60,015 nucleotides of DNA from Acrocarpospora phusangensis. Its GTDB lineage: Bacteria > Actinomycetota > Actinomycetes > Streptosporangiales > Streptosporangiaceae. Positions 1-60,015 of the stretch are shown here, piece by piece. Location of the stretch: contig NZ_BOOA01000053.1 of the NCBI RefSeq assembly GCF_016862995.1, positions 1 to 60,015 on the forward strand, read 5' to 3'. The notes beneath the pieces are model-generated. The model was not told the origin of the DNA and searched no databases. It saw nothing but the letters and a program-made list of their open reading frames with translations. Both the position numbers and the translations under genes were made by a program. The stretch's first letter is position 1, and each line of letters begins with the position of its first letter.

Positions 1-25
1 AATGAGGGTTCGGTTTGGGAAAGGG

Positions 26-1405
26 TTAGAGGGTCCAGGTTTGGCCGGTGGGGGTGTCGGAGATGTGGACGCCTAGTTTGGCGAGGGCGTCGCGGAGGTG
101 GTCGGAGGTGGGCCAGTCGTGGGCGTCGCGGGCCCGGGCTCGGGCGGTGATGAGTTCGGCGGCGCCCGGGGGGAGGGTGGGGACTCGGCCGATGTCGGCG
201 GAGAGGTCGAGGCCCAGCAGGTGGTCGAAGTGGAGGAAGGTTTCGAACTTGGAGCCGGGCGCGACGTCGGGGGAGCGTTCGAGGTCGCGGAGGAGGCGTA
301 GGGCCAGCGGGGTGTCGAGGTCGTCTTCGAAAGCTCGGTGGATGGCGTCGGCGGCGGGAGCGATGGGCTGACTAGGGGATTCGGCCCATTCGGCGACTTT
401 CGAGCGCCAACGCCTCAGGAGACGATCGGCCGCGTGCAGCGTGTCCCACGTGAGGTTCATCTGCTGCCGATAACGGTGCTCCATCAGCGCAAGCCGTACA
501 GCCAGAGGATCCAGTCCGGCGTCGACCACGTCACTCAGCAGAACCACGTTCCCCGTGGACTTCGACATCTTGCGCCCATCGAAGAGCAGATGCTCCCCAT
601 GCACCCAATGCCGCACCACTTCATGCCCCACGACCGAGTCCGCCTGAGCCCGCTCATCCTCATGATGCGGAAACCTCAGATCGATCCCACCCGTATGCAC
701 ATCCACCCGCTCACCCAAATAAGCAAGCAACATGGCCGAACACTCGACATGCCACCCAGGAAACCCCCTCCCCCAGGGAGCGTCCCACGTCAACTCCCGC
801 CGACCAGGCTTCCAAAGCGCCCAGTCGGCATGGAACCTCTTCCGCTCGTCAACCCCCTCAACCCGATGCCCCGGCCGCAACTCCTCCAGCCGATTCCCCG
901 AAATCTCCCCATAAGACGAAAACGACCGAGCATCGAAGAACACCGCCCCATCGGGACCCGCGTACGCATGCCCCTTCTCCAGGAGCTTCGCGATCAACTC
1001 GACCATCAACTCGATGGACTCCGAAGCCCGCGGCGAATGCTCCGGCATCCGCAGGTTGAGCGCGAGCGTATCCCCCCGAAACGCCTCCTCGTAGAACCGC
1101 GCGACCTCCAGTGGCGAGCGCCCCTCGGCCCTGGCAGCCGCGAGCACCTTGTCCTCACCCAGCGGATCGATCTCCGCGTCATCCACCAGATGCCCCACAT
1201 CGGTGATGTTCCTGCACACCACCGCGCGCACCCCGCGCCGCTCCACCACCCGCCGCACCAGATCCGCGAACAGATAGGACCGCAGATTCCCCACATGCGC
1301 ATACCGGTAGACCGTCGGCCCGCACGTGTACATCCGCAGCACCCGCGCCCCCACCGGCAGGATCGGCTCAACCTGCCGGTGACGCGTGTCATAGAGGCGC
1401 AGCAT
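26..1405 (-). CDS. cysS: Cysteinyl-tRNA synthetase (class I)
   Basis: Cytoplasmic enzyme that charges tRNA-Cys with cysteine using ATP. The 459-residue protein has the class I signature HVGN (37-40), KMSKS (279-283), and the family zinc ligands in the expected spacing: C28, C222, H247 and E251. A C-terminal extension after the KMSKS loop (about 300-459) carries the helical anticodon-binding part, which argues against the related mycothiol enzyme MshC, a shorter protein with a different N-terminal motif. ATG start. The gene is 10 bp downstream of the muramidase gene on the same strand. Actinobacteria often have a second CysRS elsewhere; whether this is the main or an extra copy cannot be told here. 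Confidence 0.9.
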   Translation of the reverse strand: MLRLYDTRHRQVEPILPVGARVLRMYTCGPTVYRYAHVGNLRSYLFADLVRRVVERRGVRAVVCRNITDVGHLVDDAEIDPLGEDKVLAAARAEGRSPLEVARFYEEAFRGDTLALNLRMPEHSPRASESIELMVELIAKLLEKGHAYAGPDGAVFFDARSFSSYGEISGNRLEELRPGHRVEGVDERKRFHADWALWKPGRRELTWDAPWGRGFPGWHVECSAMLLAYLGERVDVHTGGIDLRFPHHEDERAQADSVVGHEVVRHWVHGEHLLFDGRKMSKSTGNVVLLSDVVDAGLDPLAVRLALMEHRYRQQMNLTWDTLHAADRLLRRWRSKVAEWAESPSQPIAPAADAIHRAFEDDLDTPLALRLLRDLERSPDVAPGSKFETFLHFDHLLGLDLSADIGRVPTLPPGAAELITARARARDAHDWPTSDHLRDALAKLGVHISDTPTGQTWTL

Positions 1406-1415
1406 GCTCCCGAGC

Positions 1416-2447
1416 CTACCCAGCCGCCCCCCGCAAGGTCAGCTTCACCGACCCGACCTTGAGGTGGATCCCCACCGACCCGCCGGCCTTGGGCTTGGTC
1501 CCCAGCGTGATCCGCACCGCCCGCCCCGGTGCGATCGACCCGATCGTGCACCGCAGCACCGTCGCGCTCTTCCGGCACGCCTTCGGCACCGTCACCAGCC
1601 GGTTCCCCCCGAACGTCCGCCCGTACACGCTCAGCTCCGTGACCGGGCGCGGCCCCGTGTTGGCCACCGTCACCGTGTACGCGTTCCGCCGCACCGCCTG
1701 CCCCGTCACCCGGTAGCTGATCGGCGGCAACGCCAGCCTCCGCAACTGCGTCGCCGTGCCGTGGAAGCGGTCCTCACCCCCCGCGTGGTTCCCCTTCTCC
1801 GCCGACTGCCAGAACGTGTGCTTCGACCACGAAGCGGGCAAGGGCCCGACCTCGTCCCCCCACCGCGCCAGCCACAGCGGATTCCTGCCGAACCCCTTCG
1901 CGTCCCCCGTACAGCTCCGCCACCACGCCGTCGTGGTGTAGATGACCACATCCCGATGCGTCCTGGCCTTGTACCGCTTCGCGAAGTCCCCGATCCACTT
2001 CACCATCTCGTCCTGATCGAGCCCGTAACAGTGATCCAGCCCGTTCCGGTTCTTGTACGGGTTGTCCTCCACATCCAGCACCCCCGGCAACGTCTTCCCG
2101 TCCGCCGCCCAACGCCCCCCGTTGCGTACGAAGAAATCAGCCTGCTCGGCCCCGCCCGACTCATGCGGCTGCGCGAAGTGATAGGCCCCCCGGTAGATGC
2201 CCGCATCCCCGGCCCCGCCGAACTGTGCCGCGAACCGCGGGTTCTTGTAGTCCAGCCCTTCCGTGGCGTGCACGTACGCGAACCGCGCCCCACCGTCGGC
2301 CACCGACTCCCAGTCGACGTCCCCGGTCCAGTTGCTGACGTCCACCCCGACGACCCTGGTCGCCGCCTGCGCGGGAAACACGACACCCGCACTCAGAACC
2401 CCGGTGAGCACCACACCCACCCCGGCCCGCATCGCCGGAAATTTCAC
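1416..2447 (-). CDS. Secreted GH25 muramidase (lysozyme-like)
   Basis: Predicted peptidoglycan-cleaving N-acetylmuramidase exported by Sec. A GTG start (343 residues) is chosen because GGAAGGA lies 6 nt upstream; it is followed by a hydrophobic signal peptide ending near AQA (residues 26-28). The GH25 barrel starts at GVDVSNW (D36) and has the family acidic pair D125 and E127 in VLDVED. The catalytic domain ends near residue 220, and the remaining ~110 residues form a beta-rich, Ig-like tail of unknown role. No holin, endolysin cassette or other phage gene is nearby, so cell-wall turnover or competition is more likely than phage lysis. An upstream in-frame start at 2501 has no ribosome site. 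Confidence 0.88.
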   Translation of the reverse strand: MKFPAMRAGVGVVLTGVLSAGVVFPAQAATRVVGVDVSNWTGDVDWESVADGGARFAYVHATEGLDYKNPRFAAQFGGAGDAGIYRGAYHFAQPHESGGAEQADFFVRNGGRWAADGKTLPGVLDVEDNPYKNRNGLDHCYGLDQDEMVKWIGDFAKRYKARTHRDVVIYTTTAWWRSCTGDAKGFGRNPLWLARWGDEVGPLPASWSKHTFWQSAEKGNHAGGEDRFHGTATQLRRLALPPISYRVTGQAVRRNAYTVTVANTGPRPVTELSVYGRTFGGNRLVTVPKACRKSATVLRCTIGSIAPGRAVRITLGTKPKAGGSVGIHLKVGSVKLTLRGAAG

Positions 2448-2507
2448 GCTAAATCCTTCCCCGAACGGACAATTGCCGAAGATCCTTCCAGATCCCGACA
2501 AAGGCCG

Positions 2508-4334
2508 TTAAAGGAACGTGAGAATGTCCCGGTCGCCGCGCTCCCGCAGCCGGGTCAGCACCTCGTCCCGCGCGGCCCCGTCAGGCAGCCCGATCCGGGC
2601 CCCGATCAGCCGCAGCCCTTCCGCCTCCGACGCCACCGGAGCCGTGTACCCGATCAGGTGCAGGGCCCGGTTCAGCGCGGGCAGCCCGGGCGGGCTGGCG
2701 GGCAGGAACCGGGTCAGCAACTCGCCGCCGTCGGAGACGGTCAGGAAGACGTGATCGCCCTCAGCCGCGTTGTACTCCGCCAGCACCGGCCGGATCGAGC
2801 CCATGGTCGGCTGGTTGTGCCAGCTGATCACGACCTCGCCCGCCGCCGTGGACGCCGTCAGCTGCCCGCCCGGGGCCATCCCCAGATGGGCCGCGAACCC
2901 GGTCGGCAGCGGCGACCCCGAACCCCGCAGATGCTCGGCGTTCACGTCCACCCGGTGCCACCAGCGCCCGTCCCGGCTGCGGAAGCACCGCCGGGTCATC
3001 GAGACGTCCCGGCGCGGCTGGTACTCGCCCTGCTCCGCGCCGGCCACCCGGATCCAGCCGCGCTGGGTGCGCTCGAACCCCGGCCCGCCCGCGTACGCGC
3101 GCACCGAGCTCTCGCTCACCTCGTATCGTGAGGTCAGGCTGGTCACGATGGTGTTCACCGACGCCTCACCCCCGGCCCGTTGGATCTCCCGGGCGATCAT
3201 CTCGCGGATGCCCAGATATTCCTCGCCGCCCCACCGGGTGAGTCCGTACTTGTTGCGATCCAGGCGCAGGAACCGCTCGTCGGCGGTCAGCTGGTTGCGG
3301 ATGCCCACCAGGCTGTAGTCCTCGCCGATCCTGGTCTGGATCTCCTCGGGCGACAGCGGCATGCCGGCCACCGCCAGCACCGCCTCGGCCTTGTCGTTGA
3401 CGCTGCGCGGCCACGGCACCACGTGCCCTTCCAGCACCCGCAGATGCGGCACGGCGCCCAGCCAGCGCTCCGCCACGTCCTCCCGCACGCCCAGCTGGGA
3501 GACCATCACGATCGCCTCGGCCAGCGGCACCGGGCCGTCGGTGAACAGGCCCCGCGTCTTCTCCCGCAGCTCGTCCGCGCCGCCCGCGATCAGCCAGCCG
3601 TCCACCTGCTCGTAGCCGGTCAGCAGGGTGCGCACGAACCGCCAGGCCGGAATGCCCAGCGTGGTCAGCTCGGTCCGGTGCCACGGCACGGCGGCGGTCA
3701 GGTCGTCGGCGGGCACGGCCGAGCCCAGCCGGGTGCGCAGCCAGCTCAGGTGCGCGCTCAGCGGCGCCGCGTCCTGCCCGGACAGCCAGGCGTCCACGTG
3801 GTCGCGCAGGTCCCGCTCGATCTGCCTGATCCGCTCCCGGGTGACCGAGAAACGCTGGGCCAGCTCGTCCAGGGTGGCGCGCTGCTCGGCGTAGAGCCGG
3901 TCCCTGGCGATCGCGCGCTGGCGGTCGTCGAGCCGGGCGAAGACCTCGTCCACCAGCTCGGGCAGCGGGCGCTCCGGCAGCGCGGGCGGGGGCGCGGCGC
4001 GGTCGGCCTGCTCGGTCTCCAGCAGCTTGTCCAGCACGCCCGCGAACAGCAGGAGCACGCTGTCCCTGCCCCCCGGCGCGAGCTGGCTCTCCACCGGATT
4101 CGTGAACCTCAGCAACGGCATCACGTCGCCCAGCACCAGATGACCCCAGCACGCCGTGGTCAGGTCGGCCAGCCGGGACGCCACCCGCTCCGTGCCCACC
4201 GCGGCGCAGGCGCGGTCCAGGGGAAGCGCCTGCCACCACGCGTCGGGGAGACCGGGATCACTGGCGATCGGCTCTACCTGGCTGGGCGCGGTCCAGCGCA
4301 GGGGAGGCACGATGTCGCTCAGGCTCAGATTCAT
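2508..4334 (-). CDS. Sigma-region-4-like HTH / winged-helix protein (paralogue A)
   Basis: Third gene of a B-helicase-A operon. The 608-residue protein opens with a motif shared with its paralogue (SDIVPPLRW). A clear sigma-70 region 4.2-type helix-turn-helix lies at 154-177 (TLDELAQRFSVTRERIRQIE). A second region at about 310-440 looks like one or two winged-helix units of the HARE or RpoE-delta kind. The C-terminal ~170 residues, ending in LRERGDRDILTFL, are conserved in the paralogue. There is no sigma region 2, so it is not a full sigma factor. Function unknown; DNA recognition or recruitment of the helicase is inferred. It lies 48 bp downstream of the helicase gene and ends 60 bp before the muramidase start. 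Confidence 0.8.
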   Translation of the reverse strand: MNLSLSDIVPPLRWTAPSQVEPIASDPGLPDAWWQALPLDRACAAVGTERVASRLADLTTACWGHLVLGDVMPLLRFTNPVESQLAPGGRDSVLLLFAGVLDKLLETEQADRAAPPPALPERPLPELVDEVFARLDDRQRAIARDRLYAEQRATLDELAQRFSVTRERIRQIERDLRDHVDAWLSGQDAAPLSAHLSWLRTRLGSAVPADDLTAAVPWHRTELTTLGIPAWRFVRTLLTGYEQVDGWLIAGGADELREKTRGLFTDGPVPLAEAIVMVSQLGVREDVAERWLGAVPHLRVLEGHVVPWPRSVNDKAEAVLAVAGMPLSPEEIQTRIGEDYSLVGIRNQLTADERFLRLDRNKYGLTRWGGEEYLGIREMIAREIQRAGGEASVNTIVTSLTSRYEVSESSVRAYAGGPGFERTQRGWIRVAGAEQGEYQPRRDVSMTRRCFRSRDGRWWHRVDVNAEHLRGSGSPLPTGFAAHLGMAPGGQLTASTAAGEVVISWHNQPTMGSIRPVLAEYNAAEGDHVFLTVSDGGELLTRFLPASPPGLPALNRALHLIGYTAPVASEAEGLRLIGARIGLPDGAARDEVLTRLRERGDRDILTFL

Positions 4335-4382
4335 GCAGGTCCAACCGGCAAGGGGAATATATCCGCAGTTCAGATTAGGGGA

Positions 4383-6437
4383 TCAGGTGGGCAGGAAGGG
4401 ACTCGCCCGGCCGGAGTAGGACACGTAGAGCAGCTCGTTCGCCCGCGTGCAGGCCACATAGAGCAGCCCCCGTTCTCGTTGCAGGTCATGGGCTCGGGCC
4501 GTGGGGTCCTCCGAGGCCGGGGTGAGCTGTTCCGGCGCCGGCACGATCCCGTCTGCAACGCCTATCACGGCCACCCGGCGAAACTCCAGACCCTTCATGC
4601 CGTGCAGCATCGTCACCTTCACCTCGATGCCCGCCGCGCGCAGCGCCGCCCGCGCGGTCCTGACCAGTTCCACGGTCCTGGCCGCCACCGCGACCTGGTT
4701 CGGCGGCACCCCGTCCTCCAGCCACTCGCTCACGTGCGCGAGCAGGCCGGCGATCTCCGCCTCGGGGCTGAGGTAGCCGCGGACCATCGGCCGGGGGCCG
4801 TGCTGGAGCGAGCGGTAGCCGTACATCTCGGAGACGCCCTCGGCCAGGCCGTCCACGGGGCCGCCGCCGCGCAGCCGTACGCCGAAGGAGAGGATCTCGT
4901 GCGGCAGCCGGTGGGAGATCTTCAGGTGGAAGCGGCGGACCGGGATGCCCATGCCGGCCAGCGCGGCCCGGGTGTCGAACATGCGCTGGTGCGGGTCGCC
5001 CACCACGAACAGGTCGTTGGGACCCGGCGGCACCGCCGCCCGCAGCAGCCGCCACTGCGCCGGGTGCAGGTCCTGCGCCTCGTCCACCACGATGTGCTTG
5101 TACGGCTCCCGCCCCGGCGCCTGGTCGCCCAGCATGTCCCCGGTGGCCTGCCCCAGCAGGTCGGCCGCCTCGCTCACCAGCTGGAGCAGGGTCCGCCGGC
5201 CGGACGCCCGCAGCTGGCCGACCACGTGCTCGACCGCCCGCCAGACGTTGGTTTTGAGCTCGGGCGAGAGCTGCGTGCCGGTGCCGGGACGCTCGGCCGC
5301 CAGATACTCCTCCAGCGAGCGCAGGTTCTGGGAGAGGATCACCTGCTCCCACTCGCGCAGCAGGAAGGCCGCCCCGAACCTGCTGCCGGCCGCCTCCTGC
5401 CAGAGCTTGGCCACGTCCCCGACCAGCGTGGGCGCCCGTCCCTCGTGCTCGGCCACGATCCGGTACGCGAGCCGGTCCACGTTGGTCACCTCGACGCGCT
5501 TGCGCACCACCTCGTCGTCGATGATCATGTCCAGCTTGGTGGCCAGCTCGTTCACCAGCACCTGGGAGAAGGTGGCCAGCAGTACCGGTCCCGTGCCGTG
5601 CCTGGCCAGGTGGGCGGCCCGGTGCAGGGCGATGATCGTCTTGCCGGTGCCGGCGCCCCCGGTGATCAGCGCCGGCTGGTCGTAGGTCTCCCAGTTCGAG
5701 TACGTGTGCTGCGGCGCGTACAGGAACGTGCACCAGTCCGGCACGGTCAGGATGCGGTCCAGCTCGATCCGGTCGGCGGCGAACGCGGCCTTGCCGGGCG
5801 TGCGCAGCAGCGCGGTGGCGACGTCGTCGGTGTCGATGACATCGGCCAGGATGCACCGGCACCCGTCCAGCTCCCGCCACGCCTCGGCCAGCGAGCCGCC
5901 CTGCGCCAGCGCGGACAGCGGCGCGAACTGGCTCTCCGGCAGCAGCGGCTCCACCGCCGCCAGGTGCGCGTCGGTGCTCATCAGCCGCAGCAGCGGCAGC
6001 AGCTGGGCGTCGATGCCGATGCTGAACATGTCGGTGTCGCAGATGTGGCCGTACAGGCGGCGGGCGGACCCGGCCGAGGAGCGGCGCAGCGCGGGCTCGA
6101 TCCGCTCCAGCGCCTCCGCGTCCCAGACCTCGATCACGCCGATGGCGGGGTTCACGGTGAAACGGTGGCGCTGCGCGTACGTCCAGGCCTCGGCGTCGGG
6201 CAGGATCGCGACCAGCCAGTAGACGTCGCGCTGGCGGAGCACCACGCCCCGGTAGCGGTCGCTCAGCCGGAGGGTGAAGACACGCGGGTCGCGGGCGTTG
6301 CGCACCCGCTCGGGAGTCGGCCCCGCGGGGGAGTTGTGCAGGAAACGGCGGACCGCGACCACGGCGTCTCGGCGTACCGGCCGGGCCAGCGCGCCGAGTT
6401 CCTTCGTGAACTCCAGGGAGACCGCGAGTCGTGGCAT
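4383..6437 (-). CDS. UvrD/Rep-type SF1 helicase with ParE/RelE-like N-terminal domain
   Basis: ATP-dependent SF1A helicase or translocase (684 residues). Residues 1-110 look like a ParE/RelE-type fold (start LAVSLEFTKELGAL; core FTLRLSDRYRGVV). The helicase core follows: Walker A GGAGTGKT (260-267), Walker B VVDEAQD (450-456), motif III GDPHQRMF (480-487), motif V HGMKGLEF (612-619) and motif VI VACTRA (661-666). The usual motif IV region reads KISHR, a divergence. There is no nuclease domain. The ATG lies 6 bp after the stop of paralogue B, with GGGA inside the B coding end, which suggests translational coupling. Role in repair, transcription conflict or defence is inferred only from domain content. 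Confidence 0.88.
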   Translation of the reverse strand: MPRLAVSLEFTKELGALARPVRRDAVVAVRRFLHNSPAGPTPERVRNARDPRVFTLRLSDRYRGVVLRQRDVYWLVAILPDAEAWTYAQRHRFTVNPAIGVIEVWDAEALERIEPALRRSSAGSARRLYGHICDTDMFSIGIDAQLLPLLRLMSTDAHLAAVEPLLPESQFAPLSALAQGGSLAEAWRELDGCRCILADVIDTDDVATALLRTPGKAAFAADRIELDRILTVPDWCTFLYAPQHTYSNWETYDQPALITGGAGTGKTIIALHRAAHLARHGTGPVLLATFSQVLVNELATKLDMIIDDEVVRKRVEVTNVDRLAYRIVAEHEGRAPTLVGDVAKLWQEAAGSRFGAAFLLREWEQVILSQNLRSLEEYLAAERPGTGTQLSPELKTNVWRAVEHVVGQLRASGRRTLLQLVSEAADLLGQATGDMLGDQAPGREPYKHIVVDEAQDLHPAQWRLLRAAVPPGPNDLFVVGDPHQRMFDTRAALAGMGIPVRRFHLKISHRLPHEILSFGVRLRGGGPVDGLAEGVSEMYGYRSLQHGPRPMVRGYLSPEAEIAGLLAHVSEWLEDGVPPNQVAVAARTVELVRTARAALRAAGIEVKVTMLHGMKGLEFRRVAVIGVADGIVPAPEQLTPASEDPTARAHDLQRERGLLYVACTRANELLYVSYSGRASPFLPT

Positions 6438-6443
6438 GGGCGG

Positions 6444-8252
6444 CTATCCCAGCAGGGACAGCAGGTCGCGGTCCCCACGTTCTCGGAGTCGGGCCAGGAG
6501 TTCCACGGTGCCGATCGGGCCGGTCAGGCCGATCCGGGTGGCGATCACCCGTACGGCCTGGTCGGGCGTGCCGCCGGGGGCGGTGTAGCCGACCAGGCGG
6601 AGCGCCCGCGAGGTGTTGTCGCCACCGGTGGCCGAGGGCAGGTGCCTGACCCGGAGCATGCCCTCCTCGGAGAGGGTCAGGAAGATGTGGCCGCCCTCCT
6701 TGGCGGCCACCTCGGTGAGGATGCGCTGGAGCGAGCCCACCGCCGGGTGGGACTGCCAGGTCAGCTCCACGTCGCCGGCCGCGCTCCGCACGCTCTTGGT
6801 CTCGCCGGGGGCCAGCCCCAGGTAGGAGGCGAAGCCGCTGGGCAGCGGGATCTCCGCGCCGGTCAGGTACTCGGCGGTCACGTCCACCCGCAGCCACCAC
6901 CGGCCGTCGGGCTGCCGGAAGCAGCGCCGGGTGTGGGCGACGTCCTTGAAGCCGGGTTCGGCCTTAGGCTTCGGCTCGGTCCTGGGCGGCGGCTTCGGCA
7001 CCGGCTTGGCGACCGGTTTGGGCTCGGCCTTGGGCGCCGGCTTGGGCTTGGGTTCCGGCTGCGCTTCGGGCGCGGGTTCCGGCTGGGGTTCCGGCTGGGG
7101 TTCCGGCGCCTGCGATAAAAGTTCCGGCTCGGCCTCGGGGACCGGGCTCGGCAGGGGAGCGGGCCGGGTGCGCGGCCGGGGCTTCGGCTTGCCGTTGCCG
7201 CTCTGGATGCGCAGCTGGGGCACGTTCTCCAGCCACTCCTTGGCCACCTCGGGCCGGATGCCCAGGCTGGAGACCAGCTCGCGGGCCCGATTCACCGTCG
7301 GCGGCCGGTCGGAGTTCACGATCAGCTTCCGGGTCTTCTCCTGCAGCTCGGCCATGTCCCCGGCCACCAGCCACTCGCCGTCCACCTGGTAGCCCGGCAG
7401 CGAGGCCAGCACGAACTGCCAGGCCAGCACGTCCAGCGAGCGCAGTTCCTCCTCGTGCCAGGGGGCCGCGTTGATCAGCCGCGTCTTCGGCGCGGCCACC
7501 CCCAGCAGCGCGGCCACCCGCTCCAGGTGCGTACGGAACGGCGCCGACCCGGGTGACTCCAGCCACTCCTCCAGCCGCGCCCGCAGCGCCTTCTCCATCG
7601 CCTCGATCAGCCCGGCCGGTACGGCCAGCAGCCGCCCCAGCTCCTCCACGGCCGTCGGCGTGTCGGTGAAGACCCGGTTCTGCGCCACCATCCAGGTCTG
7701 GTCGTCCAGCTCCGCGAACACCCCGTCCAGCAGCGCGCACAGATCCGCGCCGGATCCGCCGGCCACGGCGCCCACGGCGGCGGAGACGGACACGGCCGCC
7801 GCCTCGGCCCGCGCCGGCTCCCACGGGCGTAACGCCAGCGGGGCCCGCGCGCCCTGGACCTGCGCCAGGCGCGCGAAGACCGCGCCGAACAGGGCGGTCA
7901 GCACCGGCCGCACCTTCACGAACGGCTGGTCGGCCAGCTCCCTGCCGGTCAGCGCCAGCAGCCCGGTCCACGACCCGGCCCGGTCCAGCGCGATCGCCAC
8001 CTGCGGGTCGTCGGCGTCGTCGGGGTGGAGCACGTGCAGCGCGGGCAGGATGTCGCCGACCGCGGCGGCCCGCCACTGGCTCAGCGTGAGGTCGGTCAGC
8101 AGGTCGGCGAGCCCCGAAGGTCCGACGGCGGCCAGCACCCGGCTCATGGGCAGGCTCCGCCACCAGGCATCCGGCAGATCCGGCGGGGTGGGAATGGTGG
8201 CGGCATCACTCCAGCGCAGCGGTGGCACAAGGTCACTCAGGCAGAAGTTCAT
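6444..8252 (-). CDS. Degenerate paralogue B of the sigma-region-4-like protein
   Basis: First gene of the operon; 602 residues from the ATG that aligns with paralogue A (SDLVPPLRW near the start), with GGGGA 5 nt upstream. In-frame GTG/ATG codons at 8267, 8264 and 8258 are alternatives. The N and C termini align with A, including the closing LRERGDRDLLSLL. The position of the HTH in A is occupied by a weak, altered helix pair (about 187-225). The winged-helix part is replaced by an 80-residue Pro/Glu/Lys-rich linker (about 335-420). This suggests B kept protein-protein contacts but lost most DNA contacts. Function unknown. Confidence 0.78.
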   Translation of the reverse strand: MNFCLSDLVPPLRWSDAATIPTPPDLPDAWWRSLPMSRVLAAVGPSGLADLLTDLTLSQWRAAAVGDILPALHVLHPDDADDPQVAIALDRAGSWTGLLALTGRELADQPFVKVRPVLTALFGAVFARLAQVQGARAPLALRPWEPARAEAAAVSVSAAVGAVAGGSGADLCALLDGVFAELDDQTWMVAQNRVFTDTPTAVEELGRLLAVPAGLIEAMEKALRARLEEWLESPGSAPFRTHLERVAALLGVAAPKTRLINAAPWHEEELRSLDVLAWQFVLASLPGYQVDGEWLVAGDMAELQEKTRKLIVNSDRPPTVNRARELVSSLGIRPEVAKEWLENVPQLRIQSGNGKPKPRPRTRPAPLPSPVPEAEPELLSQAPEPQPEPQPEPAPEAQPEPKPKPAPKAEPKPVAKPVPKPPPRTEPKPKAEPGFKDVAHTRRCFRQPDGRWWLRVDVTAEYLTGAEIPLPSGFASYLGLAPGETKSVRSAAGDVELTWQSHPAVGSLQRILTEVAAKEGGHIFLTLSEEGMLRVRHLPSATGGDNTSRALRLVGYTAPGGTPDQAVRVIATRIGLTGPIGTVELLARLRERGDRDLLSLLG

Positions 8253-8277
8253 CGCCATCCCCATCACGTACGTAAGA

Positions 8278-8293
8278 CCAGACCATAGTCTGG
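8278..8293. promoter_or_regulatory. 16-bp palindrome upstream of the HTH-helicase operon
   Basis: CCAGAC, 4 nt, GTCTGG: a perfect 6-bp inverted repeat 25 bp upstream of the first start codon of the operon. The position suits an operator for autoregulation, but no second copy was found here and the binding protein is unknown. Confidence 0.4.
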
Positions 8294-8376
8294 CAAATCA
8301 CCCGCGTTTGGCGGCAGTTTCTCGGTGACGACCTTGATTCGGCTCGGTAGGCCTCTCGTGGGCGTCTCCTGCCGTT

Positions 8377-9153
8377 CTACTGCCGGACGGCCGCGAAGCG
8401 CAGGCGTACGTAGTCGGCCATCCAGCCGGACTCCCGGCGCAGCGCGGGCGCGGCCAGCTCGTTCACCCGCCGGAGCAGCGGTTCCACCGTGCCGATGGGC
8501 ACGCCGTCCAGCAGCGAGGGGGCGAACATGCGCACCCAGTCGGCGGCGCCGTTGGGGCAGTCGTCCAGCGGGGTGGGCCGGTCGAAGTACTCCACCAGGC
8601 GGAGCGTGAAACCGGCGCGTTCCAGGCGCACGGCGTACTCGGCGGGGCTGGGGAAGTACCAGGGCAGCTGCGGGTCGCGCAGGCCGTGCTCGCGCCAGGC
8701 GGTGAGCATCGCGGCGGTCAGCGCGGCGCAGTTGCCCGCGCCGCCGAGTTCGCCGACGAACCGGCCGCCGGGCTGCAGGGCCATCCGCACGCATTCGATC
8801 ACCGCGTCCGGGTCGCGGCTCATCCAGTGCAGCGCCGCGTTGGAGAAGACCGCGTCGTACGGCTGCGCGACGGTGAAGTCGTGTCCGTCCCCGACGGTGA
8901 AGTCGAGGCCGGGGAACTGGGCGATGGCGGTCTCGATCATCGAGTGCGAGCCGTCGATGCCGAGCACCCGGGCGCCGCGCGAAGCGATCTCGGCGGTCAG
9001 CACGCCGGTGCCGCAGCCCAGGTCGAGCACGCGCTCGCCCGGCTGCGGATCCAGCAGGTCCACCAGCGGAGCGCCCTGCGCCGAGACATACCCGAACGAG
9101 CTGTCATAAGCGCGAGCGTTCCACTGAATGAGACTAGGGGTGTCATATCGCAA
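8377..9153 (-). CDS. SAM-dependent class I methyltransferase
   Basis: Cytoplasmic methyltransferase of 258 residues, of the type often labelled trans-aconitate 2-methyltransferase. The SAM site is seen in LDLGCGTGVLT (about 43-53), the acidic residue after beta-2 in LGIDGSH, and FSNAALHWM, which is typical of this subgroup. Substrate unknown. The open frame begins with TTG at 9153, with GAGAG upstream; no in-frame ATG lies nearby, so the start is uncertain. It is separated from the lipoprotein gene by a 60-bp gap that holds a 10-bp inverted repeat. Confidence 0.8.
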   Translation of the reverse strand: MRYDTPSLIQWNARAYDSSFGYVSAQGAPLVDLLDPQPGERVLDLGCGTGVLTAEIASRGARVLGIDGSHSMIETAIAQFPGLDFTVGDGHDFTVAQPYDAVFSNAALHWMSRDPDAVIECVRMALQPGGRFVGELGGAGNCAALTAAMLTAWREHGLRDPQLPWYFPSPAEYAVRLERAGFTLRLVEYFDRPTPLDDCPNGAADWVRMFAPSLLDGVPIGTVEPLLRRVNELAAPALRRESGWMADYVRLRFAAVRQ

Positions 9154-9163
9154 GATCGGCTCT

Positions 9164-9205
9164 CATTCCACGGTATAGCCATTACTGTAAGGCCTCCGTG
9201 GAATG
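9164..9205. repeat. 10-bp inverted repeat between lipoprotein and methyltransferase genes
   Basis: CATTCCACGG (9164-9173) and CCGTGGAATG (9196-9205) are perfect complements with a 22-nt AT-rich spacer. The arm centres are 32 bp apart, about three helical turns. It may be a terminator for the lipoprotein gene or an operator for the methyltransferase; there is no T run. Confidence 0.5.
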
Positions 9206-9213
9206 GATGGTGG

Positions 9214-10284
9214 TCAGCCGATCTGCTGGGGCCAATGTTGCCGGAGGTACGTCTTCGCGGCGTCCTGCTGCGGAATGGTGAGCGTCACCGGGGTCCCGGC
9301 GACTTTCGGCAGCTTGGCCAGGGCCTCGTGGTCCAGCCCGCCGCGCATCTCCATCGCCTCCAGCCGTACCGGCCTGGCGTAGCCGCGCAGGAGCAGGTTC
9401 TGGCCCTCGTCGGAGAAGAGGAACTCCTCCCACAGGCGGGCGGCGGCCGGGTGCCTGGCCTTGGCGTTGATGGCCTGCACGTAGTGCGAGGCGAGCACGG
9501 CGTCCTTGGGGATGGTCACCCGCCACTCCGGCTTGTCCTGCTCGGTGGCCGCGGCGGCCCTGGCCATGTTGAGGTAGTCCCAGTCCAGCAGGGCGGTGGC
9601 CTTGTCCGGGGTGGACAGCGAGCCCGCCTTCTTCAGGTCGGCGAAGAACTTCACCCCGCGGGCGGCGTCCGGCTTCCCCCCGGACAGCGAGGTGGCCATC
9701 ACGCCGCCGAATCCGGCCGCGGTGCGGATCGGGTCGCCGGGCAGGGCGACCGCCGCCCCCGGCTTCAGCAGCGCCGCGTACGACGCGGGCGCGGCCACCT
9801 TGGCGGGGTCGTAGCCGATCGACATGTAGCCGCCGTAACCCGCGTACCAGGCGCCGTCGGCGGCCTTGAGGTCGTCGGCGATGTCCTGCCAGCCGAGCAC
9901 CCGGTAGGGGGCGAACTTGTCGGCGTTGGCGACGGCCGCGTCCAGGCTCAGGTCGTACACGTCGGGGGCCTGGGCGCCGGTGGCGGCGAGCTGCTGGGCG
10001 CCGGTGGCGTCCGGTTTGAGGGCGGTCACCTTCACGCCGTACTTGTCGGCGAACTCGTCCATGATCTCGCCGTGGTTCACCCAGTCGCGGGGCAGGCCGG
10101 CCACGACCAGCTCGCCCTCCTTCTGGGCCGCCTCGATCAACCGGTCCATGTTGGTGAAGCCCGACTGCAGGCTGGCGGCCATGGGGTTCACCGGGGGCAG
10201 GTTCTTGTTGTCCGTAGCCGGGGCGGAGCAGGCGGCCGCGGCCACCGCGAGCAGGGCTACCAGACCTAGAGCACGTGTGGTCAC
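9214..10284 (-). CDS. Orphan ABC-type substrate-binding lipoprotein
   Basis: Extracellular solute-binding protein of the iron(III)/polyamine (family 1) type, 356 residues. A short signal peptide ends in a lipobox with C19 (AAAAC), so it should be lipid-anchored on the outer face of the membrane. The two-lobed pattern is seen in KYGVKVTALKPDATGAQQL and the late LWEEFLFSDEGQNLL, both typical of this family. Ligand not predictable. No permease or ATPase gene is adjacent, so it must use a transporter encoded elsewhere. GTG start at 10284 without a strong ribosome site. Confidence 0.82.
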   Translation of the reverse strand: MTTRALGLVALLAVAAAACSAPATDNKNLPPVNPMAASLQSGFTNMDRLIEAAQKEGELVVAGLPRDWVNHGEIMDEFADKYGVKVTALKPDATGAQQLAATGAQAPDVYDLSLDAAVANADKFAPYRVLGWQDIADDLKAADGAWYAGYGGYMSIGYDPAKVAAPASYAALLKPGAAVALPGDPIRTAAGFGGVMATSLSGGKPDAARGVKFFADLKKAGSLSTPDKATALLDWDYLNMARAAAATEQDKPEWRVTIPKDAVLASHYVQAINAKARHPAAARLWEEFLFSDEGQNLLLRGYARPVRLEAMEMRGGLDHEALAKLPKVAGTPVTLTIPQQDAAKTYLRQHWPQQIG

Positions 10285-10332
10285 GATTCGAATACTTGGC
10301 GTGATTTTCCGGCCGGTCGAGGAGACACGCCG

Positions 10333-10539
10333 TCAGCCGGGCACGACCTTTGCCGCCACCATGGCCTTCTCCGGGAACTCCACCAGCGTGCCGTCGCGCT
10401 TCCGCACGGCCAGCACGCCGCCCGACCACGACTCCAGCACGCCCACGACGTCGCGGAAACCTTCGGGCACCACCCGCCGCACGGTCACCTTGCGGCCCAC
10501 GTCTTCCGCCGAGATGCTCACTCTGAGGTGAAAGGCCAC
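10333..10539 (-). CDS. Stand-alone SH3-barrel protein related to GNAT N-terminal domain
   Basis: A 68-residue protein matching the N-terminal beta-barrel (histone acetyltransferase Rv0428c-type SH3 domain) normally fused to a GNAT acetyltransferase: DVGRKVTVRRVVPEGFRDVV then LAVRKRDGTLVEFPE. The acetyltransferase half is absent; the gene stops at 10333 and the next gene is the lipoprotein. The GTG start is chosen because AGGAGG lies 11 nt upstream; the open frame extends to 10611 but that part has no ribosome site and is not family-like. Divergent from fdxA. Function unknown. Confidence 0.72.
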   Translation of the reverse strand: MAFHLRVSISAEDVGRKVTVRRVVPEGFRDVVGVLESWSGGVLAVRKRDGTLVEFPEKAMVAAKVVPG

Positions 10540-10637
10540 GGCTTTGGCCCCCTCCTGTTTCAGCCACCTGGCAGGCAACGCAATACTAGGCGTTAGCAAC
10601 CCGCGGCCCATGTCGTGCCGGAAAGAAGGAGCCCGAG

Positions 10638-10964
10638 GTGACCTACGTCATCGCGCAGCCTTGCGTGGATGTCCTGGACAAGGCGTGCATCGAGGAATGC
10701 CCCGTCGACTGCATCTACGAGGGCAACCGCATGCTCTACATTCACCCCGACGAATGTGTGGACTGCGGCGCGTGCGAACCGGTCTGCCCGGTGGAGGCCA
10801 TCTTCTACGAGGACGACCTGCCGGAGCAGTGGAAGGACTTCTACCGCGCCAACGTGGACTTCTTCGAGGACCTCGGTTCTCCCGGGGGTGCGTCGAAGGT
10901 CGGCAAAATCGAGAAGGACCACGAAGTCGTCGCCGCGCTGCCCCCGCAGGCTGAGGACCACTGA
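10638..10964 (+). CDS. fdxA: 7Fe ferredoxin
   Basis: Small cytoplasmic electron carrier (108 residues) with one [3Fe-4S] and one [4Fe-4S] cluster. Cluster cysteines are seen in [17 protein letters not shown] and in [12 protein letters not shown], followed by the acidic C-terminal tail typical of actinobacterial FdxA/FdxC. GTG start with GAAGGAG upstream. It precedes dapC, the same order as Rv1177-Rv1178 in Mycobacterium tuberculosis. A GC-rich hairpin (7-bp arms 10982-10988 and 11002-11008, no T run) lies between them and might attenuate read-through. Confidence 0.93.
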
Positions 10965-11036
10965 AGTAGTTTTGTGCCCCGGCCGCCCGCCGCGTCCCGG
11001 TGGGCGGCTGCCGCATGCCCGTAGGGGGGACCTTCG

Positions 11037-12116
11037 TTGATCACACTGCCCGACTTCCCGTGGGACCGGCTCACGCCGTACAAGGAGGTGGCCCAGGCGC
11101 ACCCGGACGGCATCGCCGATCTGTCCATCGGCACGCCGGTCGACTCCGTGCCCGCGGTGATCCAGCGCGCGCTGGCCGAGGCCGCCGACAGCCCCGGCTA
11201 CCCCCTCACGTACGGCACGCCCGCGCTGCGCGACGCGGCGGCCGGCTGGCTGGCCCGCCGGCACGGGGTCACCGTGGATCCGGCCGCGGTGCTGCCCGTC
11301 ATCGGCACCAAGGAGCTGGTGGCCTGGCTGCCCACGCTGCTGGGCGTGCGCGCGGGTGAGCGGGTGGTCTTCCCCGAGCTGGCGTACCCGACGTACGACG
11401 TGGGCGCGCGGCTGGCGGGGGCGGAGCCGTACGCGACGGACGGGCTGGTCTCGCTGGGGCCCGAGCGGGTGCCGCTGGTGTGGGTGAACTCGCCGTCCAA
11501 CCCGACCGGCAAGGTGCTGCCGGCCGGGCACCTGGCCAAGGTGGTGGCCTGGGCGCGGGAACGCGGCGCGATCGTCGCCTCGGACGAGTGCTACATCGGG
11601 CTCGGCTGGGAGGAGGAGCCGGTCTCGATCCTGCACCCGGAGGTCTCGGGGGGCTCCCACGAGGGCCTGCTGGCGGTGCACTCGCTGTCGAAACGGTCCA
11701 ATCTGGCCGGGTACCGGGCGGGCTTCGTCACCGGCGATCCGGAGCTCGTCCAGCGCCTCCTGGAGGTCCGCAAGCACGCCGGAATGATCGTTCCGGGACC
11801 GGTCCAGGCCGCCATGACCGCCGCCCTGAACGACGACGCCCACGCGCTGGCCCAGCGTGAGCGGTACGCGGCGCGCCGGGACGCGCTCCGGCCCGCCCTG
11901 GAGGCGGCCGGCTGGCGGATCGAGCACTCCACCGCGGGGCTCTACCTGTGGGCGAGCGACGGCACCGACTGCTGGGACCAGGTGCGCCGGCTGTCGGAGC
12001 GCGGCATCCTCGTGGCGCCCGGGGACTTCTACGGGGCAGCCGGAAAGCAACACATTCGTATTGCTATTACGGCGACAGATGAACGGATAAATGCGGTCGT
12101 GCGTCGGCTCCAGTAG
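11037..12116 (+). CDS. dapC: Succinyldiaminopimelate aminotransferase
   Basis: PLP enzyme (fold type I, class I/II aminotransferase, 359 residues) that transaminates N-succinyl-2-amino-6-ketopimelate in the succinylase route to lysine and meso-diaminopimelate. The PLP lysine is K219 in HSLSKRSNLAGYR; SPSNPTGK and ASDECY are the expected cofactor-contact motifs. TTG start at 11037 preceded by AGGGGGGA. Neighbouring fdxA supports the DapC assignment over other aminotransferases, and dapE of the same pathway lies 1.5 kb downstream. Confidence 0.9.
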   Translation: MITLPDFPWDRLTPYKEVAQAHPDGIADLSIGTPVDSVPAVIQRALAEAADSPGYPLTYGTPALRDAAAGWLARRHGVTVDPAAVLPVIGTKELVAWLPTLLGVRAGERVVFPELAYPTYDVGARLAGAEPYATDGLVSLGPERVPLVWVNSPSNPTGKVLPAGHLAKVVAWARERGAIVASDECYIGLGWEEEPVSILHPEVSGGSHEGLLAVHSLSKRSNLAGYRAGFVTGDPELVQRLLEVRKHAGMIVPGPVQAAMTAALNDDAHALAQRERYAARRDALRPALEAAGWRIEHSTAGLYLWASDGTDCWDQVRRLSERGILVAPGDFYGAAGKQHIRIAITATDERINAVVRRLQ

Positions 12117-12127
12117 GATCGCGCGCC

Positions 12128-12739
12128 ATGACGACAGCGGTGGTGCTCGGTTTGAGTGTCGCGACGCTCATCGTCGTGCTTGGCGCGTTCATCGCCACCA
12201 CCCGCCAGGACAGGCGTGCGGCTCCGGCGAACGGCGGCGACTACGGCTCCGGCCACGGGCCCTCGTATTTCGACCCGCGAACCATCAAGGTCGGCGACAC
12301 GGTGCATATCGCGGGTGTGCGCTACCGCGCCATGGGAGCGTTGCATCTTTCCTGGCACGGCGAGGAGTGGACCGAACACCTCCTGGACGACGGCACCCGC
12401 CGCTACCAGTGGCTCTCCGTCCAGGAGCGTGAGGTCCAGCAGGAGGCCGCTCACCTGGAGGTTCTGCTCTGGACACAGGTCCAGGCGCAGGGCATGGTGC
12501 CCGCCAAGAGCATGCTGATCATGGAGGGCGTGGAGTTCTTCCCGATCGAGCGGGGCACTGTCCCGTTCCGGGCCGAGGGCATGACCGGCCTGCCGGACCG
12601 GGGACTGCTGGACTTCGCGGACTATCGGGCCAATGACGGGCGGTTGTTGTCGTTCCAGCGGGTCCAGGGCGGGCAGTGGGTGGCCTCGTACGCCTCGCCG
12701 CTGACCCCTGGCTCGATCCAAGTCGAGCGGCTGGGCTAA
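12128..12739 (+). CDS. DUF4178 membrane-anchored protein
   Basis: A 203-residue protein with an N-terminal membrane helix (about 5-25) followed by a soluble DUF4178-like beta-rich domain (IKVGDTVHIAGVRYRAMG; WTEHLLDDGTRRYQWL). Such proteins have no established biochemical role; some family members sit with polyamine genes, which is not the case here. It follows dapC by 11 bp and may be co-transcribed. Its stop overlaps the stop of the convergent gene by 4 bp. Confidence 0.78.
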   Translation: MTTAVVLGLSVATLIVVLGAFIATTRQDRRAAPANGGDYGSGHGPSYFDPRTIKVGDTVHIAGVRYRAMGALHLSWHGEEWTEHLLDDGTRRYQWLSVQEREVQQEAAHLEVLLWTQVQAQGMVPAKSMLIMEGVEFFPIERGTVPFRAEGMTGLPDRGLLDFADYRANDGRLLSFQRVQGGQWVASYASPLTPGSIQVERLG

Positions 12740-13536
12740 CTCACCGCCATCGGCCCACTTTTGCCGGATTTATCGGCTTGCCAACCGTCGTGTCCATTTT
12801 CGGCGGTCCAGCTGACGCCGTCGTAGCGGATCTGGCGCAGGCCGTACTTCTGCGCGTGGGTGACGTACCAGGTGGCGACCAGCCAGCTGTCCTTGCGGGC
12901 GGCGGCGCCCAGAGCCCGGGTGAGCTCGCCGCGGGCCTCGCCCGGGTCGGCCTTGACCGGTTTCGCGGGCGGCGGGTACCAGCAGTACACGGCGCTGGCC
13001 ACCCGGCCGCTGAACGCGCCGGCCAGGATGATCGCGGTGGCCCGGTGGTCGGCGTACGCCCCGCCGTCGGCCGAGCGCTGGACCTCCTGGGCGGCGTCGT
13101 GCAGTGGCAGGTCCAGGTACCCCTCCACCTTCTCCAGCGCGGCGAAGAACTTCCTGGTCGAGTAGACCGGGTCCATCAGCTGCTTGACCGTGCCCCAGCC
13201 CTGGGACGGGCGCTGCTGGAAGATGCCGACCGAGTCGCGGTCCCCGTACGGGATGTTGCTGAGCTTGGACTCCTGGATGGCGGTGATGTACGCGATCTCC
13301 AGCGCCCGCTCGGGCAGCTTGCGCCGGGCCGCCACGGCGGCGATCACCGCGGCCACCTGGGACTGCTCGATGTCCAGTTCGATCGTTCCGTCCGGCGTGG
13401 TGATCTGACAGTTCTCCCCCCGCACGTACGGCTCCGCCTGCTGGAGCAGCCGGTAGACCGCGAAGAGGATGGCGCCGCCCAGAACAACGACGATGGCCAG
13501 GATGATCAGTGCGGTTCTGGGGACGCGGGTTGTCAC
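12736..13536 (-). CDS. Membrane-anchored lysozyme/transglycosylase-fold protein
   Basis: A 266-residue protein with an N-terminal membrane helix (about 8-30) and an extracytoplasmic domain. The motif AITAIQES-type glutamate (AYITAIQESKLSN) followed by GDRDSVGIFQQRPSQGWG matches the actinobacterial lysozyme-like family, in which the glutamate is the expected catalytic acid of a lytic transglycosylase or muramidase fold. Activity is inferred. Databases sometimes misname this family as a heavy metal transporter; nothing here supports that. GTG start. Convergent with the DUF4178 gene and divergent from dapE. Confidence 0.75.
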   Translation of the reverse strand: MTTRVPRTALIILAIVVVLGGAILFAVYRLLQQAEPYVRGENCQITTPDGTIELDIEQSQVAAVIAAVAARRKLPERALEIAYITAIQESKLSNIPYGDRDSVGIFQQRPSQGWGTVKQLMDPVYSTRKFFAALEKVEGYLDLPLHDAAQEVQRSADGGAYADHRATAIILAGAFSGRVASAVYCWYPPPAKPVKADPGEARGELTRALGAAARKDSWLVATWYVTHAQKYGLRQIRYDGVSWTAENGHDGWQADKSGKSGPMAVS

Positions 13537-13574
13537 GTCCCAGAACCTACCCGGACTCCCTAGGCTGGTGTCTC

Positions 13575-14621
13575 ATGCGACTGGATCAGGACGTCAGGAC
13601 CCTCACCGCCGAACTGGTGGACATCGCCTCGGAGAGCGGGAACGAGAAACCGCTCGCCGACGCCGTCGAGGCGGCGCTGACCAGGCTGGGGCATCTCACC
13701 GTGGACCGGGACGGTTCCAACGTGGTGGCCCGCACCCACCTCGGCCGGCCGGAGCGTGTGGTGGTGGCCGGGCACCTGGACACCGTCCCGATCGCCGGGA
13801 ACGTGCCCAGCAGGATCGACGGCGACCGCCTGTACGGCTGCGGCACCACCGACATGAAGAGCGGCGTGGCCGTCCAGCTCAAACTGGCCCTGCTGACCGA
13901 GCCCAACCGCGACCTCACCCTGGTCTTCTACGACTGCGAGGAGGTCGAGGCGGCCCGCAACGGCCTCGGCATGCTGGTCAGGGAGCACCCCGACTGGGTG
14001 CGCGGCGACTTCGCGGTGCTGATGGAGCCCACCGACGGGGAGATCGAGGGCGGCTGCCAGGGCACGATGCGGGCCGAGGTGCGGACCACCGGCGTGCGCG
14101 CCCACAGCGCCCGCTCCTGGCTGGGCGTCAACGCCGTGCACCGGGCCGCCGAGATCCTCAACCGGCTGCTCGCCTACGAGCCGCGCAAGCCGGTGGTGGA
14201 CGGCCTGGCGTACCACGAGGGCCTGAACGCGGTGCGGATCGACGGCGGGCATGCCGGGAACGTCATCCCGGACGAGTGCGTGGTGACGGTCAACTACCGC
14301 TTCGCGCCCGACCGGACCGAGGCGGAGGCGGCCGGCTTCCTGGCGGAGTTCTTCGCCGGCTTCGACGTGCGGATCACCGACAGCGCGCCCGGCGCCAGGC
14401 CCGGCCTGGACCACCCGATCGCGTCGGCCTTCGCCGCCATTGTCGGCGGCCCTCCGCAGGCCAAGGTGGCGTGGACGGACGTGGCCCGTTTCTCGGCGCT
14501 CGGCGTCCCGGCCGTGAACTACGGACCCGGCAATCCGGAGGTCGCCCACAAACGGGACGAGTACGTCGAACTTGCCAAGATCGTCGAAGCCGAGCGGGTC
14601 ATGACCAGCTGGCTGACCTGA
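13575..14621 (+). CDS. dapE: Succinyl-diaminopimelate desuccinylase
   Basis: M20-family dinuclear zinc hydrolase (348 residues) that removes succinate from N-succinyl-LL-diaminopimelate, giving LL-DAP for lysine and peptidoglycan. Metal and catalytic residues are visible: H67 and D69 (GHLDTVP), D93 (TTDMKSG), and the acid pair E122/E123 (CEEVE). The ATG at 13575 starts the family-like N terminus; the frame is open upstream to 13509 without support. dapC upstream supports the pathway. A strong hairpin terminator follows 20 bp after the stop. Confidence 0.92.
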   Translation: MRLDQDVRTLTAELVDIASESGNEKPLADAVEAALTRLGHLTVDRDGSNVVARTHLGRPERVVVAGHLDTVPIAGNVPSRIDGDRLYGCGTTDMKSGVAVQLKLALLTEPNRDLTLVFYDCEEVEAARNGLGMLVREHPDWVRGDFAVLMEPTDGEIEGGCQGTMRAEVRTTGVRAHSARSWLGVNAVHRAAEILNRLLAYEPRKPVVDGLAYHEGLNAVRIDGGHAGNVIPDECVVTVNYRFAPDRTEAEAAGFLAEFFAGFDVRITDSAPGARPGLDHPIASAFAAIVGGPPQAKVAWTDVARFSALGVPAVNYGPGNPEVAHKRDEYVELAKIVEAERVMTSWLT

Positions 14622-14641
14622 GCGGATACCCCCAGAAAGAA

Positions 14642-14687
14642 GAAAGTGGCTTTCCTCGCCGGCCATTTGGCGGGGAAAGCCACTTTC
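14642..14687 (+). terminator. Rho-independent-type hairpin after dapE
   Basis: A perfect 14-bp stem (14642-14655 with 14674-14687) encloses an 18-nt loop that can itself form a 4-bp stem. It lies 20 bp after the dapE stop. The T run is weak, as is common in high-GC actinobacteria. Confidence 0.8.
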
Positions 14688-14749
14688 CGTCCCGAGCAGC
14701 ACCCTCGACTCTTAGACGCGGCCTCCGCGAAAACCGGTTCCGCTCGTTT

Positions 14750-14775
14750 CCGAAGAATTTCAAGATTCTTTTCGG
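14750..14775. promoter_or_regulatory. AT-rich imperfect inverted repeat upstream of the first LOG gene
   Basis: CCGAAGAAT (14750-14758) and ATTCTTTTCGG (14765-14775) pair with a 2-nt bulge around a 6-nt loop; the inner 6 bp are perfect. It lies about 34 bp upstream of the LOG start and is strikingly AT-rich for this genome. Either a second terminator or an operator in the promoter. Confidence 0.35.
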
Positions 14776-14808
14776 ACCCTTCCCGGGGCGGGGGTACGGT
14801 GAGTCGGC

Positions 14809-15603
14809 ATGAACACGATCCGCCCTGAACGACGCCAGGGGCCGTCTCTCGTCCGTGGCAGCCTGGTGCCCGATTCCACCCATGACCAGCGGCTGCTCGA
14901 TCGGCGGGGGCCCGCCGACTGGGTGCACATGGACCCGTGGCGGGTGCTGCGCATCCAGGCCGAGTTCGTCGAGGGGTTCGGCGCGCTGGCGGAGTTGCCG
15001 CCCGCGGTGACGGTCTTCGGCTCGGCCCGTACCAAACCGGACTCCGGTGAGTACGACATGGGGGTGCGGCTCGGGCGGGGTCTGGCCGAGGCGGGGTACG
15101 CGGTGATCACCGGAGGCGGGCCCGGCTGCATGGAGGCCGCCAACAAGGGCGCGCTGGAGGCGGGCGGCGTCTCGGTGGGTCTCGGCATCGAGCTGCCGCA
15201 CGAGCAGAGCATGAACCCGTACGTGGATCTCGGCGTGGAGTTCCGCTACTTCTTCGTGCGCAAGACCATGTTCGTGAAGTACTCCTCCGGCTTCATCACC
15301 CTGCCGGGCGGGTTCGGCACCCTGGACGAGCTGTTCGAGGCGCTCACCCTGGTGCAGACCCGCAAGGTGACCTCCTTCCCGGTCGTCCTGATGGGCACCC
15401 GGTTCTGGGGCCCGATGGTCAGCTGGATCAAGGACACGCTGCTCGCCGAGGGCAAGATCTCGCCGCCGGACGTGGAGCTGATCCGGTGCACCGACGACGT
15501 GGAGGAGGCCATCCGGATCATCGTGGAGGCCGACCGGCTGCGGAGCGAGACCGAGACGGTGGAGCGGGAGTCGGTCGAGCAGACCGTGGCCGACGCCCAA
15601 TAA
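14809..15603 (+). CDS. LOG-family (TIGR00730) nucleotide phosphoribohydrolase-like protein 1
   Basis: Rossmann-fold protein of 264 residues related to cytokinin-activating LOG enzymes, which split nucleoside 5'-monophosphates into base and ribose 5-phosphate. The two family motifs are present: GGGPGCMEAANKGA and PGGFGTLDE. An N-terminal extension of about 65 residues precedes the core. Substrate in actinobacteria may be AMP-like nucleotides rather than cytokinins. It is followed 20 bp later by a second LOG protein, and dapE plus LOG is a recurrent actinobacterial order (compare Rv1202-Rv1205). Confidence 0.88.
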   Translation: MNTIRPERRQGPSLVRGSLVPDSTHDQRLLDRRGPADWVHMDPWRVLRIQAEFVEGFGALAELPPAVTVFGSARTKPDSGEYDMGVRLGRGLAEAGYAVITGGGPGCMEAANKGALEAGGVSVGLGIELPHEQSMNPYVDLGVEFRYFFVRKTMFVKYSSGFITLPGGFGTLDELFEALTLVQTRKVTSFPVVLMGTRFWGPMVSWIKDTLLAEGKISPPDVELIRCTDDVEEAIRIIVEADRLRSETETVERESVEQTVADAQ

Positions 15604-15623
15604 GCCTCCATAAAATAGGTCAA

Positions 15624-16190
15624 ATGTTCGTTTGTGTGTTCTGCGCGTCCAGCCGGCGGATCGACCCCAAGTACCTGGAGCTGGCCCGGGAGGTCGGCGC
15701 CGAGCTGGCCCGGCGCGGCCACGGCCTGGTCAGCGGCGGGGCCGTCGTCTCCTGCATGGGCGAGGTGGCCCGCGCCGCCCGGGCAGGTGGCGCCACCACC
15801 GTGGGGGTGATCCCGCAGGCCCTGGTGGACATCGAGATCGCCGACACCGACTCGGACGAGCTCGTGGTCACCCCGGGCATGCGTGAGCGCAAGGGCGTGA
15901 TGGACGCCCGTTCGGACGCGTTCCTGGTGCTCCCCGGCGGCATCGGCACCCTGGAGGAGCTGTTCGAGATCTGGACCTCCCGGGTCCTCGGCCTGCACGT
16001 CAAACCCCTGGTCATCCTCGACCCCTGGGGCCTGTACGACCCGCTGAAGGCCCTGGTCGGCGGCATGTACGACCAGGGCTTCACCCGCCCCGACGTGTTC
16101 GACGCCATCTCCTGGGCCACCGGCGTGGAGGAGGCCTTCGATCTGCTGGACAAGCGGCAGCACCTCATCCCGGTGACCGATCCGGACTGA
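15624..16190 (+). CDS. LOG-family (TIGR00730) protein 2
   Basis: A 188-residue LOG paralogue without the N-terminal extension of its neighbour. ATG at 15624 begins the Rossmann strand MFVCVFCASS. The catalytic PGGIGTLEE motif is intact, but the first motif reads SGGAVVSCMGE where the family usually has a GGGxxGLMG-like loop, so substrate specificity may differ. 20 bp separate it from protein 1, which suggests co-transcription. Nucleotide hydrolase role is from the family. Confidence 0.87.
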   Translation: MFVCVFCASSRRIDPKYLELAREVGAELARRGHGLVSGGAVVSCMGEVARAARAGGATTVGVIPQALVDIEIADTDSDELVVTPGMRERKGVMDARSDAFLVLPGGIGTLEELFEIWTSRVLGLHVKPLVILDPWGLYDPLKALVGGMYDQGFTRPDVFDAISWATGVEEAFDLLDKRQHLIPVTDPD

Positions 16191-16228
16191 CGGCCTGCGG
16201 CCCTTGTGAGTTGTGGCACGATTCGTAT

Positions 16229-16756
16229 GTGCTGGTCGTACTCGTGGTCGCCGCTCTGGCCGTGCTCGGATGCGTGGTCCTGGTCTCGCTGGGCCGTGGC
16301 GGTGAGATGGCCGAGTTCCACCCCGACGTGCCGCCGCTGGAGTTGCCCGAGGCCGGACAGCTGAACGCGGCCGACTTCGGGTCCCTGCACCTGCCCATCG
16401 GCCTGATCGGTTACAACACCCAGAGTGTGGACGAGACCCTGCAGCGGGCGGCCACGGCGCTGAGCGAGCGGGACACCCGGATCGCCGTGCTGGAGCAGAA
16501 GGTCGCCGAACTCCTGGCCGGCCGCCTCCAGGCCCGCCAGGAGCTGTACGCGCGCCCGGCGGAGCCGCCCCGGACCGAGCACCAGCCGGAGGTCCCGAAC
16601 GGAGCGGCCGGCTGGGAGGGCATCCCGGTCGAGCACCTCGACCCGCTCCCCGTGGCCGAGAAGACCGACAAGACCGACAAGGCTCTGGTCAAAGCGTCCG
16701 AGAAGCCCGGCAAGAAGGACGAGGACGAGAAGGACGATCCGGAGGAGGCGTGGTAG
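16229..16756 (+). CDS. Small membrane protein with DivIVA-like segment
   Basis: About 175 residues: a membrane helix at the very N terminus, then a short segment (GLIGYNTQSVDETLQRAATA) that resembles the DivIVA-domain repeat of actinobacterial membrane proteins, a coiled-coil stretch, and a charged Lys/Glu/Asp-rich tail. The start is unclear: GTG at 16229 or TTG at 16211, neither with a clear ribosome site. It overlaps tag by 7 bp. The same neighbour pair is known from mycobacteria (Rv1209-Rv1210). A role in envelope growth is possible but not shown. Confidence 0.75.
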   Translation: MLVVLVVAALAVLGCVVLVSLGRGGEMAEFHPDVPPLELPEAGQLNAADFGSLHLPIGLIGYNTQSVDETLQRAATALSERDTRIAVLEQKVAELLAGRLQARQELYARPAEPPRTEHQPEVPNGAAGWEGIPVEHLDPLPVAEKTDKTDKALVKASEKPGKKDEDEKDDPEEAW

Positions 16757-17304
16757 TTCGCTGCGCCTGGGCGACGTCCGACCCGCTCTACCTGGACTAC
16801 CACGACCACGAGTGGGGCCGCCCGGTCCGCGACGACGACGGCGTCTACGAGCGCGTCACGTTGGAGGCCTTCCAGTCCGGCCTGTCCTGGATCACCATCC
16901 TGCGCAAAAGGGAGAACTTCCGCGCCGCCTTCGACGGTTTCGCCATCGCCAAGGTCGCCGCGTACGGCCCGGCCGACGTGGAGCGCCTGCTGACCGACGC
17001 CGGCATCGTCCGCAACCGCGCCAAGATCGAGGCCGCCGTGGCCAACGCCAGGGCCGCCCTGGACCTCCCCGGCGGCATCTCCGCCCTGATCTGGAAGTAC
17101 GCCGACCCGGACGCGCCGATCCCGCGCACCATGGCCGACGTCCCCGCCACCACGCCCGGCTCCGTTGCCCTCGCCAAGGACCTCAGGAAGCACGGCTTCC
17201 GCTTCGTCGGGCCCACCACCGCGTACGCGCTGATGCAGGCCATCGGCCTGGTGGACGACCACGTCGCGGACTGCCTGGTCAGGACAGGGCCGTCCGGAGC
17301 CTGA
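16750..17304 (+). CDS. tag: DNA-3-methyladenine glycosylase I
   Basis: Base-excision repair enzyme (184 residues) that removes 3-methyladenine from alkylated DNA. The zinc-binding residues of the Tag family are in place: C5, H18 and, near the C terminus, H171 and C175 (DDHVADC). The conserved active-site glutamate is in LEAFQSGLSW (E39). GTG start inside the end of the preceding gene, with GGAGGAGG as ribosome site. Convergent with LtrA, their ends overlapping by 26 bp. Confidence 0.92.
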   Translation: MVVRCAWATSDPLYLDYHDHEWGRPVRDDDGVYERVTLEAFQSGLSWITILRKRENFRAAFDGFAIAKVAAYGPADVERLLTDAGIVRNRAKIEAAVANARAALDLPGGISALIWKYADPDAPIPRTMADVPATTPGSVALAKDLRKHGFRFVGPTTAYALMQAIGLVDDHVADCLVRTGPSGA

Positions 17305-18433
17305 CGCGCTTCCTGGTGGCCAGGACCGTCTGCCCGACCGCCTCCGCGCAGAGCGCCGCCACCACCGCCCAGGTCGGCAGCCACCCGGCCGCCGCGAGCA
17401 CCGCCAGCGGGATCACCACCCCGGGCAGCGCCCAGCGCAGCGCCCGCCGCATCGGAATCCCGAGCCGCATGCCCAGCCCCGCCAGCGTGGCCCGGTAGAT
17501 CGCGAGCCCGCCGCACAGCGTGATCGCCGCCCCGGTCGGCAGATGATGGGCGTGGTCCAGGATGGCCGTGCCGAGCCCGGCCGCCATCGCGATCAGCGCG
17601 GCCACCACGGGGAAGTGCCCGATGCCCATCACGTCCCTGACGCGCTGGTTCTCGCCCTCGTGCAGTTCGGCCTCCGCGGTGGCCGCGCCGAACTCGAAGT
17701 AGCTCCACCACAGGGCGGCGAAGAGCACGAACCCGAGCACCGCGATCAGCCACGCGCCCGGCGCCCAGGTGGCGTCCACCGCGTTCACCGAGGACACCAC
17801 CGACTCGCCCAGCACGATGATGACGAACAGGCCGACCCGTTCGACGATGTGGGCGACGTTGTAGTCCCTGACCTGGGAGCGCTGCGCGTACACCAGGACG
17901 GCCAGTTCGTAGCCGATCCCGGCCAGCCAGATCAGCGGGCGCATGCCTTCGGAGACCAGGAGCGAGGAGCCGAAGATGGCGATGCTGCCGCCGTTGAACA
18001 CGGTGATGCGGGTGAGGTTCCACTCGACCTCGCGGCGGCGGGCCAGCGGCAGCCAGAGCAGGAACAGCACCACCCGGGCCCCGGCGAAGCCGAGCACGTA
18101 GGCGGGGGCCCGCTCACCCAGCCCGTCCGGTACGGCCGCGCCCACCACGCCCAGGCAGAACATCGCGGCCAGCAGCAGGATCCTGGTCCTGGTGGCCCGG
18201 GTGCCGTCGCCGCCCGCCGTGTTGACGAACGCGGTGAACGACAGCCACGCCCACCAGGCCGGTAACAGCAGGACCAGGAACTCCCAGAACTCGTGCCAGC
18301 CGGGGTCGCCCTCCAGGTGGTGGGCGAGTTTGGCGATGGCCACCACGAAGACCAGGTCGAAGAAGAGCTCCAGCCAGCCGGGGCGGGAGGTCGCGCTCTC
18401 GGGGGTGCCGGGAGTGCCGGGGGTGACTGTCAC
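17279..18433 (-). CDS. Low-temperature-requirement A (LtrA) family membrane protein
   Basis: Polytopic membrane protein (384 residues, about ten or more hydrophobic segments) of the LtrA family, first named in Listeria for growth at low temperature; its biochemical activity is not known. Family hallmarks are the N-terminal WLELFFDLVFVVAIAKLAHH and the internal ERVGLFVIIVLGES. The GTG start overlaps the stop of the upstream PaaX-type gene by 4 bp (GTGA), so the two are translationally coupled. Confidence 0.87.
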   Translation of the reverse strand: MTVTPGTPGTPESATSRPGWLELFFDLVFVVAIAKLAHHLEGDPGWHEFWEFLVLLLPAWWAWLSFTAFVNTAGGDGTRATRTRILLLAAMFCLGVVGAAVPDGLGERAPAYVLGFAGARVVLFLLWLPLARRREVEWNLTRITVFNGGSIAIFGSSLLVSEGMRPLIWLAGIGYELAVLVYAQRSQVRDYNVAHIVERVGLFVIIVLGESVVSSVNAVDATWAPGAWLIAVLGFVLFAALWWSYFEFGAATAEAELHEGENQRVRDVMGIGHFPVVAALIAMAAGLGTAILDHAHHLPTGAAITLCGGLAIYRATLAGLGMRLGIPMRRALRWALPGVVIPLAVLAAAGWLPTWAVVAALCAEAVGQTVLATRKRVRLRTALS

Positions 18434-19203
18434 GGGTGGCCGTCCAGGTTGCGGTCGACGAACGCGGCCGCCCGGGGCAGCAGCCGCGCGGCCTCCTGAT
18501 CGAAGTAGGCCCGCGCCTTCTCCCCGGGCCAGCCGGGCGGCAACAGCGCGGGCGGCAGTCCCGGGTCGCGGAACAGGAAGTTGCGCCAGGTGTGTACCAG
18601 CCGGCTGCGGACCGCGTACACCAGCTCGTCGGTGGACTCGTCCGGCAGCGAGGCGACCAGGGTCATGGCCCCGGCCAGCCACTCCTCGTACGCCCGGCCG
18701 ATCGCGTCCAGGTCCCACGCCCTGGCCACCAGGTCGCGCGGATCTCCCTCCAGGACGGCTTCGAAACGGTCGGCCGTTACCCCCAGGGCGTCGAGTTCGG
18801 GCGAGGGCCTGGGACCGATCCAGGTCGTCTCCGAGAGGGGGGCGTAGCCCAGGAACGCGAGGTCGGCCCTGAGCCGTTCCCGGCGCGGGCGTTCCCTGAC
18901 GGGTTCCAGCACCAGCAGGTGCCAGCGGCCCGGCCAGGTGACCGTGGCCCCCCGGTAGATGCGCGCGGCGGTGCGGTCCAGGCGTCTGGCGCATTTCGGG
19001 GTGAGCGCGTAGCCGGGGCCCTGCGGCAGCCGTACGGGGTCCAGCCAGCCCTGTCGCACCATGCGGGAGATCGCGGTGCGGACGGCTGGGGCGGCGACGT
19101 CCAGCGGCGCGAGAAGCCGGACCAGGGCCGCGACCGAGGCGCGTCCGCCCCGCGTGCGCAGGTGGTCCCCGTAGAGATCGAAAAGCGCGGCTCGGGCGTT
19201 CAC
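18430..19203 (-). CDS. PaaX-family transcriptional regulator
   Basis: Cytoplasmic DNA-binding regulator of 257 residues with an N-terminal winged helix (VRTAISRMVRQGWLDP) and the PaaX C-terminal domain. PaaX of Enterobacteria represses phenylacetate degradation via phenylacetyl-CoA; no paa genes are present here, so another role is likely, possibly control of the coupled ltrA. The start chosen is the GTG giving NARAALFDLYGDHLR, the usual N terminus of the family; the frame is open to 19266. A 183-bp divergent gap separates it from the DUF3117 gene. Confidence 0.83.
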   Translation of the reverse strand: MNARAALFDLYGDHLRTRGGRASVAALVRLLAPLDVAAPAVRTAISRMVRQGWLDPVRLPQGPGYALTPKCARRLDRTAARIYRGATVTWPGRWHLLVLEPVRERPRRERLRADLAFLGYAPLSETTWIGPRPSPELDALGVTADRFEAVLEGDPRDLVARAWDLDAIGRAYEEWLAGAMTLVASLPDESTDELVYAVRSRLVHTWRNFLFRDPGLPPALLPPGWPGEKARAYFDQEAARLLPRAAAFVDRNLDGHP

Positions 19204-19386
19204 TCCACCAAGTGTGGGGTCAGGATCTGTCTCCGACAATGCATAGGTGGGCACGCTTTGATCCACAAATGAGCCCCGGGCATTACCCTATTGAGCTCGG
19301 AGGCGGGATAATAGGACATCACAGAAGACGTGAATGCGCCGACCACCTCCTCGGGGGCGGTCGACAACGCGGGAAGGGATACACGC

Positions 19387-19554
19387 ATGGCGGCGATGAA
19401 GCCGCGGACTGGTGACGGTCCGCTGGAGGTCACCAAGGAAGGCCGGGGCATTGTCATGCGGGTCCCGCTGGAGGGTGGTGGGCGGCTCGTCGTCGAACTG
19501 TCCGCGGACGAGGCCAGTGCCCTCGGCGACGCACTGAAGAACGTGGTCGGCTGA
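19387..19554 (+). CDS. DUF3117 small protein
   Basis: A 55-residue conserved actinobacterial protein (MKPRTGDGPLEVTKEGRGI... with a beta-rich end), orthologous in look to Rv1211. Function unknown. ATG at 19387 with GGGAAGGGA upstream. The position after tag agrees with the mycobacterial order. The 183-bp region upstream carries the divergent promoters; no clear boxes could be assigned. Confidence 0.9.
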   Translation: MAAMKPRTGDGPLEVTKEGRGIVMRVPLEGGGRLVVELSADEASALGDALKNVVG

Positions 19555-19665
19555 TCGGCCGTCCCTCCATCGATATCGGCCCTGGTGGCGGGTGCTTCCC
19601 GCGCCGGGGCCGCTCTGTTTCGGGCGAGAGCCCACCGTAAGCCCATGGAAAGTCCAGGAGTGTCC

Positions 19666-21033
19666 GTGCCCATCAACACCCGCCTGACCGTCGCGCCCCA
19701 CGCCGCCGCCGACGCCGAGTTCCTGGCGGTCCCGTTCGGCCCCGGCCTCGACCCCGCGATCGAGCTCCCCATCCCGTTGCCCGCCCTGCTCGCCCACTAC
19801 CAGGTGAAGGGCGAACCCGGCGAGGTCCTGGAGCTGCCGGTCCCGCACGGTGACGGCGTCCGGCGCATCCTGCTGTACGGCATCGGCGACGACCTGCGCA
19901 AGGCGGGCGCGGCCCTGGGCGGCCGGGCCAAGGGCCGTACCAGCCTGACCATCGTGCTGCCCCCGGACGGGGACCTGGCCAGTCTGGTGGAGAGCGCCCT
20001 GCTGGCCACGTACGGCTTCACCATCGGCGAGCCCAAGACCAAGGCCGTCGAGGAGATCGTGTTCGTCGGCGGCGACGCGGCCGCCATCCGGCGCGGGGCG
20101 GCCAGTGCCCGCGCCACCGCCATCGCCAGGGACCTGGTCAACACGCCCTCCTCCATCAAGACGCCCGGCTGGCTGGCCGCCCAGGCCGTGGAGATCGGCG
20201 CGGCGGCGGGCGTCACCGTCCGGGTGGACACCGAGCTGACCGCGTTCGGCGGCATCCGCGCGGTCGGGCAGGGCTCGGTCAACCCGCCCTGCCTGGTCGA
20301 GATGAGCTACCGCCCCGCGTCGTACGACCGGCACGTCGTGCTGGCCGGCAAGGGCATCACCTTCGACAGCGGCGGCCTCTCCCTCAAGACCTCCGAGGGC
20401 ATGAAGACCATGAAGACCGACATGGCGGGCGGCGCGGCCGTCATCGCCGCCATGGGCGCGCTGGCCGAGTTCGACGTCCCCGTCCGGGTCACCGGCCTGA
20501 TCGCCTGCGCCGAGAACGCCTTCTCCGGCTCCGCCCAGCGCCCCAGCGACGTCATCGTCCAGTACGGCGGGCGCACCGTGGAGGTCCTCAACACCGACGC
20601 GGAGGGCCGCCTGGTGCTGGCCGACGCGCTGGCCTACGCCGACGCGGAACTCGACCCGGACGCCCTGGTGGACATCGCCACCCTGACCGGCGCGGCCCGG
20701 GTGGCCCTCGGCAGCGGCATCGGCGCGCTGTACGCCAACGACGAGGACCTGGCCGCGCAGCTGCTGGCCGCGAGCGAGCGGACCGGCGACCGGCTGTGGC
20801 GCATGCCGCTCATCGACGACTACCTGAGCGACCTGGAGTCGGACGTGGCGGACCTGAGCAACGTGGACCGGCGCATGTCCGGCGCGGCCGGCTCGGTGGC
20901 GGCCGCGCTGTTCCTGCGCGAGTTCGTGGGCAAGCGGGCGTGGGCGCACCTGGACATCGCCGGCCCGGCCAGGGCGGAGAAGGGCGGGACCGGGTTCGGC
21001 GTGCGCATGCTGCTGGACTGGCTCAGCCGCTGA
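19666..21033 (+). CDS. pepA: Leucyl aminopeptidase (M17)
   Basis: Cytosolic dizinc aminopeptidase of 455 residues that trims N-terminal residues from peptides. Metal and active-site motifs are intact: GKGITFDSGGLSLK (first metal site Lys/Asp), TDMAGGAA, and NTDAEGRLVLADAL (metal-binding Asp/Glu and catalytic Arg). GTG at 19666 is chosen because AGGAG lies 5-6 nt before it; ATG at 19645 and GTG at 19660 are less well placed. Followed by an 11-bp triple repeat that spans the stop and by a bidirectional terminator. Confidence 0.93.
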   Translation: MPINTRLTVAPHAAADAEFLAVPFGPGLDPAIELPIPLPALLAHYQVKGEPGEVLELPVPHGDGVRRILLYGIGDDLRKAGAALGGRAKGRTSLTIVLPPDGDLASLVESALLATYGFTIGEPKTKAVEEIVFVGGDAAAIRRGAASARATAIARDLVNTPSSIKTPGWLAAQAVEIGAAAGVTVRVDTELTAFGGIRAVGQGSVNPPCLVEMSYRPASYDRHVVLAGKGITFDSGGLSLKTSEGMKTMKTDMAGGAAVIAAMGALAEFDVPVRVTGLIACAENAFSGSAQRPSDVIVQYGGRTVEVLNTDAEGRLVLADALAYADAELDPDALVDIATLTGAARVALGSGIGALYANDEDLAAQLLAASERTGDRLWRMPLIDDYLSDLESDVADLSNVDRRMSGAAGSVAAALFLREFVGKRAWAHLDIAGPARAEKGGTGFGVRMLLDWLSR

Positions 21034-21060
21034 GGAGTCGCTGAGGAGCCGCTGAGGACG
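21028..21060. repeat. Three 11-bp tandem repeats over the pepA stop codon
   Basis: Three successive units of CGCTGAGGAG plus one base. Each carries TGA, and the 11-bp period puts stops in all three forward frames. The first TGA is the pepA stop. Confidence 0.7.
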
Positions 21061-21080
21061 GGCCCGGCGGATCCGGGCCC
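21060..21080. terminator. Bidirectional terminator between pepA and O-methyltransferase
   Basis: GGGCCCGG (21060-21067), 5-nt loop, CCGGGCCC (21073-21080), located between two convergent genes and 4 bp from the stop of the minus-strand gene. Confidence 0.65.
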
Positions 21081-21083
21081 TCG

Positions 21084-21710
21084 TCAGGACAGTTTGACCG
21101 CGGCCAGGAGGCCGTCGCCGAGCGGGAGCATCACGGGGCGGAGCCGTTCGTCGGAGCGGACCAGCTTGCCGAGCTCGCGGACGGCGACGGTGTCCGGGTC
21201 GCGCTGGGTGGGGTCGGCCACCCGGTCGTGCCAGAGCGCGTTGTCGAAGGCGACGATGCCGCCCACCCGGAGCAGCCGGATGGCCTCGGCCAGGTAGTCG
21301 CCGTACTCCTGTTTGGCGGCGTCGCAGAAGACCAGGTCGTACCCGCCGTCGGCGAGGCGGGGCAGCACGTCCAGGGCGCGGCCGACGATGAGGCGGATCC
21401 GGCTGCCGGAGAAGCCTCCCTCGGCGAACGTCTGGCGGGCCATCCGCTGGTTCTCCGGTTCCACGTCCACACTCGTGAGGGTCCCGTCGGGCCGCATGCC
21501 GCGCAGCAGCCAGAGGCCCGAGACCCCGCACCCGGTGCCGATCTCCACCACGGCCCTGGCGTTGATCGCGGTCGCCAGGAAGCTCAGCGCGGCCCCGCCA
21601 CCAGGAAGGATGGGGGGCGCGCCCACCTCCGTGCCCCGCTGCCGCGCGGATCGCAGCACCTCGTCCTCGGGGACGAAATCCTCCGCATGAGCCAGGCTCG
21701 CCGTATTCAT
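21084..21710 (-). CDS. O-methyltransferase (COMT-like, family 3)
   Basis: SAM-dependent O-methyltransferase of 208 residues, of the metal-dependent catechol/caffeoyl-CoA type. Seen: EIGTGCGVSGLWLLRG (SAM loop), VDVEPENQRMA (SAM acidic), FCDAAKQEY and FDNALWHDRV (metal-binding Asp and Asp-Asn pair). Substrate unknown. ATG at 21710 has no clear ribosome site. It is divergent from sigE, as Rv1220c is from Rv1221; the 140-bp gap holds the sigE promoter. Confidence 0.88.
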   Translation of the reverse strand: MNTASLAHAEDFVPEDEVLRSARQRGTEVGAPPILPGGGAALSFLATAINARAVVEIGTGCGVSGLWLLRGMRPDGTLTSVDVEPENQRMARQTFAEGGFSGSRIRLIVGRALDVLPRLADGGYDLVFCDAAKQEYGDYLAEAIRLLRVGGIVAFDNALWHDRVADPTQRDPDTVAVRELGKLVRSDERLRPVMLPLGDGLLAAVKLS

Positions 21711-21742
21711 GGTTCTGAAGCGTAGGGGAGTAAGCCCCGAAC

Positions 21743-21769
21743 GGGAACTCACGCCACAACGAGGACGTT
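21743..21769 (+). promoter_or_regulatory. Putative ECF-type promoter of sigE
   Basis: GGGAAC (21743-21748) and CGTT (21766-21769) with a 17-nt spacer, 80 bp upstream of sigE. The pattern matches the GGAAC / CGTT boxes typical of ECF sigma promoters of the SigE class, which suggests autoregulation. Confidence 0.55.
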
Positions 21770-21850
21770 GCACGCTTTGAACGGTCTTTATTCTCGCGCC
21801 ATCAAGCAGCTGCCGCTCAGTAGGCGCGGCAATGAGAACAGAAGGGCACA

Positions 21851-22480
21851 ATGGGTGTAGCGACGGTCTTGGAGAAAGGGTTGCTGGTGGACGACGCCGA
21901 CCACCAGGCGGACACCTCGGTGTCCGACTGGACGCCTCCCAGCTGGGAGGAGGTCGTTCGCACGCACTCCGCGCGGGTATACCGGCTCGCGTACCGCCTG
22001 ACCGGGAACGTGCACGACGCCGAGGACCTGACCCAGGAGGTCTTCGTCCGGGTGTTCCGATCACTGTCCAGTTACACGCCTGGGACGTTCGAGGGCTGGC
22101 TGCACCGCATCACCACCAACCTGTTCCTGGACCAGGCGCGCCGCAAGCAGCGCATCCGGTTCGAAGGTCTGGCCGACGACGCCGCGGAGCGCTTACGCGG
22201 GCGCGAGCCGTCGCCGGCCCAGGCTTACGACGACGCCCACCTCGAACCCGACATCCAGGCCGCGCTCGACGCGCTGGCGCCGGAGTTCCGGGCCGCCGTC
22301 GTGCTCTGTGACATCGAAGGCCTGTCGTACGAGGAGATCGCCGCGACGCTCGGGGTGAAGCTCGGCACCGTCCGCAGCCGCATCCACCGGGCCCGCTCGC
22401 AGTTGCGTGAAGCCCTGGAGCACCGGGCGCCACGCGATGACCAGCTCCCCCCTTCGTCGTTCACCCGGGAGGGCAGATGA
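21851..22480 (+). CDS. sigE: ECF RNA polymerase sigma factor SigE
   Basis: Extracytoplasmic-function sigma factor of 209 residues, expected to direct transcription in cell-envelope stress. Region 2 (about 38-105) contains [17 protein letters not shown] and the -10-binding segment; region 4 (about 135-190) contains [20 protein letters not shown], the -35-recognition helix-turn-helix. ATG at 21851 with AGAAGGG upstream. Followed 46 bp later by its anti-sigma factor and then htrA and tatB, the conserved actinobacterial stress locus. Confidence 0.93.
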
Positions 22481-22526
22481 GCGGCTCGCGCGCCCGCTGC
22501 CCCCGACAGCATCACGAGGAGGGAGC

Positions 22527-23030
22527 ATGACGCATCTTGGAGAGCGCGTCTCCGCGCTGATCGACGGCGAACTCGGCCACAACGACCGGGAACGAGCCCT
22601 TGCCCACTTGACGTTCTGTGCCGAGTGCCGGGCGGAGGTGGAGGCGTTCCGCGCGCTCAAGAGCCGGCTTCGGCTGATGGATCCGCCGCCGGTTCCGGCG
22701 GATCTGACGATGTCGCTGATGCGCATGCCGGATCCGGGCCCGCCGAACCTGCGCGCGCTGCCGGGCATCTACAGCCTGGCTCCGGCGGACAACCGGCCGC
22801 GCCGCTCCGCCGGTTCGGCGGGCCCGGGGCGCACCAACCGGCGCATCGGCTACGTGGCGGTGGGCATGGCCTCCGCCGCCGTCGCTCTGGGGACGTTGTT
22901 CATGGTCAGCGGCGAGCCTCGCCCGGCCAGGCCCCCGGAGATGATGGTGCCCGCGCCCAACACCGCGCCGCCGTTCGGCCGGACCGAGCCGGTCGCCACT
23001 CCGACGCTGCGGCCGTCGCTTGCGCACTGA
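22527..23030 (+). CDS. rseA: Membrane anti-sigma factor with zinc-binding ZAS motif
   Basis: Regulator of 167 residues expected to hold SigE inactive at the membrane. The N-terminal ZAS domain has the HxxxCxxC motif (HLTFCAEC). A single membrane helix follows at about 111-131 (YVAVGMASAAVALGTLF), and a short Pro-rich extracytoplasmic tail ends the protein. ATG at 22527 with GAGGAGGGAG directly upstream. Release by proteolysis or redox, as in mycobacterial RseA, is an inference. Confidence 0.9.
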   Translation: MTHLGERVSALIDGELGHNDRERALAHLTFCAECRAEVEAFRALKSRLRLMDPPPVPADLTMSLMRMPDPGPPNLRALPGIYSLAPADNRPRRSAGSAGPGRTNRRIGYVAVGMASAAVALGTLFMVSGEPRPARPPEMMVPAPNTAPPFGRTEPVATPTLRPSLAH

Positions 23031-23073
23031 TGTCCTGATCGGGCGACTACCCTGCCGAATGTTGGGGATCGAG

Positions 23074-23110
23074 ACGGCATACGATTTCGCTTACATCAGT
23101 CGTATGCCGT
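23074..23110. promoter_or_regulatory. 11-bp perfect inverted repeat between rseA and htrA
   Basis: ACGGCATACGA (23074-23084) and TCGTATGCCGT (23100-23110) with a 15-nt loop, 55 bp upstream of the htrA start. There is no T run. Either an operator or a hairpin separating htrA from rseA expression. Confidence 0.6.
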
Positions 23111-23164
23111 TCGCCTGAGGATGGCACAAGGCCACCGCTGACTCGCGTGGGAGTGAAAGCAACG

Positions 23165-24595
23165 ATGACCGACGACACGCGTTCCTTCAACGCGTCGGAC
23201 CGGCCTGAGTTCCTTCCGGCGGAAGGACCCCACCCGGGCTGGGGCAGCCCTGGCGGGCCCACCCCGCAGTACCGGCAGCCGGGCACGCCGTACCAGGCGA
23301 GCAGCCAGTACCAGGACCCCTACCGGGACACCTACGCCGACCAGTACGGCCAGGAGCAGTACACCCAGGACCCGTACGGCCAGCCCCAGGGCCCGCCCCC
23401 GCCCGTCAACGCGTACGGCATGGGCCCCACCTGGGCGCCGCCGCCGGGCCCGCAGCGCCAGGAGGCGCCGGAGGGCAACCGCCGTACCGGTGTGCTGGCC
23501 CTGCTGGCCGTGGTGATCGCGCTCATCGCGGGCGCGGCCGGCAGCTACGGCACCTACCTGCTGTCCGGGTCGGGCTCCGGCGTGGACCCCGACTACGCGA
23601 TCCCGTCCGCGCCGGCCGGCACCACCGCCAGGCCGCCGGAGTCGGTCGCCGGAGTGGCCGCCAAGGTGCTGCCCAGCGTGGTCTCGCTGGAGGTGCGCGG
23701 CGGCAGCGAGTCGGGCACCGGCTCCGGCTTCCTGATCAGGGGCGGCTACATCGTCACCAACAACCACGTGGTGGCGGTGGCCTCCACCGGCGGCGAGATC
23801 CGGATCAAGTTCAGCAACCGCAGGTCCACCACGGCCAGGATCGTGGGCCGGGATCCCAACTCCGACATCGCGGTGGTGAAGCCGGAGGAGACCTTCGGCT
23901 CGCCCGAGGTGGCGCTGGGCAACTCCGACTCCATGGTGGTCGGCGACCCGGTCATCGCGATCGGCTCCCCGCTGGGGCTGACCGGCACGGTCACCACCGG
24001 CATCATCAGCTCGCTCAACCGGCCGGTGGAGGCGGGCGGCGAGAGCGGCCGGGACTCCGCGCTGATCAACGCCATCCAGACCGACGCCGCCATCAACCCC
24101 GGCAATTCGGGCGGCCCGCTGGTCAACGGCGCCGGCGAGGTGATAGGCGTCAACTCGGCCATCGCCACCCTGGGCGGCGGTTCCTCGCTGGGCGGGCAGA
24201 CCGGCAGCATCGGCCTCGGCTTCGCCATTCCGGTCAACCAGGTGCGCAGGATCGCGGAGGAGCTGATCTCCACGGGCTCCGCCCGTACCTCCCGGATCGG
24301 GATCAGCATCGACCAGCAGTACCAGGGGCAGGGCGTGCGGATCGCGGCGCAGGCCGAGCGGGGGATCGAGCCGGTCACGCCGGACGGGCCCGCCGACAAG
24401 GCCGGGCTGCGGCCCGGGGACGTGATCCTGGAGGTGGACGGCCAGCCGGTGAGCGACAGCCGCGAGCTGATCGTGACCATCCGCAGCAAGGCCCCCGGCG
24501 ACAAGGTCGTGTTCAAGTACCAGCGCGCGGGCGCCGATCGCACGACCACGGTGACGATCGGGGCCGCTCCGGCGCCGAGCGCGCAGCCTTCGTAG
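23165..24595 (+). CDS. htrA: HtrA/DegP-type membrane serine protease with PDZ domain
   Basis: Membrane-tethered extracytoplasmic quality-control protease (476 residues). A long Pro/Gln/Tyr-rich cytoplasmic N terminus (about 1-105) leads to one membrane helix (about 106-130), an S1C trypsin-like domain with the triad visible in TNNHVV (His), NSDIAVV (Asp) and GNSGGPL (Ser), and a PDZ domain (about 375-460, AGLRPGDVILEVDGQPV). ATG at 23165 chosen; GTG codons at 23147 and 23153 are alternatives. Part of the SigE stress locus and possibly involved in degrading anti-sigma or misfolded proteins. Confidence 0.92.
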   Translation: MTDDTRSFNASDRPEFLPAEGPHPGWGSPGGPTPQYRQPGTPYQASSQYQDPYRDTYADQYGQEQYTQDPYGQPQGPPPPVNAYGMGPTWAPPPGPQRQEAPEGNRRTGVLALLAVVIALIAGAAGSYGTYLLSGSGSGVDPDYAIPSAPAGTTARPPESVAGVAAKVLPSVVSLEVRGGSESGTGSGFLIRGGYIVTNNHVVAVASTGGEIRIKFSNRRSTTARIVGRDPNSDIAVVKPEETFGSPEVALGNSDSMVVGDPVIAIGSPLGLTGTVTTGIISSLNRPVEAGGESGRDSALINAIQTDAAINPGNSGGPLVNGAGEVIGVNSAIATLGGGSSLGGQTGSIGLGFAIPVNQVRRIAEELISTGSARTSRIGISIDQQYQGQGVRIAAQAERGIEPVTPDGPADKAGLRPGDVILEVDGQPVSDSRELIVTIRSKAPGDKVVFKYQRAGADRTTTVTIGAAPAPSAQPS

Positions 24596-24664
24596 CGGAC
24601 CGGCCGCGTGGGCATGCCGGTGGCGGCGTTAGTCTGAACCCATCGGTAGTGGAGGGAGATCGCC

Positions 24665-25015
24665 GTGTTCGGACTCGGCTGGCCGGAGATCGTGGCGTTG
24701 GTGGTGATCGCGCTGCTCGTCTTCGGTCCGGAGAAGCTGCCGCAGGCGGCCTCTCAGGCGGGGCGCACGCTGCGGCAGCTCCGGCAGATGGCCAACAACG
24801 CGCGCAGCGATCTGGAGGCGAACCTGGGGCCGGAGTTCAAGAACTTCGACCCGGCCGACCTGAACCCGAAGACGTTCGTCCGCAAGCACCTGCTGGAGGA
24901 CGTGGAGAACGACTGGAAGGACGAGGCGGCCCCGCCGCCGCCCGAGCCGCCGGTCCCGGCCTACGCGGAGCTGAGCGTCGGCGAGATCCCGCCGTACGAC
25001 AACGAGGCGACCTGA
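24665..25015 (+). CDS. tatB: Twin-arginine translocase subunit TatB
   Basis: Subunit of the Tat receptor complex that exports folded proteins. The 116-residue protein has the short N-terminal helix, the FGPEKLP hinge and an amphipathic helix (LPQAASQAGRTLRQLRQ), followed by an acidic, Pro-rich tail. GTG start at 24665 with GGAGGGAG upstream. It lies after htrA as in mycobacteria (Rv1223-Rv1224); tatA and tatC are not in this window. A strong terminator follows 8 bp later. Confidence 0.92.
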   Translation: MFGLGWPEIVALVVIALLVFGPEKLPQAASQAGRTLRQLRQMANNARSDLEANLGPEFKNFDPADLNPKTFVRKHLLEDVENDWKDEAAPPPPEPPVPAYAELSVGEIPPYDNEAT

Positions 25016-25022
25016 GAGCAAG

Positions 25023-25057
25023 AAGAAAGCCCGCCCGGGATCCGGGCGGGCTTTCTT
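25023..25057. terminator. Strong bidirectional terminator between tatB and mrp
   Basis: A perfect 16-bp stem (25023-25038 with 25042-25057) with a 3-nt loop; A-rich on one side and T-rich on the other, so it can stop both convergent transcripts. Confidence 0.92.
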
Positions 25058-25066
25058 GTGGGCGTC

Positions 25067-26206
25067 TCAGCGCTTGGTGGGGGTGAGGTCGAGCTTGCGG
25101 CCCTTGAGGCTGTTGGGCCGCTTGCTCAGGCCGGCCGCGATCCGGCGCAGCTCCACGGAGGCGGGCGCGTCGGGCTCGGTGAGCACGAGCGGCTTGCCCT
25201 CGTCGCCGCCCTCGCGCAGCCGGGTGTCGATCGGCACCTGGCCGAGCAGCGGCACCCGCGACCCGAGCGCCCGGGTCAGCGCGTCGGCCACGGTCTGGCC
25301 GCCGCCCTCGCCGAACACCGAGATGCGCTCGTCGCAGTGCGGGCAGGGCAGCCAGGACATGTTCTCGATGACGCCGGCCACCTGCTGGTGGGTCTGGGCG
25401 GCGATGGAGCCGGCCCGCTCGGCCACCTCGGCGGCGGCCTGCTGCGGCGTGGTGACGACCAGCAGCTCGGCGGTGGGCATGCGCTGCGCCACCGAGATGG
25501 CGATGTCGCCGGTGCCCGGGGGCAGGTCCATCAGCAGCACGTCCAGGTCGCCCCAGTAGACGTCGGCCAGGAACTGGTGCAGGGCCCGGTCCAGCATCGG
25601 GCCGCGCCACACCACGGCGCTGTTGCCCTCCGGCTTGAACATGCCCACCGAGATGACCTTGATGTCATGCGCCACCGGCGGCATGATCATGTCTTCCACC
25701 TTGGTGGGGCGCTCGCCCACGCCCAGCATGCGCGGCACGCTGTGGCCGTAGATGTCGGCGTCCAGCACGCCCACCTTGAGGCCGCTCGCCGACATGGCCG
25801 CGGCCAGGTTGACGGTCACCGAGGACTTGCCCACCCCGCCCTTGCCGCTGGCCACCGCGAAGACGCGGGTCAGCGAGCCGGGTTTGGCGAACGGGATCTC
25901 CTTCTCCGGGCCGCGGTCGCCGCGCAGCTTGGTCTGGAGGACCTTGCGCTGCTCGGTGCTCATCACGTCCATCTCGACGGCCACCCGGGAGACTCCGGAG
26001 ATCGCGGCGACGGCCGCGGTGACGTCCCGGGTGATGGTGTCCCGCATGGGACAGCCGGCGACGGTCAGGTAGATGCCCACGCGCACCGCGCCATCGGGGG
26101 CGATGTCGATGCTCTTCACCATGTCGAGCTCGGTGATCGGTCGGCGGATCTCGGGGTCGTTGACCGTGGCCAGCGCGGCCGTCACCAGTTCAGGGGTCGG
26201 TGCCAT
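25067..26206 (-). CDS. mrp: Mrp/NBP35-type iron-sulfur cluster carrier ATPase
   Basis: P-loop ATPase of the Mrp/ApbC family (379 residues) that carries and delivers Fe-S clusters. N-terminal MIP18 (DUF59) domain at about 5-80, then the deviant Walker A GKGGVGKSS at 121-129, and the cluster-binding CxxC pair C288 and C291 (CPHC). ATG start. Next upstream gene is a DUF1003 protein 17 bp away; the mrp/DUF1003/MgtE-like order is the one seen in Rv1229c-Rv1232c. Confidence 0.92.
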   Translation of the reverse strand: MAPTPELVTAALATVNDPEIRRPITELDMVKSIDIAPDGAVRVGIYLTVAGCPMRDTITRDVTAAVAAISGVSRVAVEMDVMSTEQRKVLQTKLRGDRGPEKEIPFAKPGSLTRVFAVASGKGGVGKSSVTVNLAAAMSASGLKVGVLDADIYGHSVPRMLGVGERPTKVEDMIMPPVAHDIKVISVGMFKPEGNSAVVWRGPMLDRALHQFLADVYWGDLDVLLMDLPPGTGDIAISVAQRMPTAELLVVTTPQQAAAEVAERAGSIAAQTHQQVAGVIENMSWLPCPHCDERISVFGEGGGQTVADALTRALGSRVPLLGQVPIDTRLREGGDEGKPLVLTEPDAPASVELRRIAAGLSKRPNSLKGRKLDLTPTKR

Positions 26207-26223
26207 ACGTTCATGCTACGAAC

Positions 26224-26688
26224 TCAGCGGCGATCCGACGAACCGAGCTGGTCCCCGAGCCGCTGGAGCTCGGCCCTGAGGTAGTCCCGGGTGGCCACCT
26301 CGCCCACCGCCACCCGCAGCCCGGCGATCTCCCGGGTCAGGTACTCGATCTCGGCCTGGTTCCGGTCGGCGGCCAGCCGGTCCTGCTCGTTCTGCACCCG
26401 GTCCCGGTCGGCCTGCCGGTTCTGCGCCAGCAGGATCAGCGGGGCCGCGTACGACGCCTGCAACGACAGCATGAGCGTCAGGAAGATGAACGGATAGGGG
26501 TCGAATTTCAGCGGCGTCAGCACGTTCCACGTCACCCACACCGCGATGAACCCGGTCATGTAGACCAGGAACCTGGCCGTGCCCAGGAACCGGGCGATGC
26601 GCTCGGACAGCCGCCCGAACGTCTCCGGGTCGTAGTGCGGCCGCAGCCGCAGCCGCAGGTCCCTGGGCTGGTCCAGCCGGTCAGTCAT
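26224..26688 (-). CDS. DUF1003 membrane protein
   Basis: A 154-residue protein with two membrane helices (about 40-58 and 66-88; TGFIAVWVTWNVL and FIFLTLMLSLQASYAAPLIL) and a long C-terminal coiled coil. DUF1003 proteins have no proven function; some are linked to divalent cation handling. Its start overlaps the end of the MgtE-like gene by 8 bp, so the two are probably co-translated. Confidence 0.9.
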   Translation of the reverse strand: MTDRLDQPRDLRLRLRPHYDPETFGRLSERIARFLGTARFLVYMTGFIAVWVTWNVLTPLKFDPYPFIFLTLMLSLQASYAAPLILLAQNRQADRDRVQNEQDRLAADRNQAEIEYLTREIAGLRVAVGEVATRDYLRAELQRLGDQLGSSDRR

Positions 26689-27886
26689 GCCGCTCCCGCC
26701 AGTCCTCGGGCAGCAGGTGGTCCAGCACGTCGTCCACGGTCACCGCGCCGAGCAGTCGCCCGATGCCGTCCACCACCGGGCTGGCGACGATGTTGTACGT
26801 GGCCAGGTACGACGCCACCTCGGGCAGCGTGAAGTCCGGCCTGATGGGGTCCAGCGAGAGGTCCACGAGGGCGCCGAGCAGCGTGGACGGCGGCTCCCGC
26901 AGCAGCCGCTGGAAGTGCACCAGGCCCAGGTAGCGGCCGGTGGGGGTCTCGGTCGGGGAGCGGGACACGAAGACCTGGGCGGCCACCGCCGGGGTCAGCT
27001 CCTGGTTGCGGACGTGCGCGAGGGCCTCGGCCACGGTGGCGCTGGGCGGCAGGATCACCGGCTCGGTGGTCATCATGCCGCCGGCGGTCTCCTCGGGGTA
27101 GTCGAGCAGCCGCCGTACGGGGTCGGCCTCTTCGGGGATCATCAGCTGGAGCAGGTTCTCGGCCTGTTCGGCGGGCAGGTCCTGGAGCAGGTCGGCGGCG
27201 TCGTCGGGGCCCATCTCGGCGAGCACGTCGGCGGCCCGCTCGGCGTCCAGGTTGCCGAGCACCACGACCTGGTCCCGGTCGGGCAGCTCCTCCAGCACGT
27301 CGGCGAGGCGGTCGTCGTCGAGGGCGGCGGCCACCTGGGCCATCCGCCGGTCGGGCAGCTCCTGGAGCAGGTTGGCCAGGTCGGCGGGGCGCATGGTCTC
27401 GAAGGCGGCGAGCAGGCCGGCCGCGCCCTGGTCGGGCTGGGTGGCCTCCAGGCCGGTCACCTGGTTCCAGTCGGCGATGACGGTCTGGCCGCGGCGGCGG
27501 GTGCCGTGCCGTACGGCGACCTTGGTGATCAGCCATTCCGGGGGGCGGTGCTCCATGGCCAGGTCGAGGACGGTGCCGGGTTCGCCGTCGTGGGCGACGT
27601 GGCGGTCCAGGAGTTCGCCGATGGCGAGGGTCTCGGACTGGCGCTGCTCGAAGCGGCGCAGGTTGAGGCGGCCGGTGAAGATGACCGCGCCGGTCTCCAT
27701 GCTGATGATCCTGGTGATCGGCAGGAAGACGCGGCGGCGTGGCTGGACCTCGACCACGAAGCCGTGCACCCGGGGCGGGAGCGTGCCGCGCAGGGCGACC
27801 ACGACGTCCCTGATCCGGCCGATGCGGTCGCCGGCCGGATCGAACACCGGGAGCCCCGCCAGCCGCGCCGCGAAGATCCGATCCAC
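26681..27886 (-). CDS. Soluble MgtE-like protein: PRC-barrel, MgtE N domain and CBS pair
   Basis: A 401-residue protein with the regulatory cytosolic parts of the magnesium channel MgtE but no membrane domain. A PRC-barrel-like N terminus (about 1-75) is followed by the superhelical MgtE N domain (about 150-260; LADVLEELPDRDQVVVLGNL) and two CBS motifs (about 270-395). It may sense magnesium or nucleotides and act with the overlapping DUF1003 membrane protein; this pairing is inferred from overlap and conserved order. GTG start at 27886. Confidence 0.85.
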   Translation of the reverse strand: MDRIFAARLAGLPVFDPAGDRIGRIRDVVVALRGTLPPRVHGFVVEVQPRRRVFLPITRIISMETGAVIFTGRLNLRRFEQRQSETLAIGELLDRHVAHDGEPGTVLDLAMEHRPPEWLITKVAVRHGTRRRGQTVIADWNQVTGLEATQPDQGAAGLLAAFETMRPADLANLLQELPDRRMAQVAAALDDDRLADVLEELPDRDQVVVLGNLDAERAADVLAEMGPDDAADLLQDLPAEQAENLLQLMIPEEADPVRRLLDYPEETAGGMMTTEPVILPPSATVAEALAHVRNQELTPAVAAQVFVSRSPTETPTGRYLGLVHFQRLLREPPSTLLGALVDLSLDPIRPDFTLPEVASYLATYNIVASPVVDGIGRLLGAVTVDDVLDHLLPEDWRERHD

Positions 27887-27911
27887 GCTCGAAGGTTATG
27901 GGGCTGCGCCC

Positions 27912-27933
27912 ATCCTGCACGGTATGACAGGAT
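27912..27933. promoter_or_regulatory. Inverted repeat in divergent promoter region
   Basis: ATCCTG (27912-27917) and CAGGAT (27928-27933), 10-nt spacer, in the 81-bp gap between the MgtE-like gene and the EamA exporter gene. Possible operator; weak evidence. Confidence 0.3.
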
Positions 27934-27967
27934 CAATGCTATTAAACGGTAGTTACATGGATGGGTC

Positions 27968-28918
27968 ATGAGCCGGTCAATTAGCCTGGGAATCGCGGTC
28001 GTGTCGGCTTTGTGCTTCGGATTTTCCGGGCCGATGGCCAAATATCTGGGAGCCGCCGGGCTCACCCCGATCGAGTCGGTCTGGGTCCGCATGGCGGGAG
28101 CCGGCCTGATCCTGCTCCTCGTCCTGGCCGTGGCCCGGCCGCGCGCCCTCCGCATCCCCCGCGACCAGCTGGGCTTCTTCGCGGCGTACGCGGTGATCGC
28201 GGTGGCCGGGGTGCAGGCGCTGTTCTTCCTGGCCATCACCCGGCTCCCGGTCGGCGTGACCCTGCTCATCGAGTACACGGCGCCGGTCCTGGTGGTGCTC
28301 TGGGTGCGTTTCGTCCGCCGCGTACGGCTCTCGCGGGCCGCCTACCTCGGCGCGCTGGTGGCCGTGGTCGGGCTCGGGGTGGTCGTGGAGGTCTGGCAGG
28401 GGCTGCGGCTGGACGCGCTCGGGCTGGGGCTGGCCCTGCTGGCGGCGGCCTGCTGCGCCGGATATTTCCTGATGAGCGATAACCTGCGCGTCGATCCGCT
28501 CGGGCTGGTGGCCTGGGGCATGATCGGCGCGGCCGTGGTGCTCGTGCCGGTCGCCCAGCCCTGGGGCATCCGGTGGGCCGCGTTCGGCGAGTCCGCCACC
28601 GTGGCCGGCTACACGCTGCCGGTGGCGGGGGCGGCGGCCTGCCTGATCCTGGTGGCCACCGTCGTCGCGTACGTGGCGGGGGTGACGGCGGTGCGGCGCC
28701 TGTCGGCCGCGGTGGGCGCCACCGTGGCCACCCTGGAGGTGATCAGCGCGGCCCTGCTCGCCTGGGTCCTGCTCGACGAGCATCTCGGCGTGGCGCAGCT
28801 GGCCGGCGGCGCGGTGGTGCTGCTGGGCGCGCTGCTCGCCCAGACGGCCACCGCCGCCCGGCAGGCCGTCCCGGTGTCCACGGACGAACCAGTACTAACC
28901 GGGGTTCAGGGGCGTTAG
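27968..28918 (+). CDS. EamA/DMT-superfamily transporter
   Basis: Ten-helix membrane protein (316 residues) of the drug/metabolite transporter superfamily, made of two EamA repeats of five helices each. The typical loop after helix 3-4 (ITRLPVGVTLLIEYTAPVLVVLW) marks the RhaT/YdcZ-like exporter group; substrate is not predictable. ATG start at 27968. The last 24 bp overlap the end of the convergent gene. Confidence 0.87.
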   Translation: MSRSISLGIAVVSALCFGFSGPMAKYLGAAGLTPIESVWVRMAGAGLILLLVLAVARPRALRIPRDQLGFFAAYAVIAVAGVQALFFLAITRLPVGVTLLIEYTAPVLVVLWVRFVRRVRLSRAAYLGALVAVVGLGVVVEVWQGLRLDALGLGLALLAAACCAGYFLMSDNLRVDPLGLVAWGMIGAAVVLVPVAQPWGIRWAAFGESATVAGYTLPVAGAAACLILVATVVAYVAGVTAVRRLSAAVGATVATLEVISAALLAWVLLDEHLGVAQLAGGAVVLLGALLAQTATAARQAVPVSTDEPVLTGVQGR

Positions 28919-29266
28919 CCGTACGACCTGGGAGTGTTCCGCCCAGCGGGCGGTGAGGGCGGTGCTGTCGATGGCGTTGAGGCGCTCCTTTGCCAGCAGC
29001 GCCACCACCTCGGGGTGCTCGGCCTGGTCGAGCACCGCCACGGCGGCCGGGAAGCGCACGAGCTGTGCGCCGTTGTCCTTGCTGCGCAGGATGACCTCGA
29101 TCTCCGGGCTGTCGGCCAGGCCCGGGAGTTCCTGCTCGCCGCCGCCCGTCACCACGTGGATCGCGCCGTCGTGCCAGACGTGCCAGGCGAGCCGGGTCCC
29201 GGACGGCAGCGCCAGCCAGAGCACACTGGACTTCTTCGCACCCTCTTCGATCAGCCGCAGGGTCAT
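28895..29266 (-). CDS. Small hypothetical protein, possible flavin split-barrel fold
   Basis: A 123-residue conserved actinobacterial protein with a beta-rich pattern (SSVLWLALPSGTRLAWHVWH; IEVILRSKDNGAQLVRF) that recalls pyridoxamine-phosphate-oxidase-like split barrels. Cofactor residues cannot be confirmed. ATG with AGGAAC upstream. Convergent with the EamA gene and divergent from the CitE-like gene. Confidence 0.72.
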   Translation of the reverse strand: MTLRLIEEGAKKSSVLWLALPSGTRLAWHVWHDGAIHVVTGGGEQELPGLADSPEIEVILRSKDNGAQLVRFPAAVAVLDQAEHPEVVALLAKERLNAIDSTALTARWAEHSQVVRLTPLNPG

Positions 29267-29352
29267 GTTCCTACCTTTTCAGACTTTCGCGTCTTCGTCC
29301 GGCCGATAAGCCGCAGCCGTTCGTGGCAGGGCGGCGGCGCTAGCGTGGGCGC

Positions 29353-30288
29353 ATGCGCGCGCGACGATCCTGCCTGGCCGTGCCCGGCAGCAATCCCCGG
29401 TTCCTGGAGAAGGCTCAGACCCTGCCCGTCGACGAGGTCTTCCTCGACCTGGAGGACTCGGTCGCCCCGGTCGCCAAGGAGGGCGCCCGCCGGCTGGTGG
29501 CGGACGCGCTCAAGCAGGGGGACTGGAGCGGCAAGACCGTGGCCGTCCGGGTCAACGACCTGTCCACGCCGTGGACCTACCGCGACGTCATCGAGGTGGT
29601 GGAGGCGGCCGGCGACCGGCTGCACTGCGTGATGCTGCCCAAGGTCGAGGAGGCCGCCCAGGTGCGCTGGCTGGACCTGCTGCTGAGCCAGATCGAGCGG
29701 ACGGTCGGCCTGCCGGAGGGCGGCATCGGGATCGAGGCGCAGATCGAGAGCGCGCGCGGCCTGGTCGCCGTGGACGAGATCGCCGCGTCGAGCCCCCGGC
29801 TGGAGACGCTGGTGTTCGGGCCCGCCGACTTCATGGCCTCCATCGGCATGCGCACCCTCGTGGTGGGGGAGCAGCCGCCCGGCTATCCGGACGGGGACGC
29901 CTACCACTACATCCTGATGCGCATCCTGATGGCGGCGCGGGCGCGGGATCTGCAGGCCATCGACGGTCCGTACCTGCAGATCAAGGATGTGGCGGGGTTC
30001 CGGCGGGCGGCCGGGCGGGCGGCGGCCCTGGGCTTCGACGGCAAGTGGGTGCTGCATCCGGGGCAGGTGGACGCGGCCAACGAGGTGTTCTCGCCCTCCC
30101 AGGCCGACTACGACCACGCCGAGCTGATCCTGGACGCGTACGAGTACTACACGACCGTGGAGGCACGAGGCGCGGTGATGCTGGGGGACGAGATGATCGA
30201 CGAGGCGTCCCGGAAGATGGCCCTGGTCGTCTCCGCCAAGGGCCGGGCGGCCGGATTGACCCGTACGTCGGAGTTCCAGCGGCCGTAA
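29353..30288 (+). CDS. HpcH/HpaI (CitE-like) CoA-ester lyase
   Basis: TIM-barrel, Mg-dependent lyase of 311 residues related to citrate lyase beta subunit and malyl-CoA lyase. Visible: FLDLEDSVAP (metal/loop), RVNDLSTPW, the metal glutamate in IEAQIES, and FGPADFMASIG. It probably cleaves or forms a 3-hydroxyacyl-CoA such as malyl- or citramalyl-CoA; no partner citrate lyase alpha or gamma genes are present, which speaks against a citrate lyase complex. ATG at 29353 with no clear ribosome site; it could be translated leaderless. Confidence 0.85.
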   Translation: MRARRSCLAVPGSNPRFLEKAQTLPVDEVFLDLEDSVAPVAKEGARRLVADALKQGDWSGKTVAVRVNDLSTPWTYRDVIEVVEAAGDRLHCVMLPKVEEAAQVRWLDLLLSQIERTVGLPEGGIGIEAQIESARGLVAVDEIAASSPRLETLVFGPADFMASIGMRTLVVGEQPPGYPDGDAYHYILMRILMAARARDLQAIDGPYLQIKDVAGFRRAAGRAAALGFDGKWVLHPGQVDAANEVFSPSQADYDHAELILDAYEYYTTVEARGAVMLGDEMIDEASRKMALVVSAKGRAAGLTRTSEFQRP

Positions 30289-30349
30289 GCCTGGGACTCC
30301 TGGGCGCTTCAGGGGCTGTGGGGTGGCCCCTGAAGCGGTCCCGGGGATT

Positions 30350-30910
30350 TCAGAACTGCACGCCGATCGTGGTGAAGAACCAGTACGACGAGGTCAGCCA
30401 GAGGCCGACCAGAAGGGTGAAGAGCAGCCCGCCGAGCACGGGAAGGGTCCAGCCCGGCACGCCGCGCTTCGGCAGCGACAGCATCTTCGTGGCGAAGACG
30501 CCGTAGAACAGGCACCCCAGGATCGAGTGGATCATGACCCGAGGCTCGTCGTAGCGGGCGCCCACCGCGTACAGGCAGTGGAAGGCCACCGGCACTGTCA
30601 GCAGGAACGCGATCCGCCCCGACCAGCGGTGGGTGGGTTCCACCCAGCCGCCCTCGAAGGGGAGTTTGCCCCACATCGCCATGGCCGTAACCACCTGGAG
30701 GATGGCCAGCAGTGCCGCGCCTGTGGTGAGCCACGCCTTCATGGCCAGCGGGCCGGAGAATCCGCCCGGTCCGACCGCGAAGCCGGTGGGGGGGTGCAGC
30801 TCGCCGTACACGCCGAGGGCGGTGGAGATGGCCCCGCCCACCAGGACGGGGATGATGAGCAGAGCGATGGCGGAGCGCCGATGGGGGGTGAATTGCTGTG
30901 TGTGGCTCAT
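30350..30910 (-). CDS. DUF6529-like cytochrome-type membrane protein
   Basis: A 186-residue protein with five hydrophobic segments and spaced membrane histidines (FHCLYAVGAR, MIHSILG, PTHRWSG) that would suit haem ligands, as in cytochrome b561 or ferric-reductase-like proteins. This resembles the actinobacterial DUF6529 family; haem binding is inferred. ATG start. Lies 15 bp downstream of a secreted protein on the same strand, so the two may share a transcript. Confidence 0.75.
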   Translation of the reverse strand: MSHTQQFTPHRRSAIALLIIPVLVGGAISTALGVYGELHPPTGFAVGPGGFSGPLAMKAWLTTGAALLAILQVVTAMAMWGKLPFEGGWVEPTHRWSGRIAFLLTVPVAFHCLYAVGARYDEPRVMIHSILGCLFYGVFATKMLSLPKRGVPGWTLPVLGGLLFTLLVGLWLTSSYWFFTTIGVQF

Positions 30911-30925
30911 TTGTCGGGCTCGCTA

Positions 30926-31630
30926 TCAGGGGTTGATGGTGTCGATGAAGGCGTCGGGCTCGGTCGGGGTCAGGGGGATCCCGTACCAGGTGACGACACC
31001 GCCGTCGAACGCGGCGGCGGCCTCACCCGCGCCGCTCTCGCCGATGGTGAGCCGGCCGACCGACTGGCCGCTCGGCAGTTTGATCCAGCCACCGACGATC
31101 CTGGCCCCCCGGACCTGGGCCGTCGCCCGGTAGAGACCGGACGGCTTCTTCACGACCGCGGCGTTGAACTGCCACGACTTGCCCTTGAACTCAACCCGGC
31201 CCTTCGCCTTGCCTCCGCCCAGGCTGGCGGTGATCAGGGCGTTCTTGCCTTCGAGGATGACTTCGTTGTTGGCGGCGGTGCCCTTCAGCCAGGCCTCGAT
31301 GTGCCCGTCGCAGAAGTACGCCACGGCCTTGCCGTTCCTGATCGAGATGGCCACCAGGCCGCCGTTGCCCTGGACCACGCCGGCGTAGTCGACCTTCTTG
31401 GGGGTCGTGTCGACGGGTGCGGCCTCGGGGGCGTCGGTCTCCGCGGGGTTGGGGACCTCTTCTTCGGGGGTGGGGGCCTCCTCCTCGACCGGAGGGGCGG
31501 TTGACGCGGTATCGATGGGGGTCGCCGTGGCCTGCTCGACCGCTGGCGAGGCTTGGGCACTGGCGACGCCGAGGGCGACGGTGAGCACCGCGCCGACGGC
31601 CAAGGTATAGACAGGTCCTAACCGACTCAT
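30926..31630 (-). CDS. Secreted protein of unknown function
   Basis: A 234-residue exported protein. The ATG at 31630 is chosen because AGGAG lies 6 nt upstream; an ATG two codons earlier touches the ribosome site. A signal peptide (cleavage near AQA) is followed by a Pro/Glu/Thr-rich linker (about 30-80) and a beta-rich domain (about 82-215) with repeating short strands. No enzyme motif is recognised. Possibly co-expressed with the DUF6529-like protein. Confidence 0.75.
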   Translation of the reverse strand: MSRLGPVYTLAVGAVLTVALGVASAQASPAVEQATATPIDTASTAPPVEEEAPTPEEEVPNPAETDAPEAAPVDTTPKKVDYAGVVQGNGGLVAISIRNGKAVAYFCDGHIEAWLKGTAANNEVILEGKNALITASLGGGKAKGRVEFKGKSWQFNAAVVKKPSGLYRATAQVRGARIVGGWIKLPSGQSVGRLTIGESGAGEAAAAFDGGVVTWYGIPLTPTEPDAFIDTINP

Positions 31631-31751
31631 TGACATCTCCTGGGATAGTTCGTACCCCGCGAGTGAACTCTCTGCGGCCCCGTTCTGTCTGTGGACAAAT
31701 GCGCAAAGTGGATCGCGACGAAATCGGCTCTGATTACGGAGAATGGGTCAC

Positions 31752-32882
31752 ATGACCGACCACGAGCCGCGCCCGGATCCGACGCCGCCACCTGCCCACC
31801 CTCCGACCTGGGCATCTGCCAATCCCGCACCGACTGACCCGTCGCCTCCTTGGGGTTCAGCAAGCATTTCGGACGCACCGCAATATCCGGCACAATATGC
31901 GGCGCAATCGGGTGAGTCAGGCTACCAGCCGCAGTACCCGCCAGGGGGCGGGTTCTCGACACACCCGCCTCAACAACCCCAGCCCTGGTCGATACCCACG
32001 CCCTCCGGGTTGCGCTTCGACCTCATGGCCCGGAACTCGGTCAACACCTGGTGGCGGCCGATCCTGGGCACCGGCTTCCTGATCATCGGGTTCCTGGTGA
32101 GCTCGCTGGTGCTCGGCCTGGTGGTCGGCCTGGTCGCCCGGATGGCCGGCGTCCCGATGGTCGCGGAGGGCTCCCGCGTCTTCACCGAGCCGCTGCTCGA
32201 CGTGGCGTTCCAGTTGCTGGTGCTGGCGGCGGCCATCCCCGTGGTGATGGGCACGGTCTGGCTGATCCAGCGGCGGCGGCCGGGCACGGTCTCCTCGGTG
32301 GCCGGGCGGCTGCGCTGGCGGTGGCTGCTGGCCTGCGTGCCGCTCGGCCTGCTCGCCGTGGTCGTGGGCGAGGGCGCGCAGCAGCTGACCACGTTCCTGA
32401 GCGGCGAGGAGGTCAGCTACGAGTGGGGAGGGTGGGCGCCGTTCCTGGAGGCCATGGCCGTCATCCTGCTGCTGGTGCCGTTCCAGGCGGCGGCGGAGGA
32501 GTACGTCTTCCGCGGCTGGGTCATCCAGGCGTTCGGGGCGTACATGCGCAACCCGTGGCCGGCCTTCATCATCGGGTCCGCCGGGTTCGCCGCGCTGCAC
32601 GGGTACACGGACTGGGGCATCGCGTACGTCTTCGGGTTCGGCATCCTGTCGGGCTGGCTGGCGGTGCGCACGGGCGGTCTGGAGGCGCCGATCGCGCTTC
32701 ACGTGGTCAACAATGTGGTCGCGTTCGGGTTCAGCGCGGCCGATGGAAATTTGGACGGAGCCCTGGAACAGGGGTCGCTGCCCTGGCAGACAGTGGTCGG
32801 AACCATCGTTCAGTTCACGGCTTTCACCCTTCTCATCCTGACATTCGCGCGAAAATCCGCAGTTCAGACGGTGTCGCGATAA
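31752..32882 (+). CDS. CPBP-family intramembrane glutamic protease
   Basis: Polytopic membrane protein of 376 residues with a Pro/Gln/Tyr-rich cytoplasmic N terminus (about 1-90) and about eight membrane segments. The Abi/CPBP (Rce1-like) motifs are present: AAAEEYVFRGWV (Glu-Glu-xxx-Arg), the histidine in AALHG, and HVVNNVVAF. Substrate unknown; such proteins act in prenyl-protein processing in eukaryotes and in bacteriocin immunity in some bacteria. A nearby ATG at 31743 is the alternative start. Confidence 0.86.
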   Translation: MTDHEPRPDPTPPPAHPPTWASANPAPTDPSPPWGSASISDAPQYPAQYAAQSGESGYQPQYPPGGGFSTHPPQQPQPWSIPTPSGLRFDLMARNSVNTWWRPILGTGFLIIGFLVSSLVLGLVVGLVARMAGVPMVAEGSRVFTEPLLDVAFQLLVLAAAIPVVMGTVWLIQRRRPGTVSSVAGRLRWRWLLACVPLGLLAVVVGEGAQQLTTFLSGEEVSYEWGGWAPFLEAMAVILLLVPFQAAAEEYVFRGWVIQAFGAYMRNPWPAFIIGSAGFAALHGYTDWGIAYVFGFGILSGWLAVRTGGLEAPIALHVVNNVVAFGFSAADGNLDGALEQGSLPWQTVVGTIVQFTAFTLLILTFARKSAVQTVSR

Positions 32883-32981
32883 ATCTGACTAGAGAAGAGG
32901 TGATCGCTCGGTGGAGAGGGGGTATCAGTCGAACGCGTCCACGATATGTCTGGAACGGTCCTGAAATAGGAGGTACCGGCA

Positions 32982-35900
32982 GTGTCCCCCCAAGACGAGG
33001 AGCCGGCGGAATCGCCCCCGGCGCTGCATCACTCGCCGCCGGGACCGTCCGCCGAGCCCGCGCCGGAGCGCCCGTTCCGGCCGGCGGGTTCTTCGCCGTG
33101 GATGCTGCCGCCGTTCGGCGCGCCCGTGCCCGAGGACGCGGCCGGTTCGGAGGACACGCGGGACGGCGACCTCGACGGCCTCGACGACACCGGCGAGCAC
33201 ACGTGGTCGCCCAACCCCAGGACCGGACGCCGCCCGTACGGTGACCCGCCCCGTGAGCCCGAGTTCCGTCACGGTCACCCGTACAGCCGGCCGGAGCCCC
33301 CCGATCCGGAGCCCAGGACCGGCAGGCCGCCGTACGGGGAGCAGCCTCGGCCGCAGCCCAGCTGGTCGTGGCAGGCCGAGGTCGATGAGGAGCAGCCGCA
33401 GCGGCCGCCCCGCCGCCTGGTGACCCGGCCGGACAAGCTGGTCGCCTCGGGGCCGCCGCCGACGGGCATCCGCCGCAGCCCGGAGATCCAGGCCGAACCC
33501 GAGGAGATCCCCCAGCCGGAGCGGGAACCCGCGCACCGGCTGCCGTACCGGCCGCCGCCGCTGGCCCCCGCGCCGCCGCCTCCGCCGCCACCCCCGCCGC
33601 CGCAGCGCATCGGCCGCCCGCCGGGTGGCCGCCCGGCCCGCCCGGACGTGCTGGTCTCGCTGGGGCCGCCGCGCGGGGGACGGCACCACCGGAGAGTCGC
33701 CAGGGCGCCCCGCCGCTCGTTCGCCTTACCCCTGCTGGTGCTCGTCTCGCTGATCGCCGTGGCGGCGGTCGGCGTGTTCGTGTACCAGTGGGCCGGCACG
33801 CCCACCGCCACCGGGATCACCCTCGCGGTCGGCGACGGCCAGTCCGGCGACTCGGCCTTCGCCGCCCCCGGCCAGCCGGGCAACGGCTCCCGCCAGCTGC
33901 TCACCTCGGTCGCCTCGGCGGGCTCCACCATCGTGGCCGTCGGCACCGACACCACCAGCGCGATCGCCCGGCCCCTGTTCATCGTCTCCGACAACGGCGG
34001 CAAGGACTGGCAGCTCGGCAACGTCATCGGCCCGCCCGGCTACGAACCGGTGCCCGGGTCGCCCGGCCGGGTCGCCGGCGGTTCCGGCCGCTGGCTCGCG
34101 GTGGGCACCGACGAGCCGGGACCCGAGGGCCGCGGCATGTGGACCTCCGCGGACGGCCGCACCTGGACGGCCGTGGACCCGGTACGGCTGAGCCCGTTCC
34201 TCGGCCAGGACCGCATCACCGACCTGGCCAGGACCGCCACCGGATTCGTCGCGGTCGGCACCACCGTGCTGCCGGACGGCACGCTCGGCGCGGTCGCCTG
34301 GGTCTCGCCGGACGGCCAGTCCTGGTCCCGGGTGGACAACGCCAGGATCGGCACCTCCGACAAGATCCGGGGCATCCAGTCCGTGATCGCCAAGGGCGAC
34401 CAGGTGGTGGCGCTGGCCGATCCGGGCACGGGCACCGCCACCGTGATCCTGCGCTCCGACGACGGCGGCGCGACCTGGCTGCGGACCGCCACGGAGATCC
34501 CTGACATCCGCCCCGAGCCGGGCGCGCTGGCGGTCGGGAAGGGTGGCTTCGTGCTGGTCCCGACCGGCCAGCGGTTCGGCGGCGACGGCGTGCCCGTGCA
34601 CTGCTCCCCGGACGGCGGTCAGTGGCGGGCGTGCGGCACCATCGGCCCGCTCAGCCCGCAGGGCACCGGCGTGCGCGGCCTGGCCTCCTCCTCCGCCGGG
34701 ATCGCCGCGGTCGCCGAGTCGGCCTGGGAGGAGTACGTGGCCTTCCGCAGCGGCGACGGCAAGAAGTGGGCCAAGAGCACCGACCTCGGGCACATCCCCG
34801 GCACCCTGCGCGCGGTCACCATGACCGGGAGCGGCCTGCTGGTGGCGGGCGGCGACGCGCGCGGTCCCGGCGACGTGGAGAACCTGGCCGTGCTGATGAC
34901 GGCGGAGAAGGGCAAGGCCGCCCGCGCCGTCCCGCTGGAGGCGGTGGCCGGGCTCAACCGGCTGGCCCGCAACACCGCCAGCGTGCTCGCCTCCGGCGGC
35001 GCGTTCGTGGCGGTCGGCTCGGCCAACGGCGACGCGGGCATCTGGACCAGCGGCAACAACGGCGCCAACTGGAAGGCCATCGAGTCGGAGTGGCTGGGCG
35101 GCCTCGGCCGGCAGGCCCTCACCGACGTGGCGCACGGCGAGAAGGGCTGGCTGGCGGTCGGCAGCACGATGGCCGACCCGGTCATCACCAAGCCGCTCCT
35201 GGTCACCTCGGCCGACGGCAGGGCGTGGCGGCAGGGCCCGGTGATCGACGTGCCGGAGGGGCATCTCTTCCTGGCTCCCCGTACGGTGGCGGCCGGCTCG
35301 CGGGGCTACGTCCTGGCCGGGGAGGACCAGACGGCCTCCGGCATCGTGCCCGCCCTGTGGTTCACCCCCGACCTCAAACGCTTCAACCGCATCGCCAAGC
35401 TGCCCGCGGGAGGCGCCGGGGTCCGCATCCACGACGTGGCGGCCACGCCGTCCGGGTTCATCGCGGTCGGCGGCTCCGGGCCGAACGAGCGCGAGTCCGG
35501 CGTCGTCTGGGTCTCCCCGGACGGGCTCAGCTGGACGGCGCAGCGCCGGGTGCTCCCCGAGGACGCCAGCTCCGCGGGCCTGCGGCACGTGGTGGCGCGC
35601 GAGGACCGCGTCGTCGCCGTCGGCACCGCGCTCACCGACGACGGCTCGCGCCCGTTCTCGGCGGTCTCCCTGGACGAGGGGGAGACCTGGGAGTACAGCT
35701 GGATGCCCGCCGAGGAGGCGGCCGTCGTGCTGGATCTGACCGCGGGCGAACGCGGCCTGGTCGCGGTCGGCTCGCACGGCCGTTCCAGCGAGGGCGACAG
35801 CTCGGTCTGGGCCTCCGCCGACGGCCTGGCCTGGCAGCGGCACGCCCTGGTGGAGGACGGCCTGGGCGGCGCGGGCGCGCAGTGGCTGGGCGCGGTCACC

Positions 35901-35999
35901 ATCTCCGGTCAGCGGGTGATCGCCATCGGCCGCTCCACCACCGGCACCACCGACAACATCACCATCTGGCGCAGCACCCTCACCTCGGAAGACCGCTGA
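32982..35999 (+). CDS. Membrane-anchored multi-repeat beta-propeller protein
   Basis: A 1005-residue protein. Residues 1-245 are cytoplasmic, disordered and rich in Pro/Arg/Glu, with a run of about ten prolines near 206-216. One membrane helix (about 247-268) follows, and the rest is extracytoplasmic with about twelve Asp-box/BNR-like repeats (for example MWTSADGRTW, AWVSPDGQSW, VWVSPDGLSW), enough for two propellers. Sialidase catalytic residues are not seen, so a binding or scaffold role is more likely. GTG start with ATAGGAGGT upstream. Convergent with the NUDIX gene. Confidence 0.83.
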   Translation: MSPQDEEPAESPPALHHSPPGPSAEPAPERPFRPAGSSPWMLPPFGAPVPEDAAGSEDTRDGDLDGLDDTGEHTWSPNPRTGRRPYGDPPREPEFRHGHPYSRPEPPDPEPRTGRPPYGEQPRPQPSWSWQAEVDEEQPQRPPRRLVTRPDKLVASGPPPTGIRRSPEIQAEPEEIPQPEREPAHRLPYRPPPLAPAPPPPPPPPPPQRIGRPPGGRPARPDVLVSLGPPRGGRHHRRVARAPRRSFALPLLVLVSLIAVAAVGVFVYQWAGTPTATGITLAVGDGQSGDSAFAAPGQPGNGSRQLLTSVASAGSTIVAVGTDTTSAIARPLFIVSDNGGKDWQLGNVIGPPGYEPVPGSPGRVAGGSGRWLAVGTDEPGPEGRGMWTSADGRTWTAVDPVRLSPFLGQDRITDLARTATGFVAVGTTVLPDGTLGAVAWVSPDGQSWSRVDNARIGTSDKIRGIQSVIAKGDQVVALADPGTGTATVILRSDDGGATWLRTATEIPDIRPEPGALAVGKGGFVLVPTGQRFGGDGVPVHCSPDGGQWRACGTIGPLSPQGTGVRGLASSSAGIAAVAESAWEEYVAFRSGDGKKWAKSTDLGHIPGTLRAVTMTGSGLLVAGGDARGPGDVENLAVLMTAEKGKAARAVPLEAVAGLNRLARNTASVLASGGAFVAVGSANGDAGIWTSGNNGANWKAIESEWLGGLGRQALTDVAHGEKGWLAVGSTMADPVITKPLLVTSADGRAWRQGPVIDVPEGHLFLAPRTVAAGSRGYVLAGEDQTASGIVPALWFTPDLKRFNRIAKLPAGGAGVRIHDVAATPSGFIAVGGSGPNERESGVVWVSPDGLSWTAQRRVLPEDASSAGLRHVVAREDRVVAVGTALTDDGSRPFSAVSLDEGETWEYSWMPAEEAAVVLDLTAGERGLVAVGSHGRSSEGDSSVWASADGLAWQRHALVEDGLGGAGAQWLGAVTISGQRVIAIGRSTTGTTDNITIWRSTLTSEDR

Positions 36000-36354
36000 G
36001 CCCGCCGAGGAAGTCGAGCAGTCCCTCGGTGAGGGGCAGCCGCCCCAGTTCGTCCAGGGGCACCCAGCGCACGTCCGCCGCGTCGTCCCCGGCCCGCAGC
36101 AGCCCCCCGGCCGGGGTCGCGTAGTAGTCGTAGATCTCGTACGGCGGACGCGACACGCTCCCGGCCAGTTCTCCCGGCGTCACGTCCAGGCCGGTCTCCT
36201 CGCGGATCTCGCGGACGAGGGCCTCCGGATCGCTCTCCCCGGCCTCCACCCGCCCGCCGGGCAGCGACCACAGCCCTTCCCCCGGCGGACGCCCCCGTTT
36301 GACCAGCAGCAGCCGCCCGTCGGCGTCCAGAATCAGCGCCCCTACACATCGCAT
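35980..36354 (-). CDS. NUDIX hydrolase
   Basis: A 124-residue NUDIX pyrophosphohydrolase; the box G34-x5-E40-x7-REIREETG is complete. Substrate is a nucleoside diphosphate linked to another moiety, not predictable further; MutT-like pool cleaning is possible. ATG at 36354. Its end overlaps the end of the convergent propeller gene by 20 bp. A much longer open frame runs upstream on this strand but is a shadow of the neighbouring genes. Confidence 0.9.
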   Translation of the reverse strand: MRCVGALILDADGRLLLVKRGRPPGEGLWSLPGGRVEAGESDPEALVREIREETGLDVTPGELAGSVSRPPYEIYDYYATPAGGLLRAGDDAADVRWVPLDELGRLPLTEGLLDFLGGLSGLPR

Positions 36355-36421
36355 ATGTCCAAGATTACGACTGGATAACGAGAAAACCCTTGACGTGGCC
36401 GCGCCGGGCGAAGCACCGTGG

Positions 36422-37057
36422 ATGGTTGTGAGAGCCGCGCCCACCTGCCCGCGCTGCTTCGGCCCCGTCCAGGAGCCGAGCGCCTGGTCCAGCGCGTGGC
36501 GATGCCCCCGCCACGGCGACGTGCCCCCGTACGGCACGCGTCCGCCGTCGCCCGCGTCCCTGACCTCGATCCGGCAGTCCGCCACCGTGCCCGTCTGGCT
36601 GCCCTGGCCGCTGCCCGCCGGCTGGCTGGTGACCGGGTTCGGCGAGGCCGGCGACGAGCGCAGCGGCGTACGGGGAAGCGTCGTCGCCCTCTCCGGGCCT
36701 TCCATCACCCACGGTCCCGCCGACCTCCTCCTGGTCGCGGAGGAACCCGGCGTCGGACTCGGCGCCGCGTACGCGGGACTGCCGGGCCCCGACCCCGGCG
36801 AGGGCGTGGGCGCGGGCCCCCCGCACGCCAAGGTCAACGTGAACGGCCACCCCACCCCGCTCTGGTGCGTCCCCGACGTCCCTGGCGACCGCGCCGCGTA
36901 CGCGGGGGAGGCGCTCGGCCGCTGGCTGTGGGCCATCGCCTGGCCGCCCGACGCCGGCTGGCTGCTGGTGCTCGCCCAACTGGCCCTGGCCGACTTCCGG
37001 GACGTCGAGTGGGATGTCCCGTTCGGCGCCCTCTCCCCACGGCTGGTGGCGGCGTGA
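36422..37057 (+). CDS. DUF6758-like zinc-ribbon protein
   Basis: A 211-residue conserved actinobacterial protein with an N-terminal zinc-ribbon-like CPRC...CPRH (about 9-30) and a globular remainder (PHAKVNVNGHPTPLWC). Start uncertain between ATG 36422 and GTG 36428; the latter gives the usual family N terminus. Function unknown. Divergent from the NUDIX gene and 53 bp before the MBL gene. Confidence 0.78.
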   Translation: MVVRAAPTCPRCFGPVQEPSAWSSAWRCPRHGDVPPYGTRPPSPASLTSIRQSATVPVWLPWPLPAGWLVTGFGEAGDERSGVRGSVVALSGPSITHGPADLLLVAEEPGVGLGAAYAGLPGPDPGEGVGAGPPHAKVNVNGHPTPLWCVPDVPGDRAAYAGEALGRWLWAIAWPPDAGWLLVLAQLALADFRDVEWDVPFGALSPRLVAA

Positions 37058-37110
37058 TGGATTTTCGCCCGAATCCCGCTCGCGGCCCCGGACCGGTAAG
37101 GTTCTGAGCC

Positions 37111-37824
37111 GTGACAGCGCGTATCGAGCGAGTGGTGACCGCCGGGGTCGTGGAGATCGACGACGCCGAGCACAAGGTGGAGAACAACACCTGGATCGTG
37201 GGTGACGACGACGAGGTCATCGTCATCGACCCGGCGCGGGACGCCGAGAAGATCCTGGAGCAGGTGGGCGAGCGCGAGATCCTCGCCGTCATCTGCACCC
37301 ACGGCCTGCCCGACCATGTCGGCGCGGCCATCGAGGTGGCGGCCAAGGACGAGGCGGTGATCGCCCTCCACCCCAAGGACAAGCGCCTGTGGCGGCAGAC
37401 CTGGGAGGACACCTGGCCGGACATCGACATGGAGGACGAGGGCCTGTTCGCCGTCGCCGACACCGAGCTTGAGGTCCTGATCACGCCCGGGGTGACCCCC
37501 GGCGGCGTGTCGCTGCTCTCGGAGTCGCTGGGCGTGGTCTTCACCGGCAAGACCCTGCTGGCCGACGGCCCCGGCAAGCTCGGCGGGGAGTACCCGTCGC
37601 TGGCCGACCAGCTGACCTCCATCGGCGAGCGGCTGTTCACCCTGCCGCACGAGACCAGGGTGCTGCCCGCCCAGGGCGAGGAGTCCACCATCGGCGACCT
37701 GGAGCCCCAGTTCGACCGCTGGCTCTCCGGCTCGCTGACCGGGACCCTGGAGGAGACGGAGCCGCCGCTGGCCGACGGCACCCACGCCTCCGGGATCAAG
37801 CTCAAGCTCGACGACGACGAGTAG
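37111..37824 (+). CDS. Metallo-beta-lactamase-fold protein lacking metal ligands
   Basis: MBL-fold protein of 237 residues that aligns over its length with actinobacterial glyoxalase II-type hydrolases, but four metal ligands are changed. The THxHxDH motif reads THGLPDH (L66), TPGH reads TPGV (V128), the bridging Asp of FTGDT is Lys (FTGKT, K147), and the last His reads Gln (PAQG, Q188). Only H64, D68 and H69 of the sites remain, so hydrolase activity is unlikely. The stop TAG shares one base with the GTG of the nuclease gene, so the two are coupled. Confidence 0.85.
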   Translation: MTARIERVVTAGVVEIDDAEHKVENNTWIVGDDDEVIVIDPARDAEKILEQVGEREILAVICTHGLPDHVGAAIEVAAKDEAVIALHPKDKRLWRQTWEDTWPDIDMEDEGLFAVADTELEVLITPGVTPGGVSLLSESLGVVFTGKTLLADGPGKLGGEYPSLADQLTSIGERLFTLPHETRVLPAQGEESTIGDLEPQFDRWLSGSLTGTLEETEPPLADGTHASGIKLKLDDDE

Positions 37825-38729
37825 TGGAGCAGCTCGGTCTGGAAGGCATGCCCCGCCGGCTGTACTCCTGCACGCCGTCGCGGCTCAACTCCTGGCTCGA
37901 CTGCCGCCGCCGCTACCGGTTCGCGTACCTGGACCGGCCGGCGCCGCCGAAGGGCCCGCCGTGGGCGCACAACAGCGTCGGCGCCGCCGTGCACAACGCG
38001 CTGGCCGCGTGGTGGCGTGAGCCGTACGAGCGGCGTACGCCGATGACGGCGGCGATCCTGGTGAGCAACGGCTGGATCGCCGAGGGGTTCAGGGACGCGG
38101 AGCAGTCGCTGGCGTGGCGGGACCGGGCCCGCGAGATGGTGTCCGGATATGTCGCGTCATTGGATGCGGCGGACGAGCCGGTCGGCGTCGAGCGCACCGT
38201 CGCCACCCGGACCTCGGTCATCGCCCTGTCCGGGCGCATCGACCGGCTGGACCGGCGCGGCGACGAGCTGGTGGTGGTCGACTACAAGACCGGCCGCCGC
38301 GCGCCCGGACCCGACGAGGCCCGCTCCTCGCTGGCGCTGGCCGTCTACGCGATCGCCGCGTCCCGGGTGCTCCGGCGGCCCTGCCACCGGGTCGAGCTGC
38401 ACCACCTGCCCACCGGCCAGGTCGCCGACTGGGAGCACACCGAGGAGTCGCTGGCCCGCCACCTGGGCCGGGCCGAGCAGATCGCCGAGGAGGCGTCCGC
38501 CGCCGACGAGGCCTACCGGGAGCGGCTGCCGAGCACCGGGCGGCGCACCCGCGCGGACCGGGAGGCCGAGGCTGCCCCGGTGCCGCCGGAGATCGACGCG
38601 CTCTTCCCGCCGTCGCCCGGCCCGATCTGCTCCTGGTGCGACTTCCGCCGCCATTGCCCGGAAGGCCAGGTCGCGGCGCCCGACAGAGCGCCGTGGGACG
38701 GCCTCGCGACCCCCGAACCGGCGCTCTAG
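37824..38729 (+). CDS. RecB/Cas4-like PD-(D/E)XK exonuclease with Fe-S cysteines
   Basis: A 301-residue nuclease of the RecB (PF12705-like) family. The active site is seen in SGRIDRLD and VVVDYKTG. Cysteines at the N terminus (C27 in DCRRRYRF) and C terminus (CSWCDFRRHC) match the four-Cys iron-sulfur site of Cas4/AddB-type nucleases. GTG start overlapping the MBL gene by one base. There are no cas genes nearby; a role in DNA repair is more likely. Function with the dead MBL protein is an open question. Confidence 0.85.
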   Translation: MEQLGLEGMPRRLYSCTPSRLNSWLDCRRRYRFAYLDRPAPPKGPPWAHNSVGAAVHNALAAWWREPYERRTPMTAAILVSNGWIAEGFRDAEQSLAWRDRAREMVSGYVASLDAADEPVGVERTVATRTSVIALSGRIDRLDRRGDELVVVDYKTGRRAPGPDEARSSLALAVYAIAASRVLRRPCHRVELHHLPTGQVADWEHTEESLARHLGRAEQIAEEASAADEAYRERLPSTGRRTRADREAEAAPVPPEIDALFPPSPGPICSWCDFRRHCPEGQVAAPDRAPWDGLATPEPAL

Positions 38730-38737
38730 CAGCGCTT

Positions 38738-39613
38738 TCAGCGGTGCAGTATCGCGCTCTCCGCCGCGTTCCAGAAGCGGGTGAGCGCGGCGGCCGTCGT
38801 CTCCGGCGCCTCCACGGCGGGCGAGTGCACCGCGCCGGGCACGACCACGCAGTCGCAGTCCAGCCGGTCGGCCATCTCGGCCTGCATGGCGGGGGGCCAG
38901 CCGTCGTCGCGCTCGCCGTACAGGACGAGGGTGGCCAGGCCGGTCTGGCAGAGTTCGTCGAGGCGGTCGGGGGCGTCCAGCACCGCGCGGCCCATCGCCA
39001 GCAGGCCGGTGAGGGAGTTGGCGAACAGCCGCCGCCGCAGGAAGTCGATGATGTCGTCGGGCACGCCGGCCCTGAGCGCCTCCGGTTCGAGGCGCTCGCT
39101 CCACATGCGCTCCACGCCGAGCGTCGGCAGCTCGGCCAGCATGGTCCGCCCGGCCCGCTCGCGCGGCCCGACGATCCCGCCGGGCCCCGAGCTCATCAGC
39201 GTGTACGACGCGAGCTTCGCGGTCCCGTCCAGCACGGTCTCCCTGGTCACCAGGCCGCCGAAGGAGTGGCCGAGCAGGTGCACCGGCTCGCCGTCGCCGA
39301 CCAGGGACGTGATCACGTCAACATCGGCGCCGAGCGCCGCGCAGGTGTAGGCCGCCGGATCGTCGGGACCCGGGGACTCGAACTGCCCCCGCAGGTCGAT
39401 CGCGAACACCCGCCGCCCGGCCTGGGCCAGTGTCTGCAGGATCGCGATGAAGTCCTCCTTGCTGCCCGTGTAGCCGGGGACCAGCAGCGCCGGCCACCGC
39501 TCGACGACGTCGGTCAGGGGCCGGGCTTCGAGCATGGCGAAGCTGCCCACCGGCGTTTCCAGCCGTTGAGCGGTCACACCCGGAGGCAAGGTTAGGAATC
39601 TCGGCGTACTCAC
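38738..39613 (-). CDS. Alpha/beta-hydrolase
   Basis: A 291-residue alpha/beta-hydrolase with the nucleophile elbow GHSFGG, the acidic residue expected in YGERDD and the histidine in VHSP (GAVHSPAVEAPE). Substrate unknown; esterase or lipase-like. GTG start without clear ribosome site. Convergent with the nuclease gene (8 bp between stops). Confidence 0.85.
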   Translation of the reverse strand: MSTPRFLTLPPGVTAQRLETPVGSFAMLEARPLTDVVERWPALLVPGYTGSKEDFIAILQTLAQAGRRVFAIDLRGQFESPGPDDPAAYTCAALGADVDVITSLVGDGEPVHLLGHSFGGLVTRETVLDGTAKLASYTLMSSGPGGIVGPRERAGRTMLAELPTLGVERMWSERLEPEALRAGVPDDIIDFLRRRLFANSLTGLLAMGRAVLDAPDRLDELCQTGLATLVLYGERDDGWPPAMQAEMADRLDCDCVVVPGAVHSPAVEAPETTAAALTRFWNAAESAILHR

Positions 39614-39670
39614 GTGAAGCCACGATACTGAACAAGCCCGACAGAGACACCGGCGAGACTTTTTCGCCGG

Positions 39671-40054
39671 TTACTCTTCAGGAGCTGGTTCCGGTTTGGA
39701 CGCATCCGGGCTCTCCGGATCCGCTTTGTCGCGGGCCGCCCTGCGCTGCTCCTCCGCCCGCTCCCTGAGCTTGCGGAGGAACTCCTCGTCGTCGTCCGGG
39801 CTGAGCGGCCGCCGCTCCCGCGGGGGCGACTGCTGGGATCGGGGACCCTGCGCCCGGGCCTGGCCCGTACGGCGCGGCCGGCCGGCGATGAGCCACAGCA
39901 GCGACCCCACGGTCGGCAGGATGATCACCACCGCCAGCCAGACCAGCTTCGGCATGTTCCGGTGCTGGCCGGCCGGTGTGGTGATCACGTCGAGCACGCA
40001 GTAGAGCCAGAGTCCGATCAGCAGCAGCACGACCACGCCGCGAATGATCACCAT
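39671..40054 (-). CDS. PLDc_N (phospholipase D N-terminal-like) membrane protein
   Basis: A 127-residue protein with two membrane helices (about 5-22 and 36-56) separated by a short loop: the PLD-nuclease N-terminal domain seen alone in many actinobacteria. No HKD catalytic motif. The tail is charged and Glu/Arg/Pro-rich. ATG at 40054. Lies 31 bp downstream of the DEAD-box gene on the same strand. Confidence 0.85.
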   Translation of the reverse strand: MVIIRGVVVLLLIGLWLYCVLDVITTPAGQHRNMPKLVWLAVVIILPTVGSLLWLIAGRPRRTGQARAQGPRSQQSPPRERRPLSPDDDEEFLRKLRERAEEQRRAARDKADPESPDASKPEPAPEE

Positions 40055-40085
40055 TGCCGGGGTACCTTTCCGTCCGGTCCGTCGA

Positions 40086-41942
40086 TCAGCCGTTGCGGCG
40101 GGGTCGCGGCCGGTTGTTCTGCCTGCGCATGGCCTTCCGCTCGGTGGCCGCGGACGGCGCCGGAGCGTCGTCGTCGGTCGCCAGGTCGGGAGACTGGAAC
40201 ACCACCGCGAACGGGCTGGCCGGGATGATGCGCTCCGGCTCCTTCCGCGGCGGGACGGGGTCCTCCACGAAGGCCTCCACGGGTTCGAGCACGGGCTCGG
40301 GCTCGACGGCGGGGTGCTCGGCGGCGGGGTGCTCCACTGCCGTTTCGACCGTCTTGTCCGCCGTCTTGCGGGTCCGCGTCCTGCGCGCGGGCTTGCGCTC
40401 CTCGACGGCCTCGACCGCCGTCGCGGGCGGCTCCGGAGACGGCTCTGGTATCGCGGTGACCATGCTCTCGACCTCCCCGGCGGTCTCCCTGACAGTCTCC
40501 GCGGCGGCGATCCCCTCGGCTTCCGCGGTCTCCACGGACCGGCCGCTGCGGGTGCGGCGGCGCTCCCGGGTGCGGGCGGGGCGTTCCCGCCGCTCCCGCT
40601 CCTCGCCGCCCGAGCGGGACCGGCTGCGGGTGCGCCCGGTCTCGCCGAGATCCTCGATCTGCTCGGCCTCCAGCCCGGCCCTGGACCGGTTGGCCCGGGG
40701 CAGCACGCCCTTCGTGCCCTCCGGGATGTCCAGGTCGGTGAAGAACCACGGCGAGCTGGAGTAGGTCTCCAGGGGTTCGGCGAAGCTGAGGCCGAGGGCG
40801 TTGTTGATGACCTTCCAGCGGGTCATCTCGGTCCACTCGACGAAGGTCACCGCCACCCCGGTCCGCCCGGCCCGGCCGGTCCGCCCGATGCGGTGCACGT
40901 AGGTCTTGTCGTCCTGCGGGCAGTCGTAGTTGACCACGTGCGTCACGTCGTCGATGTCGATGCCGCGGGCCGCCACGTCGGTGGCCACCAGAACGTTGAT
41001 CTTCCCGTTCCGGAACGCGCGCAGCGCCTGCTCCCGCTGCCCCTGCCCCAGATCCCCGTGTACGGCCGCCGCCGCGAACCCCTTCTCGCGCAGCTGCTCG
41101 AAGACCATGTCGCAGGCCCGCTTGGTCTCGCAGAAGACCATGGTGAGCCCGGTGGCGCGGCTCTGCAGCAGCCGGGCCAGCATCTCGATCTTGTCCATCC
41201 GGTGGGTCCGGTAGACGAACTGCGCCGTCTGCGGCGGCTGCTCCGGATCGGGCTCCTCGTGCTCGGCCCTGACCCGGATGGGCTGGCTCAGGTAGCGCCG
41301 CGACAGCGCCACGATCTCGCCCGGCATGGTCGCCGAGAACAGCATCGTCTGCCGCTCCGCCGGGACCAGCTTGATGATGCGCTCGATGTCGGGCAGGAAG
41401 CCCAGGTCCAGCATGCGGTCGGCCTCGTCCAGCACCAGCATGGCGATCTGGCCGAGGTCCACGTGCTTCTGCTTGATCAGGTCGAGCAGCCGCCCCGGCG
41501 TGCCGACGATGACGTCGACGCCGTTCTTGAGCGCCTCGATCTGCGGTTCGTACGCGCGGCCGCCGTACACGGTGAGAATGCGGGAGCCGAGCTTGCCGGC
41601 GGCGAGGACCAGGTCCTCGGTCACCTGCAGGGCCAGCTCGCGGGTGGGCACCAGCACCAGGCCCCGCGGTTTTTTGCGGTTCTTCCGCGGCTTCCCGACG
41701 AGCTGCAACATGGCGACGCCGAAGGCGTAGGTCTTGCCGGTGCCGGTACGGGCCTGGCCGATGACGTCCTGGCCGGCGAGCGCCAGCGGAAGCGCCATCT
41801 CCTGAATCGGGAACGGTGAAGTGATGCCCTCGGTCTCCAGGGCATCGGCGATCTCCGGGATCACTCCCAGGTCTCGGAACGTCGTCGTAATCGTCGCCTG
41901 CCTCAGTCGTTGGTCGAAGACGGCCTTCGGGACCTCCGGCAT
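40086..41942 (-). CDS. DEAD-box ATP-dependent RNA helicase
   Basis: RNA helicase of 618 residues (RhlE-like). Q motif region FRDLGVIPEIADAL, Walker A ARTGTGKT, DEAD (VLDEADRML), SAT, ATDVAARGIDI and HRIGRTGRAG are all intact. The last ~190 residues are a disordered Arg/Glu/Pro-rich RNA-binding tail. ATG at 41942 is chosen as the family-like start; the frame is open upstream to 42116. Divergent from a ferritin-like gene, as Rv3211 and Rv3210c are neighbours in mycobacteria. Confidence 0.9.
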   Translation of the reverse strand: MPEVPKAVFDQRLRQATITTTFRDLGVIPEIADALETEGITSPFPIQEMALPLALAGQDVIGQARTGTGKTYAFGVAMLQLVGKPRKNRKKPRGLVLVPTRELALQVTEDLVLAAGKLGSRILTVYGGRAYEPQIEALKNGVDVIVGTPGRLLDLIKQKHVDLGQIAMLVLDEADRMLDLGFLPDIERIIKLVPAERQTMLFSATMPGEIVALSRRYLSQPIRVRAEHEEPDPEQPPQTAQFVYRTHRMDKIEMLARLLQSRATGLTMVFCETKRACDMVFEQLREKGFAAAAVHGDLGQGQREQALRAFRNGKINVLVATDVAARGIDIDDVTHVVNYDCPQDDKTYVHRIGRTGRAGRTGVAVTFVEWTEMTRWKVINNALGLSFAEPLETYSSSPWFFTDLDIPEGTKGVLPRANRSRAGLEAEQIEDLGETGRTRSRSRSGGEERERRERPARTRERRRTRSGRSVETAEAEGIAAAETVRETAGEVESMVTAIPEPSPEPPATAVEAVEERKPARRTRTRKTADKTVETAVEHPAAEHPAVEPEPVLEPVEAFVEDPVPPRKEPERIIPASPFAVVFQSPDLATDDDAPAPSAATERKAMRRQNNRPRPRRNG

Positions 41943-42180
41943 CTTGGCGCTCGTCGCATGTTCCGAGCAATCCCCGGGCCGGGTCCTCACGGAGGTGACG
42001 CCTTCGACGTCATCAGCGACCGCGGCATCCAAGATTTCTGGGGGTTCCGGGAACTTATACCCCGGATCAACACAGTGCGGTCGCACTTTCACAGAGCAGT
42101 CTACTCGATACCACAACCGTGAACCGATTTCCCCGTGTTCCGCATGTTTTTCGGGGAGACGGTGCCCCTACGCTGCTGCC

Positions 42181-42843
42181 ATGACAGATTCTCCGCCCGG
42201 TGTCGTCGACCTCCTCGGCGTACTCGCGTATGCCGAGCTCACCGCCTTTCTGCGGATGGCCGAGGACGCCTCGCTCCTGGCGCCGACGCTGACCGACCGC
42301 GCCGCGCTCGGCGACGTGGCGGCGACCGAATACGGCCATTTCCGGCTCGTACGGGACCGCCTGGAATCCCTCGGAGCCGACCCGGAAGCGGCCATGGCCC
42401 CCTTCACCGAGGCCCTGGACGCCTGGCACGAGCAGACCCGCCCCGGCGACTGGTACGAGGCGCTCGTCAAGGCGTACGTGGGGACGGGCATCGCCGGGGA
42501 CTTCTACCGGGAGGCGGCCAGGCACGTGGACGACTCCACCCGGGAGCTGGTGGACCGGGCGCTGGCCGACGAGGGCCGTTCGGTGTTCGCGGTCGAGCGG
42601 GTACGCCAGGCGCTGGCCGAGGACCCGCGGCTGAACGGCAGGCTGGCGCTGTGGGCGCGGCGGCTGGTGGGCGAGGCGCTCAGCCAGGCCTACCGGGTGG
42701 CGGCGGCCCGGCCGGACCTGGCCGTTCTCCTGGGCGACTCGGCGGACTCCGCGGACCTGGCCGGGATCGGCAAGATGTTCGCCCAGATCACCGAGGAGCA
42801 CGGCAAACGCATGTCGGCGATCGGCCTCACCCCGGGCGCCTGA
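42181..42843 (+). CDS. Ferritin-like fold protein (MiaE-like)
   Basis: A 220-residue four-helix-bundle protein of the actinobacterial ferritin-like group annotated as related to tRNA-(ms2io6A)-hydroxylase. Carboxylate/His pairs for a di-iron site are seen in YAELTAF, ATEYGHFRL and TEEHGKR. Its real substrate is unknown. ATG at 42181. Neighbour of the DEAD-box, DUF3107 and TetR genes in the order typical of Actinobacteria. Confidence 0.85.
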   Translation: MTDSPPGVVDLLGVLAYAELTAFLRMAEDASLLAPTLTDRAALGDVAATEYGHFRLVRDRLESLGADPEAAMAPFTEALDAWHEQTRPGDWYEALVKAYVGTGIAGDFYREAARHVDDSTRELVDRALADEGRSVFAVERVRQALAEDPRLNGRLALWARRLVGEALSQAYRVAAARPDLAVLLGDSADSADLAGIGKMFAQITEEHGKRMSAIGLTPGA

Positions 42844-42865
42844 GAGCGCCTGTCCGCCAACCCGT

Positions 42866-42970
42866 GTGCCGTTCGTGGAGCGTGAAGGGTCCAAACGGTT
42901 GTACCGTGCGAGGCATGAGGGCCTCGCGCCGCTACGGCAGTTCCTTGACCAGATGTGGACCGAACCGCTG
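42866..42970 (+). pseudogene. ArsR-family regulator remnant (C-terminal part)
   Basis: The ~300-bp gap between the ferritin-like and DUF3107 genes contains one recognisable fragment of about 35 codons: FVEREGSKRLYRARHEGLAP then LRQFLDQMWTEPL. This is the wing and C-terminal helix pattern of ArsR/SmtB-type regulators (EGRRRLYRA...GLAPLRxxLxxxW). The recognition helix and everything upstream is missing. The frame runs on to 43072 as apparent noise. Interpreted as a decayed gene fragment; nothing else was seen in the gap. Confidence 0.55.
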
Positions 42971-43146
42971 GGTTTCCCGCGCCGTGCTGAGAAGGGGGAG
43001 CACGGGCTGCCCGACCATCGGGCAACGGCGAGAACACGCCCCACATCCCCGCCGGAGGCCGCCGGGGTGTGATCTGAGGGATCGCTGACACCGCGTTCGG
43101 CGTGCCGGGGAGCTCAGGCCCGGCGCGCCGGAAGCGGGGGGAACGG

Positions 43147-43377
43147 CTAGAGGGTGCCGCCGAAGCCGACGGAACGGGTCTCGCCCTCGCCGATCTCGAC
43201 GAACCCGAGGGCCGCCACGGGCACGATGTAGCGGTTGCCCTTGACGTCGGTGAGGGAGAAGACGCCACGGTCGGCGGCGAGGGCGTTGCGGAGTTCCTGC
43301 TCGACCTCCTCGGCGGTCTGCTCGGACTCCAGCACGATCTCGCGATGCACGGATCGCACGCCGATCTTGATTTCCAT
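43147..43377 (-). CDS. DUF3107 small protein
   Basis: A 76-residue conserved actinobacterial protein (EIKIGVRSVHREIVLES; DVKGNRYIVPVAALGFVEIG) orthologous in look to mycobacterial Rv3208A (TB9.4). Function unknown. ATG with AAAGGGG upstream. It follows the TetR gene on the same strand, as in mycobacteria. Confidence 0.92.
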   Translation of the reverse strand: MEIKIGVRSVHREIVLESEQTAEEVEQELRNALAADRGVFSLTDVKGNRYIVPVAALGFVEIGEGETRSVGFGGTL

Positions 43378-43466
43378 GGGGACCCCTTTCGACTGACCTC
43401 CATCGTGACCCGCGGGTCCGCGGCATGGGCGGGTGATCGCGGCGAGCGTAACGGTCAGCGCACGCC

Positions 43467-44111
43467 CTAGGACGTCTCCGGGGACACCTCTGGCGTGTGC
43501 CGGGGGAATCCGCTGATACCCCGCCAGGCCAGCCGGGCCATCAGCTGGGTGGCGGCCTCCTTGGGGATCGAGCCCTGCGCGGTCAGCCAGTAGCGCGCGC
43601 TCACCTCGGCCATGCCCACCAGGCCGACGCCGAGCAGGTGGGCCTCGTCGCTGGAGCAGCCGGTGTCCTCCTGGATGACCTGGGCGATGGCGTCGGCGCT
43701 CTCCCGCAGCGAGCGCTCCATGCGCTGCCGCACGGGCGCCACGTTCCGCAGGTCGGACTCGAAGACCAGCCGGAACGCCTCGCCCTGGCTGGAGATGAAG
43801 TCGAAGAACGCGCCGATGGCGGCCTGCACCCGCTGCTTGTTGTCCGGCGTGGCGGCCAGCGCCTCCTTGCAGCGGGTCACCATGTCGTCCACGTGCAGGT
43901 CCAGCAGGGCCAGGTAGAGCTCCAGCTTGCCCGGGAAGTGCTGGTAGAGGACCGGCTTGCTGACCCCGGCCCGCTCGGCGATCTCGTCCATCGCGGCCGC
44001 GTGGTAACCGTTCTCCACGAACACTTCCTGCGCCGCGCTGAGCAGCTGGCGGCGGCGGGCCAACCGGGGCAGCCGGGTGCCCCGGGGCTTGGCGTCCGGG
44101 GTAGCGGTCAC
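43467..44111 (-). CDS. TetR-family transcriptional regulator
   Basis: A 214-residue regulator with the N-terminal TetR helix-turn-helix (MDEIAERAGVSKPVLYQHFP) and a ligand-binding helical domain. GTG at 44111 is chosen because AAGGAG lies 6 nt upstream; ATG at 44168 is the alternative. The order TetR-DUF3107-ferritin-DEAD-box matches Rv3208-Rv3211. Ligand and targets unknown. Confidence 0.9.
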   Translation of the reverse strand: MTATPDAKPRGTRLPRLARRRQLLSAAQEVFVENGYHAAAMDEIAERAGVSKPVLYQHFPGKLELYLALLDLHVDDMVTRCKEALAATPDNKQRVQAAIGAFFDFISSQGEAFRLVFESDLRNVAPVRQRMERSLRESADAIAQVIQEDTGCSSDEAHLLGVGLVGMAEVSARYWLTAQGSIPKEAATQLMARLAWRGISGFPRHTPEVSPETS

Positions 44112-44188
44112 GACGGTCTCCTTGAAGGGCTCTTGCGGGTCCCGCGCCTGGCGTTCACGGGGACTCATCCTACGCGCGGGTAACCAGG

Positions 44189-44362
44189 TCAGCGATAGTC
44201 GTCTTCGTCGTCCAGGCCGACCTCGCGGCCCTGCTCCGCGGCGTCCGCCGGGTCTGCTTCCAGGGAAATCTCCAGCGGCCAGGGGCCTTCGTCGGGGCGC
44301 AGCGTGCGACTCTGCTCGACCAGGTCGGCCTCGGCGGCGTCCAGCGAGTTCATCTCGGACAC
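44189..44362 (-). CDS. 57-residue acidic small protein in the NHEJ neighbourhood
   Basis: A short gene between LigD polymerase and TetR. GTG at 44362 has GGGAGGA 4-5 nt upstream; an in-frame ATG lies three codons in (44353). The product is strongly acidic: it begins MNSLDAAEADLVEQSRTL, has a central GPWPLEISLEA and ends GLDDEDDYR. Codon use (third-position G/C) looks like real coding. It starts 33 bp after the LigD polymerase stop. No homologue recognised; function unknown. Confidence 0.65.
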   Translation of the reverse strand: MSEMNSLDAAEADLVEQSRTLRPDEGPWPLEISLEADPADAAEQGREVGLDDEDDYR

Positions 44363-44395
44363 GGTGTCCTCCCGCGTTGTGGGCTTCCTCCCAGC

Positions 44396-45274
44396 CTACG
44401 GGAACAGGTCCCCGAACTCGGCGACCCGCGCCAGCACGTCGGGCCCGGTGAACACGAGCTGATCTGCGCTTTCGCAGTCCTCGACCTCCTCCCAGGAAAG
44501 CGGGGCCGACACGGTGGGCTGGGCGTTGGCGCGCAGCGAGTACGCGGCCACGGTGGTCTTGGCCGGATTGTTCTGGCTCCAGTCGATGAAGACCTTGCCC
44601 GGCCGCAGCCGTTTGCTCATCACGCTGGTCACCAGGTCGTGCCCGGCGTCCAGGAGACGGGCCAGCTCCTTGGCGTACGGGGAGGTGGCGCGGTCGGGGT
44701 CGGGCCAGGGCACGTGCAGCTGCATGCCCTTGTTGCCGCTGGTCTTGGGGTAGCAGGCGTGGCCGTCCGCGGCGAGCGCGTCGCGCAGCAGCACCGCCAC
44801 CCGGCAGCACTCCACGATCGTGGCCCCGGGGCCCGGGTCCAGGTCGAAGACGAGGATGTCCGGCGGCAGCGCCGCGCCCTCCGCGGAGACCCGCCACATC
44901 GGCACGTGGATCTCCAGCGCGGCCAGGTTGGCGTAGTAGACCAGGGTGGGCAGGTCGTCGACGACGGCGAACTCGATGCTCTCCCGGTCCTTGGTGCTCC
45001 CCGGCACGGGCAGGGTGACCCGGCGGATCCAGGGCGGCGTGTGCCTGGGCGCGTTCTTCTCGAAGAAGAAGGGTCCCGTCACGCCGTTCGGGTAGCGCTT
45101 GACCGTGAGCGGGCGCCCGCGCAGGTGCGGCAGCATCGCCGGCGCGATCCGGGAGTAGTAGTCGATCACCTCCGCTTTGGTGAAGCCGGCCTCCGGGTAG
45201 AGCACCTTGTCCAGGTTGGTGAGCACGAGCTGCTTGCCGTCCACGACCACGGGGACCTTCGCGGGAACCTTCAC
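44396..45274 (-). CDS. ligD: LigD-type NHEJ polymerase/primase
   Basis: Stand-alone polymerase domain of bacterial LigD (292 residues), an archaeo-eukaryotic primase-type enzyme that fills ends with ribonucleotides before ligation. Seen: FFFEKNAPRHTPPW, ALEIHVPMWR, the metal Asp pair in FDLDPGPGA and TSGNKGMQLHVPW. GTG start (45274) overlaps the stop of the ligase gene by 4 bp. In many actinobacteria polymerase and ligase are separate like this; the phosphoesterase domain is not in the window. Confidence 0.92.
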   Translation of the reverse strand: MKVPAKVPVVVDGKQLVLTNLDKVLYPEAGFTKAEVIDYYSRIAPAMLPHLRGRPLTVKRYPNGVTGPFFFEKNAPRHTPPWIRRVTLPVPGSTKDRESIEFAVVDDLPTLVYYANLAALEIHVPMWRVSAEGAALPPDILVFDLDPGPGATIVECCRVAVLLRDALAADGHACYPKTSGNKGMQLHVPWPDPDRATSPYAKELARLLDAGHDLVTSVMSKRLRPGKVFIDWSQNNPAKTTVAAYSLRANAQPTVSAPLSWEEVEDCESADQLVFTGPDVLARVAEFGDLFP

Positions 45275-46212
45275 AGCCGGACCTCCGCGGGGATTCTGCC
45301 GGGGCGCAGGCCGCGCCAGGCCGGGTGGCGGAGCCGGCGCTCCTCGGTCCACATGGTGAAGGTGACCTCGCCGACCAGCTCGGGCCGGACCCAGTGCGCG
45401 TTCCTGGCGATCTCCCGCGGCAGCGGCTGCGAGTACGGGCTGCGCGGCACCTCCAGCGCGCGCAGCACCCGGTACAGCTCGTCCAGCATGGCGTCGCTGA
45501 AGCCGGTGCCCACGTGGCCGACGAAGACGAACTCCGAGCCCCCGCCGGGCAGGTCGGCGTACATGCCGAGGAGGAGTGAGCCGACGCCGCCCTCGCGGCG
45601 GCCCTTGCCGGGCCGCCAGCCGCCGACCACCGCCTCGGTCTCGCGCAGGTTCTTCACCTTGATCCACCACGGAGTGCGCAGCCCCGGCCGGTACGGAGAG
45701 TCCAGCCGTTTGGCCACCACGCCCTCCAGCCCCTGCTCCTGGGTCGCCGCCACCACGTCCGGATCACAGGGGAAGTTGGGCGGCACGACCAGGCCGGGCA
45801 GTCCTTCCAGCAGGCGCCGGCGGGCGGAGTAGGGGAGGTGAACGAGGCTCTCGCCGTCCAGGTGGAGGAGGTCGAAGGGCATGTAGCGGACCGGGACCCG
45901 GGTGAGCAGCCCGTGCGCGGCCGGGTCGGTGATGTGCATGCGGCGCTGGAGCAGTTCGAAGCTGGGCCGCCCGAGGGCGTCCAGCGCGACCACCTCGCCG
46001 TCCAGGATCACCTCGTGCCCCGGCACCCGCAGCGCTGAAATTTCGGGATACCGGGAGGTGAAATCGGTGCCCTTGCGGCCGGTGATCCGGATCGTCTGAT
46101 CGATGTAGACGATCGCGCGGATGCCGTCCCACTTCACTTCCAGGGCGTAGTTCGCCGCGTCCACCGGCAGGTTTCCGGGGACGGCGAGCATGGGTTCGAC
46201 CGGATATGGCAT
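45271..46212 (-). CDS. ligD: ATP-dependent DNA ligase of the LigD type
   Basis: NHEJ ligase domain protein of 313 residues. The adenylation lysine is in EVKWDGIRA, followed by ligase motifs GRKGTDFTSRYPE (III region), ILDGEVVAL, EGVVAKRLDSPY (IV) and WWIKVK (V), then an OB-fold. ATG at 46212 gives the family start MPYPVEPMLA; GTG at 46218 is possible. Divergent from ku, with 83 bp between the starts, so the NHEJ genes can share one control region. Confidence 0.92.
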   Translation of the reverse strand: MPYPVEPMLAVPGNLPVDAANYALEVKWDGIRAIVYIDQTIRITGRKGTDFTSRYPEISALRVPGHEVILDGEVVALDALGRPSFELLQRRMHITDPAAHGLLTRVPVRYMPFDLLHLDGESLVHLPYSARRRLLEGLPGLVVPPNFPCDPDVVAATQEQGLEGVVAKRLDSPYRPGLRTPWWIKVKNLRETEAVVGGWRPGKGRREGGVGSLLLGMYADLPGGGSEFVFVGHVGTGFSDAMLDELYRVLRALEVPRSPYSQPLPREIARNAHWVRPELVGEVTFTMWTEERRLRHPAWRGLRPGRIPAEVRL

Positions 46213-46295
46213 TGCCACAGTGGGTATCTGCCCATTAGGTAAGTCCCTTGAATCCCGATATAGCGGTATTCGAACAAAGAGACGAGTATGTGGCT

Positions 46296-47189
46296 ATGCG
46301 TAGCATCTGGAAGGGCGCCATCTCGTTTGGTCTGGTGACGATCCCGGTGAAGCTGTACTCCGCCACCGAGCAGAAGGACGTGACCTTCCACCAGGTGCAC
46401 CGCGCCGACGGGGGCCGCATCAAGTACCGGCGGGTCTGCCAGATCGACGGCGAGGAGGTCCCCTACTCCGACATCGCCAAAGGGTACGAGCTGGCCACCG
46501 GCGAGATCGTGGTGCTCACCGACGACGACTTCGCCGACCTCCCCCTGACCACCTCCCGCCGGATCGACGTGCTCCAGTTCACCCCGGCCGAGCAGATCGA
46601 CCCCATCTACTTCGCCAAGACGTACTACCTGGAGCCGGACGCCCAGGGGGCCAAGCCGTACGTGCTGCTGCGGGACGCGCTGGAGCGGTCGGGGCAGGTG
46701 GCGGTGGTCAAGGTGGCGCTGCGGCAGCGGGAGTCACTGGCCACGCTCCGGGTACGGGACGGGATCTTCGTGCTGGAGACGATGCTCTGGCCGGACGAGG
46801 TCCGGGTGGCCGACTTCCCGTTCCTGGAGGAGGACGTGGAGGTCCGCCCGCAGGAATTGAAGATGGCCGAGTCGCTGATCGAGACGATGGTCGCGGACTT
46901 CGATCCGGGGGAGTACCGGGACGCCTACCGGGAGGCGCTGCAGGAGGTCATCGAGGCCAAGGTCGCCGGGCGTGAGGTCGTCGCGCCCGAGGTGGCTCCC
47001 GAGGAGGGGCCGGCCGTGGACCTGATGGCCGCGCTCCGGGCCAGCGTGGAGGCGGCGAAGAAGGAGCGTGAGGCGGCCAAGAAGCCGGCCGCGAAGCCCG
47101 CCGCCAAGACCGCCGCCAAGTCCGCGAAGCCGGCGGCGGAAGAGGAGGAGAAGCCCGCGGCCAAACGCCGGGCCAAGAAGTCCGCCTGA
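46296..47189 (+). CDS. ku: Ku end-binding protein
   Basis: Homodimeric Ku (297 residues) that binds double-strand ends and recruits LigD. The beta-barrel bridge domain starts at MRSIWKGAISFGLVTIPVKL. The C-terminal ~50 residues are a Lys/Ala/Pro-rich basic tail (AKPAAKTAAKSAKPAA) like those that modulate DNA binding in other bacterial Ku proteins. ATG at 46296; the frame is open to 46248. A strong hairpin terminator follows 17 bp after the stop. Confidence 0.94.
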   Translation: MRSIWKGAISFGLVTIPVKLYSATEQKDVTFHQVHRADGGRIKYRRVCQIDGEEVPYSDIAKGYELATGEIVVLTDDDFADLPLTTSRRIDVLQFTPAEQIDPIYFAKTYYLEPDAQGAKPYVLLRDALERSGQVAVVKVALRQRESLATLRVRDGIFVLETMLWPDEVRVADFPFLEEDVEVRPQELKMAESLIETMVADFDPGEYRDAYREALQEVIEAKVAGREVVAPEVAPEEGPAVDLMAALRASVEAAKKEREAAKKPAAKPAAKTAAKSAKPAAEEEEKPAAKRRAKKSA

Positions 47190-47206
47190 TCACCCGGGAT
47201 GCCCTT

Positions 47207-47242
47207 AGCGTGCCGCGATGAGAGAGGTCATCGCGGCACGCT
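47207..47242. terminator. Terminator after ku
   Basis: Perfect 15-bp stem (47207-47221 with 47228-47242) and a 6-nt loop, between ku and the convergent His-rich gene. Confidence 0.88.
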
Positions 47243-47298
47243 CTCGGACATCAGGTGCTGGGCGTCATGCCCAGTGGCAGGTCACCTGGCCGGACCGG

Positions 47299-47682
47299 TT
47301 ACCACCAGCCGCCGCCACCGCAGCCGCCGCGGCGGTGCCCGCCGCAGCCGGTGTTGCAGCCGCGGTTCCAGCGGTGGTGGTGGCACCCGACGTGGTGGTG
47401 ATGGTGGCGGATGTGCCCGAAGTGGTGGTGGCGGTGGTGGAAGTGGCCATGGCTGTGGTGGCGGTGGTGATGGTGCCCGAAGTGCCGGTGATGGCCGAAG
47501 TGCTGGTTGAAACCGAACTCCCGGTTGTGGCCGAAACCGCGCTCGCCGAAGCCCTCTTCGCCGAAGCTGTCGAAGCCGGAACTGGCTTGGGCGGGGGTCG
47601 CCATGGTGGCAGTCGCCAGGGCGGCACCGCCTGTGGTGATTGTGGCGGCGATCAGTGCTGTGGCGATTCGCTTGAAACGCAT
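47299..47682 (-). CDS. Secreted histidine-rich protein 1
   Basis: A 127-residue protein with a Sec signal peptide (cleavage near AQA, about residue 33) and a mature part with about 28 histidines, FG-containing spacers (GFGERGFGH), a His cluster region (HHHHRHHSHGHFHHRHHH) and a Cys-bearing end (CHHHRWNRGCNTGC) rich in glycine. Such composition suits binding of Ni, Zn or Cu outside the membrane; no enzyme motif. Tandem paralogue of the upstream gene, separated by 72 bp with a 9-bp repeat. Confidence 0.85.
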   Translation of the reverse strand: MRFKRIATALIAATITTGGAALATATMATPAQASSGFDSFGEEGFGERGFGHNREFGFNQHFGHHRHFGHHHHRHHSHGHFHHRHHHFGHIRHHHHHVGCHHHRWNRGCNTGCGGHRRGGCGGGGWW

Positions 47683-47711
47683 GTCAAAGCTCCTATGTGT
47701 TCTGTGACGAA

Positions 47712-47747
47712 TTAGTCGGATTAGTCGGATTGGTCGGGCTGATCGGG
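47712..47747. repeat. Four 9-bp tandem repeats between the His-rich genes
   Basis: Units TTAGTCGGA, TTAGTCGGA, TTGGTCGGG and CTGATCGGG run head to tail in the leader of His-rich gene 1 and directly after gene 2. Possible operator array or slippage product. Confidence 0.6.
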
Positions 47748-47754
47748 CGCGTGG

Positions 47755-48138
47755 TTACCAGCGGCCGCAGCCGCCGCGCCAGCGGCGGGCCCCGCAGCCG
47801 ACGTTGCAGCCGCGGTTCCAGCGGTGGTGGTGGCACCCCACGTGGTGGTGATGGTGGTGGTGCCGGATGTGCCCGAAGTGGTGGTGCCGGTGGTGGAAGC
47901 GGCCGTGGCCGTGGTGGTGGTGACGGTGGTGGCCCCAGTGCCGGTTGAAGCCGAAGTCCTCGTTGAAGCCGAAGCCCCGGTTGTTGCCGAAGCCGAAGCC
48001 CTCGTCGCCGAAGCTGTCCGAGCCGAAGTCGGACGAGCTCGCCTGTGCGGGCGTCGCCGTGGCGGCGGTGGCGAGAGCCGCGCCGCCGGTGGTGAGAGCG
48101 GCGGCGATCAGCGCGCTGGCGATGGTCTTGAACTGCAT
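47755..48138 (-). CDS. Secreted histidine-rich protein 2
   Basis: Paralogue of protein 1 with the same length (127 residues), signal peptide (cleavage near AQA), FG-rich segment (GFGFGNNRGFGFNED), a His cluster with seven consecutive histidines, and the conserved end VGCHHHRWNRGCNVGC followed by an Arg/Gly/Trp-rich tail. About 24 histidines. The Cys pattern is kept between both copies, so disulfides or metal sites are likely. No metal transporter or maturation gene is adjacent. Divergent from an alpha/beta-hydrolase gene. Confidence 0.85.
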   Translation of the reverse strand: MQFKTIASALIAAALTTGGAALATAATATPAQASSSDFGSDSFGDEGFGFGNNRGFGFNEDFGFNRHWGHHRHHHHGHGRFHHRHHHFGHIRHHHHHHHVGCHHHRWNRGCNVGCGARRWRGGCGRW

Positions 48139-48286
48139 CCGTTACTCCTTGTGTTCATCTGGTGCCTAATCGTGTTATGTCCTCACTCTCCGTGCCAAAA
48201 CGGGCAGAAATGGGCCTTTGCGATCACTTAGAGTAGTTGTGGCATATGCTGGGGCAGACGGGACGTAAACGGCAGGAGGCTGTGCG

Positions 48287-49189
48287 ATGGAGCTGGGGTT
48301 TCCGGAGCCTGTCCCCGCCTGGCCGGCGGAGCTGCTCGACCTGGGCGATATGGCGCTGAACGTGCGGACCGGGCCGTCAGGTCCCGCCGAACGGGCGGTC
48401 TACGTCCACGGCCTGGCGGGTTCCGCCACGAACTGGACCGATCTGATGGCCCTGCTGGCCGCCGACGTCGAAGGCTTCGCGGTCGACCTCCCCGGCGCCG
48501 GATACTCGCCCGCCCCCGCCGACGGCGACTACTCCATCGGCGCGCACGCCCGCGCGGTCGTCCGCCTGATCGAGCACGTCGGGCCGCCGGTGCACCTGTT
48601 CGGCAACTCCCTCGGCGGGGCCGTCTCGGTCCGGCTGGCCGCCGCCCGGCCGGACCTGGTGCGCTCCCTCACCCTCGTCTCCCCGGCCCTCCCCGACCTG
48701 CTGCCCAGGGTCGGCCCGGCCAGGATCGCCATGTCCGTCACCCCCGTGCTGGCCGAGTGGGTGATCAAACGCCTCACGGCCGTACCGCCGGAGCGGCGGA
48801 TCCAGTCGACGCTGGAGCTGTGTTACGCGGACCTGGCGCGGGTGCATCCGGCCCGGCTGGAGGAGGCCATCACGGAGCTGCGCCGCCGGGACGGCCTGCC
48901 GTACGCGGCGGGGGCGCTGCTGGCCTCGGCGCGGGGGATCGTGCGGGAGTACTTCAGGAACGACCTGTGGCGGGAGGCCGGGCGGATCGCGGCGCCCACC
49001 CTGGTGCTGCACGGCGGCCGGGACCGGCTGGTGGACGCGCGGATGGCCGTCCGGGCCGGGCGGACCTTCCCGAACGTACGGATCGTCACCCTGCCGCGGG
49101 CCGGTCACGTGGCCCAGATGGAGTTCCCCGAGGTCGTCGCCCGGGAGGTCGGACGGCTGCTGGCCGAGGCGCGTACGGTTGTGCGGTAA
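48287..49189 (+). CDS. Alpha/beta-hydrolase
   Basis: A 300-residue cytoplasmic alpha/beta-hydrolase with oxyanion motif VHGLAGSATNW, nucleophile elbow GNSLGG, acidic GGRDRLVD and catalytic His in AGHVAQME. Substrate unknown. ATG at 48287 with GGCAGGAGG upstream. Upstream of moeZ by 112 bp. Confidence 0.87.
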   Translation: MELGFPEPVPAWPAELLDLGDMALNVRTGPSGPAERAVYVHGLAGSATNWTDLMALLAADVEGFAVDLPGAGYSPAPADGDYSIGAHARAVVRLIEHVGPPVHLFGNSLGGAVSVRLAAARPDLVRSLTLVSPALPDLLPRVGPARIAMSVTPVLAEWVIKRLTAVPPERRIQSTLELCYADLARVHPARLEEAITELRRRDGLPYAAGALLASARGIVREYFRNDLWREAGRIAAPTLVLHGGRDRLVDARMAVRAGRTFPNVRIVTLPRAGHVAQMEFPEVVAREVGRLLAEARTVVR

Positions 49190-49301
49190 GCGGTTGCCGG
49201 ATTGGGGAATGCGGGGACACCCGAGCTAGGTTGAGATGTGACACGTGGGCGCGTGAGTCCGCGTGAGCCGTACCCCGAATGCCCTGAAATGGGAGAGAAC
49301 T

Positions 49302-50483
49302 GTGTCGTTGCCACCGCTGGTCGAGCCGGCTGCCGAGCTCACCGTCGACGAGGTGCGTCGCTACTCGCGCCACCTGATCATTCCCGATGTCGGGATGGCC
49401 GGGCAGAAGCGGCTGAAGAACGCCAAGGTCCTCTGTGTCGGCGCGGGCGGCCTCGGGTCCCCGGCGCTCATGTACCTGGCCGCGGCCGGGGTGGGCACGC
49501 TGGGCATCGTCGACTTCGACATCGTGGACGAGTCCAACCTCCAACGGCAGATCATCCACGGCCAGTCCGACGTGGGCCGGCTGAAGGCCGAGTCGGCCGC
49601 CGCGTCGGTGCGCGAGATCAACCCCCTGGTCAACGTCGTCATCCACAACGTGGCGCTGACCACCGACAACGTCATGGACATCTTCGCCGGCTATGACCTG
49701 ATCGTGGACGGCACCGACAACTTCGCCACCCGCTACATGGTCAACGACGCGGCCGTGCTGCTCGGCAAGCCGTACGTGTGGGGTTCGATCTATCGGTTCG
49801 ACGGGCAGGCCAGCGTCTTCTGGGCCGAGCACGGCCCCTGCTACCGGTGCCTCTACCCGGAGCCCCCGCCCCCCGGCATGGTCCCCTCCTGCGCCGAGGG
49901 CGGCGTGCTCGGCGTGCTCTGCGCCTCGATCGGCTCCATCCAGGTCAACGAGGCCATCAAGGTCCTCACCGGCGTGGGCGATCCGCTGGTCGGCCGGCTC
50001 ATGATCTACGACGCGCTGGAGATGAAGTACCGCGACGTCCGGGTGCGCAAGGACCCCGAGTGCGTGCTGTGCGGCAAGAACCCCACGGTCACCCAGCTCC
50101 TGGACGACTACGAGGCCTTCTGCGGCACGATCTCCGACGAGGCCGCGCAGGCCGCGCTGGGCGCCACCATCACCGCCGCCGAGCTCAAGCAGATGAAGGA
50201 CCAGGGCGAGAACATCTACCTGATCGACGTCCGCGAGCAGAACGAGTACGAGATCGTCAGCATCCCCGGCTCGGTTCTCATCCCCAAGGGCGAGTTCCTC
50301 AGCGGCGCCGCCCTGGAGAGCCTGCCCCAGGACAAGCGCATCGTCCTGCACTGCAAGTCGGGCGCCCGCTCCGCCGAGGTCCTCGCCGTCCTGAAGAGCG
50401 CCGGTTTCTCCGACGCGGTGCACGTCGGCGGCGGTGTCCTCAGCTGGATCAAGACCGTGGACCCCTCCCTGCCGACGTACTGA
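49302..50483 (+). CDS. moeZ: Adenylyltransferase/sulfurtransferase MoeZ
   Basis: E1-like ThiF/MoeB domain fused to a rhodanese domain (393 residues); it adenylates and thiocarboxylates small ubiquitin-like sulfur carriers for molybdopterin, cysteine and other sulfur routes. ATP loop VGAGGLGSPAL, Zn-binding CYRC and CVLC, and the rhodanese persulfide Cys C351 (HCKSGARSAE) are intact. GTG at 49302 with GGGAGAGA upstream. Confidence 0.94.
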   Translation: MSLPPLVEPAAELTVDEVRRYSRHLIIPDVGMAGQKRLKNAKVLCVGAGGLGSPALMYLAAAGVGTLGIVDFDIVDESNLQRQIIHGQSDVGRLKAESAAASVREINPLVNVVIHNVALTTDNVMDIFAGYDLIVDGTDNFATRYMVNDAAVLLGKPYVWGSIYRFDGQASVFWAEHGPCYRCLYPEPPPPGMVPSCAEGGVLGVLCASIGSIQVNEAIKVLTGVGDPLVGRLMIYDALEMKYRDVRVRKDPECVLCGKNPTVTQLLDDYEAFCGTISDEAAQAALGATITAAELKQMKDQGENIYLIDVREQNEYEIVSIPGSVLIPKGEFLSGAALESLPQDKRIVLHCKSGARSAEVLAVLKSAGFSDAVHVGGGVLSWIKTVDPSLPTY

Positions 50484-50555
50484 TCTCGCACTGATAACGA
50501 CCTTCCGGACCGTTTGTGGGGATGGCAGTCCCTACTGGGGGTTAAGGTCGGGGCC

Positions 50556-51275
50556 GTGAAGGAGCGACGCAGTTGGCCGACGATGCTGGTGGCGTCCGCT
50601 CTCACGGTCAGCTGCGCGCTGGTCGCCGGGGTGGGGGCCAGCGCCGCGCTGGCTGAGCTGACCCGGCAGCCCACCACGCAGGAACTCCGCCAGGCGGCGG
50701 CGGCCGAGGTCGGCCGCCGCTGGCGGGTGTGGCCGGCCGGGAAGGTCTTCCCGGCCACCATCGCCTACACCGGCGAGCAGGGCGGCGCGGAGCGGGCGCG
50801 GCGGGTGGGCATCTCGGCCAGGACCGACTGCGCCGCCGCCGTGGACGCGGCGCTCCGCGAGACCATGAAGGCCGCCCGCTGCCAGGGCGTGCTGCGCGCC
50901 ACCTACCTGGACGCCCTGCAGGGCATCGTGGTCACCGTGGGCGTGGCCGCGTTCCCCGACGCGGGGGCCGCCGACAGTGCCGCCGCCGCGCTGCCGCAGG
51001 GCGGCAAGCCCGCGCCGGGCCTGCGCGCGCTGGCCTTCCCGCGCACGGTGGCGGACCGCTTCACCGCGGCGGGCCGTCAGGTCGCCACGGTACGGCGGGC
51101 CGGGCCGTACCTGGTCATGACGACCGCGGGGCAGACCGACGGGCGGCCGGCGAGGGCGCTGGGACGGCAGCGGCCGACCATGTTCACCTTCACCGGCGAC
51201 CTGGCCGACCAGATCGCCAAGGACCTGCTCACGCCCGTGTTGCCGGACTGCGCGTCCAAGGAGTTCCAGTGCTGA
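50556..51275 (+). CDS. Membrane-anchored partner of the subtilisin-like protease (module 1)
   Basis: A 239-residue protein with a single N-terminal membrane helix (about 9-33) and an extracytoplasmic domain. Four cysteines (C92, C109, C232, C239) are spaced as in the paralogue at 52586 (C129, C146, C271, C277); the first pair is exactly 17 apart in both, so disulfides are likely. Shared motifs: RRWxxWPA, FPxxxxYTG, ARRVG and ITVGVA-like. The GTG start (50556) has AAGGTCGGGG upstream. Its last 7 bp overlap the protease gene. No known domain; function unknown. Confidence 0.78.
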   Translation: MKERRSWPTMLVASALTVSCALVAGVGASAALAELTRQPTTQELRQAAAAEVGRRWRVWPAGKVFPATIAYTGEQGGAERARRVGISARTDCAAAVDAALRETMKAARCQGVLRATYLDALQGIVVTVGVAAFPDAGAADSAAAALPQGGKPAPGLRALAFPRTVADRFTAAGRQVATVRRAGPYLVMTTAGQTDGRPARALGRQRPTMFTFTGDLADQIAKDLLTPVLPDCASKEFQC

Positions 51276-52576
51276 AACCGCTGCGCGCGCTCCTGACCCT
51301 GCTGCTTCTGGCACTGCCGGGCCTGCTGGCCGCTCCCGCCGCCGCCGACGACGTGCGGGGGAGCCAGGCCGCGGTGCTCAGGACGCTGGGGCTGGCGAAG
51401 GCATGGCAGGTCACCAAGGGCCGTGGGGTGCTGGTGGCCGTGCTGGACTCCGGGGTGGATCCGGGGCACCGCGACCTGGTCGGGTCCGTACGGATCGGCA
51501 AGGACTTCACCGAGGGCGCCAACCCCAGCGACGTGGAGCCCGTACGCCTGCACGGGACGTACATGGCCTCCCTGATCGCCGGGCACGGGCACGGCCCGGG
51601 ACGCGGCGACGGCGTGATCGGCGTCGCCCCCGAGGCCCGCGTGCTGTCGGTACGGGTGATCCTGGAGGACGAGGAGCCCGGCTTCCGCACCTTCAACGCC
51701 GAGGCCAGATACGAGGGCGTGGTCGCCAAGGGCATCAGGTACGCGGTGGACGCCGGCGCGGACGTGATCAACCTGTCCATCTCCAAGGACCTGGCCACCG
51801 AGGCCGAGCGGGCCGCCATCCGGTACGCGATCTCCAAGGGCGTGGTGCTGGTCGCGGCGGCGGGCAACGACGGCGCGGGGCGCAGGACGGCGCCGTTCTC
51901 CTATCCGGCCTCGATCCCCGGCGTGATCTCGGTGGCGGCCGTGACCAGCACGATGACCCGGGCCTCCTTCTCCAACCGCAACTCCTCGGTGATGCTGTCC
52001 GCGCCGGGCGTGGACATCCTGGGCGCGGGACCGGACAACGAGTACTGGGTGGGCCGGGGCACCTCCCAGGCGACCGCGCTCGTCTCCGGCGTCGCCGCCC
52101 TCATAAAAGCGAAATATCCGAAAATGTCGCCTGCGGTGGTGGCGCAGGCGCTGGCCTCCTCCGCGGTGGCCCCCGGCGGCGCCCGGGCCGCCCGCTACAA
52201 CACCGGCACCGGCTTCGGGGTCGTCAACGCCTCCCGCGCGCTGCGCATGGCCGCCGTGCTCTCCCGGCACCGGGCCATCGCGTCCGGGCCCGGCGTGCAG
52301 CACCCGGACCGCCCGATCGCCAGCGCCCCGCCGGAGCCGGTCGTCGTCGTCAACCGCAATCAGCAGGCCATCACCGTGTTCGCCGGGATCGGCCTGGCCG
52401 GTCTGCTCGGCGCCGGCGGTGGGCTCATGGTGGTGGTCTTCCTGGTCAGAAGGGCCAGACGCAACGCCGGTGTGGTCGCCATCCGGCGGCATCCGCTACC
52501 ACAACCGACGCCCCAGCCGATGCCACCGACTGAGATACCTCTACCGAATCGTTGGCATACGGACGCATCGACGTAA
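51269..52576 (+). CDS. Subtilisin-like (mycosin-type) serine protease, membrane-anchored
   Basis: S8 protease of 435 residues with signal peptide, complete catalytic triad D60 (VLDSGVD), H95 (LHGTYMASLIAG), S266 (GTSQATALVSG), oxyanion N200 (AAAGNDG), and a C-terminal membrane helix (about 367-392) with a short cytoplasmic Pro-rich tail. This layout is that of mycosins of type VII secretion, but no esx/ecc genes are in the window. GTG at 51269, AAGGAG upstream; overlaps the partner gene by 7 bp. Confidence 0.88.
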   Translation: MLKPLRALLTLLLLALPGLLAAPAAADDVRGSQAAVLRTLGLAKAWQVTKGRGVLVAVLDSGVDPGHRDLVGSVRIGKDFTEGANPSDVEPVRLHGTYMASLIAGHGHGPGRGDGVIGVAPEARVLSVRVILEDEEPGFRTFNAEARYEGVVAKGIRYAVDAGADVINLSISKDLATEAERAAIRYAISKGVVLVAAAGNDGAGRRTAPFSYPASIPGVISVAAVTSTMTRASFSNRNSSVMLSAPGVDILGAGPDNEYWVGRGTSQATALVSGVAALIKAKYPKMSPAVVAQALASSAVAPGGARAARYNTGTGFGVVNASRALRMAAVLSRHRAIASGPGVQHPDRPIASAPPEPVVVVNRNQQAITVFAGIGLAGLLGAGGGLMVVVFLVRRARRNAGVVAIRRHPLPQPTPQPMPPTEIPLPNRWHTDAST

Positions 52577-52585
52577 CATCAGAGT

Positions 52586-53419
52586 ATGTCGCCTCAGCAG
52601 CCACGGACCGGCCGTACCCGGGTGCGCCCGTGGCCTGCCTCGCGGGGACGTGCCGCCGCCGCGCAGGCCGCCAGGGAGCGCGCCGAGTTAGCCCGCGGCA
52701 TCCGGCTCCGCTCGATCTTCCTGGCCGTCATGGCCGCGGTGCTCGGCGCCTCGGCCATCACCGTGCTGCTGGGCATCGCCGCCCTGCTCCAGGAGACCAG
52801 GTCACGCCCGCTCACCGGCGCCGAGCGCGCCGAGTACGTGAAGCAGGACGTCGCGCGCCGCTGGCATGACTGGCCGGCCACTGTGGTCTTCCCGGAGGAG
52901 CTCGAATACACCGGGCTGGCCCGTACCCAGCAGTTCGCCCGCAGGGTCGGGGTGGCGCCGGAGATCCCGTGCTGGGCCGGGGTGGACGCGTCGGTCGCCT
53001 CGGTGCTCAACGAGAGCGGCTGCCGGGTCCTGCTCCGTTCCACGTACGTGGACCAGTCGGCCACGTTCGCGATCACGGTCGGCGTGGCCGTGCTCAAGGA
53101 CGAGGACGCCCGCGTCAGCGCCGCCGCCAAACTCCCGGTGGACGACCGGGTCGGCGTGCGCCCGGTGGCCTTCCCCGGGACGGTCACCGACCGGTTCGGG
53201 GCCGCCCAGCGGCAGCGCTCCGCGTGGGTCGGCGTCGGTCCCTACATTGTCTTCGTCACGACGGGGTATACGGACGGCAGGACGCGAGACTCGATCCCGC
53301 CGGAGGAGGCCTTGAACAGCGAGATGTGGCCGACCGCGCAGGCCATCGGCGGCCGGGTGGCCCGTTCCCTGGGCGAGGAGCCCGACGTGCCGCGCTGCAC
53401 CCAGGGGAACGTGTGCTGA
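52586..53419 (+). CDS. Membrane-anchored partner protein (module 2)
   Basis: Paralogue of the module 1 partner: 277 residues, a longer Arg/Ala-rich cytoplasmic N terminus, one membrane helix (about 43-68), and an outside domain with the same four-cysteine pattern (C129, C146, C271, C277) and motifs (RRWHDWPA, FPEELEYTG, ARRVGV). It overlaps the following pseudoprotease gene by 7 bp, exactly like module 1. ATG at 52586, 9 bp after the active protease gene. Function unknown. Confidence 0.78.
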   Translation: MSPQQPRTGRTRVRPWPASRGRAAAAQAARERAELARGIRLRSIFLAVMAAVLGASAITVLLGIAALLQETRSRPLTGAERAEYVKQDVARRWHDWPATVVFPEELEYTGLARTQQFARRVGVAPEIPCWAGVDASVASVLNESGCRVLLRSTYVDQSATFAITVGVAVLKDEDARVSAAAKLPVDDRVGVRPVAFPGTVTDRFGAAQRQRSAWVGVGPYIVFVTTGYTDGRTRDSIPPEEALNSEMWPTAQAIGGRVARSLGEEPDVPRCTQGNVC

Positions 53420-54537
53420 GGACCGCCGCCTCGCTGGCGGCCACCGTGATGGTCCTGGTGGCCGCGCCCGCGCCGACCCCGTTGGACCGGTTGAACGTCG
53501 CGCCCGTCTGGAAGCAGACCAAGGGCTCCAGCATCACCGTGGCCGTGCTCAGCCAGCGGGTGGACGCCAACGCCCCCGAACTCCGCGGCCGGGTGGTCCA
53601 CGCGCCCGACATGACCGGCAACTACTACTCCGGCCCCGACACCCGCTCCGGCCCGTACGGCACCGCCATGGCCGCACTCATCGCCGGGGACGGCCGCGGC
53701 GGCGGCGTTCAGGGCGTGGCCCCCGAGGCGCGCATCATGTCGGTGCCCGTGCTCGCCCCCCCGCTGGGGAACGAGCTCATCGACCCGCAGGCCGGCAGCG
53801 GCGGCATGATCGACAGCCCGATCGCCCGGGGGATCAGATACGCGGCCAACCACGGCGCCCAGGTCATCCTGGTGCCGGTCGGCTCCTTCGGCGTGGCCAG
53901 GATCGACCGGGACGCGGTGGCGTACGCGCTGGCCCGGGGGGTCGCGGTCGTGTCGGGCGTAGGGGACTTCGGGCAGTCGCCGTACGCGCGGGAGACGGGC
54001 ACCTCCTACTGGCAGTTCCCGGCCGGCTACCCGGGCGTGATCGGCGTGGCCGCGGTGGACGACAAGAACGCGGGCGCGCCCTTCAGCAGCGACAACCTCT
54101 CGGTGCTGGTCGGGGCGCCCGGAGTGGAGATCCCGGTGGCCGGCGGGCAGCGGGTGACCGGGACCGGCTCGGCCGGCGCCCTGGTCGCGGGCGTGGTGGC
54201 GCTGATCAAGGCGGCGTACCCGGAGCTGACCCCGGATCTGATCGCGCGGGCGCTCACCGAGGGCACCAGGACCCAGCCGCCGGCCGGCTACGACGACAAG
54301 ATCGGCTTCGGCGTGGTCAACGCCGAGCGGGCCTTCACCCGCGCCGGGGAACTGGCCGCCTACCAGCGCGCCCTCGACGTCTCCGGCGAGTTGCACTTCG
54401 GCGGTGGACCGCTCTCGGAAGGACCCGTGCGCCCCGGCCCGGATCCGGTTAGGCTCTGGGTCTACGGCATCGGAGTGGTGCTGGGCCTGGGCGCCTTCGG
54501 CGTCTCGGTGATACTGCTGGCGCGCCGTGGCAGCTGA
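53413..54537 (+). CDS. Subtilisin-fold pseudoprotease, catalytic triad lost (module 2)
   Basis: A 374-residue S8-fold protein with signal peptide and C-terminal membrane helix (about 348-370) like its active neighbour. At every catalytic position the residue has changed: Asp to S47 (VLSQRV), His to Y82 (GPYGTAMAALIAG), oxyanion Asn to D185 (GVGDFG), and Ser to G252 (GTGSAGALVAG, with a Ser one place later). The scaffold (PEARIMSVPV, FPAGYPGVIGVAAV, GFGVVNAERA) is well kept. It is not a broken gene; a binding or regulatory role is likely. GTG at 53413. Confidence 0.85.
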   Translation: MLRTAASLAATVMVLVAAPAPTPLDRLNVAPVWKQTKGSSITVAVLSQRVDANAPELRGRVVHAPDMTGNYYSGPDTRSGPYGTAMAALIAGDGRGGGVQGVAPEARIMSVPVLAPPLGNELIDPQAGSGGMIDSPIARGIRYAANHGAQVILVPVGSFGVARIDRDAVAYALARGVAVVSGVGDFGQSPYARETGTSYWQFPAGYPGVIGVAAVDDKNAGAPFSSDNLSVLVGAPGVEIPVAGGQRVTGTGSAGALVAGVVALIKAAYPELTPDLIARALTEGTRTQPPAGYDDKIGFGVVNAERAFTRAGELAAYQRALDVSGELHFGGGPLSEGPVRPGPDPVRLWVYGIGVVLGLGAFGVSVILLARRGS

Positions 54538-54638
54538 TCACATAACGGCGGCGAAACGAGTGCTTTTCGGCTGCGGGCTGCCTCAAGTTAGGCCAACTGG
54601 TCACAGGGCGGGGCAAAGTTTCGCTAGGGTCGCGCCTC

Positions 54639-55040
54639 ATGGGTTACGAGTTGCGCGTGGAGCGGGAGATACCGCTCGGCTACACCGAACTCGCGAAGTC
54701 GCTGTCGGCCGACACCTCCCCTGAGGCGTCCGAGGCCGGGTTCGAGCTGCGCGGGTTGCGGGAGGCCGGCGAGGTGGTCGTGCGCTTCGGCGACGCGACA
54801 CACACCGTCGCGACCTGGGCCACCTCCGCCTGCCGCCTGGTGGGCGAGCCCGCGTCCGACTGGCAGCTGGCCCAGCTGGCCGTCCTGTCCGGGCTGGTCG
54901 GCGGGCGGCTGACCGGCGAGGACGGCGAGGTGTACGCCGTCAGGGACGGCATCCTGGAGCAGGTGAGCGGCTCCTCGACGCTCGAGTTCGGCAAACTGGA
55001 GGAACTTCTGGCGGCCGGGCCGAGCAGCTGGAGCGAATGA
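54639..55040 (+). CDS. Small hypothetical protein
   Basis: A 133-residue soluble protein without recognised domain (begins MGYELRVEREIPLGYTELAK; a beta pattern at REAGEVVVRFGDATHTVATW). ATG at 54639. Its stop overlaps the ATG of the alkyltransferase-like gene by 4 bp, so the two are coupled. Confidence 0.75.
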   Translation: MGYELRVEREIPLGYTELAKSLSADTSPEASEAGFELRGLREAGEVVVRFGDATHTVATWATSACRLVGEPASDWQLAQLAVLSGLVGGRLTGEDGEVYAVRDGILEQVSGSSTLEFGKLEELLAAGPSSWSE

Positions 55041-55342
55041 GGCCGGAACCGTCGCCGTACGCGGAGCGGGTGCTCGACCTGGTCGAACGCATCCCGCCCG
55101 GCAAGGTCATGTCCTACGGCGACGTGGCCGAATACCTCGGTGAGGGCGGTCCCCGGCAGGTCGGCAGCGTGCTGTCGATCTGGGGTGGCGGCGTCCCGTG
55201 GTGGCGCGTCATCCGAACAGATGGAACTCCGCCACCGGGACACGAAAGCGAGTGTCTGCGCAGGTGGCGCGAGGAGGGAACACCGGTCAAAGGGGCCCGA
55301 GCCCAGATGAGTAGGGCACGATGGGACGGAACTCCTCTGTGA
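55037..55342 (+). CDS. Alkyltransferase-like (ATL) DNA-binding protein
   Basis: A 101-residue MGMT DNA-binding domain in which the methyl-accepting Cys is replaced: the PCHR motif reads P54-W55-W56-R57. ATL proteins bind O6-alkylguanine and hand the lesion to nucleotide-excision repair rather than repairing it themselves. Helix-turn-helix GKVMSYGDVAEYLG is present. ATG overlaps the previous stop by 4 bp. Mycobacterial Rv3204 is the positional equivalent, upstream of AdnA/AdnB. Confidence 0.9.
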   Translation: MRPEPSPYAERVLDLVERIPPGKVMSYGDVAEYLGEGGPRQVGSVLSIWGGGVPWWRVIRTDGTPPPGHESECLRRWREEGTPVKGARAQMSRARWDGTPL

Positions 55343-55393
55343 CCGGCATTACTATTTCCAGAAACCCGGTCATCTGAAGGGTGGTGCCCCCTT

Positions 55394-58282
55394 ATGACAC
55401 CCGCACGCCAGGGCGATGTCGCCGCTGAACGACTGCGGGCTGTCCAGGAGCTCTATGACCGGGGCGAGACCATCGACGCTCTGGTCCAGCTCGTCCGCGC
55501 GGAAGGCCTCGACAAGGCCCAGCGCAGGACTCTGGACGGCGAGGTCCTGGCCGGACCCCTCGGCTTGCGGCTGGACGCCGCGGCCAAGCGGGGCGCGGCC
55601 CGGCGCGCTCAGGCGATCGCGGTGCTCCGCCCCTACCTGGAGAGCGTAGACCCCAAGGTCAAGAAGGCCCTTCCGGTCGGTCGCCGGGTGGCGTACCACT
55701 TGATCGAAACCGTCGACCCGGCCGAGCTGGCCGAGAGCGACGCGCTGGCCAAGCTGGCCGCCGCCGGGGCCGAGCCGTCCCGCCGCGTCCGCCACGGCCT
55801 GCGCTGGTACGCGGACCTGCCGGTGGAGGTGGACCGCGAGCTGCTGCGGCTGCGCTCCGCCGACATGGTGCCGGTCACCCAGATCGACGACATCACCTGG
55901 ACGGGCAAGCGGCTGCGCATCAGCGGCCACGCGTACCTGGCCGGCCTGTCGGTCCGCAGCGGCCGGTTCAACCGGGCCACCGTGGTGCTGCGCGGGCCGC
56001 GCTGGCTGCCGCCGGTGACTCTGAAGACCAAGCGCACGTTCCGCCCCGAGGCCACGCACGCGGCCCGCGAGCCCGGGTGCAACTACGACTGGGCCGGCTT
56101 CACCGCCGAGCTGAACCCGTTCGCGCTGCGCTGGCGGGCCGGACTGCGCGCGGTGGTGCGCGGCACCAAGCGGGTGCTGCGCCGCCGCCACACCGTCCGC
56201 GACACCACCACGTGGCGGGCCGAGATCGTGATCTGGAGCCGCGCCGCCCGGGCCACCGGCGTGCTGCGCGGCCCGGCCATCGGCCGTACCGAGCGGCCCG
56301 CCGGGCTGAAGGTGCGGGAGCGCTGGTGGGTGCGCCCGGTCTGGACCTCCGACAAGGCGCTCCAGGTCGTGCTCCACCCGACCAGGGCCGAGCTGACCGG
56401 CGTGTCACTGGAAGGCGACACCATCGAGCTGACCGGCTTCCTGCCGGGCCGCCCGGTCAACAAGGGCAAGGCCAGGGTGGGCGGCCACCGCATGGCCGCC
56501 GACTTCACCCCGGTCGAGGGCGGCAGCCGCTTCTCGCTGTCGCTGGCCGTGCAGACGCTGCTCAACGCCGACGCGCGCCGCCTCTGGGTGGAGCCGAAGG
56601 GCGACCCGGCCGCCTCCGTCATGCTGGAGGGCACGCCGGAGACCCGGCTGCTGGTCGGCGACCGCGAGATCACCGTGCAGGGCGACCGGCGGGACCGGGT
56701 GGTCGTCTCCGGCCACAAGATCCTCCCGGTCATCACGGCGATGCGCTGGCAGGACGGCGCGCTGGTGCTCTCCGGCGACTACCCCGACCCCGAGGACGGC
56801 CCCCGCGACCTGCTCCTGCGCCACCGCGGCGGCCTCACCTTCCGGGTCCCCCTCACCCGCGAGGGCACCTCCTTCGAGGTACGGCTCTCGCCCGGCGCGA
56901 TGCCCCGCTTCGGGGGATCCGTACCGCTGTCCGAGGGCACCTGGAACCTCTCCGTCGCCCCTCCCGGCAAGTACGGCCCGGCGATGGTCCCGGTCCGCGT
57001 GCACCACGCCGCGCTGGCCGGCCTGGACGAGGACTCGCGCACCATCGACGGCCGCGTCTACCGCTTCGTCGCCACCCGCTTCGACGTGCCGGTGCTGGTC
57101 GCCGCCGAGGAGCGTCCCGGTGACGAGCGCAGCGCGGCCGGGCTCTGGTCGCTCAGCCGCAACCTCTACCCCGCCCACCGCGCCAAGCCGGTCCGCGAGG
57201 CCACCGTGTACGCCTCGTTCGACGGCCGGGCGTACTCCGACAACCCGCGGGCGATCTACGAGGAGCGGCTGCGGCGCGGCGACGACAGCGAGCACATCTG
57301 GGTGGTCCGCGACGGCGCGTTCATCCCGCCCGGCTCCCGTGAGCTCGGCCTGGGCGACGGCATCGAGCCGACCGTGGTCCGCGAGGGCAGCGGCGAGCAC
57401 TACGAGGCGCTGGCCCGGTCCCGCTACATCGTCAGCAACCAGTTCCTGCCGGCCTGGTTCCGTACCCGCGAGGAGCAGGTCTGCCTGCAGACCTGGCACG
57501 GCACCCCGGTCAAGCACGTCGGCCGCGACCTGGCCCACATGCGCCGCGAGCCCCGCCCGCCGGTCTGGCACCGCCAGGCCGCCGAGGTCCGCGGCTGGGA
57601 CCTGCTGCTCTCGCAGAGCCCGTGGGCGTCCTCGATCCTGCGCAAGGCCTTCGGCTACGAGGGCGAGATCCTGGAGTGCGGCTACCCCCGCAACGACAGC
57701 CTCTTCACCCTCGGCGACGCCACCGCCGAGATCAGGCAGCGCATCGGCATCCCCGACGGCAAACGCGTCATCCTGTACGCGCCGACCTTCCGGGACTACG
57801 ACCGCAGGAACGCCGCCGTCAAACTGGACCTCGCGGACGCCAAGCGCGCCCTCGGCGACGACCACGTCATCCTGGTCCGCGGCCACCTGATGCAGGCGTT
57901 CCCGCACGTGCACTCCCACGACGGCTTCGCCATCGACGTCACCACGTACCCGGACATGGCCGACCTCATGGCCATCGCCGACGTCCTGGTCACCGACTAC
58001 TCCTCGGCCATGTTCGACTTCGTCGCCACCGGCCGCCCGGTCGTCCTCTTCACCCCCGACCTCGACAAGTACCGCTCCACCCGCGGCCTCTACCTCGACC
58101 TCGAAGCCAACCGCCCCGGCCCCCGCCTGGCCAGCTCCCCCGAGGTCGTCGAAGTCCTCCGCACCATCGACACCGTCTCCCTCCGCCTGGCCGACCGCCA
58201 CGCCACCTTCACCCGCACCTACGCCCCCCACGACTCCGGCAAATCCGCCGCAGCCGTGGTGGACCACGTGTTCAACACCTGA
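55394..58282 (+). CDS. CDP-glycerol glycerophosphotransferase family protein
   Basis: A 962-residue protein likely involved in building teichoic-acid-like wall polymers. The C-terminal ~400 residues form the Glyphos_transf (TagF/TagB) domain: TWHGTPVKHVGRDL (~700), APTFRDY (~797), VRGHLMQ, and DYSSAMFDF (868-876). The N-terminal ~550 residues are a long, beta-rich region with no recognised domain and no membrane helices. ATG at 55394. No tag or tar neighbours. A strong terminator follows. Confidence 0.85.
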   Translation: MTPARQGDVAAERLRAVQELYDRGETIDALVQLVRAEGLDKAQRRTLDGEVLAGPLGLRLDAAAKRGAARRAQAIAVLRPYLESVDPKVKKALPVGRRVAYHLIETVDPAELAESDALAKLAAAGAEPSRRVRHGLRWYADLPVEVDRELLRLRSADMVPVTQIDDITWTGKRLRISGHAYLAGLSVRSGRFNRATVVLRGPRWLPPVTLKTKRTFRPEATHAAREPGCNYDWAGFTAELNPFALRWRAGLRAVVRGTKRVLRRRHTVRDTTTWRAEIVIWSRAARATGVLRGPAIGRTERPAGLKVRERWWVRPVWTSDKALQVVLHPTRAELTGVSLEGDTIELTGFLPGRPVNKGKARVGGHRMAADFTPVEGGSRFSLSLAVQTLLNADARRLWVEPKGDPAASVMLEGTPETRLLVGDREITVQGDRRDRVVVSGHKILPVITAMRWQDGALVLSGDYPDPEDGPRDLLLRHRGGLTFRVPLTREGTSFEVRLSPGAMPRFGGSVPLSEGTWNLSVAPPGKYGPAMVPVRVHHAALAGLDEDSRTIDGRVYRFVATRFDVPVLVAAEERPGDERSAAGLWSLSRNLYPAHRAKPVREATVYASFDGRAYSDNPRAIYEERLRRGDDSEHIWVVRDGAFIPPGSRELGLGDGIEPTVVREGSGEHYEALARSRYIVSNQFLPAWFRTREEQVCLQTWHGTPVKHVGRDLAHMRREPRPPVWHRQAAEVRGWDLLLSQSPWASSILRKAFGYEGEILECGYPRNDSLFTLGDATAEIRQRIGIPDGKRVILYAPTFRDYDRRNAAVKLDLADAKRALGDDHVILVRGHLMQAFPHVHSHDGFAIDVTTYPDMADLMAIADVLVTDYSSAMFDFVATGRPVVLFTPDLDKYRSTRGLYLDLEANRPGPRLASSPEVVEVLRTIDTVSLRLADRHATFTRTYAPHDSGKSAAAVVDHVFNT

Positions 58283-58292
58283 CGGTTTCACG

Positions 58293-58334
58293 ACAAACCC
58301 GCCGCGCGCTCCAGCCTCGCGGCGGGTTTGTTTT
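58293..58334 (+). terminator. Rho-independent terminator after the glycerophosphotransferase gene
   Basis: Perfect 14-bp stem (58293-58306 with 58318-58331), 11-nt loop, then a run of T. The clearest intrinsic terminator in the window. Confidence 0.94.
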
Positions 58335-58399
58335 ATGCCGCAGGCCGGTGGATCAGGGGGTGCAGCGCGTCCGGGTGCGCGGGGATGCGTCGTGGTGCA

Positions 58400-58518
58400 G
58401 GGCGGAGCCCAGAAGCGTCGCGCTGGGGATCATGTCGCGAACGGGGCGAAGCCCCAGGGGTAGCCGTTGGGGAGCGGGCGAAGCCCGGGTGGCGGTTGGG
58501 GGGCGGGGCGAAGCCCCG
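58400..58518. repeat. Array of short GGGC-GAA-GCCC hairpins
   Basis: Four small perfect hairpins with a 3-nt loop at 58400-58410 (loop GGA), 58443-58455, 58475-58487 and 58504-58518 (loop GAA), with 32, 19 and 16 nt between them. The spacers share a G-rich core (TTGGGG). Lies in a 405-bp gap without genes; the rest of the gap is G-rich with a duplicated GCGATCTG (58652-58659, 58665-58672). Confidence 0.6.
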
Positions 58519-58687
58519 GGGAAAACAAAAGGGTGGGTGGGTGGGGGAATGCGGGGTTGGTGGGTTGTGGACGGGATAGACCGAAACGGCCTGTGACTGT
58601 GTCGGTGCCGGGTTCGTGGGGGTGTCGGGGCTAGCGTGCCTTGAAGCGGGCGCGATCTGTCTCTGCGATCTGGTGGAATGAAGTGCT

Positions 58688-60015
58688 ATGAGTTATCGGC
58701 TGGTGCGGCGTGGGGGCGTGGGGCGCGGGGTCGCTCCCGTGCTCGACGAGCATCAGCGTGCCGTCGTGGAGCATCGGGGCGGACCGCTGCTCGTCCTGGC
58801 AGGCCCCGGGACCGGCAAGACGACCACCCTAGTGGAGAGCGTCGTCGAGCGGATCGAAAGACGCGGAACCGATCCGGAACGCGTACTCGTCCTGACCTTC
58901 AGCCGCAAAGCCGCCGGTGAACTGCGGGAACGCATCACGGCCCGGCTGCGCAGAACCACCAGGACACCCCTGGCGCTCACCTTCCACAGCTACGCCTACG
59001 CGCTGCTCCGCCGGGAGGCCCTGCTCGCCGACGAACCCTCGCCCCGCCTGCTGACCGGCCCCGAACAACTCCTGGAGATCCGCCGCCTCCTGCACGGCGA
59101 ACTCGAGGACGGTGCCCGCCTGTGGCCGGAACGCATGCGCGAAGGCCTCAAAACCCGCGGTTTCGCCGAGGAACTCCGCGACTTCCTGTCCCGCGCCGCC
59201 GAACGCGGCCTGGACGGCGACGCCCTCATCCACCTCGGCCGGACCCACGGCCGCCCCGACTGGGAGGCCGTTGGCCACTTCTTCCACCGCTACGAGGACC
59301 GCTTCGACCTCGACCCCACCGTCTCCCTCGACTACGCCGAACTCATCCGCGAAGCCGCCGGCCTGCTCACCTCCGGCGAGCCCCGCGCCCGCGAACGCGC
59401 CGCCTACGACTGGGTCTTCGTCGACGAGTACCAGGACACCGACCCCGCCCAGGAATCCCTCCTCCGCCAACTCGCCGGCGAAGGCCGCAACCTCGTCGCC
59501 GTCGGCGACCCCGACCAGTCCATCTACGGCTTCCGCGGCGCCGACGTCCAGGGCATCCTCCAATTCCCCACCCGCTTCCGCACCGTAACCGGCCGCGAAG
59601 CCCCCGTAATCGCCCTCCACCTCTCCCGCCGCAGCACCCCCACCCTCCTGACCGCCTCCCGCCGCATAGCCTCCCGCCTCCCCACCGCCCCCCTCCCCAC
59701 TCCTCCGGAATCTCCCTACATCCAGCCCACCCTCTGGGACCTCCCCCCAGACCCCCCCTCACCCGAAACCCACGACGAGTGGGGCGTCCCCACCCCCCAC
59801 GCCCCCGGATCGGCATTCGGGAGTCGCACGATCACGGCACCGACCGGTGACGCGAGCAGCGAAACAGGGCCCGGCCACCCAACGGCAATGCGGCCGGGTC
59901 GCGACGAGCGGGGTGGACCGAGGTCGGACCGCAGGGGAGTCGAGCCGGGTCGCGACGTGCGGGGTGGACCGGGGTCGGACCGCATGGCAGTGGAGCCGGG
60001 TCGCGACGCGCGGGG
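58688..60015 (+). CDS. AdnA/AdnB-type UvrD-family helicase-nuclease subunit (N-terminal part)
   Basis: The first 442 codons of an SF1 helicase, open to the window edge. N terminus MSYRLVRRG..., Walker A LAGPGTGKTTT, Walker B VFVDEYQDTD, motif III GDPDQSIYGFRGAD, and motif FHSYAY are intact. This fits the mycobacterial AdnA/AdnB end-resection complex; its C-terminal nuclease domain would lie beyond the edge. After LHLSRRSTPTLL the frame enters a Pro-rich stretch and then a 17-residue repeat. ATG at 58688 with GGTGGA upstream. Confidence 0.85.
   Translation, partial: MSYRLVRRGGVGRGVAPVLDEHQRAVVEHRGGPLLVLAGPGTGKTTTLVESVVERIERRGTDPERVLVLTFSRKAAGELRERITARLRRTTRTPLALTFHSYAYALLRREALLADEPSPRLLTGPEQLLEIRRLLHGELEDGARLWPERMREGLKTRGFAEELRDFLSRAAERGLDGDALIHLGRTHGRPDWEAVGHFFHRYEDRFDLDPTVSLDYAELIREAAGLLTSGEPRARERAAYDWVFVDEYQDTDPAQESLLRQLAGEGRNLVAVGDPDQSIYGFRGADVQGILQFPTRFRTVTGREAPVIALHLSRRSTPTLLTASRRIASRLPTAPLPTPPESPYIQPTLWDLPPDPPSPETHDEWGVPTPHAPGSAFGSRTITAPTGDASSETGPGHPTAMRPGRDERGGPRSDRRGVEPGRDVRGGPGSDRMAVEPGRDAR
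59894..60015 (+). repeat. 51-bp in-frame tandem repeat inside the AdnA/B-like gene
   Basis: Units start at 59894, 59945 and 59996 (the last cut by the window edge). Each encodes 17 residues beginning PGRDxRGGP. The period is a multiple of three, so copy number can change without frameshift. Extent beyond the window unknown. Confidence 0.85.

Follow-up and report, generated by a model that had tools for sequence, protein, structure and literature searches.

Why does an actinomycete carry two copies of a subtilase gene pair in tandem, one apparently able to cut and the other without its catalytic residues? The question is raised by positions 50556-54537 of a 60,015-nucleotide stretch of Acrocarpospora phusangensis DNA (the window), where an ORF reading gives two partner + S8 pairs in tandem. 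We asked how old this arrangement is, whether the second subtilase is decaying, and whether the locus belongs to type VII secretion.

Gene anatomy and conservation of the duplicated module

An earlier note on this DNA had described two consecutive pairs of one design, each a membrane protein followed by an overlapping S8 gene. Four ORFs with the overlap GTGCTGA at both junctions bear this out. The features of the locus and its neighbours are as follows.

49263..50483, + strand: flanking gene, which we take to be of the moeZ type
50556..51275, + strand: partner 1, a single-pass membrane protein with a PknH_C-like extracellular domain, Cys 92/109/232/239 and a C-terminal Cys (profile and hydropathy)
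51269..51275, + strand: 7-bp overlap GTGCTGA, the Cys-stop of partner 1 and the start of S8-1
51269..52576, + strand: S8-1, a mycosin-like subtilase with signal peptide, C-terminal membrane helix and intact D60/H95/N200/S266
51446..51448, + strand: Asp60 codon of S8-1 (alignment column)
51551..51553, + strand: His95 codon of S8-1 (alignment column)
51866..51868, + strand: Asn200 codon of S8-1, oxyanion-hole position (alignment column)
52064..52066, + strand: Ser266 codon of S8-1 (alignment column)
52586..53419, + strand: partner 2, a paralogue of partner 1 (37% identity) with four Cys and a longer N-terminus ahead of the membrane helix
53413..53419, + strand: 7-bp overlap GTGCTGA, the Cys-stop of partner 2 and the start of S8-2
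53413..54537, + strand: S8-2, a tail-anchored pseudo-subtilase with predicted subtilisin fold and replaced catalytic set
53551..53553, + strand: Ser47 codon of S8-2 at the catalytic Asp position (alignment column)
53656..53658, + strand: Tyr82 codon of S8-2 at the catalytic His position (alignment column)
53875..53877, + strand: Pro155 codon of S8-2 (Pro in 21/21 dead clade-A S8-2, Ser in 33/33 active S8-2)
53965..53967, + strand: Asp185 codon of S8-2 at the oxyanion Asn position (Asp in 20/21 dead clade-A S8-2, Asn in 33/33 active)
54166..54168, + strand: Gly252 codon of S8-2 at the catalytic Ser position (alignment column)
54639..55040, + strand: small conserved gene 3′ of the module, function unassigned (30/31 named loci)
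55037..55342, + strand: right-hand neighbour, presumably an MGMT/alkyltransferase-like gene (31/31 named loci)

The two S8 proteins are 37% identical to each other, as are the two partners, indicating that the module is a duplicated pair, as had been proposed. Hydropathy gave each partner a single membrane segment and each S8 a signal-like N-terminus plus one C-terminal segment (windows at residues 8 and 374 of S8-1 and at residues 1 and 352 of S8-2), the signal peptide and C-terminal helix also found in mycosins. At the aligned columns, the complete D60/H95/N200/S266 set of S8-1 and the S47/Y82/D185/G252 replacements of S8-2 were both seen. The catalytic set is absent from the window copy of S8-2, which its residues class as a predicted non-peptidase homologue. 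Both proteins exceeded the Peptidase S8 (PF00082) cut-off of 21.8 bits (S8-1, 159.6; S8-2, 85.3), and modelling predicted a subtilisin fold for S8-2, in agreement with the earlier view that the fold was kept.

Module 2 is not peculiar to this strain, as all four genes were found in 31/31 named Streptosporangiaceae loci. Both modules lie beside moeZ in 29 of these, and the remaining two contigs stop there. The 7-bp overlap was present at 64/64 junctions, that is, at both junctions in 32/32 loci with the window included, and at 104/108 in the broader set of sampled loci, with the partner of L182 counted once. Among 74 further stretches, 8 repeated named loci and were left out of the trees and of the overlap count, and L184-L186 were not module loci. 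The four conserved cysteines described for the partner were invariant in 32/32 partner-1 and 32/32 partner-2 sequences, but the description was incomplete in that 29/32 partner-1 sequences have a fifth Cys inside the membrane helix. The terminal Cys codon of each partner shares two bases with the S8 start codon, which ties these two features to each other; they should not be taken as independent facts. Invariant cysteines in 32/32 sequences per partner, together with the overlap in 32/32 loci, indicate that the module design is beyond chance. In all 14 Streptomyces-like loci opened, a partner lies immediately 5′ of a mycosin-like S8.

Loss of catalysis in one clade

S8-1 carried the DHNS set in 32/32 loci, window included, and the S8-2 set was intact in 23 of the 32. 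Judged by these residues, both S8s are active-type in 23/23 Nonomuraea-type loci and also in other genera sampled beyond the dead clade, so the unit does not require a pseudoprotease. Dead S8-2 marks a clade of 10 genera, sampled through 20 genomes and also recovered by the neighbour-gene tree, and occurs in one further genome. Because loci L083-L122 were picked among the strongest matches, one or a few per genus, the proportion of dead copies should not be read as a frequency. Both copies are family-wide and are active in the genera sampled outside the dead clade; the loss was therefore later than the duplication, and the active/dead contrast arose secondarily instead of belonging to the original design. 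As worded, the earlier proposal of duplication followed by selective loss of catalysis is not supported, since the loss did not come directly after the duplication.

The S8 tree and the neighbour-gene tree used 10 of the 23 Nonomuraea-type loci, and L183_S1 was excluded from the former as too short. The S8 tree requires two changes to the dead state, so a single loss of S8-2 catalysis was dropped; the other dead S8 copies have separate origins. L105 (DHDD) is a possible further loss. The S8-2 tree joins it to the dead clade (83, unstarred), whose Pro155 and Asp185 it shares, but the S8-1 tree places it among three active genomes (93), and the neighbour-gene tree favours neither position. A rule that the dead copy always stands beside an active one is broken by L173, which has two partner matches (one partial) and a dead S8 only. 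L168 also has a dead S8 only, and the same genome has an active pair elsewhere (L175). The locus offers a natural series of both-active, partly eroded and fully eroded states, so that the transition from enzyme to pseudoenzyme can be mapped phylogenetically and put to the test in soil bacteria that grow in culture.

Continued selection on the dead copy

One explanation of the dead S8-2 is a decaying gene, held open by co-transcription with conserved neighbours, and part of the evidence points that way. All four catalytic positions are lost in the window, and the replacement residues differ from genus to genus. S8-2 evolved faster than S8-1 in 10/10 dead-clade pairs (dN/dS of 0.23-0.41 for S8-2 versus 0.14-0.31 for S8-1 in the pairs with the window), and away from the active site, in the same genomes, conservation was 0.869 for S8-1 versus 0.728 for dead S8-2. 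These differences fit partial relaxation. On the other hand, pairwise dN/dS among dead S8-2 was 0.23-0.43, well under 1, and the reading frame was stop-free across nearly the whole domain in 21/21 sampled dead copies (359-397 aligned residues). The drop in conservation was mainly around the catalytic residues; this comparison set 21 dead copies of a younger clade against 33 active copies of a broader set, so that where the values match, away from the site, the dead copies have in fact changed somewhat faster. Pro155 is fixed and Asp185 nearly so, and the dead copy has been inherited through the 20 genomes and 10 genera of the clade. On this evidence dead S8-2 does not appear to be simply decaying, an explanation that we regard as quite improbable. 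The sequences support the view that, within its lineage, module 2 is conserved, keeps an open frame and evolves under purifying selection.

Retention of the protein after loss of its active site suggests a binding or regulatory part. One such part would be that of a decoy or inhibitor, in which S8-2 holds the substrate or propeptide of S8-1 uncut and so limits S8-1. S8-2 matches S8-1 in domain architecture and topology, and regulatory pseudo-subunits of subtilase systems are described in the available parts of PMC12880746 and PMC6636752. However, drift is strongest in the residues around the catalytic site, where a substrate would bind, and Ser155 has become Pro in all 21 copies; a retained substrate groove is thus doubtful, and we consider the decoy role rather unlikely.

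The explanation we favour, at about even confidence, is an envelope unit of protease and sensor, independent of type VII secretion, in which the second subtilase turned into a pseudoprotease with a binding role in one lineage. Each pair would be a co-translated envelope unit, in which the PknH_C-like single-pass protein places a sensor or chaperone domain, probably disulfide-bonded, on the outer side of the membrane, next to a tail-anchored mycosin-like subtilase. Such a unit would be old, being present in Streptomyces-like genomes too, and independent of canonical type VII secretion. Early in the Streptosporangiaceae it would have been doubled in tandem between moeZ and MGMT, each copy being active at first; in the clade holding Acrocarpospora, Herbidospora and Microbispora, S8-2 would have lost its nucleophile first and then the remaining catalytic set. 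The dead protein was presumably retained as a folded, exported, membrane-anchored pseudoprotease. It would most likely act through binding, either as a structural or allosteric part of a subtilase-partner assembly, much as mycosins stabilise ESX complexes independently of proteolysis, or as a receptor-type pseudo-subunit like CspC/CspA. We infer the P1-P2 or partner-protease complex, its localisation and what would be sensed or cut.

Type VII secretion and comparison with known systems

The mycosin resemblance noted earlier was recovered with TIGR03921, at 258.1 bits for S8-1 and 162.4 for S8-2, both below the equivalog cut-off of 278.75; no protein anywhere in the genome exceeded this cut-off in the profile search. 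The earlier statement that type VII genes are absent is true of the window but not of the genome, in which contig C2, not the contig of the module, encodes an EccC-like ORF (180.6 bits; cut-off, 509.15) and a WXG100 protein (50.4 bits; cut-off, 27.3). The S8s might then serve a divergent type VII machine as its mycosins, used by these two components though encoded elsewhere. Several results make this unlikely, beginning with the sub-cut-off score of S8-1. EccB had no match in the draft genome (219 contigs, completeness 100), whereas the same search matched 30/118 class genomes. On contig C2, about 195 kb separate the EccC-like ORF from the S8 match closest to it, and 40 kb of the ESX region of genome G097 held no S8 at E <= 1e-10. 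The one S8 found in the G003 ESX region fell outside the partner-linked S8s (96 SH-aLRT), a long branch and single example that lends weak support to the case against ESX membership. EccD gave no match in the genome, but its model matched no control genome either, and this result was given no weight. The missing EccB indicates that a canonical ESX locus elsewhere does not explain the module, and with the mycosin score it led us to rule out canonical ESX membership.

The nearest curated model is named 'type VII secretion-associated', yet the genome is without detectable EccB and the pair has its own partner, suggesting that other actinomycete mycosin-like genes may belong to a different system. 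More tentatively, and with less than even confidence, we propose an actinobacterial envelope system, ESX-independent and family-wide, whose PknH_C-like sensors and tail-anchored subtilases are produced by translation in fixed pairs. Pseudoproteases would have arisen in it independently at least twice, making an active/pseudo subtilase surface receptor in relatives of Acrocarpospora, Herbidospora and Microbispora.

A weak sequence match and the predicted fold suggest a resemblance of the partner to the PknH extracellular domain. Partner 1 scored 16.3 bits with PF14032 (PknH_C), under the Pfam cut-off of 27, and partner 2 had no match in the profile search; of the alignment members, 7/22 matched at E <= 0.1 (best, 3.8e-5). 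A Foldseek search alone with the partner model (mean pLDDT 74) gave no match at E <= 0.001, and a PDB search by sequence returned no relative beyond one de novo design at E 0.82. PknH_C is the best match of the predicted extracellular fold and has conserved cysteines in common with it. In contrast to PknH, the partner has no kinase domain and is encoded with a subtilase. With the periplasmic stress sensor RseB only 98-99 residues align, Z lies within the range of common arrangements, and no sequence relation was seen.

Among subtilases, MycP (TIGR03921; MycP1/MycP5 of ESX systems) shares the S8 fold, N-terminal signal and C-terminal membrane helix of the module S8s. According to the available parts of PMC5082899 and PMC8131196, MycP works together with a membrane protein, has a structural role and can do without its proteolysis. 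The module differs from MycP in its sub-cut-off score, its PknH_C-like partner in place of EccB, the lack of adjoining ESX genes, and a tandem duplication whose second copy is dead in one clade. Many tail-anchored mycosin homologues are noted in the accessible portion of PMC10924467, which mentions no such partner; those of PMC5994538 and PMC11217815 do not treat the module, and among the open-licence PMC papers listed on mycosins or subtilisin-like proteins of actinomycetes, no title or abstract opening named a partner-S8 pair.

The closest precedent for an active/dead set is that of the germination subtilases CspB, CspA and CspC of Clostridioides difficile, in which active CspB is accompanied by related pseudoproteases with signalling roles. 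The Csp proteins belong to another phylum, are soluble spore proteins, and are not known to have a PknH_C-like partner or a membrane anchor. As described in the available part of PMC12880746, the CspC:CspA complex excludes active CspB, so that this precedent counts against reading the active and dead S8s as subunits of one assembly.

Organization and conservation of the partner-subtilase module

Reading of the ORFs supported the earlier note's description of two tandem pairs, each consisting of a one-helix membrane protein (partner) and a mycosin-like subtilase (S8) that overlap by 7 bp:

50556-51275 (+), partner 1, first of the four tandem genes
51269-52576 (+), S8-1, Peptidase_S8 match
52586-53419 (+), partner 2, third tandem gene
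53413-54537 (+), S8-2, Peptidase_S8 match
51269-51275 and 53413-53419 (+), partner/S8 overlaps, both GTGCTGA, containing the partner Cys-stop and the subtilase start

The Pfam model Peptidase_S8 scored 159.6 bits for S8-1 and 85.3 bits for S8-2, and the nearest NCBIfam model for both was the type VII mycosin (258.1 and 162.4, respectively, both below the cut-off of 278.75). Hydropathy indicated a single membrane segment in each partner, and a signal-like N-terminal start and a C-terminal helix in each S8. Because the terminal Cys codon of the partner shares two bases with the S8 start codon, the Cys-stop and the 7-bp overlap constrain each other. S8-1 and S8-2 are 37% identical, as are the two partners. 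The catalytic set is intact in S8-1 (D60/H95/N200/S266) and replaced at all four aligned columns in S8-2 (S47/Y82/D185/G252), as originally described.

Elsewhere in the window, two adjacent minus-strand genes (47299-47682 and 47755-48138) encode near-alike 127-aa proteins with a signal-like start, His runs and several Cys; judged from sequence, this tandem pair (47299-48138) possibly encodes metal-binding secreted proteins. A divergent Ku-like gene (46248-47189, +) and a LigD-type ligase/polymerase gene (-) at 43500-47200 presumably form a bacterial end-joining set.

A scan with S8-2 yielded 34 loci, of which 31 were from Streptosporangiaceae (Acrocarpospora, Herbidospora, Microbispora and Nonomuraea, one filed as Actinomadura parvosata) and three were distant matches in metagenome-assembled genomes, which were left out of later counts. 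The earlier note had allowed that the second pair might occur only in this strain; S8-2 was present in all 31 named family loci, with the four-gene set in unchanged order. The co-occurrence with moeZ (a putative name) that the earlier note suggested checking was borne out: moeZ lies to the left of the module in 29/31, and the contigs of L004 and L028 stop at the module. An MGMT-like gene lies to the right in 31/31. With the window included, both junctions had the 7-bp overlap in 32/32 loci, S8-1 carried the complete Asp/His/Asn/Ser set (DHNS) in 32/32, and the four conserved Cys noted before were invariant in partner 1 and partner 2 (32/32 each).

Occurrence across and beyond the family

Searching with a partner profile gave matches at E <= 0.001 in 246 of the 250 family genomes; by hand count of its table, 189 matches were strong (E < 1e-30), 57 genomes had weak matches only and four had none. 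The weak match that we examined closely, on contig C29 of the own genome (L052 8193-10181, -), was a membrane protein of 662 aa whose N-terminal part is long and of low complexity and whose C-terminus carries a single partner-like domain. Other family genomes also contain similarly long ORFs with weak matches. Among 74 sampled stretches, 71 were module stretches, eight of them duplicating named loci; moeZ and/or the MGMT-like gene was seen in 62/71, and loci held one, two or three pairs. In the 63 non-duplicate loci the 7-bp overlap was found at 104/108 junctions (exceptions: the first of L101, the first of L115 and both of L160). Of 114 partner rows, two of them from the window, 110 showed the four-Cys pattern, and three of the four misses were fragments of split matches.

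When the partner was searched in 345 class genomes beyond the family (threshold 1e-15), matches (E 1e-24 to 1e-18) came from 29 genomes belonging to a single Streptomyces-like genus (f18/g85) and from one f4 genome. All 14 Streptomyces-like loci opened had a mycosin-like S8 directly after the partner, with 38-51% identity to S8-1 and DHNS residues. This pair lies near what we take to be infC-rpmI-rplT in four of five longer stretches, with the fifth contig stopping after the S8. None of these stretches gave a moeZ match, indicating that the pair is kept independently of location.

Lineage-limited loss of catalysis in S8-2

The earlier note proposed duplication followed by loss of catalysis. 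The order holds, since the S8-1 and S8-2 lineages both span the family and duplication thus predates loss, but the loss is lineage-limited: S8-2 was still DHNS in 23/32 loci, all Nonomuraea-type, and lacked all four residues in nine (the window, four Acrocarpospora, one Herbidospora and three Microbispora).

In a tree of 148 S8 proteins, from which five columns around every catalytic residue were taken out, the dead/active label (dead, set lost by sequence) required two changes. Clade A comprised 21 S8-2 proteins inside active S8-2 (support 83, or 98 without L105); clade B united ten dead copies found in other lineages (for example SERS, SVNI, STRL and GDAY), several of which have long branches. 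Within clade A, Ser was lost in 21/21, Asn in 20/21 (always to Asp), His in 20/21 and Asp in 17/21, a gradient consistent with the nucleophile having been lost early and the other residues having eroded afterwards. Twenty of the 21 clade A genomes, representing 10 genus codes, were also monophyletic when judged by their S8-1 proteins in the same tree (98) and by a tree built from five neighbouring genes (100), indicating that the loss was inherited. The S8-2 of L105 (DHDD) grouped with the dead clade, sharing Pro155 and Asp185 (window S8-2 numbering); its S8-1 grouped with three active genomes (93), and the neighbouring-gene tree did not place it.

Two other loci had unusual arrangements. L169 (7003-10660) has three dead S8 in a row (GLPS, GITD, GYRR) behind one partner, flanked by two active partner-S8 pairs. 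L173 (2948-6320) has two partner matches, one partial, and a sole, dead S8 (GHRG), with no active subtilase at the locus.

Relation to type VII secretion and known pseudoproteases

The statement that type VII genes are absent holds for the window; for the whole genome it stood for EccB, which had no match in the own genome in a search that matched 30/118 class genomes (26 over cut-off), but not for EccC-like and WXG100 genes, which are adjacent on own contig C2:

L225 9341-9613, WXG100 gene
L225 10041-15581, 1846-aa EccC-like ATPase (180.6 bits; cut-off 509.15)

EccD also had no match in the own genome, in a search without a positive control. EccC-like and WXG100 matches were also close together in four same-genus genomes. 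The sole S8 match on C2 was ~195 kb from the EccC-like ORF. In drafts G003 and G097, EccC was over cut-off and the module was on a different contig. The one S8 detected in the G003 ESX region fell outside the partner-linked S8s on a long branch (a single example); in the G097 ESX region, the 40 kb that were read showed no S8 at E <= 1e-10. Given the lack of detectable EccB and the placement and distance of S8s relative to ESX genes, an esx locus elsewhere, as the earlier note had considered, does not account for the module in canonical form; a loose link to the EccC-like/WXG100 pair may exist. A partnerless, tail-anchored mycosin-like S8 with an active set on own contig C119 (L051 10137-11318, -), adjoining a putative oligopeptide ABC transporter, groups with the partner-linked S8s.

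The observation was therefore confirmed and its first interpretation was partly right. Two facts are of most interest: partner and S8 form a conserved unit in a genome where EccB was not detected, and catalysis in this unit has been lost repeatedly, in a lineage-fixed manner. Most likely, each partner would be produced jointly with its own subtilase and the two would cooperate outside the membrane, whereas S8-2 of the dead clade would have become a binding or structural subunit. This appears reasonable by analogy with two systems. Mycosins, according to two reports (PMC5082899, PMC8131196), stabilise ESX complexes with proteolysis dispensable. The pseudoproteases CspC:CspA, as described in a third (PMC12880746), form a signalling heterodimer, although the active CspB is not part of it.
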